Shown piece after piece: positions 1-56,290 of a stretch of 56,290 bases of DNA. The notes under the pieces are model-generated. The model made no database searches. It had not been told where the DNA came from and worked only from the letters and a program-made list of their open reading frames with translations. The stretch comes from a virus. Position 1 is the stretch's first letter; each line of letters starts with the position of its first letter. The translations under genes were made by a program, and so were the position numbers. The stretch covers positions 1 to 56,290 of the IMG/VR virus record IMGVR_UViG_3300030104_005137. One strand, given 5' to 3'.

Positions 1-100
1 AACGTTTCCGCCTTGTTTGGCGGAGCTATCATTGGACCCACTACGGGCCCCCATTCTACTAAATCTGTTTGTCATATTTATTAATCTCCTTTTTTTTTTG
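1..100. repeat. terminal direct repeat, left copy (partner 56191-56290)
   Basis: Positions 1-100 recur at 56191-56290. The only difference I see is the length of the T homopolymer after position 90: nine T here and eight in the right copy. The repeat includes the first 25 codons of the minus-strand gene that is complete at 55936-56265 (its ATG is at 75 in this copy). It means the contig closes on itself: either the genome is circular or circularly permuted, or it has short direct terminal repeats. Assembly overlap is the simplest explanation. Confidence 0.9.
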
Positions 101-111
101 TTATCACATAA

Positions 112-143
112 TGTAAATAACTACGTTTACTATGTTATTTACA
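112..143. other. 10-bp perfect inverted repeat (hairpin) between minus-strand genes
   Basis: TGTAAATAAC (112-121) and GTTATTTACA (134-143) are perfect reverse complements around a 12-base loop. On the transcribed (minus) strand the hairpin lies just after the stop at 153 and before the A-tract and GGAG of the gene starting at 75/56265. It could be a transcript-processing or termination element or an operator. No T-run follows it on the minus strand, so a classical intrinsic terminator is unlikely. Confidence 0.45.
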
Positions 144-152
144 GTATGTGTC

Positions 153-497
153 TTAAGCATACAAGTCTCCAAAGTCAGATGGTAACGTATAGTTATCGCC
201 TGTGTCTGGTTGTATACCTGCCTCCTTCATCGCACCGATGAATGTTTCGAATATTTTTAGCATAATCAATACGTTTATCTGTTGCGTATTGGTTAGCTCG
301 GCTCCGTCTATTATCTTACGTATGCCTTCGTGTAGGTTATTACTCATAAACATATTGTTAATAACCTCTTCCATTTTTGTAAATTGCCTAAATTGTATAG
401 GCGTGAGTATCTTCTTTATATCTATGTTAGACGCTTCAACCTTATGTGCCTCGTCTATCATATCGAGAAACTCTGTTAGTATTTTGTTTTGTTTCAT
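153..497 (-). CDS. hypothetical alpha-helical protein, 114 aa
   Basis: I do not recognise this family. The protein is soluble, predicted helical and rich in Ile, Met and Asn, with no cysteine motif, membrane segment or signal peptide. The start at 497 is supported by GGAG about 9 bases upstream and follows the stop of the zinc-ribbon gene above it by only three bases, so it belongs to the minus-strand operon. A 10-bp hairpin follows its stop. It is the last gene before the contig closure and is transcribed toward the 109-aa gene that crosses it. Confidence 0.75.
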   Translation of the reverse strand: MKQNKILTEFLDMIDEAHKVEASNIDIKKILTPIQFRQFTKMEEVINNMFMSNNLHEGIRKIIDGAELTNTQQINVLIMLKIFETFIGAMKEAGIQPDTGDNYTLPSDFGDLYA

Positions 498-635
498 TTA
501 TATATCTCCATACATATATTTTCCATTGTAGCAGTACGGACACTTGTCCTCGTCTATTGTCTCTACTACCTCTCCGCAGTCGGGACATTCCACTATACCA
601 CTTCCATCAACGAAATCGCATATGTCATATTCCAT
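498..635 (-). CDS. zinc-ribbon microprotein, 45 aa
   Basis: This short acidic protein has two CxxC knuckles (CPDC and CPYC) separated by about 14 residues, the layout of a rubredoxin-like or transcription-factor-type zinc ribbon. The ATG at 635 overlaps the TAA of the upstream gene (TAATG), implying translational coupling. Its own TAA is immediately followed by the next ATG. The family gives no specific function. It is one of a series of very small zinc-ribbon proteins in this genome. Confidence 0.75.
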   Translation of the reverse strand: MEYDICDFVDGSGIVECPDCGEVVETIDEDKCPYCYNGKYMYGDI

Positions 636-1168
636 TATTCTCTCCTGCCTCCGCACTCAGGGTGTGTGCATCTCTCTGACGTAGACCGCCACGAGTAATC
701 TGCATACGCCTGATATGTCTTTCTAGCACTACAATCTTTACAGAATGTATGTCCGTCTATGTCTACCATACGTGGCACACCATCATAATCCATCTTCTTT
801 CTAATATCTGCGTACTCTATGTTCTCCTCTAACTGCCTCTCAACGTGTATCTTAGGTAATTGCTTACCTATCTCACACATAGGAACAGCCATACGTTTGG
901 TTTCCATAACATACTTTCTAAATTTCTCAGCATCCGTGTGGTCACGTATGTGGTAGTCTATGTCTATGAATGCGTGTTGTGTAGGGTCATCGTCAGATTG
1001 TCCTTCAATCTTTCCACCCCATTGTGGTTTTAGTTGCATACCTGCACCCTCGCACTTACTATCATCCGGATTATTTCCGAACACGCCTACCGGCCCGATT
1101 ACGTTGGCACAGTGTGGACACATATTCTGAGGATGCTTAACTGCCTGAGCAAATGGATACGCACCCAT
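635..1168 (-). CDS. hypothetical zinc-binding protein, 177 aa
   Basis: The family is not recognised. CPHC near residue 17 and CKDC near residue 142, plus further Cys/His residues at the C-terminus (CTHPEC), suggest two zinc knuckles flanking an acidic middle region. The ATG at 1168 overlaps the TAA of the 227-aa gene (TAATG), and GGTGAGG serves as ribosome-binding site. The gene sits in the same run as the amidotransferase/amidoligase pair, so a part in that module is possible, but nothing in its own sequence shows an activity. Confidence 0.8.
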   Translation of the reverse strand: MGAYPFAQAVKHPQNMCPHCANVIGPVGVFGNNPDDSKCEGAGMQLKPQWGGKIEGQSDDDPTQHAFIDIDYHIRDHTDAEKFRKYVMETKRMAVPMCEIGKQLPKIHVERQLEENIEYADIRKKMDYDGVPRMVDIDGHTFCKDCSARKTYQAYADYSWRSTSERCTHPECGGRRE

Positions 1169-1851
1169 TAATCCTCACCACTCCATTCAGGTTGGTCGAG
1201 AAACACAGGTGTGTGTCGGATAGAGTCCTCTTCTCGTCTATCTACCATAAATACTCTGTATCTCAGACGTGAATCCTGTTCCGAACCATCCTCGTAAGAG
1301 TTGAACTTTTCTATCTCGCCATCATTCCATACGAACGAAGTATACGAACGTACAACGTGGTCGCTACCACCATCTAACCTATGTGCGTTGTTCCAATACT
1401 CGGGGAACTCAGCCCCTCTACGTTGTAAGTCATACCACATATTATATACTGCCATATTACTTGGTTCTCTTCTCGCACGTGCACTAGTGACCGCATTCCA
1501 CAGGTTCGATGCTCCAAATCCACCTAAGTGATAGAAGAACTTCGTGTCTGTAAGTTTAACCGGTATACGTTCACCACGTGGACTACATCGTCTTGGGTAT
1601 GATTTACTATGTAGTAAAGCGTAGCCCTTGCCCTTGTTACTCCAACGTTCGACTGCTTTAATCATCTTGTGAGGCATTATAGGTAGCTGTGAGCGTTGCC
1701 ATTGAGGAAAGTGCAACATATACGGCTGTCTATCCTCGAACGCAAATAAACCTGTCAGGTCACGCCCACCGTGTGGATAGAAGAATGCGTTTGCATCATC
1801 TAAGTTTTCTGTCCAACTCTTGTCGGCATCTAGTAACATTGTCCTCGTCAT
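1168..1851 (-). CDS. hypothetical protein, 227 aa, next to GATase II
   Basis: The family is not recognised. The protein is soluble, rich in Arg and aromatic residues, and lacks a visible nucleotide-binding or membrane motif. It starts with an ATGA overlap on the stop of the class II glutamine amidotransferase gene (1848), so the two are probably translated in a coupled way. I infer a shared process with the amidotransferase and amidoligase from this arrangement only. The protein could supply or recognise their substrate, but that is a guess. Confidence 0.8.
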   Translation of the reverse strand: MTRTMLLDADKSWTENLDDANAFFYPHGGRDLTGLFAFEDRQPYMLHFPQWQRSQLPIMPHKMIKAVERWSNKGKGYALLHSKSYPRRCSPRGERIPVKLTDTKFFYHLGGFGASNLWNAVTSARARREPSNMAVYNMWYDLQRRGAEFPEYWNNAHRLDGGSDHVVRSYTSFVWNDGEIEKFNSYEDGSEQDSRLRYRVFMVDRREEDSIRHTPVFLDQPEWSGED

Positions 1852-3098
1852 TGATGGTCCTCTACGTACTTAACGATTTCTTGGTATTTAACTGTATAGT
1901 TGGAAACGTCACCTTTTCCTATATCATCCGTAGTAACCCACGCATCTGCATTTAGATAGCCTTCCAAGTATGTACCATACGCAATGGGAACATCACGTAG
2001 AACTACCTGTTGGTGTCTATCTGAGTATGAAGATACGCAATCTAATATCTCGTGTGAAAATTGTCCATTGAATATAATATCCTCATCGTATACGCAGAAG
2101 TTTTCTATGTCCTCAAGCACTCCCGAAAATATATCATCTACGTCAGTGCTAAACTCAGACGTTAATGAAGTCATAGCTTCTTTGGAAGCTACACGTTCTC
2201 TACGTTTAGTTTCGTTCTTCGATATCGAACAGCTATCGCTCACATCATCGAGTGAATCCCAATCATAGTAGTTGTAGCCATTTGCGTAGCCACCATAGTA
2301 TGTGACTCCTCCTCCTTTATATACGTAGGCTTTAGGTGTGAAGTCCTCTACATTTACAATGTCCATACCATTGTCTCCTTTATATACTACGTTGTATATA
2401 ACACCACCTTCGGGTGATGCTATGTGCCTTGCTTTAAATAGGTCTGCCCCGAATAGTCCATCGCTTTTTATATACCCCATATCCTCTAAGCTGGACTTAG
2501 ACGTGCTACCGTATATACTTATGTTGTCCTGTGCATCTAAAGTTTTCATCATATAGAAACTTGTGCTATTGTTCTTCAAGTAATACAGGTTCTCTGAGCT
2601 GTGCATATATATGAATATCGAGTATGACCCCGTCAATTCCTCTACGCTTTGCTTGATTGCGTCAAGCTCCTCACTGCCCTCACGTATGTAGTGGTCTACT
2701 AACGCAGGAACAATCGCACTATCTGTAACAGCCTTGTAGTCAAAGCCATACTTAGCTTTCAATTCACCATCGTTATTGATGATACCGTTATGCACAATCG
2801 TGCAGGTATCATTCGAGAACGGGTGGTTGTTCTCATTGTCCTTTTCACTACCCTGCGTAGCAAGTCTATTGTGACCCACTAACCAATTACTTGGTAGTGC
2901 GGACAATACGTGCTTGATGCTCAAGTCCTTTTTGTCCTTGAGGTCATCGTATGCTTTGCCTACCTTCCATTGGTAGGAACTGCTGAATATACCGGTTGCG
3001 TCTGCGTTCGACCTAGAACCCTTCTGCAACATTTCAATGAAGTTATTTACGTTGTCATTGGCCAACGAATCGCTCATCACGAATTGTATCTCACACAT
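1848..3098 (-). CDS. class II glutamine amidotransferase (Ntn hydrolase), 416 aa
   Basis: The protein starts MCEIQF, placing Cys2 at the position of the N-terminal nucleophile of type II glutamine amidotransferases (GlmS, PurF and AsnB family). Other family marks follow in order: GHNRLATQG (residues 75-83), NHPF (91-94) and HNG (103-105). The N-terminal half is therefore a glutaminase domain that releases ammonia from glutamine. The C-terminal half (about 230-416) has no recognisable synthetase or sugar-isomerase domain, so the ammonia acceptor is unknown. AAGGAGGTGA lies directly upstream of the ATG. The gene overlaps by 8 bases the amidoligase-like gene before it and by 4 bases the 227-aa gene after it. 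The amidoligase partner is the best hint to function. Confidence 0.87.
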   Translation of the reverse strand: MCEIQFVMSDSLANDNVNNFIEMLQKGSRSNADATGIFSSSYQWKVGKAYDDLKDKKDLSIKHVLSALPSNWLVGHNRLATQGSEKDNENNHPFSNDTCTIVHNGIINNDGELKAKYGFDYKAVTDSAIVPALVDHYIREGSEELDAIKQSVEELTGSYSIFIYMHSSENLYYLKNNSTSFYMMKTLDAQDNISIYGSTSKSSLEDMGYIKSDGLFGADLFKARHIASPEGGVIYNVVYKGDNGMDIVNVEDFTPKAYVYKGGGVTYYGGYANGYNYYDWDSLDDVSDSCSISKNETKRRERVASKEAMTSLTSEFSTDVDDIFSGVLEDIENFCVYDEDIIFNGQFSHEILDCVSSYSDRHQQVVLRDVPIAYGTYLEGYLNADAWVTTDDIGKGDVSNYTVKYQEIVKYVEDHQ

Positions 3099-4398
3099 TA
3101 TTTATCACCTCCTTTCGTGTTATATGTGTATCGTAGTTTGTAACTAACCAATCTCTCACCTGTGGTGAGAACTGTCCTGCAAAGTCCTTTATAGTAATCA
3201 GTCCGTGTGCGTCATCTCTGAACCTCAACGAACGTGGTCTGTAAGCGGACTTGCGTATGAACTCATTCCAAAACTGTATGAACAGTTTGTAATCCGAAGC
3301 AACCTGCTTGTATGCATTCTTGCTCCAATACGTATCGTCTACGTAATTGCGTCTGTATGTCAACGGCCTATACAATCGGATTTCTATACGTTTGTTGTCA
3401 GGCAGTCCCATAGGACTCCAATTAATCCACGCATATCTACCCATTTCAGAGCCACGTGTAGCACGTGACCTGTGTCTATCGTAGGTGTAATCACGTTTCT
3501 TATCCATCGCCCATTGACCTGCCCAAGCCACGTATGAATCTGTCCATCCACAAGCGTAAGACCTCTGCATTTCTGTGAAGTAATTGAACTCGTCAGACAT
3601 ACGTATTAGGTTATCGAATCGTTGCATAGCTTTCCATACGTTCTTCTGTCGATTCAAGGTCACGCCTTCCATCTCGTAGTGGAAGTGCCATCCTACGTTG
3701 TTGGTCATCTGCCAACCATTGTCACCGAACAAGTTACACATATCATCTATCGTGTCACCTAGTAGGTCACCACGCATTGGATGTGTTACGTATTCAGTGC
3801 CGTAGTTAAGAGAACCATCCTCTTTAGCCTCCGCAATACGATTGTATAATGCCGATGGCATTAACTCACGCATAGGTTCACCATCTTCTGCCTCGAACTC
3901 TACACCTACGTAGGTTCTGACAGGATACTTCCTAAACGTGTTTGTTTCAATCTTGGCGAATCTATTGTGCCAACGGTCAGCTCTGTGCCTGTGGTGGTCG
4001 GAACAATCGCAACATACATATGCGTCTATGTTGTCCATCCATTCTGCATCATCTATGTGACCTATCCAACTACAATCGTGACAATGTGCCAACTCATCCG
4101 AGTAATACTCGTGGTTGACGCAGTCACCATTGGACAGCTCAGACATATTGTCATTGAATGCGTAGTCGCCACTCCAATCACAGGTAAAGCAGTGGTCATC
4201 CAGCGTAGCTTGACTTACACGGTAACCGTCTACTGTTGCCACCAATTCTCTGACAATCTCACCACTCCAATCACACGTAGGTAATTCCGTCAAACAGCAA
4301 TCACATATATCTACGTCATCGCCTTCGATGGACTCTACGTTAGTAGCTGGTTCATCTCTACATACATCACAAATGATGTCATCGTTTTCTGATTCCAT
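3091..4398 (-). CDS. amidoligase (COOH-NH2 ligase, glutamine-synthetase-like fold) with N-terminal zinc fingers
   Basis: The first 135 residues carry many Cys pairs (CDVC, CDCC, CHDC, CCDC and two CDW repeats), probably several treble-clef zinc fingers. From about residue 163 the motifs of the amidoligase/COOH-NH2 ligase family appear: VGVEFEAED, EDGSLNYGTEYVTHP, VGWHFHYEM and IEIRLYRPL. These correspond to the acidic metal-binding, DGS, GxHxH and ExR motifs. Members form amide bonds between carboxylates and amines using ATP. I choose the ATG at 4398, preceded by GGAG. An in-frame GTG at 4443 would overlap the upstream stop and add 15 residues. The next gene is a class II glutamine amidotransferase overlapping by 8 bases, which suggests glutamine-derived ammonia feeds the ligase. 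The substrate is unknown. Confidence 0.82.
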   Translation of the reverse strand: MESENDDIICDVCRDEPATNVESIEGDDVDICDCCLTELPTCDWSGEIVRELVATVDGYRVSQATLDDHCFTCDWSGDYAFNDNMSELSNGDCVNHEYYSDELAHCHDCSWIGHIDDAEWMDNIDAYVCCDCSDHHRHRADRWHNRFAKIETNTFRKYPVRTYVGVEFEAEDGEPMRELMPSALYNRIAEAKEDGSLNYGTEYVTHPMRGDLLGDTIDDMCNLFGDNGWQMTNNVGWHFHYEMEGVTLNRQKNVWKAMQRFDNLIRMSDEFNYFTEMQRSYACGWTDSYVAWAGQWAMDKKRDYTYDRHRSRATRGSEMGRYAWINWSPMGLPDNKRIEIRLYRPLTYRRNYVDDTYWSKNAYKQVASDYKLFIQFWNEFIRKSAYRPRSLRFRDDAHGLITIKDFAGQFSPQVRDWLVTNYDTHITRKEVINNV

Positions 4399-4439
4399 AT
4401 TTTTTTTCTCCAAAGGTTTGTTAGGTTCATTCAAACTCT

Positions 4440-4907
4440 TCACTTTGTGAAGAGGTTTGAATTAACCGTAAAGCCATTCTCAACAGGCCACCAATAAGGG
4501 TAGCTCTCTATCTCCTGCGTAGACAGAATGGCATCGTCTACGAAGAGTCCTGCGTAGAAATCGTAATCCTTACGCAGTAGGTTCACACGGTGTGACTTGT
4601 GTAACTCAGGTTGGTGTAACCACGTAGGTATACTTAGCTGAGAGTAATTCACATCGTAGAACTCCATCGTGTTCTTGTATCCACGTGACTTCCATTCGTC
4701 AATCATCACGTTTACATACACACGTAGTGCTTGTTCGTAACCTTTCCACATCTGCGTAGCAGGGTGATTGACCCACCCCTTGTGCTTGTAGTCAGGTGAG
4801 AGTGCGTTGAGTATTTGCATACCCTCCACTCTTTGCTTACCGAGTCGCCGGTAGTCTAACGCTTGTGCAGACCTTACAAAGTCTGCGTATGGTAGGAATG
4901 TTTGCAT
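4440..4907 (-). CDS. pyrimidine-dimer DNA glycosylase-family protein, 155 aa
   Basis: The N-terminus (MQTFLPYADF, LDYRRLGKQRVE) followed by WVNHPATQMWKGYE, EWKSRGY, HRVNLLRKD and YPYWWP matches a widespread small family in bacteria and phages that databases label pyrimidine dimer DNA glycosylase/endonuclease V-like. The motif order and 155-residue length fit. The assigned activity (repair of UV dimers) comes from the family annotation and is weakly tested for this branch. The ATG at 4907 follows the TAA of a small gene by two bases. A repair role would suit a virus of sunlit water, but that is inference. Confidence 0.7.
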   Translation of the reverse strand: MQTFLPYADFVRSAQALDYRRLGKQRVEGMQILNALSPDYKHKGWVNHPATQMWKGYEQALRVYVNVMIDEWKSRGYKNTMEFYDVNYSQLSIPTWLHQPELHKSHRVNLLRKDYDFYAGLFVDDAILSTQEIESYPYWWPVENGFTVNSNLFTK

Positions 4908-4909
4908 AT

Positions 4910-5077
4910 TTATTTACCTCGTTTCTTTCGTATTATACGCACGGGTTTACCGTGTGGGCTTATCCGCACGTTCTTGATTACCTCGTTCCAATCGATGAAG
5001 GGTTCCCCCTTCTCGCTCGACTTGGGTAGTTCGTAATTTTCGTATGGCGTACGTACGCTTGACCTACGTCTGCTCAT
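4910..5077 (-). CDS. small basic hypothetical protein, 55 aa
   Basis: This 55-residue Arg/Lys-rich protein begins MSRRRSS and ends with a basic tail. It has no cysteine motif or membrane segment. The ATG at 5077 overlaps the TGA of the preceding gene (ATGA) and lies after an exceptionally purine-rich GAGGAGGAGGAAG stretch that encodes the Glu tail of the upstream protein and doubles as ribosome-binding site. Binding to nucleic acid is plausible from charge alone. Confidence 0.65.
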   Translation of the reverse strand: MSRRRSSVRTPYENYELPKSSEKGEPFIDWNEVIKNVRISPHGKPVRIIRKKRGK

Positions 5078-5265
5078 TCTTCCTCCTCCTCGTATACGTA
5101 GGAGTATACAGTCCCGTTGCCCATCTCCTTCTTAGCCTCACGTATAATCTGTGCAATTATACCGTTCGTCAATGTTCCTTCGTACGTGCCATCGTCAGTC
5201 AGGCACAAAGGTAGCATCTTGACCTCATCTTCGTGCAGACGCACGTTTACCTCAATCCAGCTCAT
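5074..5265 (-). CDS. hypothetical protein, 63 aa, with poly-Glu tail
   Basis: The family is not recognised. The start at 5265 (MSWIEVNV) is chosen because CTATGA overlaps the stop of the upstream gene. An in-frame ATG at 5280 is possible but overlaps more. The protein ends in five consecutive Glu residues encoded by the GAGGAGGAGGAAGAA tract that forms the ribosome-binding site of the following gene. Confidence 0.6.
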   Translation of the reverse strand: MSWIEVNVRLHEDEVKMLPLCLTDDGTYEGTLTNGIIAQIIREAKKEMGNGTVYSYVYEEEEE

Positions 5266-5459
5266 AGGTTGTTGGCCCATCCTACGTATGGTGCACAGAA
5301 CTCACGTAGTGATTCTGCATCCTTCCAATCCTGATGCTCATCATACGCACGTCCTACGAGGCTGTCCTCGTGTATGATGTCACGTTCTTCCTGTGTTAAG
5401 TCTACGTCTCCGTAGAAGTCGTCATCTATGCTCATATCTGTGTGTGTGTTTGTGTTCAT
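5262..5459 (-). CDS. acidic hypothetical protein, 65 aa
   Basis: This is a very acidic protein (many Asp and Glu, with the run DDDFYGDVD near the N-terminus) without recognised domains. I place the start at 5459, 6 bases after AAGGAGTGA, which contains the stop of the upstream gene. A longer in-frame start at 5483 would lie inside that gene. The charge might suit a DNA-mimic or protein-binding role, but there is no direct support. Confidence 0.6.
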   Translation of the reverse strand: MNTNTHTDMSIDDDFYGDVDLTQEERDIIHEDSLVGRAYDEHQDWKDAESLREFCAPYVGWANNL

Positions 5460-5464
5460 TTTGT

Positions 5465-5929
5465 TCACTCCTTTGTGTCCCATCCTGCATACTCGAAGGC
5501 ACGTAGGATACCTGCCTTATCATCCTTCGCAGTCGCTATCGTGAAATCACGTAGTGATGCGTTCGTGAGGTTAAGTGGGTTCGATGCCCTATCACTTGCG
5601 TAGGCTTTGCGATAGTTACCCATCGCATCCGCATACTTACCTGCCATACGTTGGTGTTGAACGTGGAATGGGGACTCACGTGCATACGTAGACAGCTCCG
5701 AGTTTGCTACTGCTGGTTCTTCGTGGTTATACGCATTACGATACGAACACCACGCATTACGCCACGCTAACACATCATCCGTAGACAATGCGTATTGCTC
5801 TGCTATTGCCCAACTGAATGGGCGAACAGGGTGTGGAGACCCTGCTGTAGCCCGTGCACACTCAGGGAGAGTGTCACCGACTGTCTGACACGGGGATGTA
5901 TTATCCCTCAACGCTTCGTTTGGAAACAT
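5465..5929 (-). CDS. hypothetical protein, 154 aa, leaderless early-type gene
   Basis: The family is not recognised. The protein is helical and rich in Ala, Arg and Tyr, with more GC-rich codons than the structural genes. The start codon at 5929 lies about 26 bp downstream of the centre of a TATA box (5952-5959) with an upstream BRE-like AAGCAAAG. The mRNA is therefore probably leaderless and this is the first gene of a transcript. No Shine-Dalgarno site is needed or seen. It lies directly downstream of the putative origin region and heads the transcription unit leading to the amidoligase module. Confidence 0.72.
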   Translation of the reverse strand: MFPNEALRDNTSPCQTVGDTLPECARATAGSPHPVRPFSWAIAEQYALSTDDVLAWRNAWCSYRNAYNHEEPAVANSELSTYARESPFHVQHQRMAGKYADAMGNYRKAYASDRASNPLNLTNASLRDFTIATAKDDKAGILRAFEYAGWDTKE

Positions 5930-5950
5930 TGACCTCTCAGAATCAGGGTT

Positions 5951-5968
5951 CTTTATAAACCTTTGCTT
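5951..5968 (-). promoter_or_regulatory. archaeal BRE/TATA promoter of the 154-aa gene
   Basis: On the minus strand the sequence is AAGCAAAGGTTTATAAAG: a purine-rich BRE followed by a TTTATAAA box. The box centre is 26-27 bp from the ATG at 5929, the normal TATA-to-start distance in archaea, so transcription should begin at or next to the start codon. A copy differing by one base lies at 7161-7178 with the same spacing to its gene. Confidence 0.8.
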
Positions 5969-6175
5969 CCCTCGATGTCAAGGCCACAGGTGTGTGACGT
6001 CAGGCCTACATCACGCCCCCCGCATAACGCCCATATCACCCGCATCATACACGCACGGCACACGCCTATAGCACATAGCATCTGTGTTTATTAGAGGACA
6101 TACTTCTACGTATATATATATACATATATGTTCTATGTTTACAAACGTATGTGTATCCCCCCTCTCTCTCCTACG

Positions 6176-6204
6176 TACGTATATGTTCACATACGTATAT
6201 GTTC
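6176..6204. repeat. 13-bp direct repeats (iteron-like)
   Basis: TACGTATATGTTC occurs at 6176-6188 and again at 6192-6204. Partial copies flank them: CATATATGTTC at 6123-6133 and CGTATATGT from 6204. The 16-bp period is short of two helical turns. These could be binding sites for an initiator or regulator in the ACGT-rich gap. Confidence 0.55.
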
Positions 6205-6405
6205 GTATATGTATATACATACATACGTATACGTATACGCAACTGCAATAGCACTTATTGTTCATACGAACGCACGAACGTAGAAGAACATCTGACCCCC
6301 CTCACTAACGTACGTGTACGTACGTATGCGAGATAGCACAAGTTCATAGACGTGCGTAGATTAGAAAACGTACGCGCGTAGGCGCGTGTGACCCTACGCA
6401 CGTAG

Positions 6406-6420
6406 GTATGGATAAAATAA
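6406..6420. repeat. 15-bp repeat, copy 1 (copy 2 at 7356-7370)
   Basis: GTATGGATAAAATAA is found here and identically at 7356-7370. Both copies lie in the gaps flanking the 212-aa gene (6501-7139) and both follow GC-rich sequence with GCGCG elements. Read on the minus strand the element is T-rich (TTATTTTATCC), so it could mark transcript ends. Read on the plus strand it is a weak TATA-like box. Confidence 0.45.
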
Positions 6421-6500
6421 CGTAGACTAGTCCGCCCTACGTATGTAGGTGAACGTAGTGAGCAGTTTTCCTACGTGCTCAGGTAGTCAGGTGTGTGCGT

Positions 6501-7139
6501 CTAACCCTGTGGGTCGAACACCAAGTAGTCAACCTTCATACGTTGACCCTTGGTCGCCTTGTCTACGCTCTTGTAGAAGGGCGAAGTTTGTTTGAACGCC
6601 TGTGCGTCTTTCTTGCGTAGGGCCCCGATGATGTATCGTGTGCCTACCTTGTCGTCTTTGACGACAACCCCGAAGGCTTTGCCCTCGTATGTGCCTACCT
6701 GCTCAAGGAACAGCTTAGTCGTGAACCCTGTCCCTGCGTCTTTTCGCATACGTAGGTAGTCCCTGCATACGCTCAGTGCATCAGGTTCGTCGACGACGAC
6801 AGCCTGAACCACAGGTAAGTGCGTAGGTGTAGTCATACCGAGTATCTCGTGAACGCCTGAGAGATTCCCAAGCTTACGTGCGAAGTTCTTCACGTTACCC
6901 GAAATGAACTCACCGTTCCCACGTGTGGACATCTTCGTGATGCTCACGCTACGTCTGACCCCATCGAAGAACCGGTCAAGCTGTTTGCGTTGCTTCTCGC
7001 CCGAACACCCAGCACGTTCGTAAACGTCTGCGTAGGTGTCTTGTGTAGCCGACTTGCGACTGACTAGCTCGGCTTGTAGCTGGGCATCCGTATACCCAGC
7101 TAAGCCCTGTGTGTCTGTGTTCGTTGTCACATTTTTCAC
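6501..7139 (-). CDS. hypothetical protein, 212 aa, leaderless gene beside putative origin
   Basis: The family is not recognised. The N-terminal third is hydrophilic (Thr/Gln/Asp), followed by an Arg/Lys-rich mixed alpha/beta region with alternating hydrophobic strands (VVQAVVVDEPDAL, FGVVVKDD, TRYIIGALRKKD) and a basic C-terminus. The ATG at 7139 lies 26 bp after the centre of the TATA box at 7162-7169, so a leaderless monocistronic transcript is likely. Its place between two regulatory gaps next to the putative origin makes a DNA-binding or initiator role worth testing. No motif proves it. Confidence 0.72.
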   Translation of the reverse strand: MKNVTTNTDTQGLAGYTDAQLQAELVSRKSATQDTYADVYERAGCSGEKQRKQLDRFFDGVRRSVSITKMSTRGNGEFISGNVKNFARKLGNLSGVHEILGMTTPTHLPVVQAVVVDEPDALSVCRDYLRMRKDAGTGFTTKLFLEQVGTYEGKAFGVVVKDDKVGTRYIIGALRKKDAQAFKQTSPFYKSVDKATKGQRMKVDYLVFDPQG

Positions 7140-7160
7140 CGTTCCTCAGTAGGGGGCTTT

Positions 7161-7178
7161 CTTTATAAAGCTTTGCTT
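7161..7178 (-). promoter_or_regulatory. archaeal BRE/TATA promoter of the 212-aa gene
   Basis: On the minus strand the sequence is AAGCAAAGCTTTATAAAG, identical except for one base to the element at 5951-5968. The TATA centre is 26 bp upstream of the ATG at 7139, as in the other copy. Directly upstream lie two tandem 12-bp repeats (7179-7202) that could be an operator. Confidence 0.8.
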
Positions 7179-7202
7179 ATCGACGATAACATCGACGACA
7201 AC
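7179..7202. repeat. tandem 12-bp repeat ATCGACGAYAAC (x2) upstream of promoter
   Basis: ATCGACGATAAC (7179-7190) and ATCGACGACAAC (7191-7202) abut the BRE of the promoter at 7161-7178. A related ATCGACGACAA lies at 8467-8477 in the divergent control region. The position immediately upstream of BRE/TATA suits an activator or repressor site. Confidence 0.5.
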
Positions 7203-7355
7203 GACACGCGTATATCGTGAGGCGTGGGCGATTGCAGATGGTTCCGAAAGCTGGGTTTCACATACGCCGACCGCGTGATATCGCCTTCGCGTAAGGTTTA
7301 TGTATTCCAAAGCCACAGGCGCGTGAGCGCGCGAGCGCGTGGGATAGGGTATGCA

Positions 7356-7370
7356 GTATGGATAAAATAA
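7356..7370. repeat. 15-bp repeat, copy 2 (copy 1 at 6406-6420)
   Basis: This is an identical copy of GTATGGATAAAATAA. On the minus strand it gives the T-rich tail downstream of the hairpin at 7387-7402, favouring a role at transcript ends. Confidence 0.45.
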
Positions 7371-7386
7371 AGTAAGTAGAGCCTGT

Positions 7387-7402
7387 GGGGGCCGAAGCCC
7401 CC
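7387..7402 (-). terminator. GC-rich hairpin, probable transcript end after the 63-aa gene
   Basis: GGGGGC-CGAA-GCCCCC forms a perfect 6-bp GC stem with a tetraloop. On the minus strand it lies about 19 bases after the stop codon at 7421 and is followed by T-rich sequence (TTACTTTATTTTATCC), the pattern of a transcription terminator or 3' stabiliser for the operon running from 8.36 kb. The second copy of the 15-bp repeat lies within the T-rich part. Confidence 0.55.
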
Positions 7403-7420
7403 GACTCCCACACATTTTGT

Positions 7421-7612
7421 CTAAGACAATAGCTGGTCTAAGGTTTCACCCCAGACTGCTAGATATTTGTCGTATTTCTCCAAACATCTCTTGCAGTTTA
7501 TGTGTTTTATTTCTCTGTCTTTTGCAAAACGAAATTCCTGTTGAGTCATTTCGTGTCCACAGAAAGACATCTGCTTATCATTGACTATGTCAATCATATG
7601 TCTTCTTCTCAT
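7421..7612 (-). CDS. small zinc-finger-like protein, 63 aa
   Basis: CGH at residues 18-20 and CKRC near residue 40 suggest one zinc site (C-x-H ... C-x2-C) in a basic 63-residue protein. The ATG at 7612 overlaps the stop of the upstream 51-aa gene and follows AGGAGG. A transcription terminator-like hairpin follows the stop. As part of the first minus-strand operon leaving the divergent control region, it may be an early regulatory protein. That is inferred from position. Confidence 0.7.
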   Translation of the reverse strand: MRRRHMIDIVNDKQMSFCGHEMTQQEFRFAKDREIKHINCKRCLEKYDKYLAVWGETLDQLLS

Positions 7613-7764
7613 AGTTCTTCCTCCTCTATGGTTTTTCCCGATTCTAATTTAGGTGAATAAGTTTTCATAAACTCTCGGTATTCTCCACCTACATTCTTCC
7701 GCTCGTTATATTCACGAGCTAAATCTAAGCCTTTATCTGTTATTTCCCACAGTTTTTTAGCCAT
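7609..7764 (-). CDS. small protein resembling a winged-helix tail, 51 aa
   Basis: The N-terminal LWEITDKGLDLAREY resembles the final helix and wing of winged-helix regulators (consensus like xLTxKGxxLLxxx), but the protein is too short for a complete domain. Its ATG lies at 7764 and its TGA overlaps the next ATG (ATGA). It shares its operon with two other small basic proteins. DNA binding is a weak guess. Confidence 0.6.
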   Translation of the reverse strand: MAKKLWEITDKGLDLAREYNERKNVGGEYREFMKTYSPKLESGKTIEEEEL

Positions 7765-7783
7765 TTTCTATCCCGAGTATGCC

Positions 7784-7822
7784 GGAGCATAACTCTATAG
7801 GAAGATGAAAGTCGGATGCTCC
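7784..7822 (-). other. 7-bp inverted repeat in 139-bp intergenic gap
   Basis: GGAGCAT (7784-7790) and ATGCTCC (7816-7822) could pair around a 25-base loop in the transcript between the 114-aa and 51-aa genes. The rest of the gap (7765-7903) shows no convincing gene. A 20-codon open frame lacks a ribosome-binding site. Confidence 0.3.
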
Positions 7823-7903
7823 CTCCACTGACCGGCCTTGACCAGCATCAGCTTCATAGGGAGGAGCAGTTTTATGTCTTGCTCAGGACGATTGACACAC
7901 TGC

Positions 7904-8248
7904 CTATGCCTTCAATTTCTTGAAGACCGGCTTGACTTCCAGACGCCCAGCATTAAACTGAGCAAGGACATTATCCTTGTGGGCTGTAAGGCCCCACTTA
8001 GTGCCGTCCTTCTTGATGCCACCTTTCCTCCACTTCTTACCTGCTTTACACTTAAGTGCTGGACAGGAACAAGAGTAAAGTTCTTGATTGCTCTTGGTCT
8101 TTCTGGTCTTACTACCTTTCTTTCTGTCATTGCTTAAAGCTCTTGAAAGATTACCCTCCGAACGCTCTAAAAGAGCATCCAGATGGGCCACAACTGTTTT
8201 GAGCTGACGCTCAATTTTGTTGAGTCTAGTTTCGACTTTTGTTGCCAT
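7904..8248 (-). CDS. basic hypothetical protein with coiled coil, 114 aa
   Basis: The N-terminal 45 residues form a heptad-like coiled coil (VETRLNKIERQLKTVVAHLDALLE). A very basic middle and C-terminal part follows, with three cysteines (CSCPALKC) and many Lys. It could be a DNA-binding oligomer. The start at 8248 has a strong GAAAGGAGGT site, which overlaps the stop of a 29-codon leader frame. It is the first sizeable gene of the minus arm, so an early regulator is reasonable, but no known family is recognised. Confidence 0.75.
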   Translation of the reverse strand: MATKVETRLNKIERQLKTVVAHLDALLERSEGNLSRALSNDRKKGSKTRKTKSNQELYSCSCPALKCKAGKKWRKGGIKKDGTKWGLTAHKDNVLAQFNAGRLEVKPVFKKLKA

Positions 8249-8253
8249 TGGTT

Positions 8254-8343
8254 TTACCTCCTTTCGTTGGTGATGGTGACTAAACCTTGACTAGTCACAC
8301 GTTGGGTAGGCTTCTCCATACCACTTCTCAGCCAATTCATCAT
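8254..8343 (-). CDS. possible 29-aa leader peptide
   Basis: An open frame from the double ATG at 8343/8340 ends in the TAA at 8254-8256, which lies inside the GAAAGGAGGTAA ribosome-binding site of the next gene. CGGAG precedes the start by about 8 bases, and the predicted transcript start from the TATA box at 8385-8392 falls about 20 bases upstream. The arrangement fits a regulatory or coupling leader. The peptide is basic and Thr-rich with no known domain. It contains the DNA palindrome TGACTAGTCA (8288-8297). Confidence 0.42.
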   Translation of the reverse strand: MMNWLRSGMEKPTQRVTSQGLVTITNERR

Positions 8344-8643
8344 AGCGATGCTCCGAAGAGGCAAACCAAATATAGCTACAAATAATATAAAGCTTTTCCG
8401 AGTAGTTTATATATGACATCATCAAAAGAAGAAAAAATCAATTCCGCTCACTGTTTTTGGTTGTTTATCGACGACAAAAGCTGTCATCGGTCCTCAGATA
8501 CTGTGTCAGGGCGTGCATAGGTGAGTTCGGAGCCGACCAGAATTTTTCAAACCTATTTTTAATAGATAAGCATTCGAGAAGCAGTTATTTGAGGGTATTC
8601 ACCAATAGACTTATATAGTTCCAAATATGTATATAGGGTAACT
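8344..8643. promoter_or_regulatory. divergent control region between the two genome arms
   Basis: No gene is seen here. Minus-strand promoter: CGGAAAAG followed by CTTTATAT (8385-8400), resembling the two promoters further left. Plus-strand TATA boxes: TTTATATA near 8407-8414 and CTTATATAG at 8610-8618. A near-perfect inverted repeat centred at 8479 (GACGACA-AAAGC-TGTCATC) includes the ATCGACGACAA element shared with 7179-7202. The region presumably switches between early (minus) and late (plus) transcription. Confidence 0.6.
8610..8618 (+). promoter_or_regulatory. TATA box for the structural (late) arm
   Basis: CTTATATAG is centred 30 bp before the ATG at 8644, predicting a transcript start about 4 bases before the first structural gene and hence a near-leaderless mRNA. 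A second TATA-like TTTATATA lies about 200 bp upstream. Confidence 0.6.
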
Positions 8644-9111
8644 ATGCCTAACAAAGAGCACGGTTTGAAAAAGTACAAGATAGTTAACGCACTTACAATG
8701 GATAACCCATTGTCGTTAGTAGAGAAAATTAAACAAGTTCCTGAAGACTATGAGCGCTATAAGTTCTACTTATGCGAACTTGACCAGGACCCTGGATTAT
8801 CTTTGAACATTATCGAGACCAGCCGCGTTGCTGCAATGTTAATGCAATTAGAACGTTATGATTCTTGGTCGTATGATAAGAGCATAGACGAACTTCTTAA
8901 TTTTGAAACGACTAACGAACGTATGCGAAAAATGAATGAGTACGTACTCAATTACTTACAACGTGCACGTAATACCACTATAGTACAAGACAGTATTGGA
9001 GCTGCTAGAGACCTTCTAAAGGAGCTTAAAGGCGAAGATGGTGACTTAGACGTAACGTGGAAGAAACAACCAGAAATAATAGACATAGAGGTAGAAGAAA
9101 ATGACAAATAA
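8644..9111 (+). CDS. hypothetical protein, 155 aa, candidate small terminase subunit
   Basis: The protein is soluble, helical and acidic at the C-terminus, about the size of small terminase subunits. It is the first gene of the packaging/structural arm, one gene before the large terminase. I see no clear HTH, so assignment as TerS rests on size and position alone. It starts about 4 bases after the predicted transcription start and overlaps the following gene by 11 bases. A C-terminal acidic stretch (EVEENDK) is typical of small terminase tails but not diagnostic. Confidence 0.55.
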   Translation: MPNKEHGLKKYKIVNALTMDNPLSLVEKIKQVPEDYERYKFYLCELDQDPGLSLNIIETSRVAAMLMQLERYDSWSYDKSIDELLNFETTNERMRKMNEYVLNYLQRARNTTIVQDSIGAARDLLKELKGEDGDLDVTWKKQPEIIDIEVEENDK

Positions 9112-9529
9112 TACAACAGCAGATAAGAATTTGACTGCAACAAATGAGACAGGTAATATGACTACAGGAGATGACTCCGACACAATGTTGAGTGGTCTTA
9201 TTGACGTTCTCATAGGTTCGCCAGTACTAATAGGTCTTCTTTTGGTAGTCGTTGGTGCAGGGGCTGTAGCTTACTACAAAGTTCCTGCTTTCAAGATGTT
9301 CGTAGATGTTTATGCGTCTAAGCTTTTAAGCAAGCACGAAGCAGAGATATTAGAACTTATTGAAAAAAATCTAACGCCCAAAATGAGAGAGAAGCTCTCT
9401 GTAGAAGCTGAAAAGCATCTAAAGAACGAGATTCTTGTACAGGTTATCTTAAGCAACTTTGACCACACGGAAAAGAAAGCTCAAGGTACTGTCAAAAAAC
9501 TTATACGAGATTTAGCTAAAGAAGCATAA
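9101..9529 (+). CDS. single-pass membrane protein, 142 aa
   Basis: The first 28 residues are rich in Thr, Asn and Asp and likely face outward. A transmembrane helix follows at about 30-57 (VLIGSPVLIGLLLVVVGAGA), then a charged helical domain that would lie in the cytoplasm. It is encoded between the candidate small and the large terminase genes, overlapping the first by 11 bases and the second by one (TAATG). A holin-like or envelope-disrupting role could be proposed, since no other lysis gene is seen. There is no family match I can name. Confidence 0.7.
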   Translation: MTNNTTADKNLTATNETGNMTTGDDSDTMLSGLIDVLIGSPVLIGLLLVVVGAGAVAYYKVPAFKMFVDVYASKLLSKHEAEILELIEKNLTPKMREKLSVEAEKHLKNEILVQVILSNFDHTEKKAQGTVKKLIRDLAKEA

Positions 9530-11235
9530 TGTTCGATTTGGCTACCGTTCTCGTAGAAGCCAAGAAGACTTTAGAGGAGGATTCCGCTACGGACGTACGA
9601 TTTACTCACAATTACGAGATATTTAAGAGGTTCGTGTACGTTGCGGAGTCGTCTTCAACAGATGAAGAGTTTCATAAACGCATATTGACTGATTTTGATT
9701 TGTTTTGTGTGGCGTATGTGAGACTAGATAACCGCAAGCCTATGTTTCCTGCCCCCTGGCAGACTGAGGCGGTGGCTATTTTTGAAACTAGAGAGATTAA
9801 TTTATTTATTGAACCTCGTAAAATAGGTAAAAGCGCGGTCTTGAGTGCATATATTCTTTGGAAGATGTGTAAAGAGGCCACGACTAGAGCAGTTATATTT
9901 GCTCCTACCCAGGACCAGCTTTTCATTATGGAAGATATATGGAAGGCATTGAAGCGATGTGATTATCTAATGCAGACTTATGTGCAACCACAGGCTAAGA
10001 TGGGTGATAGAGGTACCTATGGTAAGGAATATATTCGGTTTGGTTCTAACGAATCCGAGGTTGTAGCTAGTAATTTAGCGCAATCACAGAAAGCAGACAG
10101 TAAAAGAGGTAACAAGGGGTCTCTTTTCGTCGTGGATGAGATAGAGTTGGTTACAAAGGAAGTGAGAACTACGGTTATTGACGATATGATGGCCGATACT
10201 TACACCGAAAAGAAGATGATAATGGTAGGAACACCTAAGACAGTGGCCAATCCAGAGCTAGAAATAGAGTGGGAAGCCTACTTAGAGGAGCCCGAAGAGT
10301 ACGGAACACACCACATTGACGTCTGGGACGCCATAAAACAGGGTGCAATCACCCGTAGCTATATAAAAAACCGTTTTAAACGTCTAAACATACCCTGTCA
10401 GTGGGTTCTGAAGAAGGGATTATGTGCCCCGCGCGACCTAACAGAGGAAGCGGAGATAGATGGGTGGAAGTGTAACAAGTGTTGTATGCTAAATGAGGAC
10501 TTTGTTGCGGAAAATATGGGAGAATTCCCTAAATCTGCAGGTAAATTCTTTCCGAAACTGTTTTTGCAGGAGTGTGCCAGCGAATCTTGGGACTTAAAAA
10601 TCAATCCAGAGGCAGGTCGGGAGTATATTATGGGGATTGACTACGGGTTGTTGCTAAACCCTACGCAAATAACGGTGTTTGAGGTAACAGGGGACCGCGC
10701 ACGTCTAGTATTTTGGGAAGAAATAGCCCCCACGCCCCCAGAATCAGGCACAAGAGACTATGACCCTATTATAGAACGTATAAAGACTATATATCACGCG
10801 TATAAAGATAAAATAGTAAGAATATATCCAGATGCTACTGCAGTAGGTATACAAATAACAGCTGACCTTACTAAAGAACCTAGGAGAATACCTTCGGTGA
10901 AGATATATTCCAACGAAACAGCAGCAAAGAAGGAAGTTCTTGGAGTATGGATGACTGGTCCTTTCAAGCACGATATGTTACAGAACTATCGTAAGATTAT
11001 TATGGACGGACGTTTGAAAGTTCCTAAGAGTGAACCGTTTTACACTAAATTTTTACTAGAGCACGACGGAGTTGTAGTTCAGAAAGTACAGGGTACTTCT
11101 AACTATTTAAAATTCAAAGAACCTGTAGGTGGGACTATCGATTTACTCGATAGTATGGGATTAGCCCTTCTACATCTATCGAAAGATGTAAGTCCACCCT
11201 TTTTAGGTTTTGGAGTATCGAAATTAAAAATATGA
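9529..11235 (+). CDS. terL: terminase large subunit (packaging ATPase/nuclease), 568 aa
   Basis: The protein drives viral DNA into the prohead and cuts the concatemer. The ATPase domain has a Walker A variant EPRKIGKS (residues 95-102), Walker B LFVVDEIE (199-206) and coupling motif MVGTPK (232-237). The RNase H-like nuclease domain starts with the first catalytic Asp in MGIDYG (Asp371), then Asp435 (IYPDATAVG) and Asp541 in the TIDLLDSMG segment. Two close Cys pairs near 315-319 (CNKCC) may bind zinc in the linker. The order and spacing are standard for TerL. It begins TAATG-coupled to the membrane protein gene and overlaps the next gene by 4 bases. Confidence 0.95.
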   Translation: MFDLATVLVEAKKTLEEDSATDVRFTHNYEIFKRFVYVAESSSTDEEFHKRILTDFDLFCVAYVRLDNRKPMFPAPWQTEAVAIFETREINLFIEPRKIGKSAVLSAYILWKMCKEATTRAVIFAPTQDQLFIMEDIWKALKRCDYLMQTYVQPQAKMGDRGTYGKEYIRFGSNESEVVASNLAQSQKADSKRGNKGSLFVVDEIELVTKEVRTTVIDDMMADTYTEKKMIMVGTPKTVANPELEIEWEAYLEEPEEYGTHHIDVWDAIKQGAITRSYIKNRFKRLNIPCQWVLKKGLCAPRDLTEEAEIDGWKCNKCCMLNEDFVAENMGEFPKSAGKFFPKLFLQECASESWDLKINPEAGREYIMGIDYGLLLNPTQITVFEVTGDRARLVFWEEIAPTPPESGTRDYDPIIERIKTIYHAYKDKIVRIYPDATAVGIQITADLTKEPRRIPSVKIYSNETAAKKEVLGVWMTGPFKHDMLQNYRKIIMDGRLKVPKSEPFYTKFLLEHDGVVVQKVQGTSNYLKFKEPVGGTIDLLDSMGLALLHLSKDVSPPFLGFGVSKLKI

Positions 11236-11549
11236 GCTTTTACGGCGGTAATTTAGAAAATGATTGTATAGCCATCTTAAATTGGTGTTATAGAAATCAA
11301 AGTAAGAAGCAGAGCTACAGAGTGTTCGCAGATGAGCTTGGGATACCTTTAGGTACGTTACATCGTATTATAACAGGATTCAAGTACTTTGGCGAAAGCC
11401 ACTGGGCTCTAGCAACGTACGCAAAGAAATACGGATATGATATTACGTACGTAGGAAAACGTGGTTGCATTATCTGGGTAGATAAACGCAGACCATATTT
11501 AGAAAATCCCGCACTATATGAAGACAATGGAGATTTGTTCCAAATCTAA
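11232..11549 (+). CDS. small HTH-like protein, 105 aa
   Basis: Residues about 28-50 (YRVFADELGIPLGTLHRIITGF) have the spacing of a helix-turn-helix recognition unit. The rest is compact and aromatic-rich, ending acidic. Its start overlaps the terL stop by 4 bases and the portal gene follows within 17 bases. It might bind packaging-site DNA or regulate late genes. It could also be a second candidate for the small terminase subunit. Confidence 0.65.
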   Translation: MSFYGGNLENDCIAILNWCYRNQSKKQSYRVFADELGIPLGTLHRIITGFKYFGESHWALATYAKKYGYDITYVGKRGCIIWVDKRRPYLENPALYEDNGDLFQI

Positions 11550-11565
11550 ATAATGGAGAGTCGCT

Positions 11566-12996
11566 ATGACAGAAGATAACAATAAATCACCATTTTTTGG
11601 CGGATGGTTTTCATCCGCAGACAGTCCACTGACTGATTCTTCAGAAACCTTTGACGTATACGATACGAACATAGGGGACTACAGGGACAAAGAAGTTACA
11701 AAGTTTTACGACCATTATCTATTAGAATATCAAGAAAACGAGTGGTTCTCCTTTTTAGTAGATTACGTGGTTGGAGAGTTATTCACCGATTATCAATTTG
11801 TAGGTGAAGGAGCCGATGAGGTTCGTAAATTCTTTGAAAATGTTGACCCACTAGCATACGACGAAATTGAGATGATGGGTCTCAATGTCGTACGGGAGGG
11901 TACAGGTGCGTTGAAGAAGTATTGGTCTGATGGACAATTGACGCAACTTAAGGCTATGAATGGTCGTCTTTTACGTCTCGATACGATGGCAAATGAAAGA
12001 AAGGTTGCTTCTAATAAACCTGTAAATCGCTTAGGTTCTGAAGCAAAGCTACCTTCTACTGTAGAGGGTGTTAAGCAAACTTATTCAAGAAGTTTAGGAG
12101 CTAAAGTTAATGAGGTCGAAGATACTCAATTTTTACAAGTTTCTGTCGCATCAGACTCTAGATTTTTAGTTAATATGAGAACCTGGAGAATAAACGACTT
12201 CGGTGATTATAGGAACGAACAAATAGCCTTGTGCCGTATCAAACGCGATGCAAGGTCGCCTTACGGCATACCATTTGGTCGGTCTAGTTTTCACGTTATC
12301 AAATCATTAAAGGGTGTCAACCGAGATATTCTTGCATCTATAAAACAGAATGCTAATAACCTGAAAGTTATAAGCGCTGACTTAAGTGGTCTCGATTCAG
12401 AGAACGATAAGAAGACTGCATTAGAAAATCTTGCTAGAGCCTACGATAAAATATCTTCGGCTACTCAAGGAGTCGTGGCGATTGATAATCATCACGAAGT
12501 CGGTTATATGGGAACAACCGGCGCTGGTTCTAGGGACAGTCGAGTATTAGAAGTTATGGGACATCTGGAGCCTGTTATATCTGCTCTCCTAATGAATTAC
12601 TTATTTTCTATAGGGTTGATAGAACAGTCGGGTGCCAATAAATCTATAATATCTCGTCAAGAAATAAGAGCAGAGAGACAAATAGAACGATATAGGAGGG
12701 CAGTTGCCAGGTTTTTCGAAACACAGATATTCCCTGACATCACTGAACAGCCTTGTCGTTTAGTATTTAGAAAATATTACGAACCTGAAATATGGTTACA
12801 ATTATTTCAAACGAACGTTATATCAAGAGAAAAACTATTAGAACAAATGTCTATTATTGATGATGGTCAAACATACTTCAAAGACGTTTCTATGGTGAAC
12901 GTTGGGGGTGAAGGGGGAATAGGTAGAAGTGCTAATTCCAAAGCCGACACAAGTAATGATGATTCTTCTGATATGCGAAGAAGAGAGGATAAATAA
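11566..12996 (+). CDS. portal protein, 476 aa
   Basis: Position after terL, size and the pattern of an HK97/SPP1-type portal support this call. The N-terminus is mixed (KFYDHYLLEYQENEWFSFLVDY), the core contains an alternating beta-rich region, SPYGIPFGRSSFHVIKSLKGVNRDI is typical of portal wing/stem regions, a long helix lies near residues 330-400, and the Ser/Asp-rich C-terminus is disordered. The dodecameric portal forms the DNA gate at one capsid vertex and docks the terminase. The GGAG ribosome-binding site is good. The stop overlaps the next ATG (TAATG). Confidence 0.87.
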   Translation: MTEDNNKSPFFGGWFSSADSPLTDSSETFDVYDTNIGDYRDKEVTKFYDHYLLEYQENEWFSFLVDYVVGELFTDYQFVGEGADEVRKFFENVDPLAYDEIEMMGLNVVREGTGALKKYWSDGQLTQLKAMNGRLLRLDTMANERKVASNKPVNRLGSEAKLPSTVEGVKQTYSRSLGAKVNEVEDTQFLQVSVASDSRFLVNMRTWRINDFGDYRNEQIALCRIKRDARSPYGIPFGRSSFHVIKSLKGVNRDILASIKQNANNLKVISADLSGLDSENDKKTALENLARAYDKISSATQGVVAIDNHHEVGYMGTTGAGSRDSRVLEVMGHLEPVISALLMNYLFSIGLIEQSGANKSIISRQEIRAERQIERYRRAVARFFETQIFPDITEQPCRLVFRKYYEPEIWLQLFQTNVISREKLLEQMSIIDDGQTYFKDVSMVNVGGEGGIGRSANSKADTSNDDSSDMRRREDK

Positions 12997-13082
12997 TGTT
13001 AGTAAACAAAAGCGAAGAAATGAAAAAGAAAAAGAAAAAGAAATCTTACCCTGGCACAATGGCAGGAAAAAGAAGTTATTGA
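12996..13082 (+). CDS. Lys-rich microprotein, 28 aa
   Basis: MLVNKSEEM is followed by seven consecutive Lys and a short C-terminus. The ATG overlaps the portal stop (TAATG). It is the first of the run of tiny, strongly basic proteins in the head module. The likely roles are DNA condensation in the capsid or internal head components, judged from charge and location only. Confidence 0.55.
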   Translation: MLVNKSEEMKKKKKKKSYPGTMAGKRSY

Positions 13083-13088
13083 GTGGGT

Positions 13089-13202
13089 ATGAGTGAAATG
13101 GATGACAATGTTGTTGGAAATTGTTGCAATTGCTGCTGCTGTTCTAGGCCTAGTGATAATCCTAGTGATGATAGCTGCGGTTGTAAAACAAGTAAAGAAT
13201 AA
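13089..13202 (+). CDS. Cys-rich microprotein, 37 aa (overlaps an alternative reading of the next gene)
   Basis: The peptide MSEMDDNVVG is followed by seven Cys within eleven residues (CCNCCCC) and later CGC. It could bind a metal cluster or be lipid-modified. The codons (AGT, GAT, AAT, CCT) match neighbouring genes. In the other frame the same DNA encodes a smooth hydrophobic helix that would extend the following membrane protein from a GTG at 13093. The strong GAGGAGG site at 13209-13215 before the GTG at 13225 supports two separate genes. I favour that reading moderately. Confidence 0.5.
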   Translation: MSEMDDNVVGNCCNCCCCSRPSDNPSDDSCGCKTSKE

Positions 13203-13224
13203 ATTACCGAGGAGGAAACCAGAA

Positions 13225-13590
13225 GTGAGGAAAGACACGGCAAGTGAAGGAGTAACATTCAACGACATTTTTATGTTTATGATAGCTGTGCCTTTAGTTC
13301 TACTTTGGGTTGGTTTCGCAGGATTTGTTATACACAGTGGATTGCAGGACGACTCTGTTCTTGAGCAAATAGAAGGATATACAACTTTGATAGCTATATT
13401 AGGTGGGCCAGCCCTTCTAATTATTAAAGATGCTCTGGATGTTTGGAAACAAGAACAAGCTGAGAAGACTGCGTTCTATAAGGTAAAAGCACAAGCTGTT
13501 ATCGATTATAACGACCACGCTCAGAAACAAGCTCAAATGATAGAAGCTAAAGCACAAGAACAAGAACATAAAATGGAAAACAAGAAATAA
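13225..13590 (+). CDS. membrane protein with two TM helices, holin-like, 121 aa
   Basis: From the GTG at 13225 (9 bases after GAGGAGG) the protein has hydrophobic segments at about residues 13-36 (IFMFMIAVPLVLLWVGFAGF) and 52-68 (TLIAILGGPALLII), then a long charged amphipathic helix ending Lys-rich. An in-frame GTG at 13093 would add 44 residues including a third TM helix and give 165 aa. Size and topology fit a holin or an internal head membrane-interacting protein. The placement within head genes leaves the role open. Confidence 0.65.
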   Translation: MRKDTASEGVTFNDIFMFMIAVPLVLLWVGFAGFVIHSGLQDDSVLEQIEGYTTLIAILGGPALLIIKDALDVWKQEQAEKTAFYKVKAQAVIDYNDHAQKQAQMIEAKAQEQEHKMENKK

Positions 13591-13604
13591 ACGGAGAATA
13601 AATT

Positions 13605-13847
13605 ATGGAAAAGCAAGAAATGTTAGATTTTCTCAAGGCTAGAGGATTATTCGAAAGAGGAATGAATCAACTAGTAGGATGGGAATTAGCTGAATTAGTA
13701 GAAGAAGCTATGAAAGCTGGAGTACCTACCAAAGAGGAAGAAGCAGAAATAGAAGAATTAACGAAACCTAAAGCAAAAGCAAAGCCAAAAGCGAAGCCAA
13801 AAGCAAAACCAAAGGCAAAGCCTAAAGCAAAAAAAGCAAAGGCTTAA
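13605..13847 (+). CDS. KPKA-repeat protein, 80 aa
   Basis: An acidic N-terminal helical part (about residues 1-52) resembles short SAP/LEM-like helical motifs. It is followed by a tail of tandem Lys-Pro-Lys-Ala units like histone H1 or bacterial histone-like tails. The DNA of the tail is a degenerate 12-bp tandem repeat (about 13766-13840). DNA binding and condensation is the natural reading, probably inside the capsid or on replicating DNA. GGAG precedes the ATG. Confidence 0.7.
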   Translation: MEKQEMLDFLKARGLFERGMNQLVGWELAELVEEAMKAGVPTKEEEAEIEELTKPKAKAKPKAKPKAKPKAKPKAKKAKA

Positions 13848-13857
13848 ATACTTAGAA

Positions 13858-14040
13858 ATGGCTAAGAAGACTAAGTCTAGAGTTAACGAAGCTGGAAACT
13901 ATACTAGACCTACTATGAGAAAGATGTTATTCAATAAAATCAAATCAGGTGGAAAGGGAGGTTCTCCAGGACAATGGTCTGCAAGAAAAGCACAAATGTT
14001 AGCTCGAGAATACAAAAAACGCGGTGGAGGTTACCGTTAA
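13858..14040 (+). CDS. basic microprotein, 60 aa
   Basis: This highly basic protein (MAKKTKSR..., ending KKRGGGYR) contains a Gly/Ser-rich centre and a C-terminal helix. There is no recognised family. The stop overlaps the next ATG (TAATG), continuing the coupled series. Similar short Lys/Arg-rich proteins are common beside head genes in marine tailed viruses, usually without assigned function. Confidence 0.7.
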   Translation: MAKKTKSRVNEAGNYTRPTMRKMLFNKIKSGGKGGSPGQWSARKAQMLAREYKKRGGGYR

Positions 14041-14285
14041 TGGCTCTAAAAAAATCTCAAAAGTCTCTTCAGCGATGGGGAGTACAAAAATGGGGTTACG
14101 TCACAAAGGCTGACGAAAAAAAGCCTAAATCAAAAAGAGGACGTTACCTTCCTGAGAGTGTTAGAAAGGGTATGACAGCGGCAGAAAAAGCAGCATCAAA
14201 TCGAAAAAAACGTAAAGCTGGCGGAGTCGGTAGTCGTGCTAGATATTCTAAAAAGGTAAGAAAAGCAGTAAGGAGAGCTAAATAA
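14040..14285 (+). CDS. basic protein, 81 aa
   Basis: The start at 14040 (MALKKSQK) overlaps the previous stop. Two thirds of the protein is Lys/Arg/Ala/Ser, with a motif GRYLPESVRKGMTAAEKAASNRKK that resembles a short helical DNA-binding segment found in phage and nucleocytoplasmic virus basic proteins. No enzyme motif is present. It is TAATG-coupled to the next gene. Confidence 0.7.
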   Translation: MALKKSQKSLQRWGVQKWGYVTKADEKKPKSKRGRYLPESVRKGMTAAEKAASNRKKRKAGGVGSRARYSKKVRKAVRRAK

Positions 14286-14548
14286 TGGTTACATACAGAG
14301 GAGAAAAATTTTCAGGTTATAATAAACCAAAGAAAACGCCTAACGCAAAAAAATCTCACGCAGTTTTGGCGAAAGAAGGTGGCAAAGTGAGACTCATTAG
14401 ATTCGGCCAACAAGGTGTATCTGGAGCAGGTAAGCGAACAGATGCTAAGTCTAAAGCTAGAAGAAAGTCTTTCAAAGCTAGGCACGCTAAGAACATAAAA
14501 AAGGGGAAGATGTCCGCAGCTTACTGGGCAAATAGAACAAAATGGTAG
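14285..14548 (+). CDS. conserved-looking basic phage protein, 87 aa
   Basis: The C-terminal segment (SFKARHAKNIKKGKMSAAYWANRTKW) is of a type I associate with small proteins near the head genes of many marine tailed phages. They carry no experimental function. The whole protein is basic and Gly/Ser-containing. It overlaps the following gene by 7 bases. Confidence 0.72.
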   Translation: MVTYRGEKFSGYNKPKKTPNAKKSHAVLAKEGGKVRLIRFGQQGVSGAGKRTDAKSKARRKSFKARHAKNIKKGKMSAAYWANRTKW

Positions 14549-14724
14549 TTAAAAAAATAAAAGGAGTTGATGTGTCTAAGTTAACAACTAGACAGCAAAC
14601 ATCACTTGCAAAACATTCAGAACATCATTCCAAAGAACATATGAAGTATATGGTCAATGCAATGAAAAATGGAACTACATTTTTAAAATCTCATACAGAA
14701 GCAATGAAAAAGGTAGGTAAGTAA
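14542..14724 (+). CDS. His/Lys-rich small protein, 60 aa
   Basis: Residues 10-60 (KLTTRQQTSLAKHSEHHSKEHM... SHTEAMKKVGK) form a His-rich amphipathic pattern seen in short phage proteins of unknown function. Its ATG overlaps the preceding stop, and the next gene starts at its own stop (TAATG). A metal-binding or capsid-internal role is possible. Confidence 0.7.
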   Translation: MVVKKIKGVDVSKLTTRQQTSLAKHSEHHSKEHMKYMVNAMKNGTTFLKSHTEAMKKVGK

Positions 14725-14858
14725 TGGCTAAAACTGTTTCTTGGATGTGGAAAGGTAAAAAGTACTCTGGTACTTTGATACGTGAAACTGCAACACATAA
14801 ATACGCTAGAACAAAAAGCGGCAAAACAAAAACTATTGTAAAAAAGAAGAGGAAGTAA
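14724..14858 (+). CDS. basic microprotein, 44 aa
   Basis: This protein is too short for routine detection but supported by TAATG overlaps at both ends. The sequence (MAKTVSWMWKGKKYSGTLIRETATHKYARTKSGKTKTIVKKKRK split by eye into a beta-rich N-terminus and Lys tail) suggests a small nucleic-acid-binding strand-turn-strand. The family is not recognised. Confidence 0.65.
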   Translation: MAKTVSWMWKGKKYSGTLIRETATHKYARTKSGKTKTIVKKKRK

Positions 14859-15007
14859 TGGTTGTCAAAAAGAAAGGAAAGGGTTATCAACTTAGAACTA
14901 AAAATGGCAAACGTTTGTTAGGAAAACACAAAACTAAAGCTGGTGCTATGAAACAAGAAAGAGCCATTCACGCAGCTAAAGCGGCTAGAAGAAGGAGAGG
15001 ACGATGA
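14858..15007 (+). CDS. basic microprotein with KxGxxxRTKNGKRLLGKHKT motif, 49 aa
   Basis: The pattern of a two-stranded turn (YQLRTKNGKRLLGKHKT) followed by a helix (AGAMKQERAIHAA) and a poly-Arg end is like small conserved proteins of large DNA viruses and phages that have a KQxRAI signature. The function is unknown. It starts on the previous stop and its own TGA overlaps the next ATG (ATGA). Confidence 0.68.
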   Translation: MVVKKKGKGYQLRTKNGKRLLGKHKTKAGAMKQERAIHAAKAARRRRGR

Positions 15008-15123
15008 AAATAAAATTCGACGATGAACGCGAGGATATATTAATAAAGGAAGAGGAAAAAGATGTCAAAAAACTCAAAGTTAAAAAACCTAAAAAAGGAA
15101 AGAAAGCAAGTAAAAAGCAATGA
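15004..15123 (+). CDS. charged microprotein, 39 aa
   Basis: An acidic N-terminal half and a Lys-rich C-terminal half, with an ATGA overlap at the start, make translation likely. The last 62 bases overlap the next frame, which begins at 15062. Either both are made or one is spurious. Confidence 0.5.
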   Translation: MKIKFDDEREDILIKEEEKDVKKLKVKKPKKGKKASKKQ

Positions 15124-15259
15124 AGATACGGTCATCGTTAGTGACAGCGGTGATGAAATGGAGCCTATTCGTGCTCCTATTAAAAACCCTAGAAATGCTA
15201 AGCCATTGGTTAAGTCCAGTGGAGTCCTAGCGTTTAGAGTAAAGGATGTGCAAGTTTAG
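15062..15259 (+). CDS. hypothetical protein, 65 aa
   Basis: The ATG at 15062 lies 6 bases after GAGG, inside the preceding gene in another frame. The N-terminus is Lys-rich, then acidic (SNEDTVIVSDSGDEMEP), then a mixed tail. No family is recognised. It is the last small gene before the prohead protease and has a 29-base gap after it. Confidence 0.55.
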   Translation: MSKNSKLKNLKKERKQVKSNEDTVIVSDSGDEMEPIRAPIKNPRNAKPLVKSSGVLAFRVKDVQV

Positions 15260-15288
15260 TTCCACATATACTAGATGGATATTTTTAA

Positions 15289-16467
15289 ATGAGTGATATC
15301 GTAACAAAACCAGTCCAAAAGCGTTGTGCAACTGGCAAAATGCCAGCTTGGATGCGCAAAATGAAAAAGTCAAACGGCTATTCTTGTGAAGAACTAGCTA
15401 CTGCTGTTACTGACCTCGTAGTTAATAAACGAAACAGGGCAAGAAGAGTAGAAGCTGGGGAAAAGAAAACTAGTGTCCTTTCATTATATGGAGGAGACGA
15501 TTGGACTTGGATACTCGCTACTGAAAATGACACACGATTACGTGGTCTGTCAGGCGATAGATATCTCATTGACCCTACAGCACATATGGCAGCTTTGCCA
15601 ACTTGGACTAAGATAAATAATGGACACGTTGACCACAACCGTGAAAACCGTGTCGATATTGAAGTTGGAGAGGCTAGATACGATATAGATAAAGGTTTAT
15701 ACCTTAAAGTACGTACGAATGATAACGAAGTTAATAAAGAACTTAAGAGAGGAGATATACTACCTTCTATAGAAGTAGATGTTGAATCTGAAGACGTACT
15801 AGATAAGAACATTATTGATTATTATGTACCTACTGGTTTAGGACTTATGAAAGATAATGAACCGATGGGCAATTCTGTTGGACCCGAAAAACCATCAGAC
15901 AGATTTTCTGTACCAATATTTGCAGGAGAAATAGATATGACAAAGGAAAAGGAAGAAGTCAAAGAAGAAACACAAGAAGAAGAAGAAGAGGTTGAAGCAC
16001 AGGCCGAGCCTGCTGTGGAAACTCCAGCTAAATCTGAAACCGAGGAAGAACCTAAAGAGGAGTCGGTTGATGAACTTACAATGGCAACTAACAAAGTTGC
16101 TGAACTCGAGAAACGTCTCGAAGAAGTTCTAAATCAGGTTGATAGCAAAGCCTCAGCTGAGGACGAATTGAAAAAGATATATATGAGCAAAATACCAGAG
16201 AGCATTCATTCGGATGTTAACTCTTTGGATTTACCAACGCTCAAAGCATTTGCTAAATTATCTGACCACTTCAACTCTCAGATTGAGGACAGCTCCGCTC
16301 GATTAGAGGAAGCTCCAGTAATTAATGAGACCGATTCGGTCGGCTTAGACGCAGGGATTGATTCCAACGGAAGAATGGAAGATAAGCTCTATTATAGTCT
16401 GAAGATTAAACACGCAGAAGCGAATGGAATGAAATACCCCGACGAGTGGAAGCAATATATTAGTTAG
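15289..16467 (+). CDS. fused prohead protease and scaffold, 392 aa
   Basis: The N-terminal 170 residues fit a phage prohead serine protease: a catalytic His candidate in NNGHVDHN (113/116) and a Ser candidate in ILPSIEVDV (160), in the order His then Ser as in the herpes-assemblin-like U35/U9 proteases. Residues about 215-265 are almost pure Glu/Lys/Ala, then a coiled coil (VAELEKRLEEVLNQV), which is a scaffold region. Fusion of protease and scaffold in one chain directly upstream of the capsid genes is common. The N-terminus (residues 1-60) is basic. Confidence 0.82.
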   Translation: MSDIVTKPVQKRCATGKMPAWMRKMKKSNGYSCEELATAVTDLVVNKRNRARRVEAGEKKTSVLSLYGGDDWTWILATENDTRLRGLSGDRYLIDPTAHMAALPTWTKINNGHVDHNRENRVDIEVGEARYDIDKGLYLKVRTNDNEVNKELKRGDILPSIEVDVESEDVLDKNIIDYYVPTGLGLMKDNEPMGNSVGPEKPSDRFSVPIFAGEIDMTKEKEEVKEETQEEEEEVEAQAEPAVETPAKSETEEEPKEESVDELTMATNKVAELEKRLEEVLNQVDSKASAEDELKKIYMSKIPESIHSDVNSLDLPTLKAFAKLSDHFNSQIEDSSARLEEAPVINETDSVGLDAGIDSNGRMEDKLYYSLKIKHAEANGMKYPDEWKQYIS

Positions 16468-16487
16468 AAAAAGAGGTAAATAAAAAT

Positions 16488-17093
16488 ATGGTAGACAAAG
16501 CAGGACAATACGGCGGTGGTTTAGAAATCACCTGTATTCTTTATGAAGGAACTATTACTGCAACTGCTGGTACCTCAGTATTCGTCGAGAACGGCGCACT
16601 AGGAAAATTATCATTCACCCTAGCATCAGAATTGAAAGAAGGAGACCTCGTGGGAATTCACGACTCTACTGACAATGATTACGATGCCTGTGAAGGACTA
16701 CCTGTAATGGCTGCATCAGCAGCTACCAACGGATGGATTGGTATTATCAAATCACAACCAGTATGGCACAAATTGCCAGCAAGTGCTGGTTCATATGGTA
16801 CACACGCAACCAACTTGTCCAATGGACATTACAGAGTCGCAACAGTGGTAATGCCTGGTGTACAAATGGCTCTAAGAGGAGTTTGCGAAGGAACATCTGT
16901 AACAAGTGGTTCCCCGCTAGCTTGGGATGTTTCAGCAGATGGTTGGAAGGATAACGGTACAACTATGACTGGAGTATTCTCTTTCCACGATGGTGGCGCA
17001 GACGCACAAAATGTCTTAATCGGTATTGGTGCAGTCGGACAAGCTGCTGGTGGCTCTGAAGGAGACATCTGCTCACACGGAGTAGTGGCATAA
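16488..17093 (+). CDS. candidate capsid decoration protein, 201 aa
   Basis: This is a beta-rich, Gly/Ala/Thr-rich protein without charged clusters, encoded between protease/scaffold and the major capsid protein. That is the usual place of head decoration proteins (lambda gpD position), although this one is longer and sequence similarity is not evident to me. There are three Cys in the C-terminal half. It starts 6 bases after AGAGG. Confidence 0.6.
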   Translation: MVDKAGQYGGGLEITCILYEGTITATAGTSVFVENGALGKLSFTLASELKEGDLVGIHDSTDNDYDACEGLPVMAASAATNGWIGIIKSQPVWHKLPASAGSYGTHATNLSNGHYRVATVVMPGVQMALRGVCEGTSVTSGSPLAWDVSADGWKDNGTTMTGVFSFHDGGADAQNVLIGIGAVGQAAGGSEGDICSHGVVA

Positions 17094-17103
17094 GGAGTAT
17101 AAT

Positions 17104-18147
17104 ATGGCAGAAAGATACGACCCATACAATACGCTTGCTGCAACTTTGCCTAAGGAATCTTTCCTTAGACCAGAGTTTCAGGCCCGCGACTTAGACGAAT
17201 TACTAGACAGCTTGTTGATTTTCGATGACATTTTGCCAAAGCAAACAGTCGATGCAACAACTTTCTCGTACCAGATTGAAACAGATGGTGCAGGCACGGG
17301 AACCCGTGGCAGCGCTAGTTCTGATGTAAAGAAAGAATACGCCCCACTTAGGGCTGACGGCTCAGAGTTCTCCTACGTAAGTGTATCTCCACTAGAGATG
17401 GCTGTAGGCGTTCTTCAAGCAAGAGGTGTTGCATTCAAATTAACAGAAGCAGCAAGGCAAGACCACGAGAGACTAATGATAGACCCTCTCGCAAGGACTC
17501 GCAAGCGCGTTGCTTACTGGCTAGCTGAGCAAATCAACGCAGAAATGGTAACAACTTTGACAAATGATTTCAGCGTCACTAACACAGATGACACTGGAAT
17601 GGAAGACATTATGTCTCAATCGTCAGACTTCGGTACCGAAAACACCGTTGGGCACTTAGCTGGTGCATTAGACTCAACCTTTTATTGGGATGAGGCAGAT
17701 GCAAACCCAGTCAGGACAATTCTAGACCTTCAGACTGTCTTTGAAGACCAAGATGGTTACAACTATAGTTTAACCGACGTTTATATGAGATACCGCGATT
17801 TACACTTACTAAGTACATTTATTACTGAAGTAGGTGCAGATTGGGCAATGGACCCACTTGGCGGATTCACAGCATCTAACATCGCTGGAATTACATTCCA
17901 CGGTTTAAAGAACGTTGCTGGATTCCCAACCACAGTAGGTGACGGATATATTATGGGACTTGACAGGAACAACCCTGTAGGACAAACTTATCAAAGTTTC
18001 TCCAAGGAATTCCCACAAGTCAACAATATGTCTTTCCACTCTTATATGGACGACGCTACGCACGACTTCCACTATCAAATGTTCTACACACGTGGAACTG
18101 TGGTTGTTGAGCCAAAAGCTATGGCCGTCTTGAAAGTCAGAGACTAA
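17104..18147 (+). CDS. HK97-fold major capsid protein, 347 aa
   Basis: Size, position and pattern indicate the major capsid protein: an N-terminal helical arm, an E-loop-like segment with ASSDVKKEYAPLRADGSEFSYVSVSP, a spine helix around residues 110-150, an axial-domain region with MDPLGGFTASNIAGITFHGLKN, and a C-terminal beta segment ending VVEPKAMAVLKVRD. I see no long basic or coiled-coil delta domain, since scaffold is supplied by the upstream gene. It is followed by the strongest hairpin of the arm. Confidence 0.88.
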   Translation: MAERYDPYNTLAATLPKESFLRPEFQARDLDELLDSLLIFDDILPKQTVDATTFSYQIETDGAGTGTRGSASSDVKKEYAPLRADGSEFSYVSVSPLEMAVGVLQARGVAFKLTEAARQDHERLMIDPLARTRKRVAYWLAEQINAEMVTTLTNDFSVTNTDDTGMEDIMSQSSDFGTENTVGHLAGALDSTFYWDEADANPVRTILDLQTVFEDQDGYNYSLTDVYMRYRDLHLLSTFITEVGADWAMDPLGGFTASNIAGITFHGLKNVAGFPTTVGDGYIMGLDRNNPVGQTYQSFSKEFPQVNNMSFHSYMDDATHDFHYQMFYTRGTVVVEPKAMAVLKVRD

Positions 18148-18169
18148 GGAAGACAATAATTTGGGAAGT

Positions 18170-18210
18170 ACTATCCGTCTTGCTTTGATTGCATTGCGAG
18201 AATGGATAGT
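18170..18210 (+). other. extended stem-loop after the major capsid gene
   Basis: ACTATCC (18170-18176) pairs with GGATAGT (18204-18210), and the inner TCTTGC/GCGAGA extends the stem with one G-U pair. No T-run follows, and the next gene has its own AAGGAGG site. It probably protects or attenuates the abundant capsid mRNA rather than ending transcription. It lies in one of the few gaps of the plus arm. Confidence 0.55.
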
Positions 18211-18247
18211 GCACGCCCTTACAAAAAAATAAGGAGGAAACTCAAAA

Positions 18248-18715
18248 ATGGCATTAGACACAGATTACGATGACTACAAAAAGATTAGTGACGTTAGATT
18301 AAATAAAATCAACACACGAAGAACATTAGCAAACACAATAGAAAGAGCATCTACAATCGTTTACACACGTGAAATCGCAAACTCAAACGCAGGAGACCAC
18401 TCAATGGGTGTTGCTGCATTTGATATGGAGCTTATAAAAGCTTACGTAGAATTCCGTGGAGACGAAGGTACCAACGGTACAGTTGCACTTGAAAAATGGG
18501 ATGATGTTGGTGGTTCTACACAAGCAGCAATGACCGCAGCAGCTACAGTTAGCGCAGGCGCAGCAGCTATTGTAACACTAACACCAAACAGTGACGGAAC
18601 CGAAAAAATGACCGCTGGCGAAAAATTAAATATCGTTACAGCAAGCATTGACGGTGGAGTTGCAGCTATTGTAACACTAGTTTTCAAGTTAGTCGATAAC
18701 GTAGATAATAGTTAG
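18248..18715 (+). CDS. head accessory protein, 155 aa
   Basis: The N-terminal 60 residues are charged and helical. The C-terminal part is an Ala/Thr/Val-rich beta domain with an internal repeat of AAIVTL. It lies directly after the major capsid gene, with an AAGGAGG site behind the capsid hairpin. Head decoration or completion is a reasonable inference from place and composition. I do not recognise the family. Confidence 0.6.
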   Translation: MALDTDYDDYKKISDVRLNKINTRRTLANTIERASTIVYTREIANSNAGDHSMGVAAFDMELIKAYVEFRGDEGTNGTVALEKWDDVGGSTQAAMTAAATVSAGAAAIVTLTPNSDGTEKMTAGEKLNIVTASIDGGVAAIVTLVFKLVDNVDNS

Positions 18716-18740
18716 ATAACATAATTTAGGGAGGATAATT

Positions 18741-19298
18741 ATGGCAGGAACTTGTACAGTATATAAAAGCAAAAATTTTGGACCAAGATGGTCTGGAACT
18801 AAAGAATTAGCAGCATATTTCGCTACAACTGATGGAGTGGCGTTAGGAACTGAATTGATTGGAGCAGGTGGTACATCCACTTACTCTGTATTAATAGACC
18901 CTTACGGCAGCGTTCAGACACAAACAGCTGAAGCAGATACATCTACTAACATTCTTACAATGGATAAGTATAAGAATGTTTCAGTTTATATCGTTCACCA
19001 AGGTGATACACATACACTGACAGCACAAATATGGTCTTGTCCGCCACAACCAACTATAGCAGACAGAGATGCAGCAGCCGCTGCAATTACATCTTCAACG
19101 CACAATAGATTGGATACGGCAGCAGGATTACCATACGGTTGGACACAAGAAGGTTCGGATATAACAATCGCCGCAGGCGCTAATGATATATCTAAATTGA
19201 CTGCAACCGGTGGAATGATGGCAGTAGCAGTTAAGTCAGCTGGCGCTTTAGATTCAGATGATGTTGTAAAAGTATACGTAGTTGGCGAATACGCCTGA
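18741..19298 (+). CDS. hypothetical virion protein, 185 aa
   Basis: This is a beta-rich, Thr/Ala/Gly-rich protein resembling small phage virion proteins. It has one Cys at the N-terminus and one in SCPPQP. No enzyme motif or membrane segment is present. It has a GGGAGG ribosome-binding site and sits among head genes. Confidence 0.65.
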   Translation: MAGTCTVYKSKNFGPRWSGTKELAAYFATTDGVALGTELIGAGGTSTYSVLIDPYGSVQTQTAEADTSTNILTMDKYKNVSVYIVHQGDTHTLTAQIWSCPPQPTIADRDAAAAAITSSTHNRLDTAAGLPYGWTQEGSDITIAAGANDISKLTATGGMMAVAVKSAGALDSDDVVKVYVVGEYA

Positions 19299-19308
19299 GG
19301 TATTTTAA

Positions 19309-19587
19309 TTGGATTCCTCAGAGTTGGCCGAATGCGTCATACGAATGGACGAACGTCTAAAGATAATTAGCGAAGATTTTCACGAGTTAAGAGGCGATTT
19401 CGTAGACGTTAAAAAAGACACTACAGTCTTACGCACAGAAATGACCAATCACTTGGCTCATCATCAGATGTTCGAAGAGACTATACCAGCTTTATCTAAA
19501 CAACAACTTATAGCATATACTGGCGGAACTGCGGCAATAATAGTCGCAGCAATTGAAATAATATTAAACTCTGTGGGTGGTGCATAA
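19309..19587 (+). CDS. XhlA-like protein: coiled coil plus C-terminal TM, 92 aa
   Basis: A coiled-coil region (residues about 10-60) followed by one C-terminal transmembrane helix (QLIAYTGGTAAIIVAAIEIIL) resembles hemolysin XhlA/holin-accessory proteins in size and topology. The start is a TTG at 19309, preceded by GAGGT. It overlaps the next gene by one base (TAATG). A role in lysis or membrane anchoring of virion parts is inferred. Confidence 0.6.
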   Translation: MDSSELAECVIRMDERLKIISEDFHELRGDFVDVKKDTTVLRTEMTNHLAHHQMFEETIPALSKQQLIAYTGGTAAIIVAAIEIILNSVGGA

Positions 19588-21617
19588 TGTCGAGTACAAC
19601 TTGGAATGGTTCAAGTTCTACTGATTGGGCAACTGGAGCTAATTGGAGCACAGGTTCCCCGCCAACAACTGGCGCACACATTGTAATACCAGATACATCA
19701 AGTATCAATAATTGTGCATTAGACCAGAATAGAACCATAGGTTCACTTACTATACAAGCAAATGGAACGCTTGTTGGTGGTGGATTTACATTAAATATAA
19801 CTTCAGAAGGAGATGCTTCGGGCGGTACAGAAGGTTTTGCAGTAAACAATGATGGTATAATATCAGGAAGTTTAAATTTAAATATAACGACAGCAGCAAC
19901 TACAAGCTGTGACTTTGCAGGTACTAGCGGTCGATTTAATGATGTAACCGTAAATCACGCAAGTAGTATAGTTAATGCAGAAACTACTGTAGACATAACA
20001 GGCACCCTTAACGTTACGTTAGGAACATTTAAGACTAATGGAAATGCACTTACAGTAGCTGGGTCTATCTCAGGTAACGGAACATTAACTGCCAGTACTT
20101 CAACAGTTACAGTTACAGGACAAACTACAGTTGCTACTGTAAATATTACAACAGGCACATATAATTATTTTGATGATTTTAGACCAACAACTTGTAACAT
20201 TACAGACAATGCTACTTTCAATCAAACTTCAACAGGAGGTCAGTTTGGTGGTCGTGTGATTATAACAGCTTCTAAAACACCTACATTTAATGCAGTAGGA
20301 AGATTACATAGTTCACTTGATATACAATCTGGAGAACAAGGCAATTCTACTTTTAACTTAGATTTAAGTGAACCTCAAACAGGTCCAAGTAGGGCTTTGT
20401 TTTTTCATAACTTAGAGCTTGACAGTCAAAATACAGAAAACAATACACTTACAATGGCAGATGCTATAACTTGCACAGGTGACCTTACTATCACAGATGG
20501 TATTATAGATACATCAGGAAGTAACCACGCACTTACAGTAACAGGAGATGTAAACATAGCAAATGGAGGAACACTTACAGGTAATGCTTCTGCTATTTCA
20601 ATGAATAGTTTAACATTAGGTGAAAGTAGTGCAGGTGGAACATATAATGCAACAAGCGGAACTACTACAATAACAGGGTATCGTTCAAGCACTAATAATG
20701 CCATTTATGCAAATGGAGCTATAGTTCATAATAGTGGAACTTTCGCTTTTACAGATTCAAGTAACTATTCGGGTATAGAAATTCAAATAGAAAGTGGAGC
20801 TGGAAGTGCAGGAACATACTTTAATGATGTAACTTTTAGTGGTAATTCAACTTACAGATTTCCTTATTATGGTTCAAATGATGTTACAGTAAGCGGAGAC
20901 CTTACAATGAGTGGAACTCCAGATGTTAAACAATGGAGACGTAATATTATAGTAGATGGAAACGTTACAATAGGAGACGGATGCACGTGGGATTGTGAAG
21001 GAAGTGGAGTTGCAGGGGTATCTTCTGATTTTACAGGAGGAGGTATTACAATAGAAAATAATGGAACTTTTAAAGCATCAAGTAATACAACTACTTTTAA
21101 AGGTGGTGCAAGTATTACAGCAAACCGATGTATGAAAGTATCTACTAATGGAGTTTTTACTCATAATGACGGAACATTAAACGTTACAGGAACAGATTGG
21201 GGTGGTAGTAATTATGCACATCTATGGGTTCCTGATGGATTTGATTTTGGTAATGTAACTATCAATGCAGGAGGAGCAGATGCTAAATACTATCAATTTA
21301 GAGAAGGTAGTGGAACAATGCATTTTAATGATGTATATTGTAAATCGGGAGAATGGAGAGATTACAATAACAATAATACATTTAACATACGAGGTAATTT
21401 AGATATAGGAACTAGAGGAGCAGGTGGAACTAATGCAGCTTTCTTTGGTTCAGATGCAAGAGATAACGCTAACACTACAAAATTTATAGTAGCAGGTTTG
21501 GTTACAAATTATACAAACGGTCAATTTCACGTAGCTTATGGAACAGATGGGACAGATGGTTGTAAAATTGGTGGCTTAAGAAATGTGGGCGGAACAGTTT
21601 ACGGAGATACGGCATAA
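19587..21617 (+). CDS. beta-helix adhesin-like virion protein, 676 aa
   Basis: The N-terminus (TTWNGSSSTDWATGANWSTGSPP) looks like the start of autotransporter-type or secreted beta-helix proteins. The rest is an irregular repeat of short strands rich in Thr, Asn and Gly (GTLTASTSTVTVTGQTTV, LTITDGIIDTSG) that reads as a right-handed parallel beta-helix. It is probably a virion surface spike or fibre binding host glycans. It sits before, not after, the tail genes, so it may decorate the head or neck. Confidence 0.7.
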   Translation: MSSTTWNGSSSTDWATGANWSTGSPPTTGAHIVIPDTSSINNCALDQNRTIGSLTIQANGTLVGGGFTLNITSEGDASGGTEGFAVNNDGIISGSLNLNITTAATTSCDFAGTSGRFNDVTVNHASSIVNAETTVDITGTLNVTLGTFKTNGNALTVAGSISGNGTLTASTSTVTVTGQTTVATVNITTGTYNYFDDFRPTTCNITDNATFNQTSTGGQFGGRVIITASKTPTFNAVGRLHSSLDIQSGEQGNSTFNLDLSEPQTGPSRALFFHNLELDSQNTENNTLTMADAITCTGDLTITDGIIDTSGSNHALTVTGDVNIANGGTLTGNASAISMNSLTLGESSAGGTYNATSGTTTITGYRSSTNNAIYANGAIVHNSGTFAFTDSSNYSGIEIQIESGAGSAGTYFNDVTFSGNSTYRFPYYGSNDVTVSGDLTMSGTPDVKQWRRNIIVDGNVTIGDGCTWDCEGSGVAGVSSDFTGGGITIENNGTFKASSNTTTFKGGASITANRCMKVSTNGVFTHNDGTLNVTGTDWGGSNYAHLWVPDGFDFGNVTINAGGADAKYYQFREGSGTMHFNDVYCKSGEWRDYNNNNTFNIRGNLDIGTRGAGGTNAAFFGSDARDNANTTKFIVAGLVTNYTNGQFHVAYGTDGTDGCKIGGLRNVGGTVYGDTA

Positions 21618-24600
21618 TGTCAAATACAATACAAATAAACGGCACGGGCGGAATAATAGAAGGAAACTTAGGAACAGCAAACGTTAATGTAAATCTTGAC
21701 AGTGTTTTAGAGTTTGACGGTGTTAATGATAAGATAACAGTATCAGACCACAGTAGCCTTGACATTGTAGGAGATATTACTCTAAGTGCTTGGGTTAAGA
21801 TAACAATGGGAGAATCTGACTTTAAAACAATTATTTCTAAATCTCCAGCATTAAACAATGCCTTAACTCCTTGGCAATTACGAATTGATGATAGTGATAA
21901 AGTAGAATTTGTAACTGGAGATGGAAGCAATACAAATAGACAATCTTCAACAAATGCAATAAAAGAAGGTTGGAATCATATAGCAGTTACGGTAGACGAG
22001 AATGGAGCAACTTCAGTTTGTAAATATTTTATAAATGGAGTATTAGACCGAACAATAAGTAGCGGTTGGGTTGATTATAGCGGATATACAAACAATGACG
22101 ATTTGTTAGTTGGCGTTCTTGGAACAGGATATTTTCACGATGGATATTTAGCAGATGTTAGAATTTACAATGCTGTAGTAAGCGATGCAGATGTAGCAAT
22201 ACTTGCATCTCGAATAAACGGAGACCCTTCACTTACAACAGCAGGAACAACAAACTTACAAGGATGGTGGAAACTTAACAACAACAGTGTTACAGATAGC
22301 TCACCTAATTCAAACAACGGGACTGCATCTGGACCTACAGAAAGGTTTGACCAGTTTCACGTAGATGTATATGATAATAGCACAACGACAGATGGAACGT
22401 TTACAGTAACACAAGGAAAGGTAGAGGGTAAGGCTTTGTCTGCTGCCGATTTTGACGGCAGTACAGATTATTTTAGTCAAACAGATTCGGCTTTTAATTA
22501 CACAAACAATTTTACTTTAGCAGCTTGGATTAGACCTGATTCAGTAAGCACTCAATTAGTTGTATTAAGTAGAGGAGGAACCGACAATGCCTCAAGTCAA
22601 TATACATTTGGTATTAATAGTCAACAAATAAGATTAACAAAAGAAGGAGTAGATAATTTAGACAGCGGAACAAACGTCCTTGTAGCAGATAAATGGAATC
22701 ATATAGCAGTTACAATAAGTAGCACAGATGGAGTTACATTTTACCACAATGGTGTAAATGTTGGAACTAACGCTAACACTACAAATTGTAATGCATCGTC
22801 TGGAGGATTTTATGTGGGAAGAAGATGGAATGGCGATTACGATTTTGACGGAGAAATTAAAGAAATAAAAATATTTGATTATGTAAAAAGTGCAGACCAA
22901 GTAGCTTCTCTTTACTCTAACACATATCCACAAACACCTGAGCATTATTTTAAGTTTGACGAAGGTTCAGGAAATGCAAATAATTTAGGAACGTCAGGAA
23001 TTGGAGTATTATCTGAGGTAGGAAGTTGCGGAAGAGTAAACGGCACTCTTGACCTTGACGGAACACTTACGATAGCAGCTAACGGAACTTTGTCTATGCC
23101 AAGAGGAGATTTGAGAATGAGTAAAACAGGAGTATATCCTACTTTTGATATTAATTGTACCAATGTAGCTACTCAATTTATTCACAACAACGGTAGATTC
23201 CAAACAGATGCAGCAGGAGATTTTCAACTTACTGCCAATGGTGCTGCGTTCTATAAGATTATTACTAATTGCAGCAGTTCAGGAAATTTAGAATTACAAG
23301 AAAGTATGACTATTGAAAAAGAGGTTGTAAACGGTTCAGGCGACCCTATACAATTAACAGGTGGACAAACATATACATTTGGAACTGCTACTCAAAGTGC
23401 AGATATTAATGAAGTATTAAGAGCTTCAAATGGTTCAGGCACAGTAACGGTACAAGGTGCATCTTCACTATATCCAGTAAACATTAGTCAATATGATGAT
23501 ATGGCAAGAGAATTAAATTTAAATTTAGCTAATGTCAATGTAACAACAGCGGTTAATTTTAATCGTGACAAAACCGTAACACTTACAGGAGATTGTGAGT
23601 TTGATGCCGTAACAGTAAGTAGTGGAGATACTTTAGATTTGAATGGACAGAGGGCTGAGGTATCTGGTATTCTAACTATAGCAGACGGTGGTACTATGAA
23701 CACTACTAATGGAGGTTTGCTTGTATGCGGTAGTAATTTAATTGCATCAGGAGCTATTGAAGATATTGATGGAACGCCTCTTAATGTGATTGTATCAAGT
23801 GGAACAGGTCATAGATACAATTTAGGTCAATCAGGCGGCGGAGGTCCGTGGTGTGAAAACTTACTTGTTAATGGAAATGTAACACATAATACAGGTAATA
23901 TTGGTAATGCCAGTTCAGCACACGCACCTAAGAATATTATTGTAGGTAACGGAACGTTTACACAGTCTGGAGGTACGACTACAATGCTTGATATAACAGT
24001 AGCAACAGGCGGAACATTTACACCCTCACAGACAGATACTACTGTAACTTGTGAAGGAGATTTTACTACCAGTGGTGGTCTGCTTGGCGCAAGTTGTTTA
24101 AGTTTTACTTCTGATAAATTAGGCAATTCAGGTCAACAGGATTATGCACAAGTAGATGACCACGCAGATTTAGATTTTGCCAGTAGCAGAAATGCACTAA
24201 CCTTAGAATGTTGGTTTAAAGTAGACCATAATGATACTGTTGATTACTTATTTGATAGAAGAGATGGACAAGATGTATTTTACTTACACGTAGACCCAAG
24301 TAACGTGTTAAAAGGTAGAATATATACAAATGGCACTACAAGTGAATTAACAGGAACTACAGTTGTAAATGACCAGAAGTGGCATCACTGTGCTTTGGTA
24401 TATGATGGCGACACAGGGAAGCATTCACTTTATGTTGATGGCAAATTAGATGTTCAAGAAACAGGAAGTGGAGGAATATATGCAAGTGCAAGTAATATAC
24501 AATTTGGTGCAAGATTTCAATTTAACGATGCACATTTTCTTGATGGTGAAATGGATGAAATTAGAATGTTTGCAGCAGCTAAAACAGCAGCACAAATTAG

Positions 24601-26845
24601 AGCTGATATGTTTAAAGCAGAAGGGACAGCTCTTACACATTTCAATTCATTAGCAGATGCGTCTACAGATGGTTTGATTGGTCGTTGGTCTTGTAATGAA
24701 GGAACAGGAAGTTCATTAGTATCAACAGGCAATACAGATGTTAATGCAGTAATAAAAGATTACAATAGCGGAAGTCCACAAACACTTACGGCTGGAGCTT
24801 GGGCAGGAGCAGGAACATTCAATATATCAAGCAGTCCTACGCTTATTATGAGTTCAGATGGAGCAGCTATAAATCTTTATGCAAATACTACTGATATACA
24901 TAATTTAACAATAAATGGAAACACAACAGTAAATGCAATTCACCCAAGTGGAACAAATGCATTTAAGTTATTCGGAGGCCTTACAGTAGATACTAACAAA
25001 ACGTTAACTTTTACAGGACAAATAGGTCTTTACAATTCAGGTGAAACTTTTACATTTAATACTCCAGCAACTAATGTAGTTAATGTTGGCTCGTTTGGAA
25101 TAAAAGAAAGTGGAACATTTGATATTCCAGAAGTTACTATGGCTAAACTATTTTTAGATACATCTGGAGGAACAGTGAATGCAACTGGTAATCATACTTT
25201 TACAACTGAATTAGAAACACAGAGTGGAGGAGTCTATAAATCAAATGGTTATAATGTAATTGCAAAATTAATAGATAACGCCGCGGGTACACTTAATATA
25301 GAAAAGAATTCATCTTTAATATTTTCAGATGTAAGTGGAGCTGGATTCAGCTCTTCAGCAGGAACGTTAAATTGTAAAGGTGCTGCAGCTGCGTCATTTG
25401 ACGGTACCGACGACAAGATGGAGGATACTTCAAACCCACTTCCAGGCTCTGGTCCCTTTACGTTCACTATGTTCTTTAGAACGTCTAAGACTGGAATCAG
25501 GCAAGGATTGGTAGATTTTACAGAAAGTTCTGCTCGTGGAATGTTAGATGTTATGGACAACGATAAATTACTATTATATTTAGGTAGTAGCAACTATAGA
25601 TACTGGGACGCTATAACATCATATTTAGATGGAGAGTGGCATCATATGTCATTATATGTTCCTGGATATGCACAAGCAGATATAGCAAGTATAACTGTAC
25701 ATATAGATGGAAATCTAATTAATCCAAGCGGTACTCTTTCAAGTGGAGTTGCGCAACAACCTGTTATGGCAGACTTAAAGCTAGGATGTGGATACAGTGG
25801 TAATAATGCTTGGGATGGAGACCTTGCAGACGCACGCATATTTGAAAAGGCATTGACTGCTGATAACTTAACTACGTTGCGTTCGGTGAACCCAAGTAAA
25901 GCTAATGCAACAAATTATTCAGATGCTAATAATGATATAGGAGCAACTCATTGGTGGAAGTTAAATGAAAGCAATTTCCCAACCGATAATGCAGCAGATA
26001 GTGTAGGTAGTATTGCTCTATCAGTTACAGGAGCGGTGTCAAATAGAATTACAATAACTAGTTCAGCCGGTGGCAATCCAAGTAACTATTGGAATTTCCA
26101 CGACCACAGTATGGCACAGACTGTACATTACACTACTTTGGAAAAATTTCACAGATACGAAAGCGGGAGTGGAGCTATTGAATATGATAACAATACTATG
26201 CAAACTTCTGTATCTGGATATTACAATTGGACTATTGAAGGAAGTGCGACGATTAATAGTTTTACAAATAATACAATTAATGTAACAGGCAATTACGGCT
26301 TCCAATGTAATCAGACACACACTGCATTTGATAATATAACAGTCACATCTTCTGGTGATTACAGTGTTATATCTACTGGAGGTAGGCTTGAATTTAGTAA
26401 CAGTAATTTCTCTATAGATAACGTTAACTTGAGTACTAGTTCTAGTCACGTAATTAGTAGTGCACACAATGATACTGAAAATTTATATGAAATTTGTGCA
26501 GGAAGTGGTGGATTAACTTATAGTGCAATATCAAATAAACCCGATATACCTAACGGTGTATTACGACAACGCACGGGGCTATTTCTTTTTAACTCAGATA
26601 ATAAAGAATTTAACACCCTTAATGTTTTTAGTGGTGCTACTATAAGAGTAGCTGATAATAAGGATATGTATTTAACAGTATTTGATAATGATGGTACTTG
26701 GGACCAATCAACATCAGGTTATACTACTGGAGAAATACACGTGGGAGACTTTACTCCCTTTGATAGTGGTGACATAATAGATGAAACAGATTTTGTCGAT
26801 ACTGGATTCCACGATACAACACACTATTTGGAGATGGACTTATGA
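21617..26845 (+). CDS. giant adhesin with four LamG domains and beta-helix repeats, 1742 aa
   Basis: Four concanavalin-like LamG/laminin-G-type domains lie at about residues 30-200, 275-433, 841-995 and 1258-1415. Each has FDG...., a W-H-H/N-H-I-A-V signature, YVDG or INGV hairpins and a closing DGE/DGxLAD-(I/V)RIF segment. They are separated by Thr/Asn-rich beta-helix stretches like those of the preceding protein. The first two LamG units share an identical 20-base segment (around 21971 and 22694), pointing to duplication. The protein is likely a glycan-binding receptor or surface-attachment fibre. This is the largest gene of the genome, TAATG-coupled to the 676-aa gene. Confidence 0.8.
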   Translation: MSNTIQINGTGGIIEGNLGTANVNVNLDSVLEFDGVNDKITVSDHSSLDIVGDITLSAWVKITMGESDFKTIISKSPALNNALTPWQLRIDDSDKVEFVTGDGSNTNRQSSTNAIKEGWNHIAVTVDENGATSVCKYFINGVLDRTISSGWVDYSGYTNNDDLLVGVLGTGYFHDGYLADVRIYNAVVSDADVAILASRINGDPSLTTAGTTNLQGWWKLNNNSVTDSSPNSNNGTASGPTERFDQFHVDVYDNSTTTDGTFTVTQGKVEGKALSAADFDGSTDYFSQTDSAFNYTNNFTLAAWIRPDSVSTQLVVLSRGGTDNASSQYTFGINSQQIRLTKEGVDNLDSGTNVLVADKWNHIAVTISSTDGVTFYHNGVNVGTNANTTNCNASSGGFYVGRRWNGDYDFDGEIKEIKIFDYVKSADQVASLYSNTYPQTPEHYFKFDEGSGNANNLGTSGIGVLSEVGSCGRVNGTLDLDGTLTIAANGTLSMPRGDLRMSKTGVYPTFDINCTNVATQFIHNNGRFQTDAAGDFQLTANGAAFYKIITNCSSSGNLELQESMTIEKEVVNGSGDPIQLTGGQTYTFGTATQSADINEVLRASNGSGTVTVQGASSLYPVNISQYDDMARELNLNLANVNVTTAVNFNRDKTVTLTGDCEFDAVTVSSGDTLDLNGQRAEVSGILTIADGGTMNTTNGGLLVCGSNLIASGAIEDIDGTPLNVIVSSGTGHRYNLGQSGGGGPWCENLLVNGNVTHNTGNIGNASSAHAPKNIIVGNGTFTQSGGTTTMLDITVATGGTFTPSQTDTTVTCEGDFTTSGGLLGASCLSFTSDKLGNSGQQDYAQVDDHADLDFASSRNALTLECWFKVDHNDTVDYLFDRRDGQDVFYLHVDPSNVLKGRIYTNGTTSELTGTTVVNDQKWHHCALVYDGDTGKHSLYVDGKLDVQETGSGGIYASASNIQFGARFQFNDAHFLDGEMDEIRMFAAAKTAAQIRADMFKAEGTALTHFNSLADASTDGLIGRWSCNEGTGSSLVSTGNTDVNAVIKDYNSGSPQTLTAGAWAGAGTFNISSSPTLIMSSDGAAINLYANTTDIHNLTINGNTTVNAIHPSGTNAFKLFGGLTVDTNKTLTFTGQIGLYNSGETFTFNTPATNVVNVGSFGIKESGTFDIPEVTMAKLFLDTSGGTVNATGNHTFTTELETQSGGVYKSNGYNVIAKLIDNAAGTLNIEKNSSLIFSDVSGAGFSSSAGTLNCKGAAAASFDGTDDKMEDTSNPLPGSGPFTFTMFFRTSKTGIRQGLVDFTESSARGMLDVMDNDKLLLYLGSSNYRYWDAITSYLDGEWHHMSLYVPGYAQADIASITVHIDGNLINPSGTLSSGVAQQPVMADLKLGCGYSGNNAWDGDLADARIFEKALTADNLTTLRSVNPSKANATNYSDANNDIGATHWWKLNESNFPTDNAADSVGSIALSVTGAVSNRITITSSAGGNPSNYWNFHDHSMAQTVHYTTLEKFHRYESGSGAIEYDNNTMQTSVSGYYNWTIEGSATINSFTNNTINVTGNYGFQCNQTHTAFDNITVTSSGDYSVISTGGRLEFSNSNFSIDNVNLSTSSSHVISSAHNDTENLYEICAGSGGLTYSAISNKPDIPNGVLRQRTGLFLFNSDNKEFNTLNVFSGATIRVADNKDMYLTVFDNDGTWDQSTSGYTTGEIHVGDFTPFDSGDIIDETDFVDTGFHDTTHYLEMDL

Positions 26846-27021
26846 CGACAATAAAGCAAAGAATAATAAAAATGCATACTGTACCGGGAGTTATTCGCCG
26901 AAGAGTAAAAACTAATATTAGATTACAAATGCACGGCGATGAATCCTTCAATGCTAAATGGTGGGACACAGAAGTAACAGAAAGTAAATGGAAAGAAATG
27001 CTAAAGGAGGCATTAAAATGA
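26842..27021 (+). CDS. small protein, 59 aa
   Basis: The ATG at 26842 overlaps the stop of the giant adhesin (ATGA), and the stop overlaps the next ATG. The N-terminus is basic (IKQRIIKMHTVPGVIRRRVK) and the C-terminus is helical with three Trp. It is unrecognised. It may be a fibre assembly chaperone by position. Confidence 0.62.
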   Translation: MTTIKQRIIKMHTVPGVIRRRVKTNIRLQMHGDESFNAKWWDTEVTESKWKEMLKEALK

Positions 27022-27212
27022 AATTGGATTTGGAAGAATTTATAGAATTAGGAAACGGAATGGTAAAGAAACCTAAGTACTCTGAGGATATAGAGTATGG
27101 AAAGGTTTATATAGATAGTGATACATCACTATATGTAATAGTACACGACAATGGCGATAGAACTATATGGCACGCCAGCGAAGGTATGAAATTTATACAG
27201 AGTAAGAAATAA
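27018..27212 (+). CDS. small hypothetical protein, 64 aa
   Basis: The start at 27018 is supported by AAAGGAGG 7 bases upstream. The short beta-rich domain (YGKVYIDSDTSLYVIVHDNGDRTIWHASEG) resembles small neck or tail-attachment beta barrels, but I cannot place it. It is coupled to the following connector gene through TAATG. Confidence 0.65.
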   Translation: MKLDLEEFIELGNGMVKKPKYSEDIEYGKVYIDSDTSLYVIVHDNGDRTIWHASEGMKFIQSKK

Positions 27213-27655
27213 TGGCAGCAGACACGATATTAGTAAGGTTCAGAGATTTATCAAACATCACGACTGGTGTTTTGAGTGATAGTGATTTTACAGATAAGTC
27301 AGAAGCATTGGCAGTACAGATGTACAATGAAATAATGGATACATCGGTAACTGTAACTTCACATACAACGGGAACATATCTTACGGATGAAGCTATATCT
27401 CAACTTGCTACGGCATTAGCGTATCAAAAAATACACAGAACTAAAATGTATAAAGACACTGGTATGTTAGAATATCACCGTTATATGCAAGCTGCATACG
27501 AAGTAATGCATATGCAAGACCCAACTAAGGTAGAATATGTAGAAGGTAGAGATTTATACATACCTAAACCAACATCGGTAACAAGCAAGCCTTACACACA
27601 TACTATATCAAGAGATAGCAGTGGTTCTTCAGCTAGCACAGTCGGAGGAGACTAA
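27212..27655 (+). CDS. head-tail connector protein, 147 aa
   Basis: The helical pattern and length fit the gp6/gp15-like adaptor family: an N-terminal amphipathic helix pair, YQKIHRTKMYKDTGMLEYHRYMQAAYE in the middle, and a flexible Ser/Thr tail. It is placed before the tail completion and tail tube genes, where adaptors that plug into the portal are encoded. The identification rests on synteny plus fold-like pattern. Confidence 0.6.
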   Translation: MAADTILVRFRDLSNITTGVLSDSDFTDKSEALAVQMYNEIMDTSVTVTSHTTGTYLTDEAISQLATALAYQKIHRTKMYKDTGMLEYHRYMQAAYEVMHMQDPTKVEYVEGRDLYIPKPTSVTSKPYTHTISRDSSGSSASTVGGD

Positions 27656-28128
27656 TGACCATATCAATGGTTGAAAAAATAGAAGATGATATCAAAACTG
27701 CATTGAATGCAGAGAGTGGGTTTTTGCAGCCTAATTTTACATTCTTCAGCGCAGAAAACGACGATGATGAAGATGTAGATTTTGAGTACAACGTTCCAAA
27801 TATTATATATGGCAACGAAACAACGCCCGTGGACTATTTTATGGATGGTACGCGGATGTTTAGTTCGGAGTTCGTATTTCAGGTTAACGTTAACGAATTT
27901 AATTCGATAGACGTTGGAGGAGACACCCTCACTAGAAAACGTCTAGTTAACTACGCTCTGGACAAACTCCAGAAAACATTGAACGATATGTCATTCAGTA
28001 ACGCTGATGTTATTGAGTTCAATACTACTACAGGAGAAACGTCCGCAAAAGTTCCTATAGGAGAAGATGAGTTTCTCTATAGGGGCGGTTTAGGTATGAG
28101 CGTTACGTACATAGATGCAACAGGATAG
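27655..28128 (+). CDS. tail terminator/neck protein candidate, 157 aa
   Basis: The sequence has a helix, strand pattern, RLVNYALDKLQKTL helix and a terminal beta hairpin, like tail terminator or minor tail proteins that cap the tube and join it to the head. It lies directly upstream of the tail tube genes. An acidic loop (ENDDDEDVDFEY) is notable. The family itself is not recognised at sequence level. Confidence 0.58.
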   Translation: MTISMVEKIEDDIKTALNAESGFLQPNFTFFSAENDDDEDVDFEYNVPNIIYGNETTPVDYFMDGTRMFSSEFVFQVNVNEFNSIDVGGDTLTRKRLVNYALDKLQKTLNDMSFSNADVIEFNTTTGETSAKVPIGEDEFLYRGGLGMSVTYIDATG

Positions 28129-28133
28129 ATAAT

Positions 28134-29159
28134 ATGGCAGAATACTTAGGACAGAGAACAAGAGTCGAATTTAATGGTCACGATGTATCACATTTAACAG
28201 GATGTACAATAGGTACAATGAATCCTGTATTTGATACGTTTCAATCATTAAAAGACCCATTTGACCACGACATAGAGATAACAGAAGAAGCTACAGGAAC
28301 ATTTGACTTTGTAGGTTCTGATAAGAGTGGTGACCAAAGGTTCAAAGAGATATTCAAACAAGTTACTGGTTTTGTAGATTTAGACTACACATCTACTCCT
28401 ACTGCAGATACACTTACAATGACAGATGAGGACTTCACCAATCCCGATACACAGGGTAGTTATACCGGTAGTAGATTCTTAACTTCATTTACGCAGCTAG
28501 ATGATGGAGATGCTAATATTGTAATGGAAGCTGTTAATGAAACTGTCTGGTTTAAAATAGTAGCTATGGGGGAAACAATTACCAATTTAGCATTGCCATT
28601 TAAAACATTTGGCGGTACAAGTGCGCAAATGGAAGCACGTTTATATATTAATAATAGTGGCAAGCCTCACGCTTCTACTAAAGCAAATAGTGATACTGCT
28701 GCACCAATAGATTTTACACTAGCGAACGCTGATTTTAGTTCTGCGTTTAGGTGGGCAAATCTAACCGTACCAGCTACTTGGACAAATTTAACGATAGGAG
28801 AGACATACTGGGTTAGAGTTAAGTTTGAAATAGAAAATGGTAGTGGCGTTGACCCGAATCTTAGAGTAAGAACAACTCTCCCACTAAGTAATAACGCATC
28901 AACGTTCAATGCCGACAGCACATCTGTACCTGCAAGTGCTACAGCAAATACAGAAGTAATACATTATATAAAATATAAAAGCACAGAAGGTTTAAACGTC
29001 GTAGTTTATGACTACGCAGATTTAGCCGAAACAACTGGAGTGAAGTATACCTTCAACAAAGTAAAACTAGATTCAGTCATTCCAAGTTTCGCAGACAAAC
29101 AAGCGTCGAGGAGTAGTGTTAGCTGGAAATGCAACGATTATTCCTACGACACAATATGA
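28134..29159 (+). CDS. tail tube protein with inserted beta-sandwich domain, 341 aa
   Basis: The N-terminal part (PVFDTFQSLKDPFDHDIEITEEATGTFDF) and C-terminal part (SFADKQASRSSVSW...YDT) are shared with the next protein, so both descend from one tube-type protein. Between them this copy carries about 170 extra residues of Thr/Asn-rich beta sandwich, probably exposed on the tail surface as in other phages with Ig-like or carbohydrate-binding inserts. It may be a minor tube subunit. It is followed after 12 bases by the shorter copy. Confidence 0.7.
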   Translation: MAEYLGQRTRVEFNGHDVSHLTGCTIGTMNPVFDTFQSLKDPFDHDIEITEEATGTFDFVGSDKSGDQRFKEIFKQVTGFVDLDYTSTPTADTLTMTDEDFTNPDTQGSYTGSRFLTSFTQLDDGDANIVMEAVNETVWFKIVAMGETITNLALPFKTFGGTSAQMEARLYINNSGKPHASTKANSDTAAPIDFTLANADFSSAFRWANLTVPATWTNLTIGETYWVRVKFEIENGSGVDPNLRVRTTLPLSNNASTFNADSTSVPASATANTEVIHYIKYKSTEGLNVVVYDYADLAETTGVKYTFNKVKLDSVIPSFADKQASRSSVSWKCNDYSYDTI

Positions 29160-29170
29160 GGTAAAAAAAT

Positions 29171-29851
29171 ATGGCAACTTTTCTAAAAGATGGCGTATAT
29201 GTATATATAGCAAGAGAAAACGCACTCAATGATGCATTCGGTGGTACCAGCGGAAAGCACCTAAGTTCATTAACAAGGACTGGAGTTCAAGCTCTAGGAG
29301 CAAGTACTACAGACCAGAAATATCAACAGATAGAAGATGTTACAGGTGTTTCCATAGGTGGTTACGGATTAGAGTATGATACATTTCAAACTTTAGCCGA
29401 TAACTTTGACCACGATATTGAAATCAAAGAGATGGGTAGTGGAAGCGTTGACTTTATCGTAAAGTCAGGCAATAACGTAAGTAATAACACCTTAGACCAC
29501 TTAGAACTAAAAGCAATAGCAAAGGACTTTCCTAACGGATTTAACGAAGTCAACAGTAACATAGCAGGATTCGATACATCAATCGATACAAAAACTGCTA
29601 GAACAACCGATGACCGTGGCTATGCAATTTTAGTAAGACAGGTATATGGTAGTGATAATCTTTACTGGTGTTTCCACAACTGTAAAATATCTTGCTCCAT
29701 TAGTTTTGCAAACCGACAAGCAACCCGAGGTTCAATGTCTTGGGAAGATGCACGGTATGTCACATACGATACTGATTCAACTGCAATAGTAGTTGGAACA
29801 CATCACCACAGTGACGACAGAGCTAAAGGATTCCATACGTCAACTGAATAG
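29171..29851 (+). CDS. major tail tube protein, 226 aa
   Basis: It shares the EYDTFQTLADNFDHDIEIKE and SFANRQATRGSMSW segments with the preceding protein but lacks the large insert. The size is typical of major tail tube proteins, which assemble hexameric rings around the tape measure. The gene is followed by a palindrome and a hairpin before the chaperone gene, as expected for a highly expressed gene. The His-rich C-terminus (HHHSDDRAKGFH) may be surface exposed. Confidence 0.75.
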   Translation: MATFLKDGVYVYIARENALNDAFGGTSGKHLSSLTRTGVQALGASTTDQKYQQIEDVTGVSIGGYGLEYDTFQTLADNFDHDIEIKEMGSGSVDFIVKSGNNVSNNTLDHLELKAIAKDFPNGFNEVNSNIAGFDTSIDTKTARTTDDRGYAILVRQVYGSDNLYWCFHNCKISCSISFANRQATRGSMSWEDARYVTYDTDSTAIVVGTHHHSDDRAKGFHTSTE

Positions 29852-29853
29852 AT

Positions 29854-29897
29854 TTACGTACGTAACCGCATATGCAAACACCTTAGTGTAAACTAAG
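29854..29897 (+). other. palindrome and GNRA-type hairpin after tail tube gene
   Basis: TTACGTACGTAA (29854-29865) is a perfect palindrome just after the tail tube stop. CTTAGT-GTAA-ACTAAG (29882-29897) is a perfect 6-bp stem with a GNRA tetraloop. Together with the loop after the capsid gene, hairpins follow both of the most abundant virion proteins. Confidence 0.55.
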
Positions 29898-29919
29898 ACA
29901 AAAATAAGAGGAAAAGGAA

Positions 29920-30282
29920 ATGGGAAAATTATTAGAAAAATACACAAAACCAGATACAACAGTTGAATTACAACTACCCCTATCGGGGGACGTATTAAAA
30001 TTTAAACGTCCAAGTATCGGAGAGATAAAACAATTAACAGAATTTTCAACTTCGTTAGAAGGAAACCCTGACGCAGACGTTCGTATCTGCGCCAAAGTTC
30101 TCAAAATGCTCTGCTTAGAATTTGCAGAGGAATCTGAGAAAGCATTAGAAGAAGACTTAACTAGTTTAGAAGCTCCTGATAGAGCAGCTATTCTACCATT
30201 CTATTTTGAATTATTGGGTATTAACAGAGATGAAATCTGGAAAACTATCTCTCAAAATTTAGAGACGACGACCAAGAACTAG
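29920..30282 (+). CDS. tail assembly chaperone, short form (gpG-like), 120 aa
   Basis: The protein lies between tail tube and tape measure and begins with GAGGAAAAGGAA upstream. It is a compact acidic helical protein with a DVLKFKRPSIGEIKQL segment that resembles T-even/HK97-like chaperones. Near the stop lies A-AAT-TTA (30255-30261), a canonical -1 slippery heptamer in the right frame. A fraction of ribosomes should therefore shift into the following frame, making the longer product described separately. Confidence 0.78.
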   Translation: MGKLLEKYTKPDTTVELQLPLSGDVLKFKRPSIGEIKQLTEFSTSLEGNPDADVRICAKVLKMLCLEFAEESEKALEEDLTSLEAPDRAAILPFYFELLGINRDEIWKTISQNLETTTKN

Positions 30283-30551
30283 CCTTATTAAACATCGCAA
30301 AAGAATGGTCGTTGCCGGTCGTTAGCGAGCCCTGGTTTAACTTACCGATAGTAACGGAATGGACCTGGGATAAGGCGGACGGAACAATCGCAGCCACTAG
30401 TATAGAGCAGAGAAAGGTACAGATTAGAGATATACCCTCGGTATTTAACTTACCACCTGAGGTGTTGATATCTATGAATGCATTCGATGCATATGTCGCT
30501 GAAGAAAAGCAGAGACAGATGGAAGAGGCTCAAGCAAACGCAAAAAAATGA
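29920..30551 (+). CDS. tail assembly chaperone fusion (gpGT-like) by -1 frameshift, 210 aa
   Basis: The frame that ends at 30551 has no good start codon (only TTG at 30312, without a ribosome-binding site) but is open back to 30234, upstream of the slippery AAATTTA at 30255-30261. After a -1 slip, translation continues RDDDQELALLNIAKEW..., giving about 114 + 96 residues. This is the conserved arrangement of lambda-type G/GT chaperones, which hold the tape measure while the tube is built. The ratio of the two forms is set by the slip rate. Frame, heptamer and synteny all agree. Confidence 0.8.
30255..30261 (+). promoter_or_regulatory. -1 ribosomal frameshift site AAATTTA
   Basis: This X-XXY-YYZ heptamer is in phase with the chaperone gene (zero-frame codons AAT TTA; shifted AAA TTT). 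It lies 21 bases before the zero-frame stop. I did not find an obvious long stem downstream by eye. Slip efficiency may rely on the heptamer alone. Confidence 0.75.
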
Positions 30552-32134
30552 CAGTAGAAGAAGAACTAGCCAGGAAAACGCTTGCTCTAGAAGGTGCAGT
30601 CCGAGGTAGATTTGATGGTAAATTTGCTTCAAGTGCCGAAATACAAAGACAAATTGGGAGCATACCTAGAGTAGAGTATGTCGAATCTTCCACTGTTAAA
30701 AGAAATCTTAGAGAAATTAGTGCGAAAACCGGTAGAAACGCTGTTAATTCTTTATATAAAAATCAGCTAAGTAAACAAGGTAAGGCATTTGGAAGTTTTG
30801 TTAAAAACTTACCAAAAGGAACTTTAGATAATTTAACACATCTTCCTGGAAGAGTTGCTTTAAATACTATAGAAGCTAACAATGCTGTAGGTAAGTTAGA
30901 AGCTAAAAAGAAATACATAGAATTAACGATGAACTATGTTAATCAACACGCTGGCGGAATCATTGGAGATGCAATCAAAGAAGAATATTTCCAAGCCGGT
31001 AGAATGAAGTGGGAACCTTTAAACCCAGAGACTGTAAAAAGAAAGGTAGCTAGAAACAAAAAATTTGGTGGTAGATACCCACGACCACATATTCCATTGT
31101 TTGGTACTACATATACAGCTGGTTTACCAGACAATTGGTTACTTTACACATATAAATTAAATGATTTTCCAAATAGAAGCCCATCTGCATTACCGCATTA
31201 TGGGATAAGTACGTATATGGTAGCACCTGGACAATCAGCTACAGCCGGTGTGCGAAGTAGTGCTGGATTTTTTTCACAGCCTTACAAAATGAAATCTTTA
31301 GGAAAGGAAACCGGTAAGACTGCATACCCACCTGAAATGAGAGGCGCCGCTTTGATGGACGTAGTGGCCCATTTAGCCCCTGTAGCTATGGTTACTAGGC
31401 CCTATGCAGGCAGAGGATATCAAGCAGCTTTAAAGGCCGCTGCTGCCAATCCTGATACAGCAAGAAGTGCTAGTATGAAAGTAGATGGAATTATACAACC
31501 ATTTTATATTACGCCATATGTTTTCTTTCACGAAACTGGTACAAATACTATGCCTAAAAGAAGTTTCATAGAAACTGGTCTGGGTGTAGGTATGGGTAGA
31601 GTAGAGCAATTAATACACGTGTACATTGAAGAAGGAGCTAAAGCATTTAGAAAAGCATATGCTCAAACAGATTTCGAAGGAATACGAGATTTAGATGAAA
31701 TATCTGCATATTATAGAAATCAGTCAGACAAGGCTGGTGATGCAGCTCGTGTAGCAAAAGTTAGAGGAAGAGCAGGTACACGTAAAGAACCTAGAGTTTC
31801 TTTGATTGACCATCAATTTGATAATATACTTCATAAACATAAACAAATAAAGGGTATTATTAGACGACTTTTTGGTAATCACTTAGTATGGTGGTTCGTT
31901 CCACCAAGTAAATACTGGCACTACATCGGTATGGCTTCTGACATTAGAGGTTTACTCTTTGGTCAAAAGAATATGGGCGCAGCTAAAGCATACGTACAAG
32001 CTATGTCTGTAGGTATTGCTGGTGCACGTATGGGTTCACCAGTTCCATTTACACGTAAAGCAAGAAGACGTAAGTTCCGTAAAGGTTTATATACTAGGGC
32101 TGGTTATCACAGAGCAACGGTGGGTGGTAGTTAA
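30548..32134 (+). CDS. tail completion / virion morphogenesis protein, 528 aa
   Basis: Two parts are recognisable: KWEPLNPETVKRK (around residue 155) and FHETGTNTMPKRSFIETGLG (around residue 330). Both are marks of the Mu gpG/HK97 gp10-like virion morphogenesis domain (W-x-PL-x-x-x-T and HE-x-G...P-x-R-x-F). Here the domain is expanded by long insertions and a basic C-terminal region (RKARRRKFRKGLY). Usual members have 100-180 residues, so this one is unusually large. It overlaps the chaperone fusion by 4 bases and the tape measure gene by one. Confidence 0.65.
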   Translation: MTVEEELARKTLALEGAVRGRFDGKFASSAEIQRQIGSIPRVEYVESSTVKRNLREISAKTGRNAVNSLYKNQLSKQGKAFGSFVKNLPKGTLDNLTHLPGRVALNTIEANNAVGKLEAKKKYIELTMNYVNQHAGGIIGDAIKEEYFQAGRMKWEPLNPETVKRKVARNKKFGGRYPRPHIPLFGTTYTAGLPDNWLLYTYKLNDFPNRSPSALPHYGISTYMVAPGQSATAGVRSSAGFFSQPYKMKSLGKETGKTAYPPEMRGAALMDVVAHLAPVAMVTRPYAGRGYQAALKAAAANPDTARSASMKVDGIIQPFYITPYVFFHETGTNTMPKRSFIETGLGVGMGRVEQLIHVYIEEGAKAFRKAYAQTDFEGIRDLDEISAYYRNQSDKAGDAARVAKVRGRAGTRKEPRVSLIDHQFDNILHKHKQIKGIIRRLFGNHLVWWFVPPSKYWHYIGMASDIRGLLFGQKNMGAAKAYVQAMSVGIAGARMGSPVPFTRKARRRKFRKGLYTRAGYHRATVGGS

Positions 32135-34101
32135 TGGCAGTAACAATTGACTACTTTGTAAGAACAGGGCAAGCTCAAGCTGCTTTGAATCAGTTACAAA
32201 ACAGAATGATGTTGACATCGACTGCAATATCATCTGGAGCAAGATTAGCAGATACAGCACTTATGGCTGTTTCCGCCTCTTTTGTTGCAATGGGAGCTGG
32301 TGCTTTTGTAGCATATAATGCAGTTAAACAGTTTCAAGAATCTCTTATGACTGTACGTGCTTTAGGTGGAGTCACCGAAGCACAGATGTTCGACCTAGCT
32401 GATTCTATCAACGAAGTTGCTATGCAGTTTGGTGTATCTGGTGAAGAGATAGCCGAAGGTGCGGTTATGTTATCTAAAGCTGGTTTAACAGTAGAACAGA
32501 TAAATGAATCTATTGGAGCAATGACTGCCCTATCTAAGGCAAATGGAATTGCCTTTGAAGAAGCTGCACGTATGACTGTATTCGCTGTTAATACGTTCGG
32601 CAAAGAGTTTAGTGAAGCTACTGAGTTAATGGATGCTATGCAGGTAGCAACGCAAGAATCTATTTTAGATATCGGTGACTTACAGAAAGCATTTGCATTT
32701 GCAGGTTCTACAGCAGTTATGTCAGGCGTAAGTTTCGAGCAATTAGTATCTATAATGGCAGTTCTATCTAACCGTGCGTTAGAAGCTGGTATCAGTGCAC
32801 GTTCTGTAAACAAGATGTTCTTAGATATGATAATGAACACTGACGAACTTCAAGAGTTTATGAACAGTATGGGTATGACTTTCCAAATCATACGTGATGG
32901 TAAGTTAGACATTGACGCACTTATGCAAGCATTTGCTGGTGAACAACTAACGTTGGATATGCTTCAGTCTGCCTCAGACGTGTTTACTGTACGTGCGTTA
33001 CGTTCGTTTGGTTTATTACTAGGTGCTGCAGATGAATATAATGTTATGCTCGCCAACGTAACTAACTCACAAGGAGCATTACAAGAAGTTGTAGCAATAC
33101 AGATGCAATCGTTTACGGCAATGTTCGCCAAGTTGCGTCAAGAGTTATTAGCTCCATTACGTTCGCCTGAAGTTATAGAACAAGTTGGTATAATGGTTGA
33201 CAGATTTATTGTAATGTTTCAAACATTAAAACCAGATTTACTTAGCGCAGTTTTAACTGGACTATCGGGGTTCAGTGATGTAATTAGTTCAGACTCATTT
33301 ATCGGTGCACTTAAATTTATGGGAGATGCTTTATTAACTATATTCCAGGCATTTAGATTTATTTCTGAAATAGCTACTGGCCCAGCGGGAATTTTCTTAA
33401 AGCTTGCTATTGCATTTAAATTTGCTCAGGTTGCTTTATTCCCATTGGTAATGTTAACGCAACAAGCAGAAAGGTCAATGGTGCAGCAAAATATACAGTA
33501 TGATTTATTAAAAGTAAAAATGCTTGAAAGTAGTGCGGCCTCTCATATGTATGCGGTTCAACTAGAATTTCAGATATTACAAACACAAAGAGTTATGACC
33601 GCTACTGGACTACTGTTAAATGCTATGGGTTCTATGATAGGTATGGGTATGGTCTTAGGCTCTATTGATAATCCAATGATTGCGTTCTTTGTATTATTGA
33701 CAAGCGTTATACAGACTGCTATCACGGCAATGATGGTATTTAATGCATTAGAAGCTTCAAAAATGGGTGGTCCTTCCGCTCCAGTAATATTCGCTGGAAT
33801 GTTGGGATTACAATTAGCGACAGCTGCAGCATTTCACGCATCTAGAAAAGAACAAATATCAGAAATGGAAAATAACTTTGGAGTATATGACTCTGGAGGT
33901 ATGATAGCTGGTAGTAGACACCAGTTGGTTTATGTGGAACCAGGCGAAACAATAGTGCCAAAGACACAGAATATGTTAGGAGGAGGAATGACAGTAAACG
34001 TAGGAGATGTATACGCTCAGGATGGAACGGATTTCGCTAATAAATTAGCAGACGCATTACCATATGCATTAAGAAGGGTAAGCGATAGAGGTGGTATTTA
34101 A
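32134..34101 (+). CDS. tape measure protein (TP901 family), 655 aa
   Basis: The N-terminal 330 residues match TP901-type tape measures: VYNAVKQFQESLMTVRALGG-like start, FGVSGEEIAEGAVMLSKAGLTVEQI, MQVATQESILDIGDLQKAFAFAGS and SFEQLVSIMAVLSN. Hydrophobic segments near residues 420-440 and 510-545 fit the membrane-interacting parts released at DNA ejection. The C-terminal part ends YVEPGETIVPKTQNM, typical of tape measures. At about 0.15 nm per residue (the general rule) the tail would be near 100 nm. Confidence 0.9.
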   Translation: MAVTIDYFVRTGQAQAALNQLQNRMMLTSTAISSGARLADTALMAVSASFVAMGAGAFVAYNAVKQFQESLMTVRALGGVTEAQMFDLADSINEVAMQFGVSGEEIAEGAVMLSKAGLTVEQINESIGAMTALSKANGIAFEEAARMTVFAVNTFGKEFSEATELMDAMQVATQESILDIGDLQKAFAFAGSTAVMSGVSFEQLVSIMAVLSNRALEAGISARSVNKMFLDMIMNTDELQEFMNSMGMTFQIIRDGKLDIDALMQAFAGEQLTLDMLQSASDVFTVRALRSFGLLLGAADEYNVMLANVTNSQGALQEVVAIQMQSFTAMFAKLRQELLAPLRSPEVIEQVGIMVDRFIVMFQTLKPDLLSAVLTGLSGFSDVISSDSFIGALKFMGDALLTIFQAFRFISEIATGPAGIFLKLAIAFKFAQVALFPLVMLTQQAERSMVQQNIQYDLLKVKMLESSAASHMYAVQLEFQILQTQRVMTATGLLLNAMGSMIGMGMVLGSIDNPMIAFFVLLTSVIQTAITAMMVFNALEASKMGGPSAPVIFAGMLGLQLATAAAFHASRKEQISEMENNFGVYDSGGMIAGSRHQLVYVEPGETIVPKTQNMLGGGMTVNVGDVYAQDGTDFANKLADALPYALRRVSDRGGI

Positions 34102-37100
34102 TGAGTAAACAAGCTTGGGATTTATATAATGAGATTATAAGTAAGGCTGACGATAGAGTTAGTAGCTCATCTGAAGTAAATGTTGTAATTCCGTTTCAGG
34201 GTAGTGGAAGTCCATCAACTGCACCAAGAGGTAATAGACCTACATCTACAGTTTATTATAGAAAAGCAGAATTGAGCTCAGGCGTAGGTTTAAAATCTAC
34301 ATTTGCTGATGTTGGGTTTGGTAACCAAGATAATGTTACAGTTACCGGCGGAAGTAGAAAAACTATATTTTACAGCACATATATAATACCACCTAAAGCT
34401 AACTTTGGTGAATCTCAATTGACAAATTTATATTCTGTATTACCTGTAACTGCAGTAACAAGAAAAGACTACACTACACAACCTAGATTAAAAATATGGA
34501 AAGGTAACAATAATAAATACACAGAAGGCGCTACCACAATTTTACCAAATACTGTATTAGCATTTATGTCTCACATTGATATGGAAGAAGATATCGTAGA
34601 AAATTTTGACGGTGGAAACCAAGATTATAATGTAACCAGAGTTGGTAACAGTACTGTGTTTGAACAAGATGCTTATATACCAGCAGAATGGGCCTGGAAT
34701 AATATGGATATAACTTCTAAACTTCATTTCGATAAAGACGAATTTTTAGACGAACATTGTGAAACTCAGCCTAATAACACTGGAGTTGGCACAGAAAAGA
34801 TATGCAAAGTTCAGGAAAGAACACAATATATTAGTGGTATAGTATCAGGATTTGTGCACGGATTAGCAGCAGTTGGAGGATATAATGGAGGTTTCGGTAA
34901 AGAAAATTACACACAATATATTGCAACTAAAAATTCAGGTTGGAAATCTGCAGACCCTACTTGGTCATATGAAAAACTAGAGGACGCTGGTTACCCACTT
35001 TACTCTTATAAAACAGTGGTTAATGAAGATATAACTTCTAGCACTGATATAAATATAAACAACAGTTTATTCGAAGTTTTTAATAATAACAATCCGTGGA
35101 AAGACAGTGAAGGTAAAGATTTATTTGTAGCTAGCGCTCAATACAGCAAAGAAAAAGTTTTTAGTGGTGCATATTCAGCTAAGTTAAGAACATTATACAC
35201 TAATACTACATTAAAAACAAGTGGAGAATTTCCAGACTTATTGGATAGTGGTGCAACAAATAGGCAAGAAGTAATGATGCAGTATGGACCAATGCCAATG
35301 CCTACTGCATTAGACTTTGAAGATTCTGGTACAAATCAAACTGCATATAGAATTTCTTGGGATATGAATATAGACCAGTTAGCTCCAGCTTGGAATGATG
35401 GTACAAGTGGAATTGATGAAGACAGGATGGCAAGAGCAATTTGTGTAACATTATCGGATGTAAAATACACAAAAGAAGACGGAACGCTCTATGATTGGAT
35501 AAAAGCAAAGCAGGCAGGCACAGATGAGTTTGCTTATTTCTTTGTTTGGAAAACAACACAAAATTCTGATAATGCTGCTGACGCAGACCATTCTATAGTG
35601 TGTATGGGAAATGACGACAGTACAACTTTGGGAACTGATTTTTGGGAAGACGATGGTACTAACAAAATGATTAAAGTTAAGACTGGAGTAGACCCATTTT
35701 CAACTGCAGGTAAGGGACACACTAAACCAGCAGGTATTCCAGCAGGAGAATGGTTACATTGGGATATTACTACATTACCTTCTTTTGTTGGTTACAGAGT
35801 AAGATGCAATAGATTATCCGCAGCTAATGAGGAAGAATTACTTGCTAGTTTTCAAATGAAAGGTGTTACAGATGATTATATGGACTCTCTTGATGATTGG
35901 ACTCCTTATATTCAATTTTGGTTAGTTAACTATCCAGCAGATACTGCTGAGAATATATATAGTTCACTCGAAGATACTGAAAGTGCTGTATTTATCGATA
36001 ACTTTAGAATATCTAATAGTAACTACAAAATAGAAAATGCAACTATATGTGATGAAAATCCAACACGTGACCAGTTGTCTTTTGAATCTAACAAAGCAAG
36101 AAAGAATAACAACACCACGTTTGACGCACCACGTATTTTATCCTTAGGTGTCTTTGATGAGGCAATGTTTCCAGACGGAGAATTAAAAAATTATTTCTTT
36201 AATAATTTTGGAACTGCTAATGCTAACGATGCAAGCCCACTATCTGCATCTAGTACAGACGTTGCTTGGTCTGCATTTTCTTCTTCGGGAACTAGATTAA
36301 GTTTAGGATGGCCAATGGCGACGGGGACAAACGGAGTTCACACTGATAATTCAACTATGGCATTTACTGATGGTACGGGAACGAATGTGGGACTTACGGT
36401 CAACGGTACTATAGGAAGTCTTGCACATAGTGCAGGAACTGGAGCAGAGGTAGCTTGGACAGGTTCAGCTGGCAATGAAGGATTTTCTCAGCCGGGTATA
36501 TTACAGATAGATTACGACGATTCGGATTATACTGGGTTTACTAAAATTCAACGAGAAAATCACTTTGTAAAAGCAAGAGTAACTAAAATAATAGAGATTT
36601 CTACTACTAAATGTGTAGTTGAAGTAGATAAGCCAAATATATTTAGAATTCCAAGTACATCTACAACAGCAGCGGAACCATTTCAATTTAGATTGTATTT
36701 GCATAATGCAACATTTGGTACAGATGCTTCACCAACTAATGGTTTGCGAGATATGACATTAGAATCTATAAATGGAAGGAAGATAACTTTATTGGGCAAT
36801 GCAACTGTAGATGCTGATGGAGCTGATTTATTAACGACTGCTAATATGCCAGCTATATGTATTTCTCCATTAGCTTTTTGGATTTGTATGTATTATAAAT
36901 GGACTGACGGTACGGACGCTTTACCAAAGAGAACATATAGTTCAGTATGTTTAGTAAATAATGGCGTCGCTGCAGGTATATCATCAGGAAACTTTGGAGC
37001 TACTTGGAATGAAGATAAATTCAGTGATACTAGTACATATGACAATTCTTGGAGTTGGTCAAAAACTGAAAACTCAGCACTAAATGTCAAAACAGATTAT

Positions 37101-38435
37101 GGTTATGGAAGTTACGATAGCGAAACAAATAAAGGCGGCTATGCTTCTGTATTTTCTCCAAGTGCTTCTGCACCAACTGGTGCTGCTACAACTGGAGTAA
37201 ACTTTAATATAGCAGACATATCTGGAATTGTTTCAGCAGATGGTTTAAAACCAAATGACACATTTTCTTTAGCGGTTACACCAGCTGATGATATGCACGT
37301 TCACGAAATAACAGTAAATACAGATGACGCAAGTGCTGGTGTTAGACCATTTATACTTGCAGGTTTTACAGATTCTGTAGCTCCACCACCTACTTTTACG
37401 GCTGTTCCGTATGAAAATGACCCAACAAAAATTCAGTTTAATTGGGCAGTAAGTGGAAAGGATTGGTGGTATGGATTTATTATAGTAGATAGTGAACCAA
37501 TATTTAACAAATATCACAAAGTTGGTATGCATATGCCTAACTTCTTTACTTTAGAACAATATAATGGTAATAAAGATTTAGCAACTGGTACTGGCTCAGG
37601 TTTAAAATACTATAACTATATTGAAAATACTACAAATGATGTAGAATTAGATAGTACATTTGATGTAGATTTTGAAGGATTATGTGGTTTTACTCCAGCA
37701 TTTGATGGAGATGCTTATATTAGAGCAGACGCTGACCATATGGAAATAGAAGACCCTGGAAGTCCTGCACCACCTACAACTAATATGACAATAATGGGAC
37801 ATATACGAATATCTGCATTACCTAGTTCAGGTACAGGTGAGATAGTAACAATACAAGATGGTTCTAGTAATGTCGCATTTGAATTAGAAATTGGAACTAA
37901 TGGAGGATTAACCGCAACGGTAGCTCCTGGTAGTGGTACTGCAGTAGCCTTGACATCTGTCACAAGATTAGTACCAGATAATGAAACTCCGTACGCAGTC
38001 TGTGTAACATTAGACACTGAAGTTGCAAACGGTAATGTTAAGTTATTTATCAATGGACGTCTTGAAGACCAGTCTGGTGCACTAACGTCCGCAGGTAGTT
38101 CTGACAATTGGAAGTCTGGACAGAGTTGGGATGACCCATCTAACGGTTATGTTTACTTTGGTAACAACGACAGCAATGACGGATTTCAAGGAACAATAGA
38201 AGAATTTTTTATTTCACACAGAACTTTTTATCCAGTAATTGTAGAAGATGGTGTATTTGTTTTAGATAAAAATTTAAAAGAACTTGTAAGTGATTCTACA
38301 GGTTCGTCATTGTCCTACAATGCACGTATAATATTATGCGACTATCACAATATTTCTGGTAAAACTACTAGTGAAATATCTATGTCCCCACAAGTATCGT
38401 TTAGAAAGGCAGCGTTTGCCTTGAGAGGTGACTAA
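34101..38435 (+). CDS. large distal tail protein with C-terminal LamG domain, 1444 aa
   Basis: This follows the tape measure gene, where distal tail, tail tip or fibre proteins are encoded. The sequence is beta-rich with Asn, Thr and Asp. About residues 1196-1380 form a LamG-like domain (GFTPAFDGDAYIRAD...IRISALP...DGFQGTIEEFFIS). The middle contains several carbohydrate-binding-like beta sandwiches that I cannot name. It is probably a host-binding component of the tail tip. It is TAATG-coupled to the tape measure gene and the next gene. Confidence 0.68.
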   Translation: MSKQAWDLYNEIISKADDRVSSSSEVNVVIPFQGSGSPSTAPRGNRPTSTVYYRKAELSSGVGLKSTFADVGFGNQDNVTVTGGSRKTIFYSTYIIPPKANFGESQLTNLYSVLPVTAVTRKDYTTQPRLKIWKGNNNKYTEGATTILPNTVLAFMSHIDMEEDIVENFDGGNQDYNVTRVGNSTVFEQDAYIPAEWAWNNMDITSKLHFDKDEFLDEHCETQPNNTGVGTEKICKVQERTQYISGIVSGFVHGLAAVGGYNGGFGKENYTQYIATKNSGWKSADPTWSYEKLEDAGYPLYSYKTVVNEDITSSTDININNSLFEVFNNNNPWKDSEGKDLFVASAQYSKEKVFSGAYSAKLRTLYTNTTLKTSGEFPDLLDSGATNRQEVMMQYGPMPMPTALDFEDSGTNQTAYRISWDMNIDQLAPAWNDGTSGIDEDRMARAICVTLSDVKYTKEDGTLYDWIKAKQAGTDEFAYFFVWKTTQNSDNAADADHSIVCMGNDDSTTLGTDFWEDDGTNKMIKVKTGVDPFSTAGKGHTKPAGIPAGEWLHWDITTLPSFVGYRVRCNRLSAANEEELLASFQMKGVTDDYMDSLDDWTPYIQFWLVNYPADTAENIYSSLEDTESAVFIDNFRISNSNYKIENATICDENPTRDQLSFESNKARKNNNTTFDAPRILSLGVFDEAMFPDGELKNYFFNNFGTANANDASPLSASSTDVAWSAFSSSGTRLSLGWPMATGTNGVHTDNSTMAFTDGTGTNVGLTVNGTIGSLAHSAGTGAEVAWTGSAGNEGFSQPGILQIDYDDSDYTGFTKIQRENHFVKARVTKIIEISTTKCVVEVDKPNIFRIPSTSTTAAEPFQFRLYLHNATFGTDASPTNGLRDMTLESINGRKITLLGNATVDADGADLLTTANMPAICISPLAFWICMYYKWTDGTDALPKRTYSSVCLVNNGVAAGISSGNFGATWNEDKFSDTSTYDNSWSWSKTENSALNVKTDYGYGSYDSETNKGGYASVFSPSASAPTGAATTGVNFNIADISGIVSADGLKPNDTFSLAVTPADDMHVHEITVNTDDASAGVRPFILAGFTDSVAPPPTFTAVPYENDPTKIQFNWAVSGKDWWYGFIIVDSEPIFNKYHKVGMHMPNFFTLEQYNGNKDLATGTGSGLKYYNYIENTTNDVELDSTFDVDFEGLCGFTPAFDGDAYIRADADHMEIEDPGSPAPPTTNMTIMGHIRISALPSSGTGEIVTIQDGSSNVAFELEIGTNGGLTATVAPGSGTAVALTSVTRLVPDNETPYAVCVTLDTEVANGNVKLFINGRLEDQSGALTSAGSSDNWKSGQSWDDPSNGYVYFGNNDSNDGFQGTIEEFFISHRTFYPVIVEDGVFVLDKNLKELVSDSTGSSLSYNARIILCDYHNISGKTTSEISMSPQVSFRKAAFALRGD

Positions 38436-41400
38436 TGGTAGCAGACCCAAGTAATTATGTAATAAAAGTATATACGACTCGAGCACTAGCGGAAACAGGT
38501 GCAGATAATACAGCATTGGATGTCGATGCAGTAGCAACCGGCAAAATAGCAGGTTATCAAGATGACCAATATTATAAACAATATGAAAAATATTATTATA
38601 GAATAGAATTTAACGAACCAGCTATTGGAGTAGAAATTGATTGGGACGACGGAGAAGATAACTCACCCGAAAAATCAAATAGAGAACAAAAATTATTTAC
38701 ATTCCCCCGTATGCATATAGTTCTAGAGCATATATATACTAAGGCTGGTAGGTTTTTTCCTTTAATTAGAGCTATAAGTCCGAATGGATTTGTTTCTAAA
38801 TGGTATACTAGTTCTGACTCAAATAACGATTATTCAACATTAGACTCAGTGACTTTATCACAAGGACAAAATAATATCTCCATAGTAAGCGAAGATTCTA
38901 CTGCTGGTACTACCAGAAGAATACCTTACTTTGCGCCAACTATATTCCCACCAAAAGCAATATTAAAGACAGATAGAAAAACAATAATGTCTGGTATAGA
39001 GGGTGATAGTTTTGCAGGCGCTGCTGGAGGAGCTGATACGGTATTACCTAACGAGGTTTACGCGTGGCATTCTGCAGAATCCTTAACATATCCATCCTCT
39101 GCATTAAATGATGACGTAGAAGTTAAAGTTAAATATATGTCTACAGATGGGTATATAATAGAAGAAACTATAGATACTAAGTTTAGTGGCAATACAATGG
39201 CATTATCGAACCCAGTAAAGAAAATACTTAAAGCTGAATTAGTAAAAATGGCAACCTCAGGTAGCACTACTGCATTAGGACCAGGTGAAAGAGTATATCT
39301 TAGAGTTCCTAAGTATGGTGCAACTACTACTTTAATGGGAAGTGGAGCAGGTGCCCACGGAACTACTCCTATAACAGAAACAATTAATGGTTCTACTGGA
39401 CAGTTAGATACATACGTAGGAGCTCCAAGTTCTTATTGTATTACATTAAGACGCGGTCAATTAGCAGAAGCTTTAGATGATAGTGAGACTGCTATTGATG
39501 TCGATGATGGTACATTATTTGTCGCTACTGATAGAATATTAATAGACGCTGAAGTTATGACAGTAACTAACGTATCTACTAATACACTAACTGTAACTAG
39601 AGAAACAGATAATACGGATGCAGCTGTACACGCTGACGATTCTTCTGTGTACATATTATCACGAGGTAGTTTTAGTACAGCCTTTTTAGGAGCACACTTG
39701 TGGTCAAACAATGGAGTTGTTTCTGCCTTTGGAACCTCTCCTAAAATAGTTACTACTGGATTTTCAACTGCAAGTAGAAATAGATTTACAACAGCACACG
39801 GCTATAAGAGTATGACTAGTGCTACAGCTAGTAACGATGGAGGTAAATTTAAGTTTACACTCGCATCTGGTACACATCCATTTAGAGTTGGTTCGGTAAT
39901 TAGAATTTCAGTAAACGCCTCTGCTGTAGATGGTGCTGCAGTAGTAACGGCAGTAGCTGGTTCAAACGCATTTACTATCAACAAGGCTTGGGTTAATAAT
40001 AATATAGATGGTACTGACAATCAAGTCAGTGCAGCTGAAGCTTTTGCTGCATTAGCAGATGGCTTTGGTATTGAAACTAGTATGGGCGTAGACGCGGCAG
40101 CATCTCCAAGTAGATTAGGTACGTGGTTCGTGCCTGATTTTGACGAAGATACGAGCATTACGAACGTAAGTCAAGGATGGCCTATACAAGAATATCAGGA
40201 TTCTGCTTTCAGAACACAATATGACGCAAGTGAGTCTCGCACACGTTCGCCAAACCTTACCATACCAGAAAGTAATAGTAATTTATTTTTAGATGCGTCT
40301 AAAGGGTTTTCACAATCTACTACCGATTTAGATAATGCTACAGACAGGATAACTGCAAATAGTGTTAATAAATATATAGGTCAGTTAAGATATACGCAGT
40401 GTCCTTTTAGTACGTACGCAAACCCGTGGAATAAAACACGCTCGTACTTAGATGGTAACTTAGCTGCCACAGCGGACGGTCAAGATGGATTAGCAACTAA
40501 TAGATTTTATGATGATTATAAATTACTTAGGTTACAAGTTAAAGATGACCGCACAGGTGCTACAGATGCAGGTACAGGAAGTGGACCATTTTCACAATTA
40601 GAAAACTTTACTGATTATTCACAAGCTACAAATGCAGCTAAAAATTTATTTGATGAGTTAGACTATGTAAATTTATTACAATTTAGCAGTAATTCTGGTA
40701 CATCGTGGGCATCAAAAGAGGGAAATAATGACGATACTAGTGATGACGCTAGTGGTACATATCCATTATACGGTAACTTTCCTGGCTTTACATTAGTAGC
40801 AGGAGCTCACAGTGGAGGAGCTAAAAACTTTATTTTAATTACAAAAGAATTAGAAAAGTTTGATAGGATATATTTTAGTATGGCTAATCGTTTCGGTCAA
40901 GGTCAGGACCAACATACATCAGGAGATGATAGAGCTCAAGGTGGTAAAGTTAAATTAACAGTTTACTATACAGCAAGAGATAATGAATTAGGTCAAATAC
41001 ACTGGAAGCCACTAGAGTTTATAGATAAGACTACAGCTGGAATAGAAGATAGTTCTTTATATGTTTCAGGTCCGATAGCGTTTAATGCTCCTGGAGATTG
41101 GGAGAAAACTAAGAACAGTAGCATAACTTGGCCCGATTTTGTAGGAAGTAATGCTAATTGGACTATAGATTCTTATGGATTACTAATAGGTATTGCTTGG
41201 GAATCTACGGTAAGTTCTACTTTTGAAACTAATTCTCCTGCTATAAATTATCTATATCCTTACGATAATAAACACTCACAGCTGATAAAAGTTAATGACC
41301 CAATGCACGTAGATATATCTGACATAACAGTTACACAATCATTAAGTTTTACACGTAATGGTAAGTACGTACAGATAGATGATAGGTTCGGTAGAAGTGA

Positions 41401-41752
41401 ACTGAGAAAGATAGGAGCATCTGGAGGACGTATACGAATAGGAGGTGTAGCGTTCGGAGATTACAGTACATCTACAACTGGTGGATATACTTCTTTAAAG
41501 AAAATGCAGAAGTTCCAAAAAGAAGGAACCCCTCTCTTTTATGATTTACAAAGACCTAACGGTACATATATGAGATTCTTTGGTAAAGCCGTGTCTTTAG
41601 CTGAAGATGTTCCTACAAAACGTATGTCAAACAAATGGTCTATTGACTTCATAGTCACCCACGTTCTTGATTATGATTCGTCTGGAAACATAACTTCAGA
41701 TGGAATGATATCACTCGGAGGTAATATAGATGACAAACCAAAATATCTATAG
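38435..41752 (+). CDS. large tail-tip/baseplate protein, 1105 aa
   Basis: The C-terminal 120 residues (FGDYSTSTTGGYTSLKKMQKFQKEGTPLFYDLQRPNG) resemble small tail-tip assembly domains of phages. The N-terminal part (FNEPAIGVEIDWDDGEDN... HIVLEHIYTKAGRFFPLI) reads like a PKD-type or Ig-like domain. The centre contains a segment of the type ALDDSETAIDVDDGTLF-x-x-x-DRILIDAEVMTV found in fibre or hub-associated proteins of many phages. It overlaps the gpD-like gene by 23 bases. Confidence 0.65.
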   Translation: MVADPSNYVIKVYTTRALAETGADNTALDVDAVATGKIAGYQDDQYYKQYEKYYYRIEFNEPAIGVEIDWDDGEDNSPEKSNREQKLFTFPRMHIVLEHIYTKAGRFFPLIRAISPNGFVSKWYTSSDSNNDYSTLDSVTLSQGQNNISIVSEDSTAGTTRRIPYFAPTIFPPKAILKTDRKTIMSGIEGDSFAGAAGGADTVLPNEVYAWHSAESLTYPSSALNDDVEVKVKYMSTDGYIIEETIDTKFSGNTMALSNPVKKILKAELVKMATSGSTTALGPGERVYLRVPKYGATTTLMGSGAGAHGTTPITETINGSTGQLDTYVGAPSSYCITLRRGQLAEALDDSETAIDVDDGTLFVATDRILIDAEVMTVTNVSTNTLTVTRETDNTDAAVHADDSSVYILSRGSFSTAFLGAHLWSNNGVVSAFGTSPKIVTTGFSTASRNRFTTAHGYKSMTSATASNDGGKFKFTLASGTHPFRVGSVIRISVNASAVDGAAVVTAVAGSNAFTINKAWVNNNIDGTDNQVSAAEAFAALADGFGIETSMGVDAAASPSRLGTWFVPDFDEDTSITNVSQGWPIQEYQDSAFRTQYDASESRTRSPNLTIPESNSNLFLDASKGFSQSTTDLDNATDRITANSVNKYIGQLRYTQCPFSTYANPWNKTRSYLDGNLAATADGQDGLATNRFYDDYKLLRLQVKDDRTGATDAGTGSGPFSQLENFTDYSQATNAAKNLFDELDYVNLLQFSSNSGTSWASKEGNNDDTSDDASGTYPLYGNFPGFTLVAGAHSGGAKNFILITKELEKFDRIYFSMANRFGQGQDQHTSGDDRAQGGKVKLTVYYTARDNELGQIHWKPLEFIDKTTAGIEDSSLYVSGPIAFNAPGDWEKTKNSSITWPDFVGSNANWTIDSYGLLIGIAWESTVSSTFETNSPAINYLYPYDNKHSQLIKVNDPMHVDISDITVTQSLSFTRNGKYVQIDDRFGRSELRKIGASGGRIRIGGVAFGDYSTSTTGGYTSLKKMQKFQKEGTPLFYDLQRPNGTYMRFFGKAVSLAEDVPTKRMSNKWSIDFIVTHVLDYDSSGNITSDGMISLGGNIDDKPKYL

Positions 41753-42761
41753 TACACCTAAGATTGTTATAGAAGGTCAAATAATAAATAGTGTATTAAA
41801 TATTAGTTATAATAATCCAGGTAATAACCAATTATCATCTATTAATTTTACTATACAAGACCCCGAATATATAAACGCTAGATTACTAAACCGGGAAGTA
41901 GAATTTTTTATTAATGAGGGCGGTGCAGAATCTACATCTATATTTGTAGGATTTATAAGGGATGTCAAACCGTCCGACTCATCAGTTCAGGTAACTGCAT
42001 ACGATTGTCGTACATTTATAGCTAGTAGAGAATCTACTCCAATTGTTATGACAGATAAACAAAATTATGATGGATATACCGCAGTTCAGTTTTTAGCTGA
42101 CGTAATCAAAGAAACGGGAGTTGATATATCATTAGATATGTTAAGTGAGACATCTCCGCCTATACCAATGCGCGGGTTAAGAAATAGAAATGAGACAGCA
42201 TACTCAGTATTTACAAACCTATTGTCTAGAATAACTGACGATGATGACCCCCGGGACCCCCTAAATTACGTTGTAGACGTTGTAGGTAAAAGTATAGTTG
42301 TTACTAAAAAAAGAGTAAAAGGCGGTACAGGAATTAGGTTTAGTAGAAACGATGGTATAATTAGTATGCAAGTAAATAGACGAGCACCAATCACAAAGGC
42401 AACTGTCTACGGTGATAATAACTCGTCAGGTACATTCGAGATAGGAAACTCTCCTACAGGTTCTATTGGGACATCTATAACAGATAATCGTTTTAAAAAC
42501 AATGCAGAATGTACAGAGGCGGCTATACGATTAGTTATGGCCGAAAGAAATGAAATCGATGAAATAGACATACAAGTATCTAAAGGGTATGATTTAGGTT
42601 TAAACAATGTTGTTTACTTAGATGTTGATGATATGGATGTTCGTGGAGAACATAGAATATCATCTAAAAGAATACAGGTATCAAGTGAAGGTATATCATA
42701 CGCACTTGGTTTAGATAAACTTGGTCCAAGAACATCTGATTATATATTAAAAGGAGGATAG
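41730..42761 (+). CDS. gpD-like tail hub / late control D family protein, 343 aa
   Basis: The sequence resembles XkdQ/gpD hub proteins: an N-terminal beta barrel (INSVLNISYNNPGNNQLSSINFTIQDPEY), a central domain (YTAVQFLADVIKETGVDISLD), and C-terminal VYGDNNSSG...ISSKRIQVSSEGISYALGL with an S-H-x-I-x-G-like hub motif. Hub proteins close the distal tube and pass DNA. The start at 41730 with GGAGGTAATATAG lies inside the previous gene. It ends with GGAGGATAGGAA before the next gene. Confidence 0.7.
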   Translation: MTNQNIYSTPKIVIEGQIINSVLNISYNNPGNNQLSSINFTIQDPEYINARLLNREVEFFINEGGAESTSIFVGFIRDVKPSDSSVQVTAYDCRTFIASRESTPIVMTDKQNYDGYTAVQFLADVIKETGVDISLDMLSETSPPIPMRGLRNRNETAYSVFTNLLSRITDDDDPRDPLNYVVDVVGKSIVVTKKRVKGGTGIRFSRNDGIISMQVNRRAPITKATVYGDNNSSGTFEIGNSPTGSIGTSITDNRFKNNAECTEAAIRLVMAERNEIDEIDIQVSKGYDLGLNNVVYLDVDDMDVRGEHRISSKRIQVSSEGISYALGLDKLGPRTSDYILKGG

Positions 42762-42764
42762 GAA

Positions 42765-43163
42765 ATGGCACACGGAATACCAAATGAGGAATGGACAGAA
42801 AAGATTAAAGATGTAGGCTTAAAAAGCTCTGCAAAGATACACAAGGGAGACCCCTTCAAAGGAGTTATTATGAGCGGAAGTACATCTAAAGGGACTGACT
42901 CGGTTCGCCAACGTTCGTTTAGAAGCGATATGTTTGGATATACTCCCGATGAATGGGAGATATGTTTAGATATGGTGAATCTTAGAAAGAATGGTCACAC
43001 ATACGGACAGATAGCAAAGTATCTGAACGATAAAAGCATAACTACCAAGGTAGGTAGACAGTGGAATTATTTCACTGCGCGGTTTGTGACGCTTCGGACA
43101 GTTCAAGCCCTAACATTGAAAGATAGCGAGTCAAAGTATACCGAAGTTCTTGGTATAGAATAG
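42765..43163 (+). CDS. small HTH protein with recombinase-like motif, 132 aa
   Basis: Residues about 70-105 (LRKNGHTYGQIAKYLNDKSITTKVGRQWNYFTARFV) resemble the helix-turn-helix of serine-recombinase C-terminal domains or Hin-type DNA-binding modules (LNxxGIxTxxGxxW). There is no catalytic recombinase domain. It may be a DNA-binding regulator at the end of the late arm. The last 92 bases overlap the C-terminal codons of the primase on the other strand. Confidence 0.68.
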   Translation: MAHGIPNEEWTEKIKDVGLKSSAKIHKGDPFKGVIMSGSTSKGTDSVRQRSFRSDMFGYTPDEWEICLDMVNLRKNGHTYGQIAKYLNDKSITTKVGRQWNYFTARFVTLRTVQALTLKDSESKYTEVLGIE

Positions 43164-44217
43164 ACCAACCAAGCTTTGCTGCACGTTCTTGTAGCATAGG
43201 CTCTAAGAATGTATCTGGAAGTGGGAATATGTATCTAATACTTTTTTCTTGCTTCCACCATTCTAAACTATCTACCCAGTTACAGGTCCAATTGATGTGA
43301 TACATTGTCAACTTGACATTGCTTAAATCCTTCCAACCTGAATACTGCCACAACCACTCAGCGATTTCTTTTGGTTGCATACGTTCCCATATGTGCATAT
43401 AGGTAATTAGTGGCCATTTGAGACCGTGGTCAACGTGGTCGCAATCAACTACACGTTTAAAAATCGTAGGCATTCGTTGGTATATTTTATTATCAGCGGC
43501 AACCTTTTTGTTATCTGGGTCCAAGTCTGGGAGTTCTTCTAGAAGTACACCTATATTATTTGTAGACGTTGTATATTCATATATAACATATTCATCATTA
43601 TATTGAACTTCTGGGAATGTATCAAACATTATAGGGGGAACATCTAAGTTCATTCTTTTCTTTACTGTCTTAAAATCATCTTCGTACTTGTACGGAACGG
43701 AGAACATATTTGAACCTAAGTGTTTACAAAATGAACGAACCATCCTTTTCTTTGTGTACATTGCACAATCTATCCCAGGTGTTGCGTCGAATCTAATTCT
43801 TTTACGTACTTCTGGTGTTGTTATCTTGTACAAAGTGTATGCTAGGTCACGCATATTCTTGAGAGCCGTATGTTCTTCTACGTTCTCATCGAACTTTAGT
43901 TTAAATATAAGCTGTACGCCTTTGCTTCCAGATGCTTTTAGAATCGGGACTACGTGCAGATAGTTTTTTATAGTGTCGTGTAGACCACGCGCAGCTAGGA
44001 AAACGTTTCTGTCAAATTTCTTTGTGTCAATATCTAAAACAAATAGAAATGCATTCTCATCTTTGTATTTTATAGAACGTAACCAACTTCCTTCATCGGG
44101 TTTTGGTTTTATGTCATTACTAAAAAAGAATCCATTACCATCTTGTTTTGGTACTACGTATCTCATTTCATCTGCGCCTTCACAGAATGTGAGATTTATT
44201 TCACTAATACTAGTCAT
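43072..44217 (-). CDS. priS: archaeal-type primase, PriS-PriL-like fusion, 381 aa
   Basis: This is an AEP-family primase. The catalytic acids are in FLFVLDIDTKK (Asp62, Asp64), the sGxKG motif is SGSKGVQL (96-103), and the third motif region (IDCAMYTKKRMVRSFCKHLGS, 149-169) has the pattern D-x-x-x-T-x-x-x-R-x-x-x-S. From about residue 244 the sequence (MPTIFKRVV...HVDHGLKWPLITYMHIWERMQPKEIAEW) resembles the iron-sulfur domain of PriL, but only two Cys (259, 312) are in place for a cluster that normally uses four. The gene follows a zinc-ribbon microprotein by 6 bases. It overlaps the plus-strand HTH gene by 92 bases at its 3' end. Confidence 0.85.
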   Translation of the reverse strand: MTSISEINLTFCEGADEMRYVVPKQDGNGFFFSNDIKPKPDEGSWLRSIKYKDENAFLFVLDIDTKKFDRNVFLAARGLHDTIKNYLHVVPILKASGSKGVQLIFKLKFDENVEEHTALKNMRDLAYTLYKITTPEVRKRIRFDATPGIDCAMYTKKRMVRSFCKHLGSNMFSVPYKYEDDFKTVKKRMNLDVPPIMFDTFPEVQYNDEYVIYEYTTSTNNIGVLLEELPDLDPDNKKVAADNKIYQRMPTIFKRVVDCDHVDHGLKWPLITYMHIWERMQPKEIAEWLWQYSGWKDLSNVKLTMYHINWTCNWVDSLEWWKQEKSIRYIFPLPDTFLEPMLQERAAKLGWSILYQELRYTLTRYLSMLGLELSEASQTAQ

Positions 44218-44223
44218 CTTTAC

Positions 44224-44319
44224 CTACTTGTTACAATTACAGCACTTCCAACTTCCATCGTATCTTACAAGGATGCAGCGCTTCCAGCAGTGGATGCATT
44301 CGGTTTGGTATTTTATCAT
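44224..44319 (-). CDS. zinc-ribbon microprotein upstream of primase, 31 aa
   Basis: CIHCWKRC and CCNC are two Cys clusters in 31 residues, enough for one zinc ribbon. The ATG at 44319 starts immediately after the ribonucleotide reductase stop (TAAATG), and the stop lies 6 bases before the primase ATG. It might supply a zinc module to the primase or simply bind nucleic acid. Confidence 0.7.
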   Translation of the reverse strand: MIKYQTECIHCWKRCILVRYDGSWKCCNCNK

Positions 44320-46191
44320 TTATATATCGCATTTGTCACCACTACAAGCTAATTCTTTGGCACCTTCTGTGTTATCTTCGGTTTCATACTTACTGAGTTG
44401 ACTATAATCGATAGTCGTATTGTATCCGTAAGCCATATATTCTTCCTTTGTTATCTCTTTGTAGGGGGCTAGTTTATACTGCCCACCATCATAAGGAAGG
44501 AAAGATACACCATTAATAATATCCCAATTTTGGTATACCCAGTTACCGACTTCAAACCATTCATCATCTTTAACATATACAGTAAGAGAAGCATTGTGTT
44601 CACACCAGTGTTCTTGAATTCTTTTATACAGTTCTAGTTGCTCAATAGCTCCGATATCTCGCCTAGTGAGACTATCACTAGGAGAACTAACAGCATATTC
44701 GCAAACATACGTAGTAGCGAGTCCATCTTTTTGTCCAACTTCGGGATAGAACTTGACTCCCTGGTCTTTCAACATATGAAAGAGAGGGTCAGTAGCCGAA
44801 ATTCTATACCGGCGTAGATAGTATTTGGAATAACGTGGATGCATACCCGATGCTGAGTTCACTAATTGACTGACTGTACCACTTGGTTTGATGCAAGTTG
44901 TAGCCTTTGAGTGTTGTACACCCAGTGTGTCAGCAGCCTTGCGAGAAATACGCAATACGCGCATTTTAAGGGCCTTTAAAGCGTCCGAAGTCAGTGCCGG
45001 TAGGTTATCACATATCCCAGTCAAACTGACGCCTAAAAGCCGTTCTACGTCACAATTCTTTTTCCACTTGGGTCTTAGGTATGGAAAGTCAGTAAATGTA
45101 GATTGTATAACTCCCATCCACGCAGCTGTCTCTACCTTATCAAGTAATGTATCTAAGTTATCGTAATCTTTTACTACTATCTCTGAAAGATTACAGAACT
45201 CCTGGTCTCTCAGCATAATCTCACCACAGGGGTTAGTTCCCTCTATTAAGTTACCATTGCGTCTATTAGGTGAGGAGTTGCGTGCGCCTTCTAGATTAAA
45301 TATACCGCGCTCTCCTGTACCTGAAGCTGCTAACGTAGCCCATTCTTTGAGAAACTCTACCGCTGTAGGTTTAGATTCATATACTGCTGAGTTGTTGGCC
45401 ATTGCTCTCCTAAGAGGAAAGGGCCATATCTTAGCGTCTCTCATCTTATCATCATCTAAGTCTGATAATGATATCTGAGAACTTCTGCGAACTCCTCCTG
45501 ATACAACTATCTCTGCTATCTGATTACAGATATCGTGACAGTCTATCGCTCGAAGTTTTCGTCCTTGTGCTTTACCAAAGACTTCTCTTATAAATTGATG
45601 CAGTCTTATAAGTGGTGCTGGACCAGAGGAACGACCTCCCATTGTCGCAAGACGCGCACCTTCTGGTCTTAACTCCGAATAATCGAAGTGTATATGTTTA
45701 CCCTCGTACAGAGAGTTCATAAGCACCTTTACCGAGTCGGCCCAACCTTCTTTGGAATCAGGAACCACATAATCTGGTAACTCTTCTCCTGAAAGTTCAG
45801 GCACGACTGGAAGTTTGTTGACGTGTTTTTCCGAAACACTAAACCCAAAGCCGGTACCACACATTAGTATATGCAAGCACTCTGCAAATGATTCTATAGA
45901 ATCTATATTTGCAAATGAGCAATTGTATATACACGTGTTGTCTTTTTCGGCAGGTGGTCCAGCAGCCCATAACATACGCATACTTGGCATAACCTCAAAT
46001 GAGGTAACATACTTTTTTATCTTACGTATTGTCTTTTTAGGTATATCAGGTTGATATTTAGTTATGAACCCAATATATCTTTCGACCGTTTCAGGCCACG
46101 TTTCTCTACGTTTTTTATCATCTATCCATCTTGAGTATGTCCTAACGTAGACAAACTCTGAACACTCATTCGGAAAATTTACGTCAACCAT
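44320..46191 (-). CDS. adenosylcobalamin-dependent (class II) ribonucleotide reductase, 623 aa
   Basis: It reduces ribonucleotides to deoxynucleotides for viral DNA synthesis. Typical marks are Cys91 (YNCSF), the finger-loop NPCGE at 321-324 (radical Cys322 and Glu324), FCNLSE (Cys333) as second half of the substrate disulfide, and a C-terminal redox pair Cys616/Cys621 (ACSGDKC). No separate radical-carrying subunit gene is present. The length and motif layout match monomeric B12-dependent enzymes, so host cobalamin is needed. It lies in the replication operon after Hsp20. Confidence 0.92.
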   Translation of the reverse strand: MVDVNFPNECSEFVYVRTYSRWIDDKKRRETWPETVERYIGFITKYQPDIPKKTIRKIKKYVTSFEVMPSMRMLWAAGPPAEKDNTCIYNCSFANIDSIESFAECLHILMCGTGFGFSVSEKHVNKLPVVPELSGEELPDYVVPDSKEGWADSVKVLMNSLYEGKHIHFDYSELRPEGARLATMGGRSSGPAPLIRLHQFIREVFGKAQGRKLRAIDCHDICNQIAEIVVSGGVRRSSQISLSDLDDDKMRDAKIWPFPLRRAMANNSAVYESKPTAVEFLKEWATLAASGTGERGIFNLEGARNSSPNRRNGNLIEGTNPCGEIMLRDQEFCNLSEIVVKDYDNLDTLLDKVETAAWMGVIQSTFTDFPYLRPKWKKNCDVERLLGVSLTGICDNLPALTSDALKALKMRVLRISRKAADTLGVQHSKATTCIKPSGTVSQLVNSASGMHPRYSKYYLRRYRISATDPLFHMLKDQGVKFYPEVGQKDGLATTYVCEYAVSSPSDSLTRRDIGAIEQLELYKRIQEHWCEHNASLTVYVKDDEWFEVGNWVYQNWDIINGVSFLPYDGGQYKLAPYKEITKEEYMAYGYNTTIDYSQLSKYETEDNTEGAKELACSGDKCDI

Positions 46192-46195
46192 TGTA

Positions 46196-46576
46196 TCAGC
46201 CCTCTATTGCAACCTTTTTCATATCAGGTTTGGCAACCTTTTCTACTGATACGTTTAATACTCCATTCTTAAATGTTGCTTTAGCTTTGTCTGCATCTAA
46301 AGAAAACTTAAATGTCCTATTAAACTTATAGTTTCTCACGCCGTTCTTGGCGGTTATTACTATATTATATTCATCAACCTCTAAGTTGATGTCTGCTAGC
46401 TCTACTCCTGGCAAATCCATTGTTATATTAACAGCATCGCCAGTCGAATCAACCTCGACATTTCTATTAGCCGCGTCTTTCCTAGGTTTATATTTAGGTA
46501 CATTGTTGTACATAATATTGTTTAGGCCAAACATTGATTCAATTAAATCTTGTAAATAATCTTCGTCTCTTCTCAT
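46196..46576 (-). CDS. small heat-shock protein (Hsp20/alpha-crystallin), 126 aa
   Basis: The alpha-crystallin domain covers about residues 40-120: VNITMDLPGVELADINLEVD, YNIVITAK, YKFNRTFKFSLDADKAKATFKNGVLNVSV. The A-x-x-x-N-G-V-L motif typical of Hsp20 is intact. The family prevents protein aggregation. Archaea and some viruses carry such genes. Here it may assist folding of replication or virion proteins during infection. It lies 5 bases upstream of the ribonucleotide reductase. Confidence 0.9.
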   Translation of the reverse strand: MRRDEDYLQDLIESMFGLNNIMYNNVPKYKPRKDAANRNVEVDSTGDAVNITMDLPGVELADINLEVDEYNIVITAKNGVRNYKFNRTFKFSLDADKAKATFKNGVLNVSVEKVAKPDMKKVAIEG

Positions 46577-46584
46577 ATTTTGTC

Positions 46585-46872
46585 CTAGCCGTAGCTTTGG
46601 TTTCTTCCTCCACTTGTATTCGTGGTCCTTTTTCTTTCTCTTTGTTTTTCCATCATAAACTCATCTAGCCTAGACCAGAACCTTAGTAATTCATCGTTGA
46701 AGTCTACTAAAGGCATTGCCTCTGACGTACTCAAACAAATTCTAAAGCCATCAAATGATATCTCAGCGAAATGTTTTTTGTCTGATGACACATCTCCCTG
46801 CATATTTGTATGACTTGCTAACATATCTGGTGTAACACCAGTCATTTCATTTTGTTCTTCCAATCCAATCAT
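46585..46872 (-). CDS. hypothetical protein, 95 aa
   Basis: The family is not recognised. The protein is acidic in its first half and basic at the C-terminus (MEKQRERKRTTNTSGG). AGGAG lies directly in front of the ATG, too close for that codon; the in-frame TTG at 46863 would have better spacing. The gene overlaps the preceding one by 26 bases. Confidence 0.65.
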   Translation of the reverse strand: MIGLEEQNEMTGVTPDMLASHTNMQGDVSSDKKHFAEISFDGFRICLSTSEAMPLVDFNDELLRFWSRLDEFMMEKQRERKRTTNTSGGRNQSYG

Positions 46873-47155
46873 CTCCTATAAATTGTTTCATATTTTCTAC
46901 CGTTGTTAGGTAGTAGTGGTCTGCCTTATCTCTTCTGTAAAGAAAAGATGTAACACCACCCTGTCTCTCGCTATACCTCACTATAAATCCTAGCTGTCTA
47001 TTGTTCATAGTCATCTTCTTGCCACGTCTGTTTACGTAGAATACGTTATCCAAAACATCTTCTCGTGAAACTACATTTTGTTCCGCGACATAATCTTCTA
47101 GTCTTTTCCTCATCTCATCAAAGTCACCCTTTGAAAAATAACATCTGTTGTACAT
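46847..47155 (-). CDS. hypothetical basic protein, 102 aa
   Basis: This is a small alpha/beta protein with Arg/Lys-rich patches and a winged-helix-like tail (RQGGVTSFLYRRDKADHYYLTTVENMKQF). The ATG overlaps the stop of the resolvase gene (TAATG) and has GGAGGT upstream. Association with recombination is suggested by place only. Confidence 0.68.
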   Translation of the reverse strand: MYNRCYFSKGDFDEMRKRLEDYVAEQNVVSREDVLDNVFYVNRRGKKMTMNNRQLGFIVRYSERQGGVTSFLYRRDKADHYYLTTVENMKQFIGDDWIGRTK

Positions 47156-47580
47156 TATAATATTACCTCCGTGAATTCTTTTAGCGTTAATCCATCATCA
47201 TAAGACAATACTAATTGGTTGATATTTGATATGGGCACGAATCTCCATTTTCTTTCTTTCTTAGTAGGTCCACGTGTAATCTTTCTGAACGCGTACCAAG
47301 TTACAATTTTGTGTCGTTTCCATATATTATCATACTTTTCGAATTGTTTCTTAACTCTAGGATTGTATGCTAAATTAATATTCGATGTGGTGCTTGACGT
47401 CTTAACCTCTATCGGTATGAATTTCTTACCGAATTTGTGGACAATAAAAATGTCCCAGCCTTGAGTGTTACCTGACGGTGAAACATAGCAATCGGGACGC
47501 ATTGTCCCCACTATCTTTACAAGCTCGCCCTCATATCGTGTACGATTTTTGGGTGGAGCTCTTGTTTTTTTCTTTCTCAT
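47155..47580 (-). CDS. hjc: Hjc-like Holliday junction resolvase, 141 aa
   Basis: The archaeal Hjc layout is evident: a basic N-terminus, RYEGELVKIVG (Glu17/Glu19), a Gly/Ser-containing loop, GWDIFIV (Asp43), and PIEVKTSS (Glu58, Lys60), giving the PD-(D/E)XK active site. The spacing is close to that of Hjc proteins. It would resolve branched intermediates before packaging. It is TAATG-coupled to the next gene and 16 bases from DNA polymerase. Confidence 0.8.
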   Translation of the reverse strand: MRKKKTRAPPKNRTRYEGELVKIVGTMRPDCYVSPSGNTQGWDIFIVHKFGKKFIPIEVKTSSTTSNINLAYNPRVKKQFEKYDNIWKRHKIVTWYAFRKITRGPTKKERKWRFVPISNINQLVLSYDDGLTLKEFTEVIL

Positions 47581-47596
47581 ATAGCACCTTCTATAT

Positions 47597-49849
47597 TTAG
47601 AACAGTCTCAGCTGTTTTGTTCCGCTCCTCAGACCCATATCATCCCAGTCAAAAACACCGGCTATATCTGACATAGTTCTAACCAATCTATCCGCGTAGT
47701 AGTCCCTATCAAATTTAACATTCATATCAGTGGTTTCTATGTATGGTTCTACTTCCATCGGAGTTTGCTTAGAGTTAGATACTACCCAACTTATTTTTGT
47801 ACCAGGAAGCCAAGGATATCCTCGGGCCTGAAGTTTAGCAGCAGCTTGAACACCCGCGTTTGAATCGGGATTTACATACTCGCTTGGAGACCTGACACTC
47901 TTGGTAACTATCAAGTCTTCTAAATCAACTTCTCCATTCTTTATTTCTTTTACTGCTTTTGTCACAAGTTTAAGTGCATCATCTGGGCGACTATCTAATA
48001 TTAGACGTAACGATTGTTCTAATACTTCTCGTTGTCTTTTAAATGAGTCACCACGCTTGAGCTCATAACCTTTGACGTAGAATTCTTTTTTGGGCCATTC
48101 TACTGTAGCAGCGTATCGTTTCTTTGCGCCGTGTGTAAAGAAGGAACTTAGAATCTTTTCTAATTCCATTTCTAATCCACGCGCTGACAGTTCTTTGGCT
48201 AATTCGTGAGGGTCATCGTCCGTAAGTTGTACGAACACACTGTCTGTGTCCCCATATATAGTAGTGTAGTTCCTCGAATCTAACTCATCATATACATCCT
48301 GTATACCCTTTCTAGCAAAGGCAGTAATGCTACCACCTATGGATGGGTTAGTAAATCTATAGAAATCACTAGCCATAACTCCATAAAAAGAATTCATAAG
48401 AACCTTGATACTGTATTGCAGTCTATCGTGGTAATCTCCATTCTTTTTTATTTCGAGTTTAGTTGCATCTCTCCATTCCCATAATGATTTGAGAATCTTG
48501 GGAACGATTGATTCTTTGTCCAACCTGAAGTAAACCCCGAGGGGGGAGCGAACGCTATCACCGGTTTCAGTTTTAGTGAATGTTGTTGGACAAATGTTGT
48601 TTTTAATCATAACACTGGGATACATTGATTTAAAATCAAATATACCAACGTTGTGATAAATACCTGGTTTGAAAACCTCAAAGACGGTCGCTCCTTTAAT
48701 TTTCTTAGCCTTGTTGTTCCAATTGTTTTGTGGAACTGCAAAGCCTTTCTTATCGAAACGTCTAATGAGTAGGGAATCGACGATGCGAGAAGTAACGGGG
48801 GCAAACGAATGTTCTAGGGGCAAGTCACTTGCAACGCTCAAAGCCATAGCTTTAGATATAGATGCAATCTTATCGTGCATAAAAACATCGTAGGTAACCT
48901 TGACATCTTTCTTGCAATACTTGATTACAGATAAACGTCTGTTAGCCCACTCCTCTTCTATGCGAGATGCATCAACGTTGTCTTTAGACCCGACACCCAG
49001 AAGTTCACCCACGAACCCAAGTGATTCCTGTATAGGTTTGAGTTCTTGTTTTACTTGTTGCCAAGTGTCAACGAATATTCGTCCTGACGCGAACCAAGAC
49101 TTTATTCTTCGCTTGTTATCCTCACGCATCCACGGCTCATCGCCCTCTCTACCAATTCCCATCTCTACATTTAGAGACCTAGCTTTCTTCATAAGAACTG
49201 GCATATCAAACCCATTACTATTGTAACCGGTTATGATGTCAGGGTCTACCGCGTTTATATACTCGACGAAGTCCTCTATCATTTTAGCTTCGCCACTAGC
49301 GTTGGTAAATACAACACCAGCGTTGTCGTTTAGTTGCGCAGCTATGCAGTACATTTCCTTAGTACGGAGACTACATTCAATATCAAACGTTACAACGTCT
49401 AAGTTAACATCGAATGATTTACATCTCTGTATACTTTGTACCGAATAACTACTATCGTGTTCTACTTCTACAAATGCTCCTAAATCATTGTCGTACAGGT
49501 ATCGTAACTGATACAGTATGTCTGCACTAAAAACTGTTCTACCTCTGTTTATCAGTTTCTCCCTGAGACGAGGCATATGTTTAGGATGCCGTAAGTAGAC
49601 TTTAACACAGTCGTACTTCTCCTGATAGTGTTCTAACTCTACGTTTTCTCCTATCTGTGCACCTGCCATTGCAAGTAAACGACGGTCGTGTGGGGAAGGT
49701 CTAGCTAGGTAAAAGTACGCTTTAAAGTTTTCCTGAAAGAATACTTTAGTTTCTCCATATTCAGTCTTACCGTACAACCTAATGATAGGCTTGTCTGACA
49801 CAGGGTCAGTAAAATAATCTACATTTGTCAAGAATACTTGCGTTCTCAT
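47597..49849 (-). CDS. polB: family B DNA polymerase, 750 aa
   Basis: This is the replicative polymerase with proofreading. Exonuclease motifs: FDIE (155-158), GYNSNGFD (208-215) and YCKKD (311-315). Polymerase motifs: DFKSMYPS (405-412), KVLMNSFYG (482-490) and YGDTDS (532-537). All catalytic acids are intact. The C-terminus ends KQLRLF, similar to short clamp-binding peptides, so it may use the host PCNA; no viral clamp gene is seen. It lies next to a Cas4-like nuclease and a resolvase. Confidence 0.96.
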   Translation of the reverse strand: MRTQVFLTNVDYFTDPVSDKPIIRLYGKTEYGETKVFFQENFKAYFYLARPSPHDRRLLAMAGAQIGENVELEHYQEKYDCVKVYLRHPKHMPRLREKLINRGRTVFSADILYQLRYLYDNDLGAFVEVEHDSSYSVQSIQRCKSFDVNLDVVTFDIECSLRTKEMYCIAAQLNDNAGVVFTNASGEAKMIEDFVEYINAVDPDIITGYNSNGFDMPVLMKKARSLNVEMGIGREGDEPWMREDNKRRIKSWFASGRIFVDTWQQVKQELKPIQESLGFVGELLGVGSKDNVDASRIEEEWANRRLSVIKYCKKDVKVTYDVFMHDKIASISKAMALSVASDLPLEHSFAPVTSRIVDSLLIRRFDKKGFAVPQNNWNNKAKKIKGATVFEVFKPGIYHNVGIFDFKSMYPSVMIKNNICPTTFTKTETGDSVRSPLGVYFRLDKESIVPKILKSLWEWRDATKLEIKKNGDYHDRLQYSIKVLMNSFYGVMASDFYRFTNPSIGGSITAFARKGIQDVYDELDSRNYTTIYGDTDSVFVQLTDDDPHELAKELSARGLEMELEKILSSFFTHGAKKRYAATVEWPKKEFYVKGYELKRGDSFKRQREVLEQSLRLILDSRPDDALKLVTKAVKEIKNGEVDLEDLIVTKSVRSPSEYVNPDSNAGVQAAAKLQARGYPWLPGTKISWVVSNSKQTPMEVEPYIETTDMNVKFDRDYYADRLVRTMSDIAGVFDWDDMGLRSGTKQLRLF

Positions 49850-49851
49850 AC

Positions 49852-50733
49852 CTACTCCTTTTTATTTAATCCCCAGCATTTATCCGCAAAGTTACAGTAA
49901 AGACAGTGCCAATCAGATTTGACGATAGTATCTCCTATCTTTTTCGTTTTCTGAAGTGCTGTTTTACCTTTGTTTGGGAATGCTTCGTATGGCCGCTCTG
50001 GTAAATTACCGAGAGCTATTTCGTCCATAACTTTCCACATCCTCTCGATGAGATTGTGGACGAACGTTTCATTCAGCTTGAGGACGTGAATCGCCTCTTC
50101 ACTGTTGTTCTTATTATAGTAATGCAATACACCATATTTAACACTTTCGCCGTACATACCTAATTGCAGCTGTGCAAAGTGGTCGTACTTGGGAACATCT
50201 TTAGCACCAAACCAATATATGTTACCCTTCTTATTCTTTCCTGTACTATATGGAAAGTCTGCACTACTTTTAAACTCAGTGACCATACAATCGGTATCAA
50301 TACCTAGTAACTTCTCGTCACCGAACTTTCTTTTTAATATACCATCTACTCTATAGTGTAGTAAGAAATCTGTTTTATGGTCATCTTTCTTTGGTATAAA
50401 TATCTCACCAGGAGCTTCTTCATAGAACTTCCAACCATCTACTTGTCTATATCTATCAGATATACCCTCGTGTATGGCATCTCCTAAAGCGAATATCTTT
50501 AATTGCTTTGGACCTATAGACGGGTTAGTTTCCTTCTCTCCCGAGACTGAGTAGAACAATTGACGTTCACAACGTGTTGCGTCTGACGCATAAAACGTAC
50601 GTCGTGTTCTATTACTCTTCCATTGGGATGGTTCGTCTAGATAGTTAAACAAAGTTTGCGTATCTTCTTTAGACAAATCCATTATACTCTCGTCGTATAG
50701 CCCCTTTATCTTATCAAATTCTTCTAATTTCAT
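49852..50733 (-). CDS. Cas4-like Fe-S exonuclease (PD-(D/E)XK), 293 aa
   Basis: Active-site residues in order: His88 (GDAIHE), Asp130 (YRVDG) and Glu153-x-Lys155 (VTEFKSS), then a QLQLGMYG helix of motif IV. A Cys at 55 (RCERQLFY) and three at the C-terminus (C277-x2-C280-x5-C286) match the four-Cys iron-sulfur signature of Cas4/AddB-like nucleases. There is no CRISPR locus here, so replication or recombination end-processing is the likely role. The ATG at 50733 overlaps the stop of a zinc-ribbon gene (TAATG), with GAGGAGG upstream. Confidence 0.87.
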   Translation of the reverse strand: MKLEEFDKIKGLYDESIMDLSKEDTQTLFNYLDEPSQWKSNRTRRTFYASDATRCERQLFYSVSGEKETNPSIGPKQLKIFALGDAIHEGISDRYRQVDGWKFYEEAPGEIFIPKKDDHKTDFLLHYRVDGILKRKFGDEKLLGIDTDCMVTEFKSSADFPYSTGKNKKGNIYWFGAKDVPKYDHFAQLQLGMYGESVKYGVLHYYNKNNSEEAIHVLKLNETFVHNLIERMWKVMDEIALGNLPERPYEAFPNKGKTALQKTKKIGDTIVKSDWHCLYCNFADKCWGLNKKE

Positions 50734-50879
50734 TACCAATCAACCTCCTCGTGGTTAACAATTGTCTCTTGTTTGCATTTTATGCATTCATATATACTTC
50801 TGTCTACACTCTTGTATACTAATGTACACACAGAATAACAGCGTGGACACAATGTAGAACCATCGGGGTACCAATTCAT
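50733..50879 (-). CDS. zinc-ribbon microprotein upstream of Cas4-like nuclease, 48 aa
   Basis: Start at 50879 (MNWYPDG), an ATGA overlap with the upstream membrane microprotein. CPRCYSVC and CIKC give a typical zinc ribbon. An alternative in-frame start at 50936 would add 19 residues with another Cys and His but has no ribosome-binding site. The gene ends TAATG at the nuclease start. Confidence 0.7.
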   Translation of the reverse strand: MNWYPDGSTLCPRCYSVCTLVYKSVDRSIYECIKCKQETIVNHEEVDW

Positions 50880-50956
50880 AGCAGTGTCGCCCACGCGAGA
50901 AGTATGGCCAATCCTACAGATAGGATTGTAATCCATTCGGCTTCACTGAAGTACAT
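50876..50956 (-). CDS. single-TM microprotein, 26 aa
   Basis: MYFSEAEW is followed by a hydrophobic helix (ITILSVGLAILLAWATLL). It is bounded by TAATG at the start and ATGA at the end, so it is very likely translated despite its size. It could tether a partner to the membrane or act on it. The function is unknown. Confidence 0.6.
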   Translation of the reverse strand: MYFSEAEWITILSVGLAILLAWATLL

Positions 50957-51285
50957 TATTTTGGGCCTTCCTTGCCGTAATATGGGTCATCTTGAATTTT
51001 AGTCTTACCAATAACATTACCGGCGTTTATGTTTGCCATATCGTGGTATGTCTGTAGTGTAGAGTTTAATTCATCAACCCACTTGCTAATTATAGTTTCT
51101 CCAATGCGTTCATCATTTAAGTGAAACTCCATTATCTCTAGTGTCGCTTTAAATTTATCGAAATCGTTCATTCTCTTTCCTCCTTTTCCATCGCACGTAC
51201 AATTATAATGTCCGTGTACACAGTTGCAGACGTATATCTTAGCTGGCTTGAGTGGTTCATTTACTCTAAAACCCTTTATTATCAT
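50956..51285 (-). CDS. protein with small Cys motif and helical domain, 109 aa
   Basis: From the ATG at 51285 the protein begins inside the end of the phytoene synthase-like gene (20 bases overlap). The N-terminal part has C-x-C...C-x-C (CNCVHGHYNCTC), and the rest is helical (FDKFKATLEIMEFHLND). A strong AAGGAGG before an internal in-frame ATG (encoding MNDFDKF) may also produce a 71-residue short form. The family is not recognised. Confidence 0.65.
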   Translation of the reverse strand: MIIKGFRVNEPLKPAKIYVCNCVHGHYNCTCDGKGGKRMNDFDKFKATLEIMEFHLNDERIGETIISKWVDELNSTLQTYHDMANINAGNVIGKTKIQDDPYYGKEGPK

Positions 51286-51871
51286 CTGCCACCTGTAAAT
51301 ATTTTTTGTTTGCCTCGACAATTGGTCCGCGTAAATGTTTAGGTATAAACTGCAAACCCGTAGAAGCAAACGTCAGCTCATTAATAAACATACGAATGTA
51401 AAAGTTTTTATCTTCACCAATATAGTGATATCCTTTAGATACATCGTCGTCATAATCCCTGACAAAGTTTATTATCTGGTACGCTCTACCTAATGCTCTA
51501 GCGTATTCGTCACCTTCGGGTGAACATCCTAGTATTCTTGAAACCATTAGCCCGACCGATTCACCTGAACCTTTACAATATTCTATCATAGTTGTAGTTG
51601 TGTGTTCTTTAGTTTTTAAATCAGTCAGCATAGCTTGGTGAAAGTCCATAAGCCACTGCCCCTCGAAGTTATGTCTATCACACACTTCGTAGAACTGTTC
51701 TATTATCTTTCTCCATTTCTTGAAATCATTCCAACCGGCATCGCCTTCTACCATTTCGTCTATGACCCTCAGATATGCATACAGTTTATATATGTCTTTT
51801 CTAATATTCTTAGGCCATTCTTGTACACATTCAAAGAATGTCGTGCTGTACTTTTCCATTATTTCTTTCAT
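51266..51871 (-). CDS. compact phytoene/squalene synthase-family protein, 201 aa
   Basis: The family (head-to-head isoprenyl synthases) condenses two prenyl diphosphates. Seen here: YSTTFFE...YKLYAYLRVIDEMVEG with the first Asp-rich motif (DEMVE, 38-42), YCKGSGESVGLMVSRILG (98-115; compare family YCxxVAGxVGLMxxxxLG), and the second motif QIINFVRDYDDDVSKG (132-147) with Asp139/Asp143. All key residues look intact, but usual members have about 270-340 residues. This one is short between the motifs and at the end. The ATG at 51871 has AGGAGG 6 bases upstream; longer in-frame starts lie in the previous gene. Possible products are phytoene or squalene for host membranes or carotenoid/retinal. It could also be a non-catalytic binder. 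Confidence 0.82.
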   Translation of the reverse strand: MKEIMEKYSTTFFECVQEWPKNIRKDIYKLYAYLRVIDEMVEGDAGWNDFKKWRKIIEQFYEVCDRHNFEGQWLMDFHQAMLTDLKTKEHTTTTMIEYCKGSGESVGLMVSRILGCSPEGDEYARALGRAYQIINFVRDYDDDVSKGYHYIGEDKNFYIRMFINELTFASTGLQFIPKHLRGPIVEANKKYLQVADDNKGF

Positions 51872-51981
51872 AGTATTCCTCCTATCTGTATATAACATTC
51901 CCTACAATAGGGATTACCATTGACATCTCGGTATCTAACATACTGCGGTGTTAGTTTCCACCCACATAATTTACAGTTCAT
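51868..51981 (-). CDS. zinc-ribbon microprotein, 37 aa
   Basis: CKLC and CREC are spaced about 26 residues apart, with an aromatic-rich centre, a treble-clef or HNH-like knuckle pair. ATGA overlaps mark both ends, coupling it to the phytoene synthase-like gene. The function is not evident. Confidence 0.7.
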   Translation of the reverse strand: MNCKLCGWKLTPQYVRYRDVNGNPYCRECYIQIGGIL

Positions 51982-52151
51982 AATTTCATATCTCTATATT
52001 CGTCGCCTGACAGGAATCCCGTCATTGTTCCTCTTCCTGCTATATTTCTTCTCATATATTTAAGAAAAGCAATGGCTACATATAAACCTTTATCCTTTAA
52101 ATCTTCATTTAAAGATTCTAGATGCCATATTAAATCTTCTATTATTATCAT
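51978..52151 (-). CDS. helical small protein, 57 aa
   Basis: Start at 52151 with GGAGG 5 bases upstream (a longer reading from a GTG at 52163 is possible). The amphipathic helical protein (IIIEDLIWHLESLNEDLKDKG) has no recognised domain. Its stop overlaps the next ATG (ATGA). Confidence 0.65.
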   Translation of the reverse strand: MIIIEDLIWHLESLNEDLKDKGLYVAIAFLKYMRRNIAGRGTMTGFLSGDEYRDMKL

Positions 52152-52243
52152 ATTAACCTCCACATTATATTAACTATGCCACATAATATATATACTCGTA
52201 TCTGACTATTTAATGGAATCTCCATAGGTATGATATCACTCAT
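52148..52243 (-). CDS. microprotein with hydrophobic C-terminus, 31 aa
   Basis: MSDIIPMEIPLNSQ is followed by IRVYILCGIVNIMWRLI, a possible membrane helix. ATGA overlaps at both ends support translation in the coupled series. It is otherwise unrecognised. Confidence 0.5.
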   Translation of the reverse strand: MSDIIPMEIPLNSQIRVYILCGIVNIMWRLI

Positions 52244-52368
52244 CGTGGGTCTATCTCCCTGATAGGCCAATAGCTGTTCTTATAGAACTTACCATTCTGT
52301 ATTAAATTGTGATAGCAATCACACTCAGGTTCTAAACAGTACTGACATTTACCTTCAATTCTTATCAT
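52240..52368 (-). CDS. zinc-finger microprotein, 42 aa
   Basis: CQYC, CDC and a His (CQYCLEPECDCYH) form a compact zinc site near the N-terminus, and the rest is basic and aromatic. AAGGTGA precedes the ATG at 52368, which overlaps the end of the 26-aa gene by 14 bases. The stop overlaps the next ATG. Confidence 0.65.
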   Translation of the reverse strand: MIRIEGKCQYCLEPECDCYHNLIQNGKFYKNSYWPIREIDPR

Positions 52369-52435
52369 TCTTCACCTTCTTCTTTTTCTTTCGTTGTTGT
52401 TTAAACATCTCTTTTTTAGCTGCTATCCAACTCAT
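52355..52435 (-). CDS. basic microprotein, 26 aa
   Basis: This is a Lys/Arg-rich peptide (MSWIAAKKEMFKQQRKKKKK...). It begins one base after the helicase stop. Nucleic-acid binding by charge is possible. Because much of its 3' half doubles as the ribosome-binding site of the next gene, it could be just leader sequence. Confidence 0.45.
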   Translation of the reverse strand: MSWIAAKKEMFKQQRKKKKKVKNDKN

Positions 52436-52436
52436 C

Positions 52437-53780
52437 TTACCCATCTATATGTCCTCCATATACCTGCAATGTCATAGGTATATTCTTATGTTCACCTGTA
52501 AAGGGGTCTGTATACATATGTAAATCATCCTTCTTATATTCTTCTGCAATATGTTCTGAATTAGTTTCCATATTCGTAATGCAGGCATCTACTAGACCTT
52601 TCCAATCGACTGAGCGACTGAAGTCAAAGTCTTGTGTTCTGTAATACTTGTTGGTTTTATTCAGACGCCTAACAAAATTAGTATCTACTAAACGATTCAT
52701 TGTGTACTCAATCATCTTCTTTGTTCTGTTGATACCCTTGCTAGATAGATGGTCAGTAATCTCATCTATATGTACTGCATCTGATTCGCTTTCGGTTACT
52801 AAGTCACCCCATACTTCCGCCTTAGGTACGAAATCAATAATCTCTTTGCCAATTGGATTGATACCTATCGACATATCCCTAAATATATTACCTGCGAGTT
52901 GGAACCCAATAAAATTATCTGCGGGTGTAGAGTATATATAATCTAAATCTTGTACTCTCTCTCGGTGGTGGAATTTTGTGACTGCCTCTATAACATCGAA
53001 ATAATAATCTATAAATGTATTAGACATTGTGTACGTCGCTGGTATAGTCGTACGTATTATATCTGCACCTGGATTTATAACTCGTTTCTCTAACTTCATA
53101 GCTTCTCTGATTTGATTTTTCAAACCACTAGTTTCTATACGTGTTAGTTTTACAAGCTTATCATCAGGTAACATACGACTAATTGCTTTTAAATGGTGAA
53201 CCTTTTCGTTTAACTCCTTGCTAGAAAACGTAGGCAAACTTATTACTCTACGTCTCATTTCAACAGGAAGCTGTGGTAAACTTTCGTTTCCATCGGCAAG
53301 GTTCGTCATAATAGGCTTAGGGTCGAGTATGATTCTTACAGTGCGTCTACCCATTTCGTTCTTACTGTATATATATGGTCTATCCTCCATCCACAGCTTT
53401 ATCATAGCTTCTAGATTTTGTGATGTCAATATATTCTGCAACTCAGGTATTACACAGCGTTTAGCTTGTGTTATAATAGTCGCACTATCTTCTGTAAGAT
53501 GCCCTTTGGCTGATGATGAATTTAACCATAGTAAGTCAGAGTTGCGTCCCGCGAGTCCCTCGTCCCCGTATATCAACGCTGTAACTGCGTTTAATATCTT
53601 GGTCTTAGCACTGCCTGACTCACCTCTGATACATACTGACTTACCAGCAATCGCCCACAATAATAATGTAAGTATTCGAGTTTCGTGGTTTTCTAATATA
53701 GGGTCACGTTTACCTAACACGAAACAACTTTCAAAGTATCGGTGTAAGTCGTTAAGACTGCTCTTTCGTTTCTGTATCAT
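52437..53780 (-). CDS. MCM-like AAA+ helicase with winged helix, 447 aa
   Basis: This is the likely replicative helicase. Walker A GESGSAKT (53-60) has the Ala-Lys form typical of MCM proteins (GDPGxAKS). The Walker B equivalent is RCVIPELQNI (108-117), with Pro replacing the usual Asp before Glu. Then come sensor 1 (PIMTNLADGN, Asn160) and an Arg-rich finger (EMRRRV, 174-179). A winged-helix domain lies near 345-405 (IDEITDHLSSKGINRTKKMIEYTMNRL). There is no N-terminal OB domain, so it is shorter than cellular MCM. The start at 53780 overlaps the zinc-ribbon stop (ATGA); an ATG at 53801 is an alternative. Confidence 0.8.
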   Translation of the reverse strand: MIQKRKSSLNDLHRYFESCFVLGKRDPILENHETRILTLLLWAIAGKSVCIRGESGSAKTKILNAVTALIYGDEGLAGRNSDLLWLNSSSAKGHLTEDSATIITQAKRCVIPELQNILTSQNLEAMIKLWMEDRPYIYSKNEMGRRTVRIILDPKPIMTNLADGNESLPQLPVEMRRRVISLPTFSSKELNEKVHHLKAISRMLPDDKLVKLTRIETSGLKNQIREAMKLEKRVINPGADIIRTTIPATYTMSNTFIDYYFDVIEAVTKFHHRERVQDLDYIYSTPADNFIGFQLAGNIFRDMSIGINPIGKEIIDFVPKAEVWGDLVTESESDAVHIDEITDHLSSKGINRTKKMIEYTMNRLVDTNFVRRLNKTNKYYRTQDFDFSRSVDWKGLVDACITNMETNSEHIAEEYKKDDLHMYTDPFTGEHKNIPMTLQVYGGHIDG

Positions 53781-53872
53781 AGCATCGCACACATTTGGCA
53801 TAGCTTGTAATCATCTAAACTTGTTAGACTTTTACACTCTACACACATCCCTGTATCAGAATATTGCCACAT
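53777..53872 (-). CDS. zinc-ribbon microprotein upstream of helicase, 31 aa
   Basis: CVEC and CQMC are separated by 15 residues in a 31-residue protein. AAGGAG precedes the ATG at 53872 and the stop overlaps the helicase start. Cellular MCM has a zinc domain in its N-terminus, which this helicase lacks, so the microprotein may stand in for it. That is a hypothesis. Confidence 0.7.
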   Translation of the reverse strand: MWQYSDTGMCVECKSLTSLDDYKLCQMCAML

Positions 53873-53874
53873 AA

Positions 53875-54255
53875 TTACTCCTTAGTCATCCCTCGTTGTT
53901 CAGAGATTATCTGACTTGCACTTTTTATTTCTGGACCTTCTGACATAGCCTTTTCCTTTTCTGCTTCTTCACGTTTCTTTGTCAGGAACTCATCCCACTT
54001 CTCGCTCAATTCGTTTTCAGTCATAAATTCTTCAACGGATTGTACGTTAGTGGTAAACTGCCCTTGCATATTTTGCATTTGCATACCCATTTGTTCCTGT
54101 CTATCAACGTATTCCTTTATTGCTTTGATTAAAAAGCTATAGTTTTCAAGCATATTAAGACTTGTCAGTAGTTCACTTTTCTCGTCTAGCCACTTCTCGA
54201 TTGTATCGAGCCGGCTTTCTAACTCTTTATATTTTCTACTTGTTACGTTACTCAT
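53875..54255 (-). CDS. coiled-coil protein, 126 aa
   Basis: Long helical heptads (KYKELESRLDTIEKWLDEKSELLTSL and MQMQNMQGQF) and a charged C-terminus indicate an elongated oligomer. No enzymatic motif is present. AGGAG precedes the ATG at 54255, which overlaps the nuclease gene by 8 bases. It might be a helicase loader or scaffold, judging from its place two genes before the helicase. Confidence 0.7.
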   Translation of the reverse strand: MSNVTSRKYKELESRLDTIEKWLDEKSELLTSLNMLENYSFLIKAIKEYVDRQEQMGMQMQNMQGQFTTNVQSVEEFMTENELSEKWDEFLTKKREEAEKEKAMSEGPEIKSASQIISEQRGMTKE

Positions 54256-54691
54256 TTTTTTCTCCTATTTTTTTCAGCTCATCTACACGTAGGAACGCGT
54301 AGTGACCTAATTCTAATGCACCCCTGTCCGTACGTGCACTTTTGGCAAAGCGTACGGTGGCCTTCTCAAGGTCTGCGAAGTAAATTCCGTCAGTAAAGTT
54401 AAAAACAAAGTAAACTTTGTGGCCTAAACGTATCAGGTTTAGTGCCTTCTCTATCTTAATTGACGGGACCATAGTATCGTCGTACGCATCGTGTTTGTTA
54501 CGTCGTGACTTAACTTCCACGAATGCAGAACGTTTACGGTCCTTTGCGTGAGCACAATAATCGAAATGATTATACTCGCTCATCTTTGTGAACGTACTCC
54601 ACTTATCTTTGGGTGCGTTGGATTGGAAAACTTCTATAGCTTCCATCTCCTTATTAAGGCCCCATTTTACATCTTTTGTTGTATCTACCAT
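54248..54691 (-). CDS. PD-(D/E)XK nuclease-like protein, 147 aa
   Basis: HFDYCAHAKDRKRSAFVEVKSRR contains Asp44 and Glu59-x-Lys61, a good PD-(D/E)XK triad, preceded by a helix with Glu15/Glu17. The fold resembles small phage nucleases and restriction-like endonucleases. It could process replication intermediates or degrade host DNA. It is a third member of this superfamily next to the Cas4-like and Hjc-like proteins. Confidence 0.72.
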   Translation of the reverse strand: MVDTTKDVKWGLNKEMEAIEVFQSNAPKDKWSTFTKMSEYNHFDYCAHAKDRKRSAFVEVKSRRNKHDAYDDTMVPSIKIEKALNLIRLGHKVYFVFNFTDGIYFADLEKATVRFAKSARTDRGALELGHYAFLRVDELKKIGEKNE

Positions 54692-54693
54692 AG

Positions 54694-55341
54694 TTATACT
54701 ATTCCCATTTCAGTCCTATGTTTCCATAATCTACGAGCATCAGCGCGGGAAGGACTATCTTTTATCCGTTGCATATAGAACTCGATGAATTGATTCTCAG
54801 TGAGCGAACGCGGGAAACTAACAGCATACGCACGGAACTCACGTGCAACCGCACGTTGTTCATCTGTCCACGTATCACTGAACTCACCTGCGTACATCTC
54901 CGTAGGAGCAGGGCTATGTGCGTAACGTGGCAAATCAATATTATGCTCACGTATAGTTATATCCCAATACGCAGGTATATCGCTACGACCGTATGTCGGT
55001 CGCCTAAAAATTCTAAATACATACTCGTGTATGTTATTGTCATCAATACATTCCTTTCTAAAAAGGTTATCGATGACACGTTCAAATCTATCATCCACAG
55101 TCAGTTGTAACTCAGTTACATCGTGGATGCGTAGGTCATCATCATATGGTGGGTGAGGGTAGACGTTGAACGAATCAACGCTACCGAATCTCACGTGTAC
55201 CTCGTTAAGAAATACAAACTCGACTACATCATCTACGTGCCTCACTTCGTGTAACCCTTTGTCGCCGTACGCTGGTAATCCTGCTGGGCGTTGGGCTTTA
55301 GTACCTACTCGTGGCTCGTATCGTATGTGTAATCGATTCAT
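54694..55341 (-). CDS. hypothetical protein, 215 aa
   Basis: The family is not recognised. The protein is rich in Arg, Asp, His and Tyr, soluble, with an irregular beta-rich first half and a helical second half. Its ATG overlaps the stop of the upstream membrane microprotein (AATGA). The GC-rich ACGT-containing composition links it to the left part of the map. Confidence 0.72.
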   Translation of the reverse strand: MNRLHIRYEPRVGTKAQRPAGLPAYGDKGLHEVRHVDDVVEFVFLNEVHVRFGSVDSFNVYPHPPYDDDLRIHDVTELQLTVDDRFERVIDNLFRKECIDDNNIHEYVFRIFRRPTYGRSDIPAYWDITIREHNIDLPRYAHSPAPTEMYAGEFSDTWTDEQRAVAREFRAYAVSFPRSLTENQFIEFYMQRIKDSPSRADARRLWKHRTEMGIV

Positions 55342-55457
55342 TTCTTTTTAATTGTCATCCCTAGAAACATTAACCAAAAAATCATACCACCTAATGTTAA
55401 TATTGTTAGTATGGTTGGCGTGTGCCAATCTATTTCAGACATATATACATCATCCAT
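55338..55457 (-). CDS. single-TM microprotein, 39 aa
   Basis: MDDVYMSEIDWHTPTI is followed by LTILTLGGMIFWLMFLGMTI and a KKK end, a classic small membrane protein with the positively charged end inside. The ATG at 55457 overlaps the stop of the 76-aa gene (TAATG), and its TGA overlaps the next ATG. Confidence 0.65.
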   Translation of the reverse strand: MDDVYMSEIDWHTPTILTILTLGGMIFWLMFLGMTIKKK

Positions 55458-55687
55458 TATTCTGACTCCGTTTGTTCTACGTCACCTTTCTCGAGTATGA
55501 TAACAAAGTTACCTGACATAAAATCTTCGAGATATTCTAACTCGTCACCCTTACGTGGCGTGTTATATTTTTCTCTAGTACCTACGTCATACTCGTGTGT
55601 TTCTTCGTGAAGTTCAACGTCATCGTACGTGAGTACTCTGCCATCCTTCAGACGTATCTGATTTGAATAAGCTATGTGATATCTCAT
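55457..55687 (-). CDS. acidic hypothetical protein, 76 aa
   Basis: This is a small, probably beta-rich acidic protein (DVELHEETHEYDVGTREKYNTPRKGDEL, FVIILEKGD) that looks like a small barrel or SH3-like domain. The start overlaps the stop of a membrane microprotein. A TATA-like GTTTATAA lies 28 bp upstream, so it may also have its own leaderless promoter. Confidence 0.68.
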   Translation of the reverse strand: MRYHIAYSNQIRLKDGRVLTYDDVELHEETHEYDVGTREKYNTPRKGDELEYLEDFMSGNFVIILEKGDVEQTESE

Positions 55688-55800
55688 AAACTAAATACCA
55701 ATACAGTGAATGTTATAAACCAACACACGTGTGTCAGTAACAATCCCTTATCAATATCCTCACTGTCCGTAAATAGCAGATGATAAACGCTCGAGAGCAT
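55684..55800 (-). CDS. overlapping single-TM microprotein, 38 aa
   Basis: The ATG at 55800 has GAGGTGA 4-5 bases upstream, inside the 55-aa gene in another frame, and the stop overlaps the next ATG (ATGA). The C-terminal half (LLLTHVCWFITFTVLVFSL) is a membrane helix. The good ribosome-binding site and exact overlap favour a real gene. Confidence 0.5.
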   Translation of the reverse strand: MLSSVYHLLFTDSEDIDKGLLLTHVCWFITFTVLVFSL

Positions 55801-55927
55801 CTTTCACCTCAGTCCACCTACTCATAGGTGAGGGCTTACTCATCACAGTTCTTAGGTTCTCGTACGCAGTAGTTATACTGTGCATCTCGTGAACCATACC
55901 TGTACGAACATCTTTGCTTCTAGCCAT
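55760..55927 (-). CDS. small hypothetical protein, 55 aa
   Basis: This is a helical, Ser/Arg/Met-rich protein (SKDVRTGMVHEMHSITTAYENLRTVM). AGGTG precedes the ATG at 55927 and the upstream gene ends 8 bases earlier. It is unrecognised. The last 41 bases overlap the membrane microprotein in a second frame. Confidence 0.62.
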   Translation of the reverse strand: MARSKDVRTGMVHEMHSITTAYENLRTVMSKPSPMSRWTEVKDALERLSSAIYGQ

Positions 55928-55935
55928 CTATACAC

Positions 55936-56265
55936 CTAAGAAAATATCTTATCTAATGCACCGATGAAGCTATCGAGAAACTTATCGTCAGCAGGTAGCG
56001 TGAGGTTCTTCTGGTAGATAGGTGTGCCTTCATCTACGTCACCGTTACCGGTTGCGTAGTAGCCACGTGATAGTGAATAAAATTCACCACTACCTGAGTT
56101 CTCACCCTTTGCGTCATAAGATTTGTGGGATATTTCCAAGAAATTATTTGGCTCCCAATCTACTCTCTCACTTTTAATTACGTTATACTTAACGTTTCCG
56201 CCTTGTTTGGCGGAGCTATCATTGGACCCACTACGGGCCCCCATTCTACTAAATCTGTTTGTCAT
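55936..56265 (-). CDS. hypothetical protein, 109 aa, possibly PC4-like ssDNA-binding
   Basis: The N-terminus is Ser/Gly/Asn-rich and flexible. The segment EFYSLSRGYYATGN...PIYQKNLTLPADDKFLDSFIGALDKIF is faintly like the PC4/p15 single-strand-binding domain (REYY...P-x-x-KGI-x-L...L-x-x-I). The similarity is weak. The gene spans the contig closure; its first 25 codons also appear at 1-75. AGGAG precedes the ATG behind an A-tract. A viral ssDNA-binding protein would otherwise be missing from this replication set. Confidence 0.7.
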   Translation of the reverse strand: MTNRFSRMGARSGSNDSSAKQGGNVKYNVIKSERVDWEPNNFLEISHKSYDAKGENSGSGEFYSLSRGYYATGNGDVDEGTPIYQKNLTLPADDKFLDSFIGALDKIFS

Positions 56266-56290
56266 ATTTATTAATCTCCTTTTTTTTTGT
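56191..56290. repeat. terminal direct repeat, right copy (partner 1-100)
   Basis: This is the right copy of the 100-base end repeat, with eight T in the homopolymer compared with nine at the left end. It shows the genome is closed at this point. Confidence 0.9.

Follow-up and report, generated by a model that had tools for sequence, protein, structure and literature searches.

A compact squalene/phytoene synthase homologue in the genomes of putative archaeal tailed viruses

Introduction

A viral genome in which one short open reading frame resembles the enzymes that make squalene and phytoene raises the question of whether so small a protein could still join two prenyl diphosphates, and what such an enzyme would do during infection. 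The genome is IMG/VR record IMGVR_UViG_3300030104_005137, analysed here over its whole stretch of 56,290 nucleotides (the window). An earlier note, made from the sequence alone, had read the frame as a compact phytoene/squalene synthase homologue, perhaps of an archaeal tailed virus. Here we follow that reading through profile searches, viral relatives, structural models and the surrounding genes.

Results

Family membership

The frame encodes a member of the squalene/phytoene synthase superfamily. PF00494 matched its product with E=2.5e-24 and 86.8 bits (gathering cut-off 26), aligning protein residues 6-154 with profile positions 2-175 of 263, and the profile also scored above its cut-off in 21 of 22 related virus records, all but a 5.5 kb fragment. 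A phmmer search of the PDB gave CrtM (5iys) as the best match, with phytoene and dehydrosqualene synthases among the solved matches. The family named in the earlier note is thus borne out by the PF00494 search it had proposed; the YC-x-x-SGESVG block that it described is found in the protein, which at about 90 residues under CrtM (PDB chains of 287-293 aa) is compact, as was claimed. Its statement that both Asp-rich motifs are kept was slightly generous: the second motif stands (N135FVRDYDDD143, that is N135-x3-D139-x3-D143), but the first reads D38EMVE42, which is DxxxE and not the strict DxxxD.

Scores against the NCBIfam equivalogs were far under their cut-offs (HpnD 56.9 against 278.6, HpnC 50.1 against 250.45, CrtB 33.4 against 550, squal_synth 18.1 against 286.75), so we do not file the protein as an orthologue of CrtB, HpnD, HpnC or squalene synthase. 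It matched no PHROGs family, no relative was found among INPHARED phages, and the BFVD viral structures gave no match at E <= 0.001. The start codon was placed at 51871 because the MKEIM start is kept in relatives and is immediately preceded by AGGAGG; an in-frame ATG 27 nt upstream, giving a protein of 210 aa, is not conserved among relatives and was rejected.

Among cellular proteins, haloarchaeal and actinobacterial enzymes annotated as phytoene/squalene synthases have the GSAxxVG-x-MM and NFxRD blocks in common with the viral protein. The cellular forms are only 27-28% identical to it, are longer (324-348 aa), and possess DxxxD, the loop that follows motif 2 and an additional region at the C-terminus. 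In a tblastn search of plasmids, the best E-values among the matches listed belonged to haloarchaeal copies (3e-8 and 4e-8), plasmid-borne examples being those of Natrialba magadii and Halocatena salina. In the tree the viral synthases form their own branch apart from cellular forms, with support of 100/99.

Relatives, selection and gene movement

Scans of IMG/VR recovered 20 loci with intact synthase frames of 198-228 aa and seven more, giving a viral set of 28 proteins from the window and 27 other contigs. These fall in two virus lineages, the first consisting of the window, G001, G002, G010 and G013. The family B DNA polymerase (PolB) is 83-99% identical within lineage 1 and about 25% identical to that of lineage 2, and the terminase, AAA protein and HSP20 are 22-38% identical between lineages where detected; synthase identity between lineages is 57-65%. 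The class II ribonucleotide reductase (RNR; 67-69%) and a pyrimidine dimer glycosylase (60-62%) are also far more alike between the lineages than the replication and packaging genes, and a small set of metabolic and repair genes seems to be common to both. Three further proteins (Table 1), one of them a membrane protein and the other two small and very basic, are 63-80% identical between lineages, whereas most adjacent structural genes have no detectable match.

Between the window and G013, both of lineage 1, PolB is 83% and RNR 89% identical, but the synthases are just 59% identical, no closer than synthases taken from different lineages. Such a discrepancy suggests that the synthase gene has moved between viruses. 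A single origin of the synthase in lineage 1 was not rejected by the AU test (p=0.20), so the argument for transfer between lineages comes from these identity contrasts and not from the tree.

Nei-Gojobori dN/dS values of 0.02-0.17 in close pairs place the synthase under strong purifying selection. It is an accessory gene, patchy in both lineages: PF00494 was unmatched in 19 further contigs with a lineage-2-type PolB, which may be incomplete, and the related contigs without it include some of 81.2, 72.5 and 67.3 kb. Lying in a virus genome, conserved across 28 contigs and not universal in its virus group, it has the marks of an auxiliary metabolic gene. That the synthase falls short of cellular enzymes in length, and that the searches made turned up no close cellular relative, might suggest an assembly artefact, or a cellular gene in decay, within a viral contig. 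We consider this hardly credible for a gene that is intact in 27 other contigs, stands in syntenic gene order in the genomes compared, has dN/dS well under 1 and keeps its active-site residues invariant; such conservation refutes it, and the earlier note was right to set an artefact aside.

Gene neighbourhood

The synthase gene is located between the PolB/Cas4-like and AAA genes, in an overlapping run that passes from the 61-aa gene through the zinc ribbon and the synthase to the Cys/His-knuckle gene (Table 1). The coupling to its neighbours in a viral operon, which the earlier note had pointed out, is exact, with overlaps of 4 nt at the zinc-ribbon gene (ATGA) and 20 nt at the next gene; L011 has the identical 4-nt overlap.

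Table 1. Features of the window discussed in the text
Feature	Position	Strand	Basis and remarks
Glutamine amidotransferase class II domain protein	1848-3098		GATase_6 E=1e-10
Pyrimidine dimer glycosylase	4440-4907		
Membrane protein; two small, very basic proteins	13093-13590, 13974-14285, 14285-14548		
Class II (B12-dependent) ribonucleotide reductase	44320..46191	(-)	PF02867; RTPR model
Family B DNA polymerase (PolB)	47597..49849	(-)	PF00136 E=4.8e-46; phrog_262; same direction as synthase
Cys/His-knuckle ORF, 109 aa (CNCVHGHYNCTC)	50956..51285	(-)	Starts 20 nt inside synthase end
Compact SQS_PSY homologue (squalene/phytoene synthase), 201 aa	51266..51871	(-)	PF00494, fold, relatives
Leader with ribosome-binding site (reads MLYTDRRN)	51872-51898		Before synthase
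Zinc-ribbon ORF (CxxC...CxxC), 37 aa	51868..51981	(-)	Translation MNCKLCGW...YCRECY
Small protein, 61 aa (IEDLI..HLE.LNEDL)	51978..52163	(-)	Overlaps zinc-ribbon start; tblastn

Homologues of the 61-aa protein adjoin the synthase in both lineages (tblastn: L012, L014, L019, L021, L025, L028), and the Cys/His knuckle, with which an overlapping gene of its own begins in the window, forms an in-frame fusion with the synthase in L020:8001-8687 and L023:8001-8687. Most lineage-2 viruses encode next to the synthase a protein of 83-91 aa that combines a zinc ribbon with a C-terminal hydrophobic helix; its gene usually overlaps that of the synthase by 4-20 nt, and the protein may be a membrane-tethering partner. 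In L021 (8604-8963) a gene that from its sequence is MazG-like (nucleotide pyrophosphohydrolase) overlaps the synthase end, replacing the zinc-ribbon/hydrophobic-helix gene. The MLYTDRRN leader found before the window synthase precedes a small gene of 57-61 aa instead in L012 (7804-7830), as if short genes were shuffled behind a common leader.

Fold and active site

The AlphaFold2 model of the window synthase, made from an alignment of 16 viral rows, had a pLDDT of 89.4 and a pTM of 0.89. Among solved structures compared by VIA-align, CrtM of Staphylococcus aureus ranked first (Z 22.1, 2.0 A, 196/201 residues), model residues 1-201 superposing on CrtM 11-260; human squalene synthase followed with Z 17 and prenyl elongases with Z 13-14. 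CrtM was again best for a second model with a lineage-2 protein heading the alignment (Z 21.2, 2.6 A, 201/201). The helical core of class I isoprenoid synthases is, as predicted in these models, retained whole, and the structural check that the earlier note had suggested comes out in its favour. The viral protein shares with CrtM (PDB 2zco, 3vjd, 3ae0) an all-helical class I fold along its entire length, at 21% sequence identity.

Residues were mapped to CrtM through a HMMER alignment, in which viral residue n corresponds to CrtM n+10 in the N-terminal half. Eleven of the 13 mapped active-site residues are invariant across all 28 viral proteins, namely the counterparts of CrtM F22, Y41, R45, D48, Y129, Q165, N168, R171, D172, D176 and Y248. 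Since only 46 of 201 positions are invariant overall, this is unlikely to have arisen by chance (about 3 expected; P ~2e-6). Acidic motif 2, (N/D)-x3-D-x3-D, keeps N135, D139 and D143 in 28/28. The roles of some of the mapped residues we take to be those generally established for CrtM. Several others have been named as substrate- or Mg2+-binding in CrtM (PMC13304436). Position 9 of the viral protein is Ser, matching CrtM Ser19, a position at which HpnD has Arg (PMC7839719). Two further positions differ from CrtM: Y131 is replaced by Lys in the window and by Lys or Arg across the viral proteins, and F26, a chain-length residue (PMC13304436), by the smaller V, M, L or T.

Compared with cellular enzymes, the viral alignment is missing three parts: a segment downstream of motif 1, the loop that follows motif 2, and the C-terminus. 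About 50 of the lost residues are internal. The second Asp of motif 1 (CrtM D52) is Glu in 25/28 viral proteins, with DxxxD in the other 3/28, and a pair of Asp/Glu carboxylates four residues apart on the helix of CrtM D48 is present in all 28. Exchanging Asp for Glu is conservative in a metal ligand, and with the active-site residues invariant we reject the motif 1 change as proof of inactivity. The C-terminal stretch bearing CrtM R265, a diphosphate-binding Arg, is gone, and no R265 counterpart occurs in the window synthase, whose chain ends earlier (the structural match stops at CrtM 260). For this reason the protein is filed as a superfamily member and its activity inferred, from the conserved residues. 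The divergent viral relatives L099, L100 and L101 still have both DxxxD and a C-terminal extension, L099 and L101 being 220-225 aa long and the PF00494 match in the L099 genome reaching profile position 246 of 263, which suggests a stepwise reduction of the synthase within viruses.

These features make it probable that the product is a class I head-to-head prenyl-diphosphate synthase, reduced yet still catalytically competent, whose gene archaeal tailed viruses carry as an accessory metabolic gene. The main rival reading is a repurposed phosphatase or binder that would hydrolyse or sequester FPP or GGPP with no condensation, because YisP of Bacillus subtilis (PDB 3we9), itself a shorter, divergent family member, has the same fold yet is a farnesyl diphosphate phosphatase that does not condense its substrate (PMC10148934). 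Its fold is near those of the viral models (Z 20.5 for the window, 19.6 for the second model), and the DxxxE motif 1 and the loss of R265 would suit such a role. We nonetheless regard it as unlikely: residues serving both substrate sites are invariant, including Y98 and Y191, three viral relatives retain DxxxD and the C-terminal extension, and CrtM is at least as good a match as YisP in fold and a better one in sequence, where YisP reaches 15% identity.

Hosts and pathway context

Neither PF00348 (prenyl-diphosphate synthase) nor PF01593 (the amine-oxidase family that includes the CrtI desaturase) was found in the 22 related virus records, in which control profiles matched. Substrate and any further steps would thus be host-made, the virus itself providing, on these searches, a single step. 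A lineage-2 virus encodes an archaeal translation factor, aIF-1A (NF003084, 103.7 bits against a cut-off of 91), and the gene is present in most lineage-2 loci; in L005 (11932-12252) and most others it lies directly downstream of the AAA gene. This archaeal-type factor indicates that the hosts of lineage-2 viruses are, as predicted from their genes, archaea. No aIF-1A was found in the window itself, for which we infer an archaeal origin from shared genes, gene order and a PolB weakly similar to those of haloarchaeal viruses, among others. The archaeal tailed virus of the earlier note is therefore supported by way of aIF-1A in sister viruses, the factor being absent from the window. Scans of cellular genome contigs with the synthase and RNR alignments returned no cellular relative; the peptide patterns used are virus-specific, so these scans cannot show that hosts lack a synthase gene.

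Discussion

In the reaction that we propose, the viral synthase would bind two host-made C20 prenyl diphosphates (GGPP, most likely). D38/E42 and N135/D139/D143 would hold the Mg2+ needed for this, and a 1-1' condensation passing through a cyclopropyl intermediate would yield phytoene; with C15 FPP as the alternative substrate, the product would be squalene or dehydrosqualene. The virus would contribute a single committed step, the one that opens the routes to carotenoids or squalene, drawing prenyl diphosphate from the host. The product might be handed to host carotenoid or retinal enzymes, or might remain in the membrane as an apolar hydrocarbon while GGPP is diverted from ether-lipid synthesis. 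Archaeal membranes are built from GGPP. A C20 substrate is our guess from this supply and from position 16 of the synthase, where the smaller residues at the CrtM F26 position fit the longer chain.

That the synthase is active but specific for C15 FPP, its squalene or dehydrosqualene altering host membrane packing, seems to us rather improbable. The top structural matches are the C30 synthases CrtM and HpnC, though solved C40 synthases are so scarce that this ranking cannot separate C30 from C40, and the best NCBIfam scores are those of HpnD and HpnC, though far under cut-off. Against this, the residues at the F26 position are less bulky than Phe, and the GSAxxVG and NFxRD blocks resemble those of the haloarchaeal and actinobacterial enzymes.

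More speculatively, the roughly 200-residue synthase could work as a switch in its own right: GGPP would be withdrawn from host ether-lipid synthesis and the membrane loaded with phytoene or squalene, or the host's carotenoid or retinal output would rise, with the overlapping zinc-ribbon/transmembrane protein as a partner. This would be a viral lipid takeover of a kind not yet described for archaea, and we offer it as a doubtful but conceivable extension of the proposed condensation activity.

Eukaryotic giant viruses, such as a choanoflagellate virus, carry a multi-gene carotenoid pathway that includes a phytoene-making enzyme, together with rhodopsin. The window differs from these in having one stand-alone gene, in what appear to be archaeal tailed viruses. 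In literature of incomplete coverage, and so as weak evidence, we found no phytoene/squalene synthase described as an auxiliary gene of archaeal or bacterial viruses and, with the same incomplete coverage, no lipid-side auxiliary gene described for archaeal tailed viruses; phytoene is unmentioned both in a survey of archaeal tailed viruses (PMC8651126) and in the magrovirus paper (PMC10160649).

The finding adds a lipid-side auxiliary gene to those of archaeal tailed viruses and suggests that these viruses tap host membrane-lipid and pigment chemistry during infection. If active, the enzyme would be remarkably short for its family, about 90 residues below CrtM, and a test of how much of the C-terminus and of motif 1 the family needs. 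By consuming prenyl diphosphates, such a viral enzyme would act at a single point on the synthesis of both membrane lipids and pigments.
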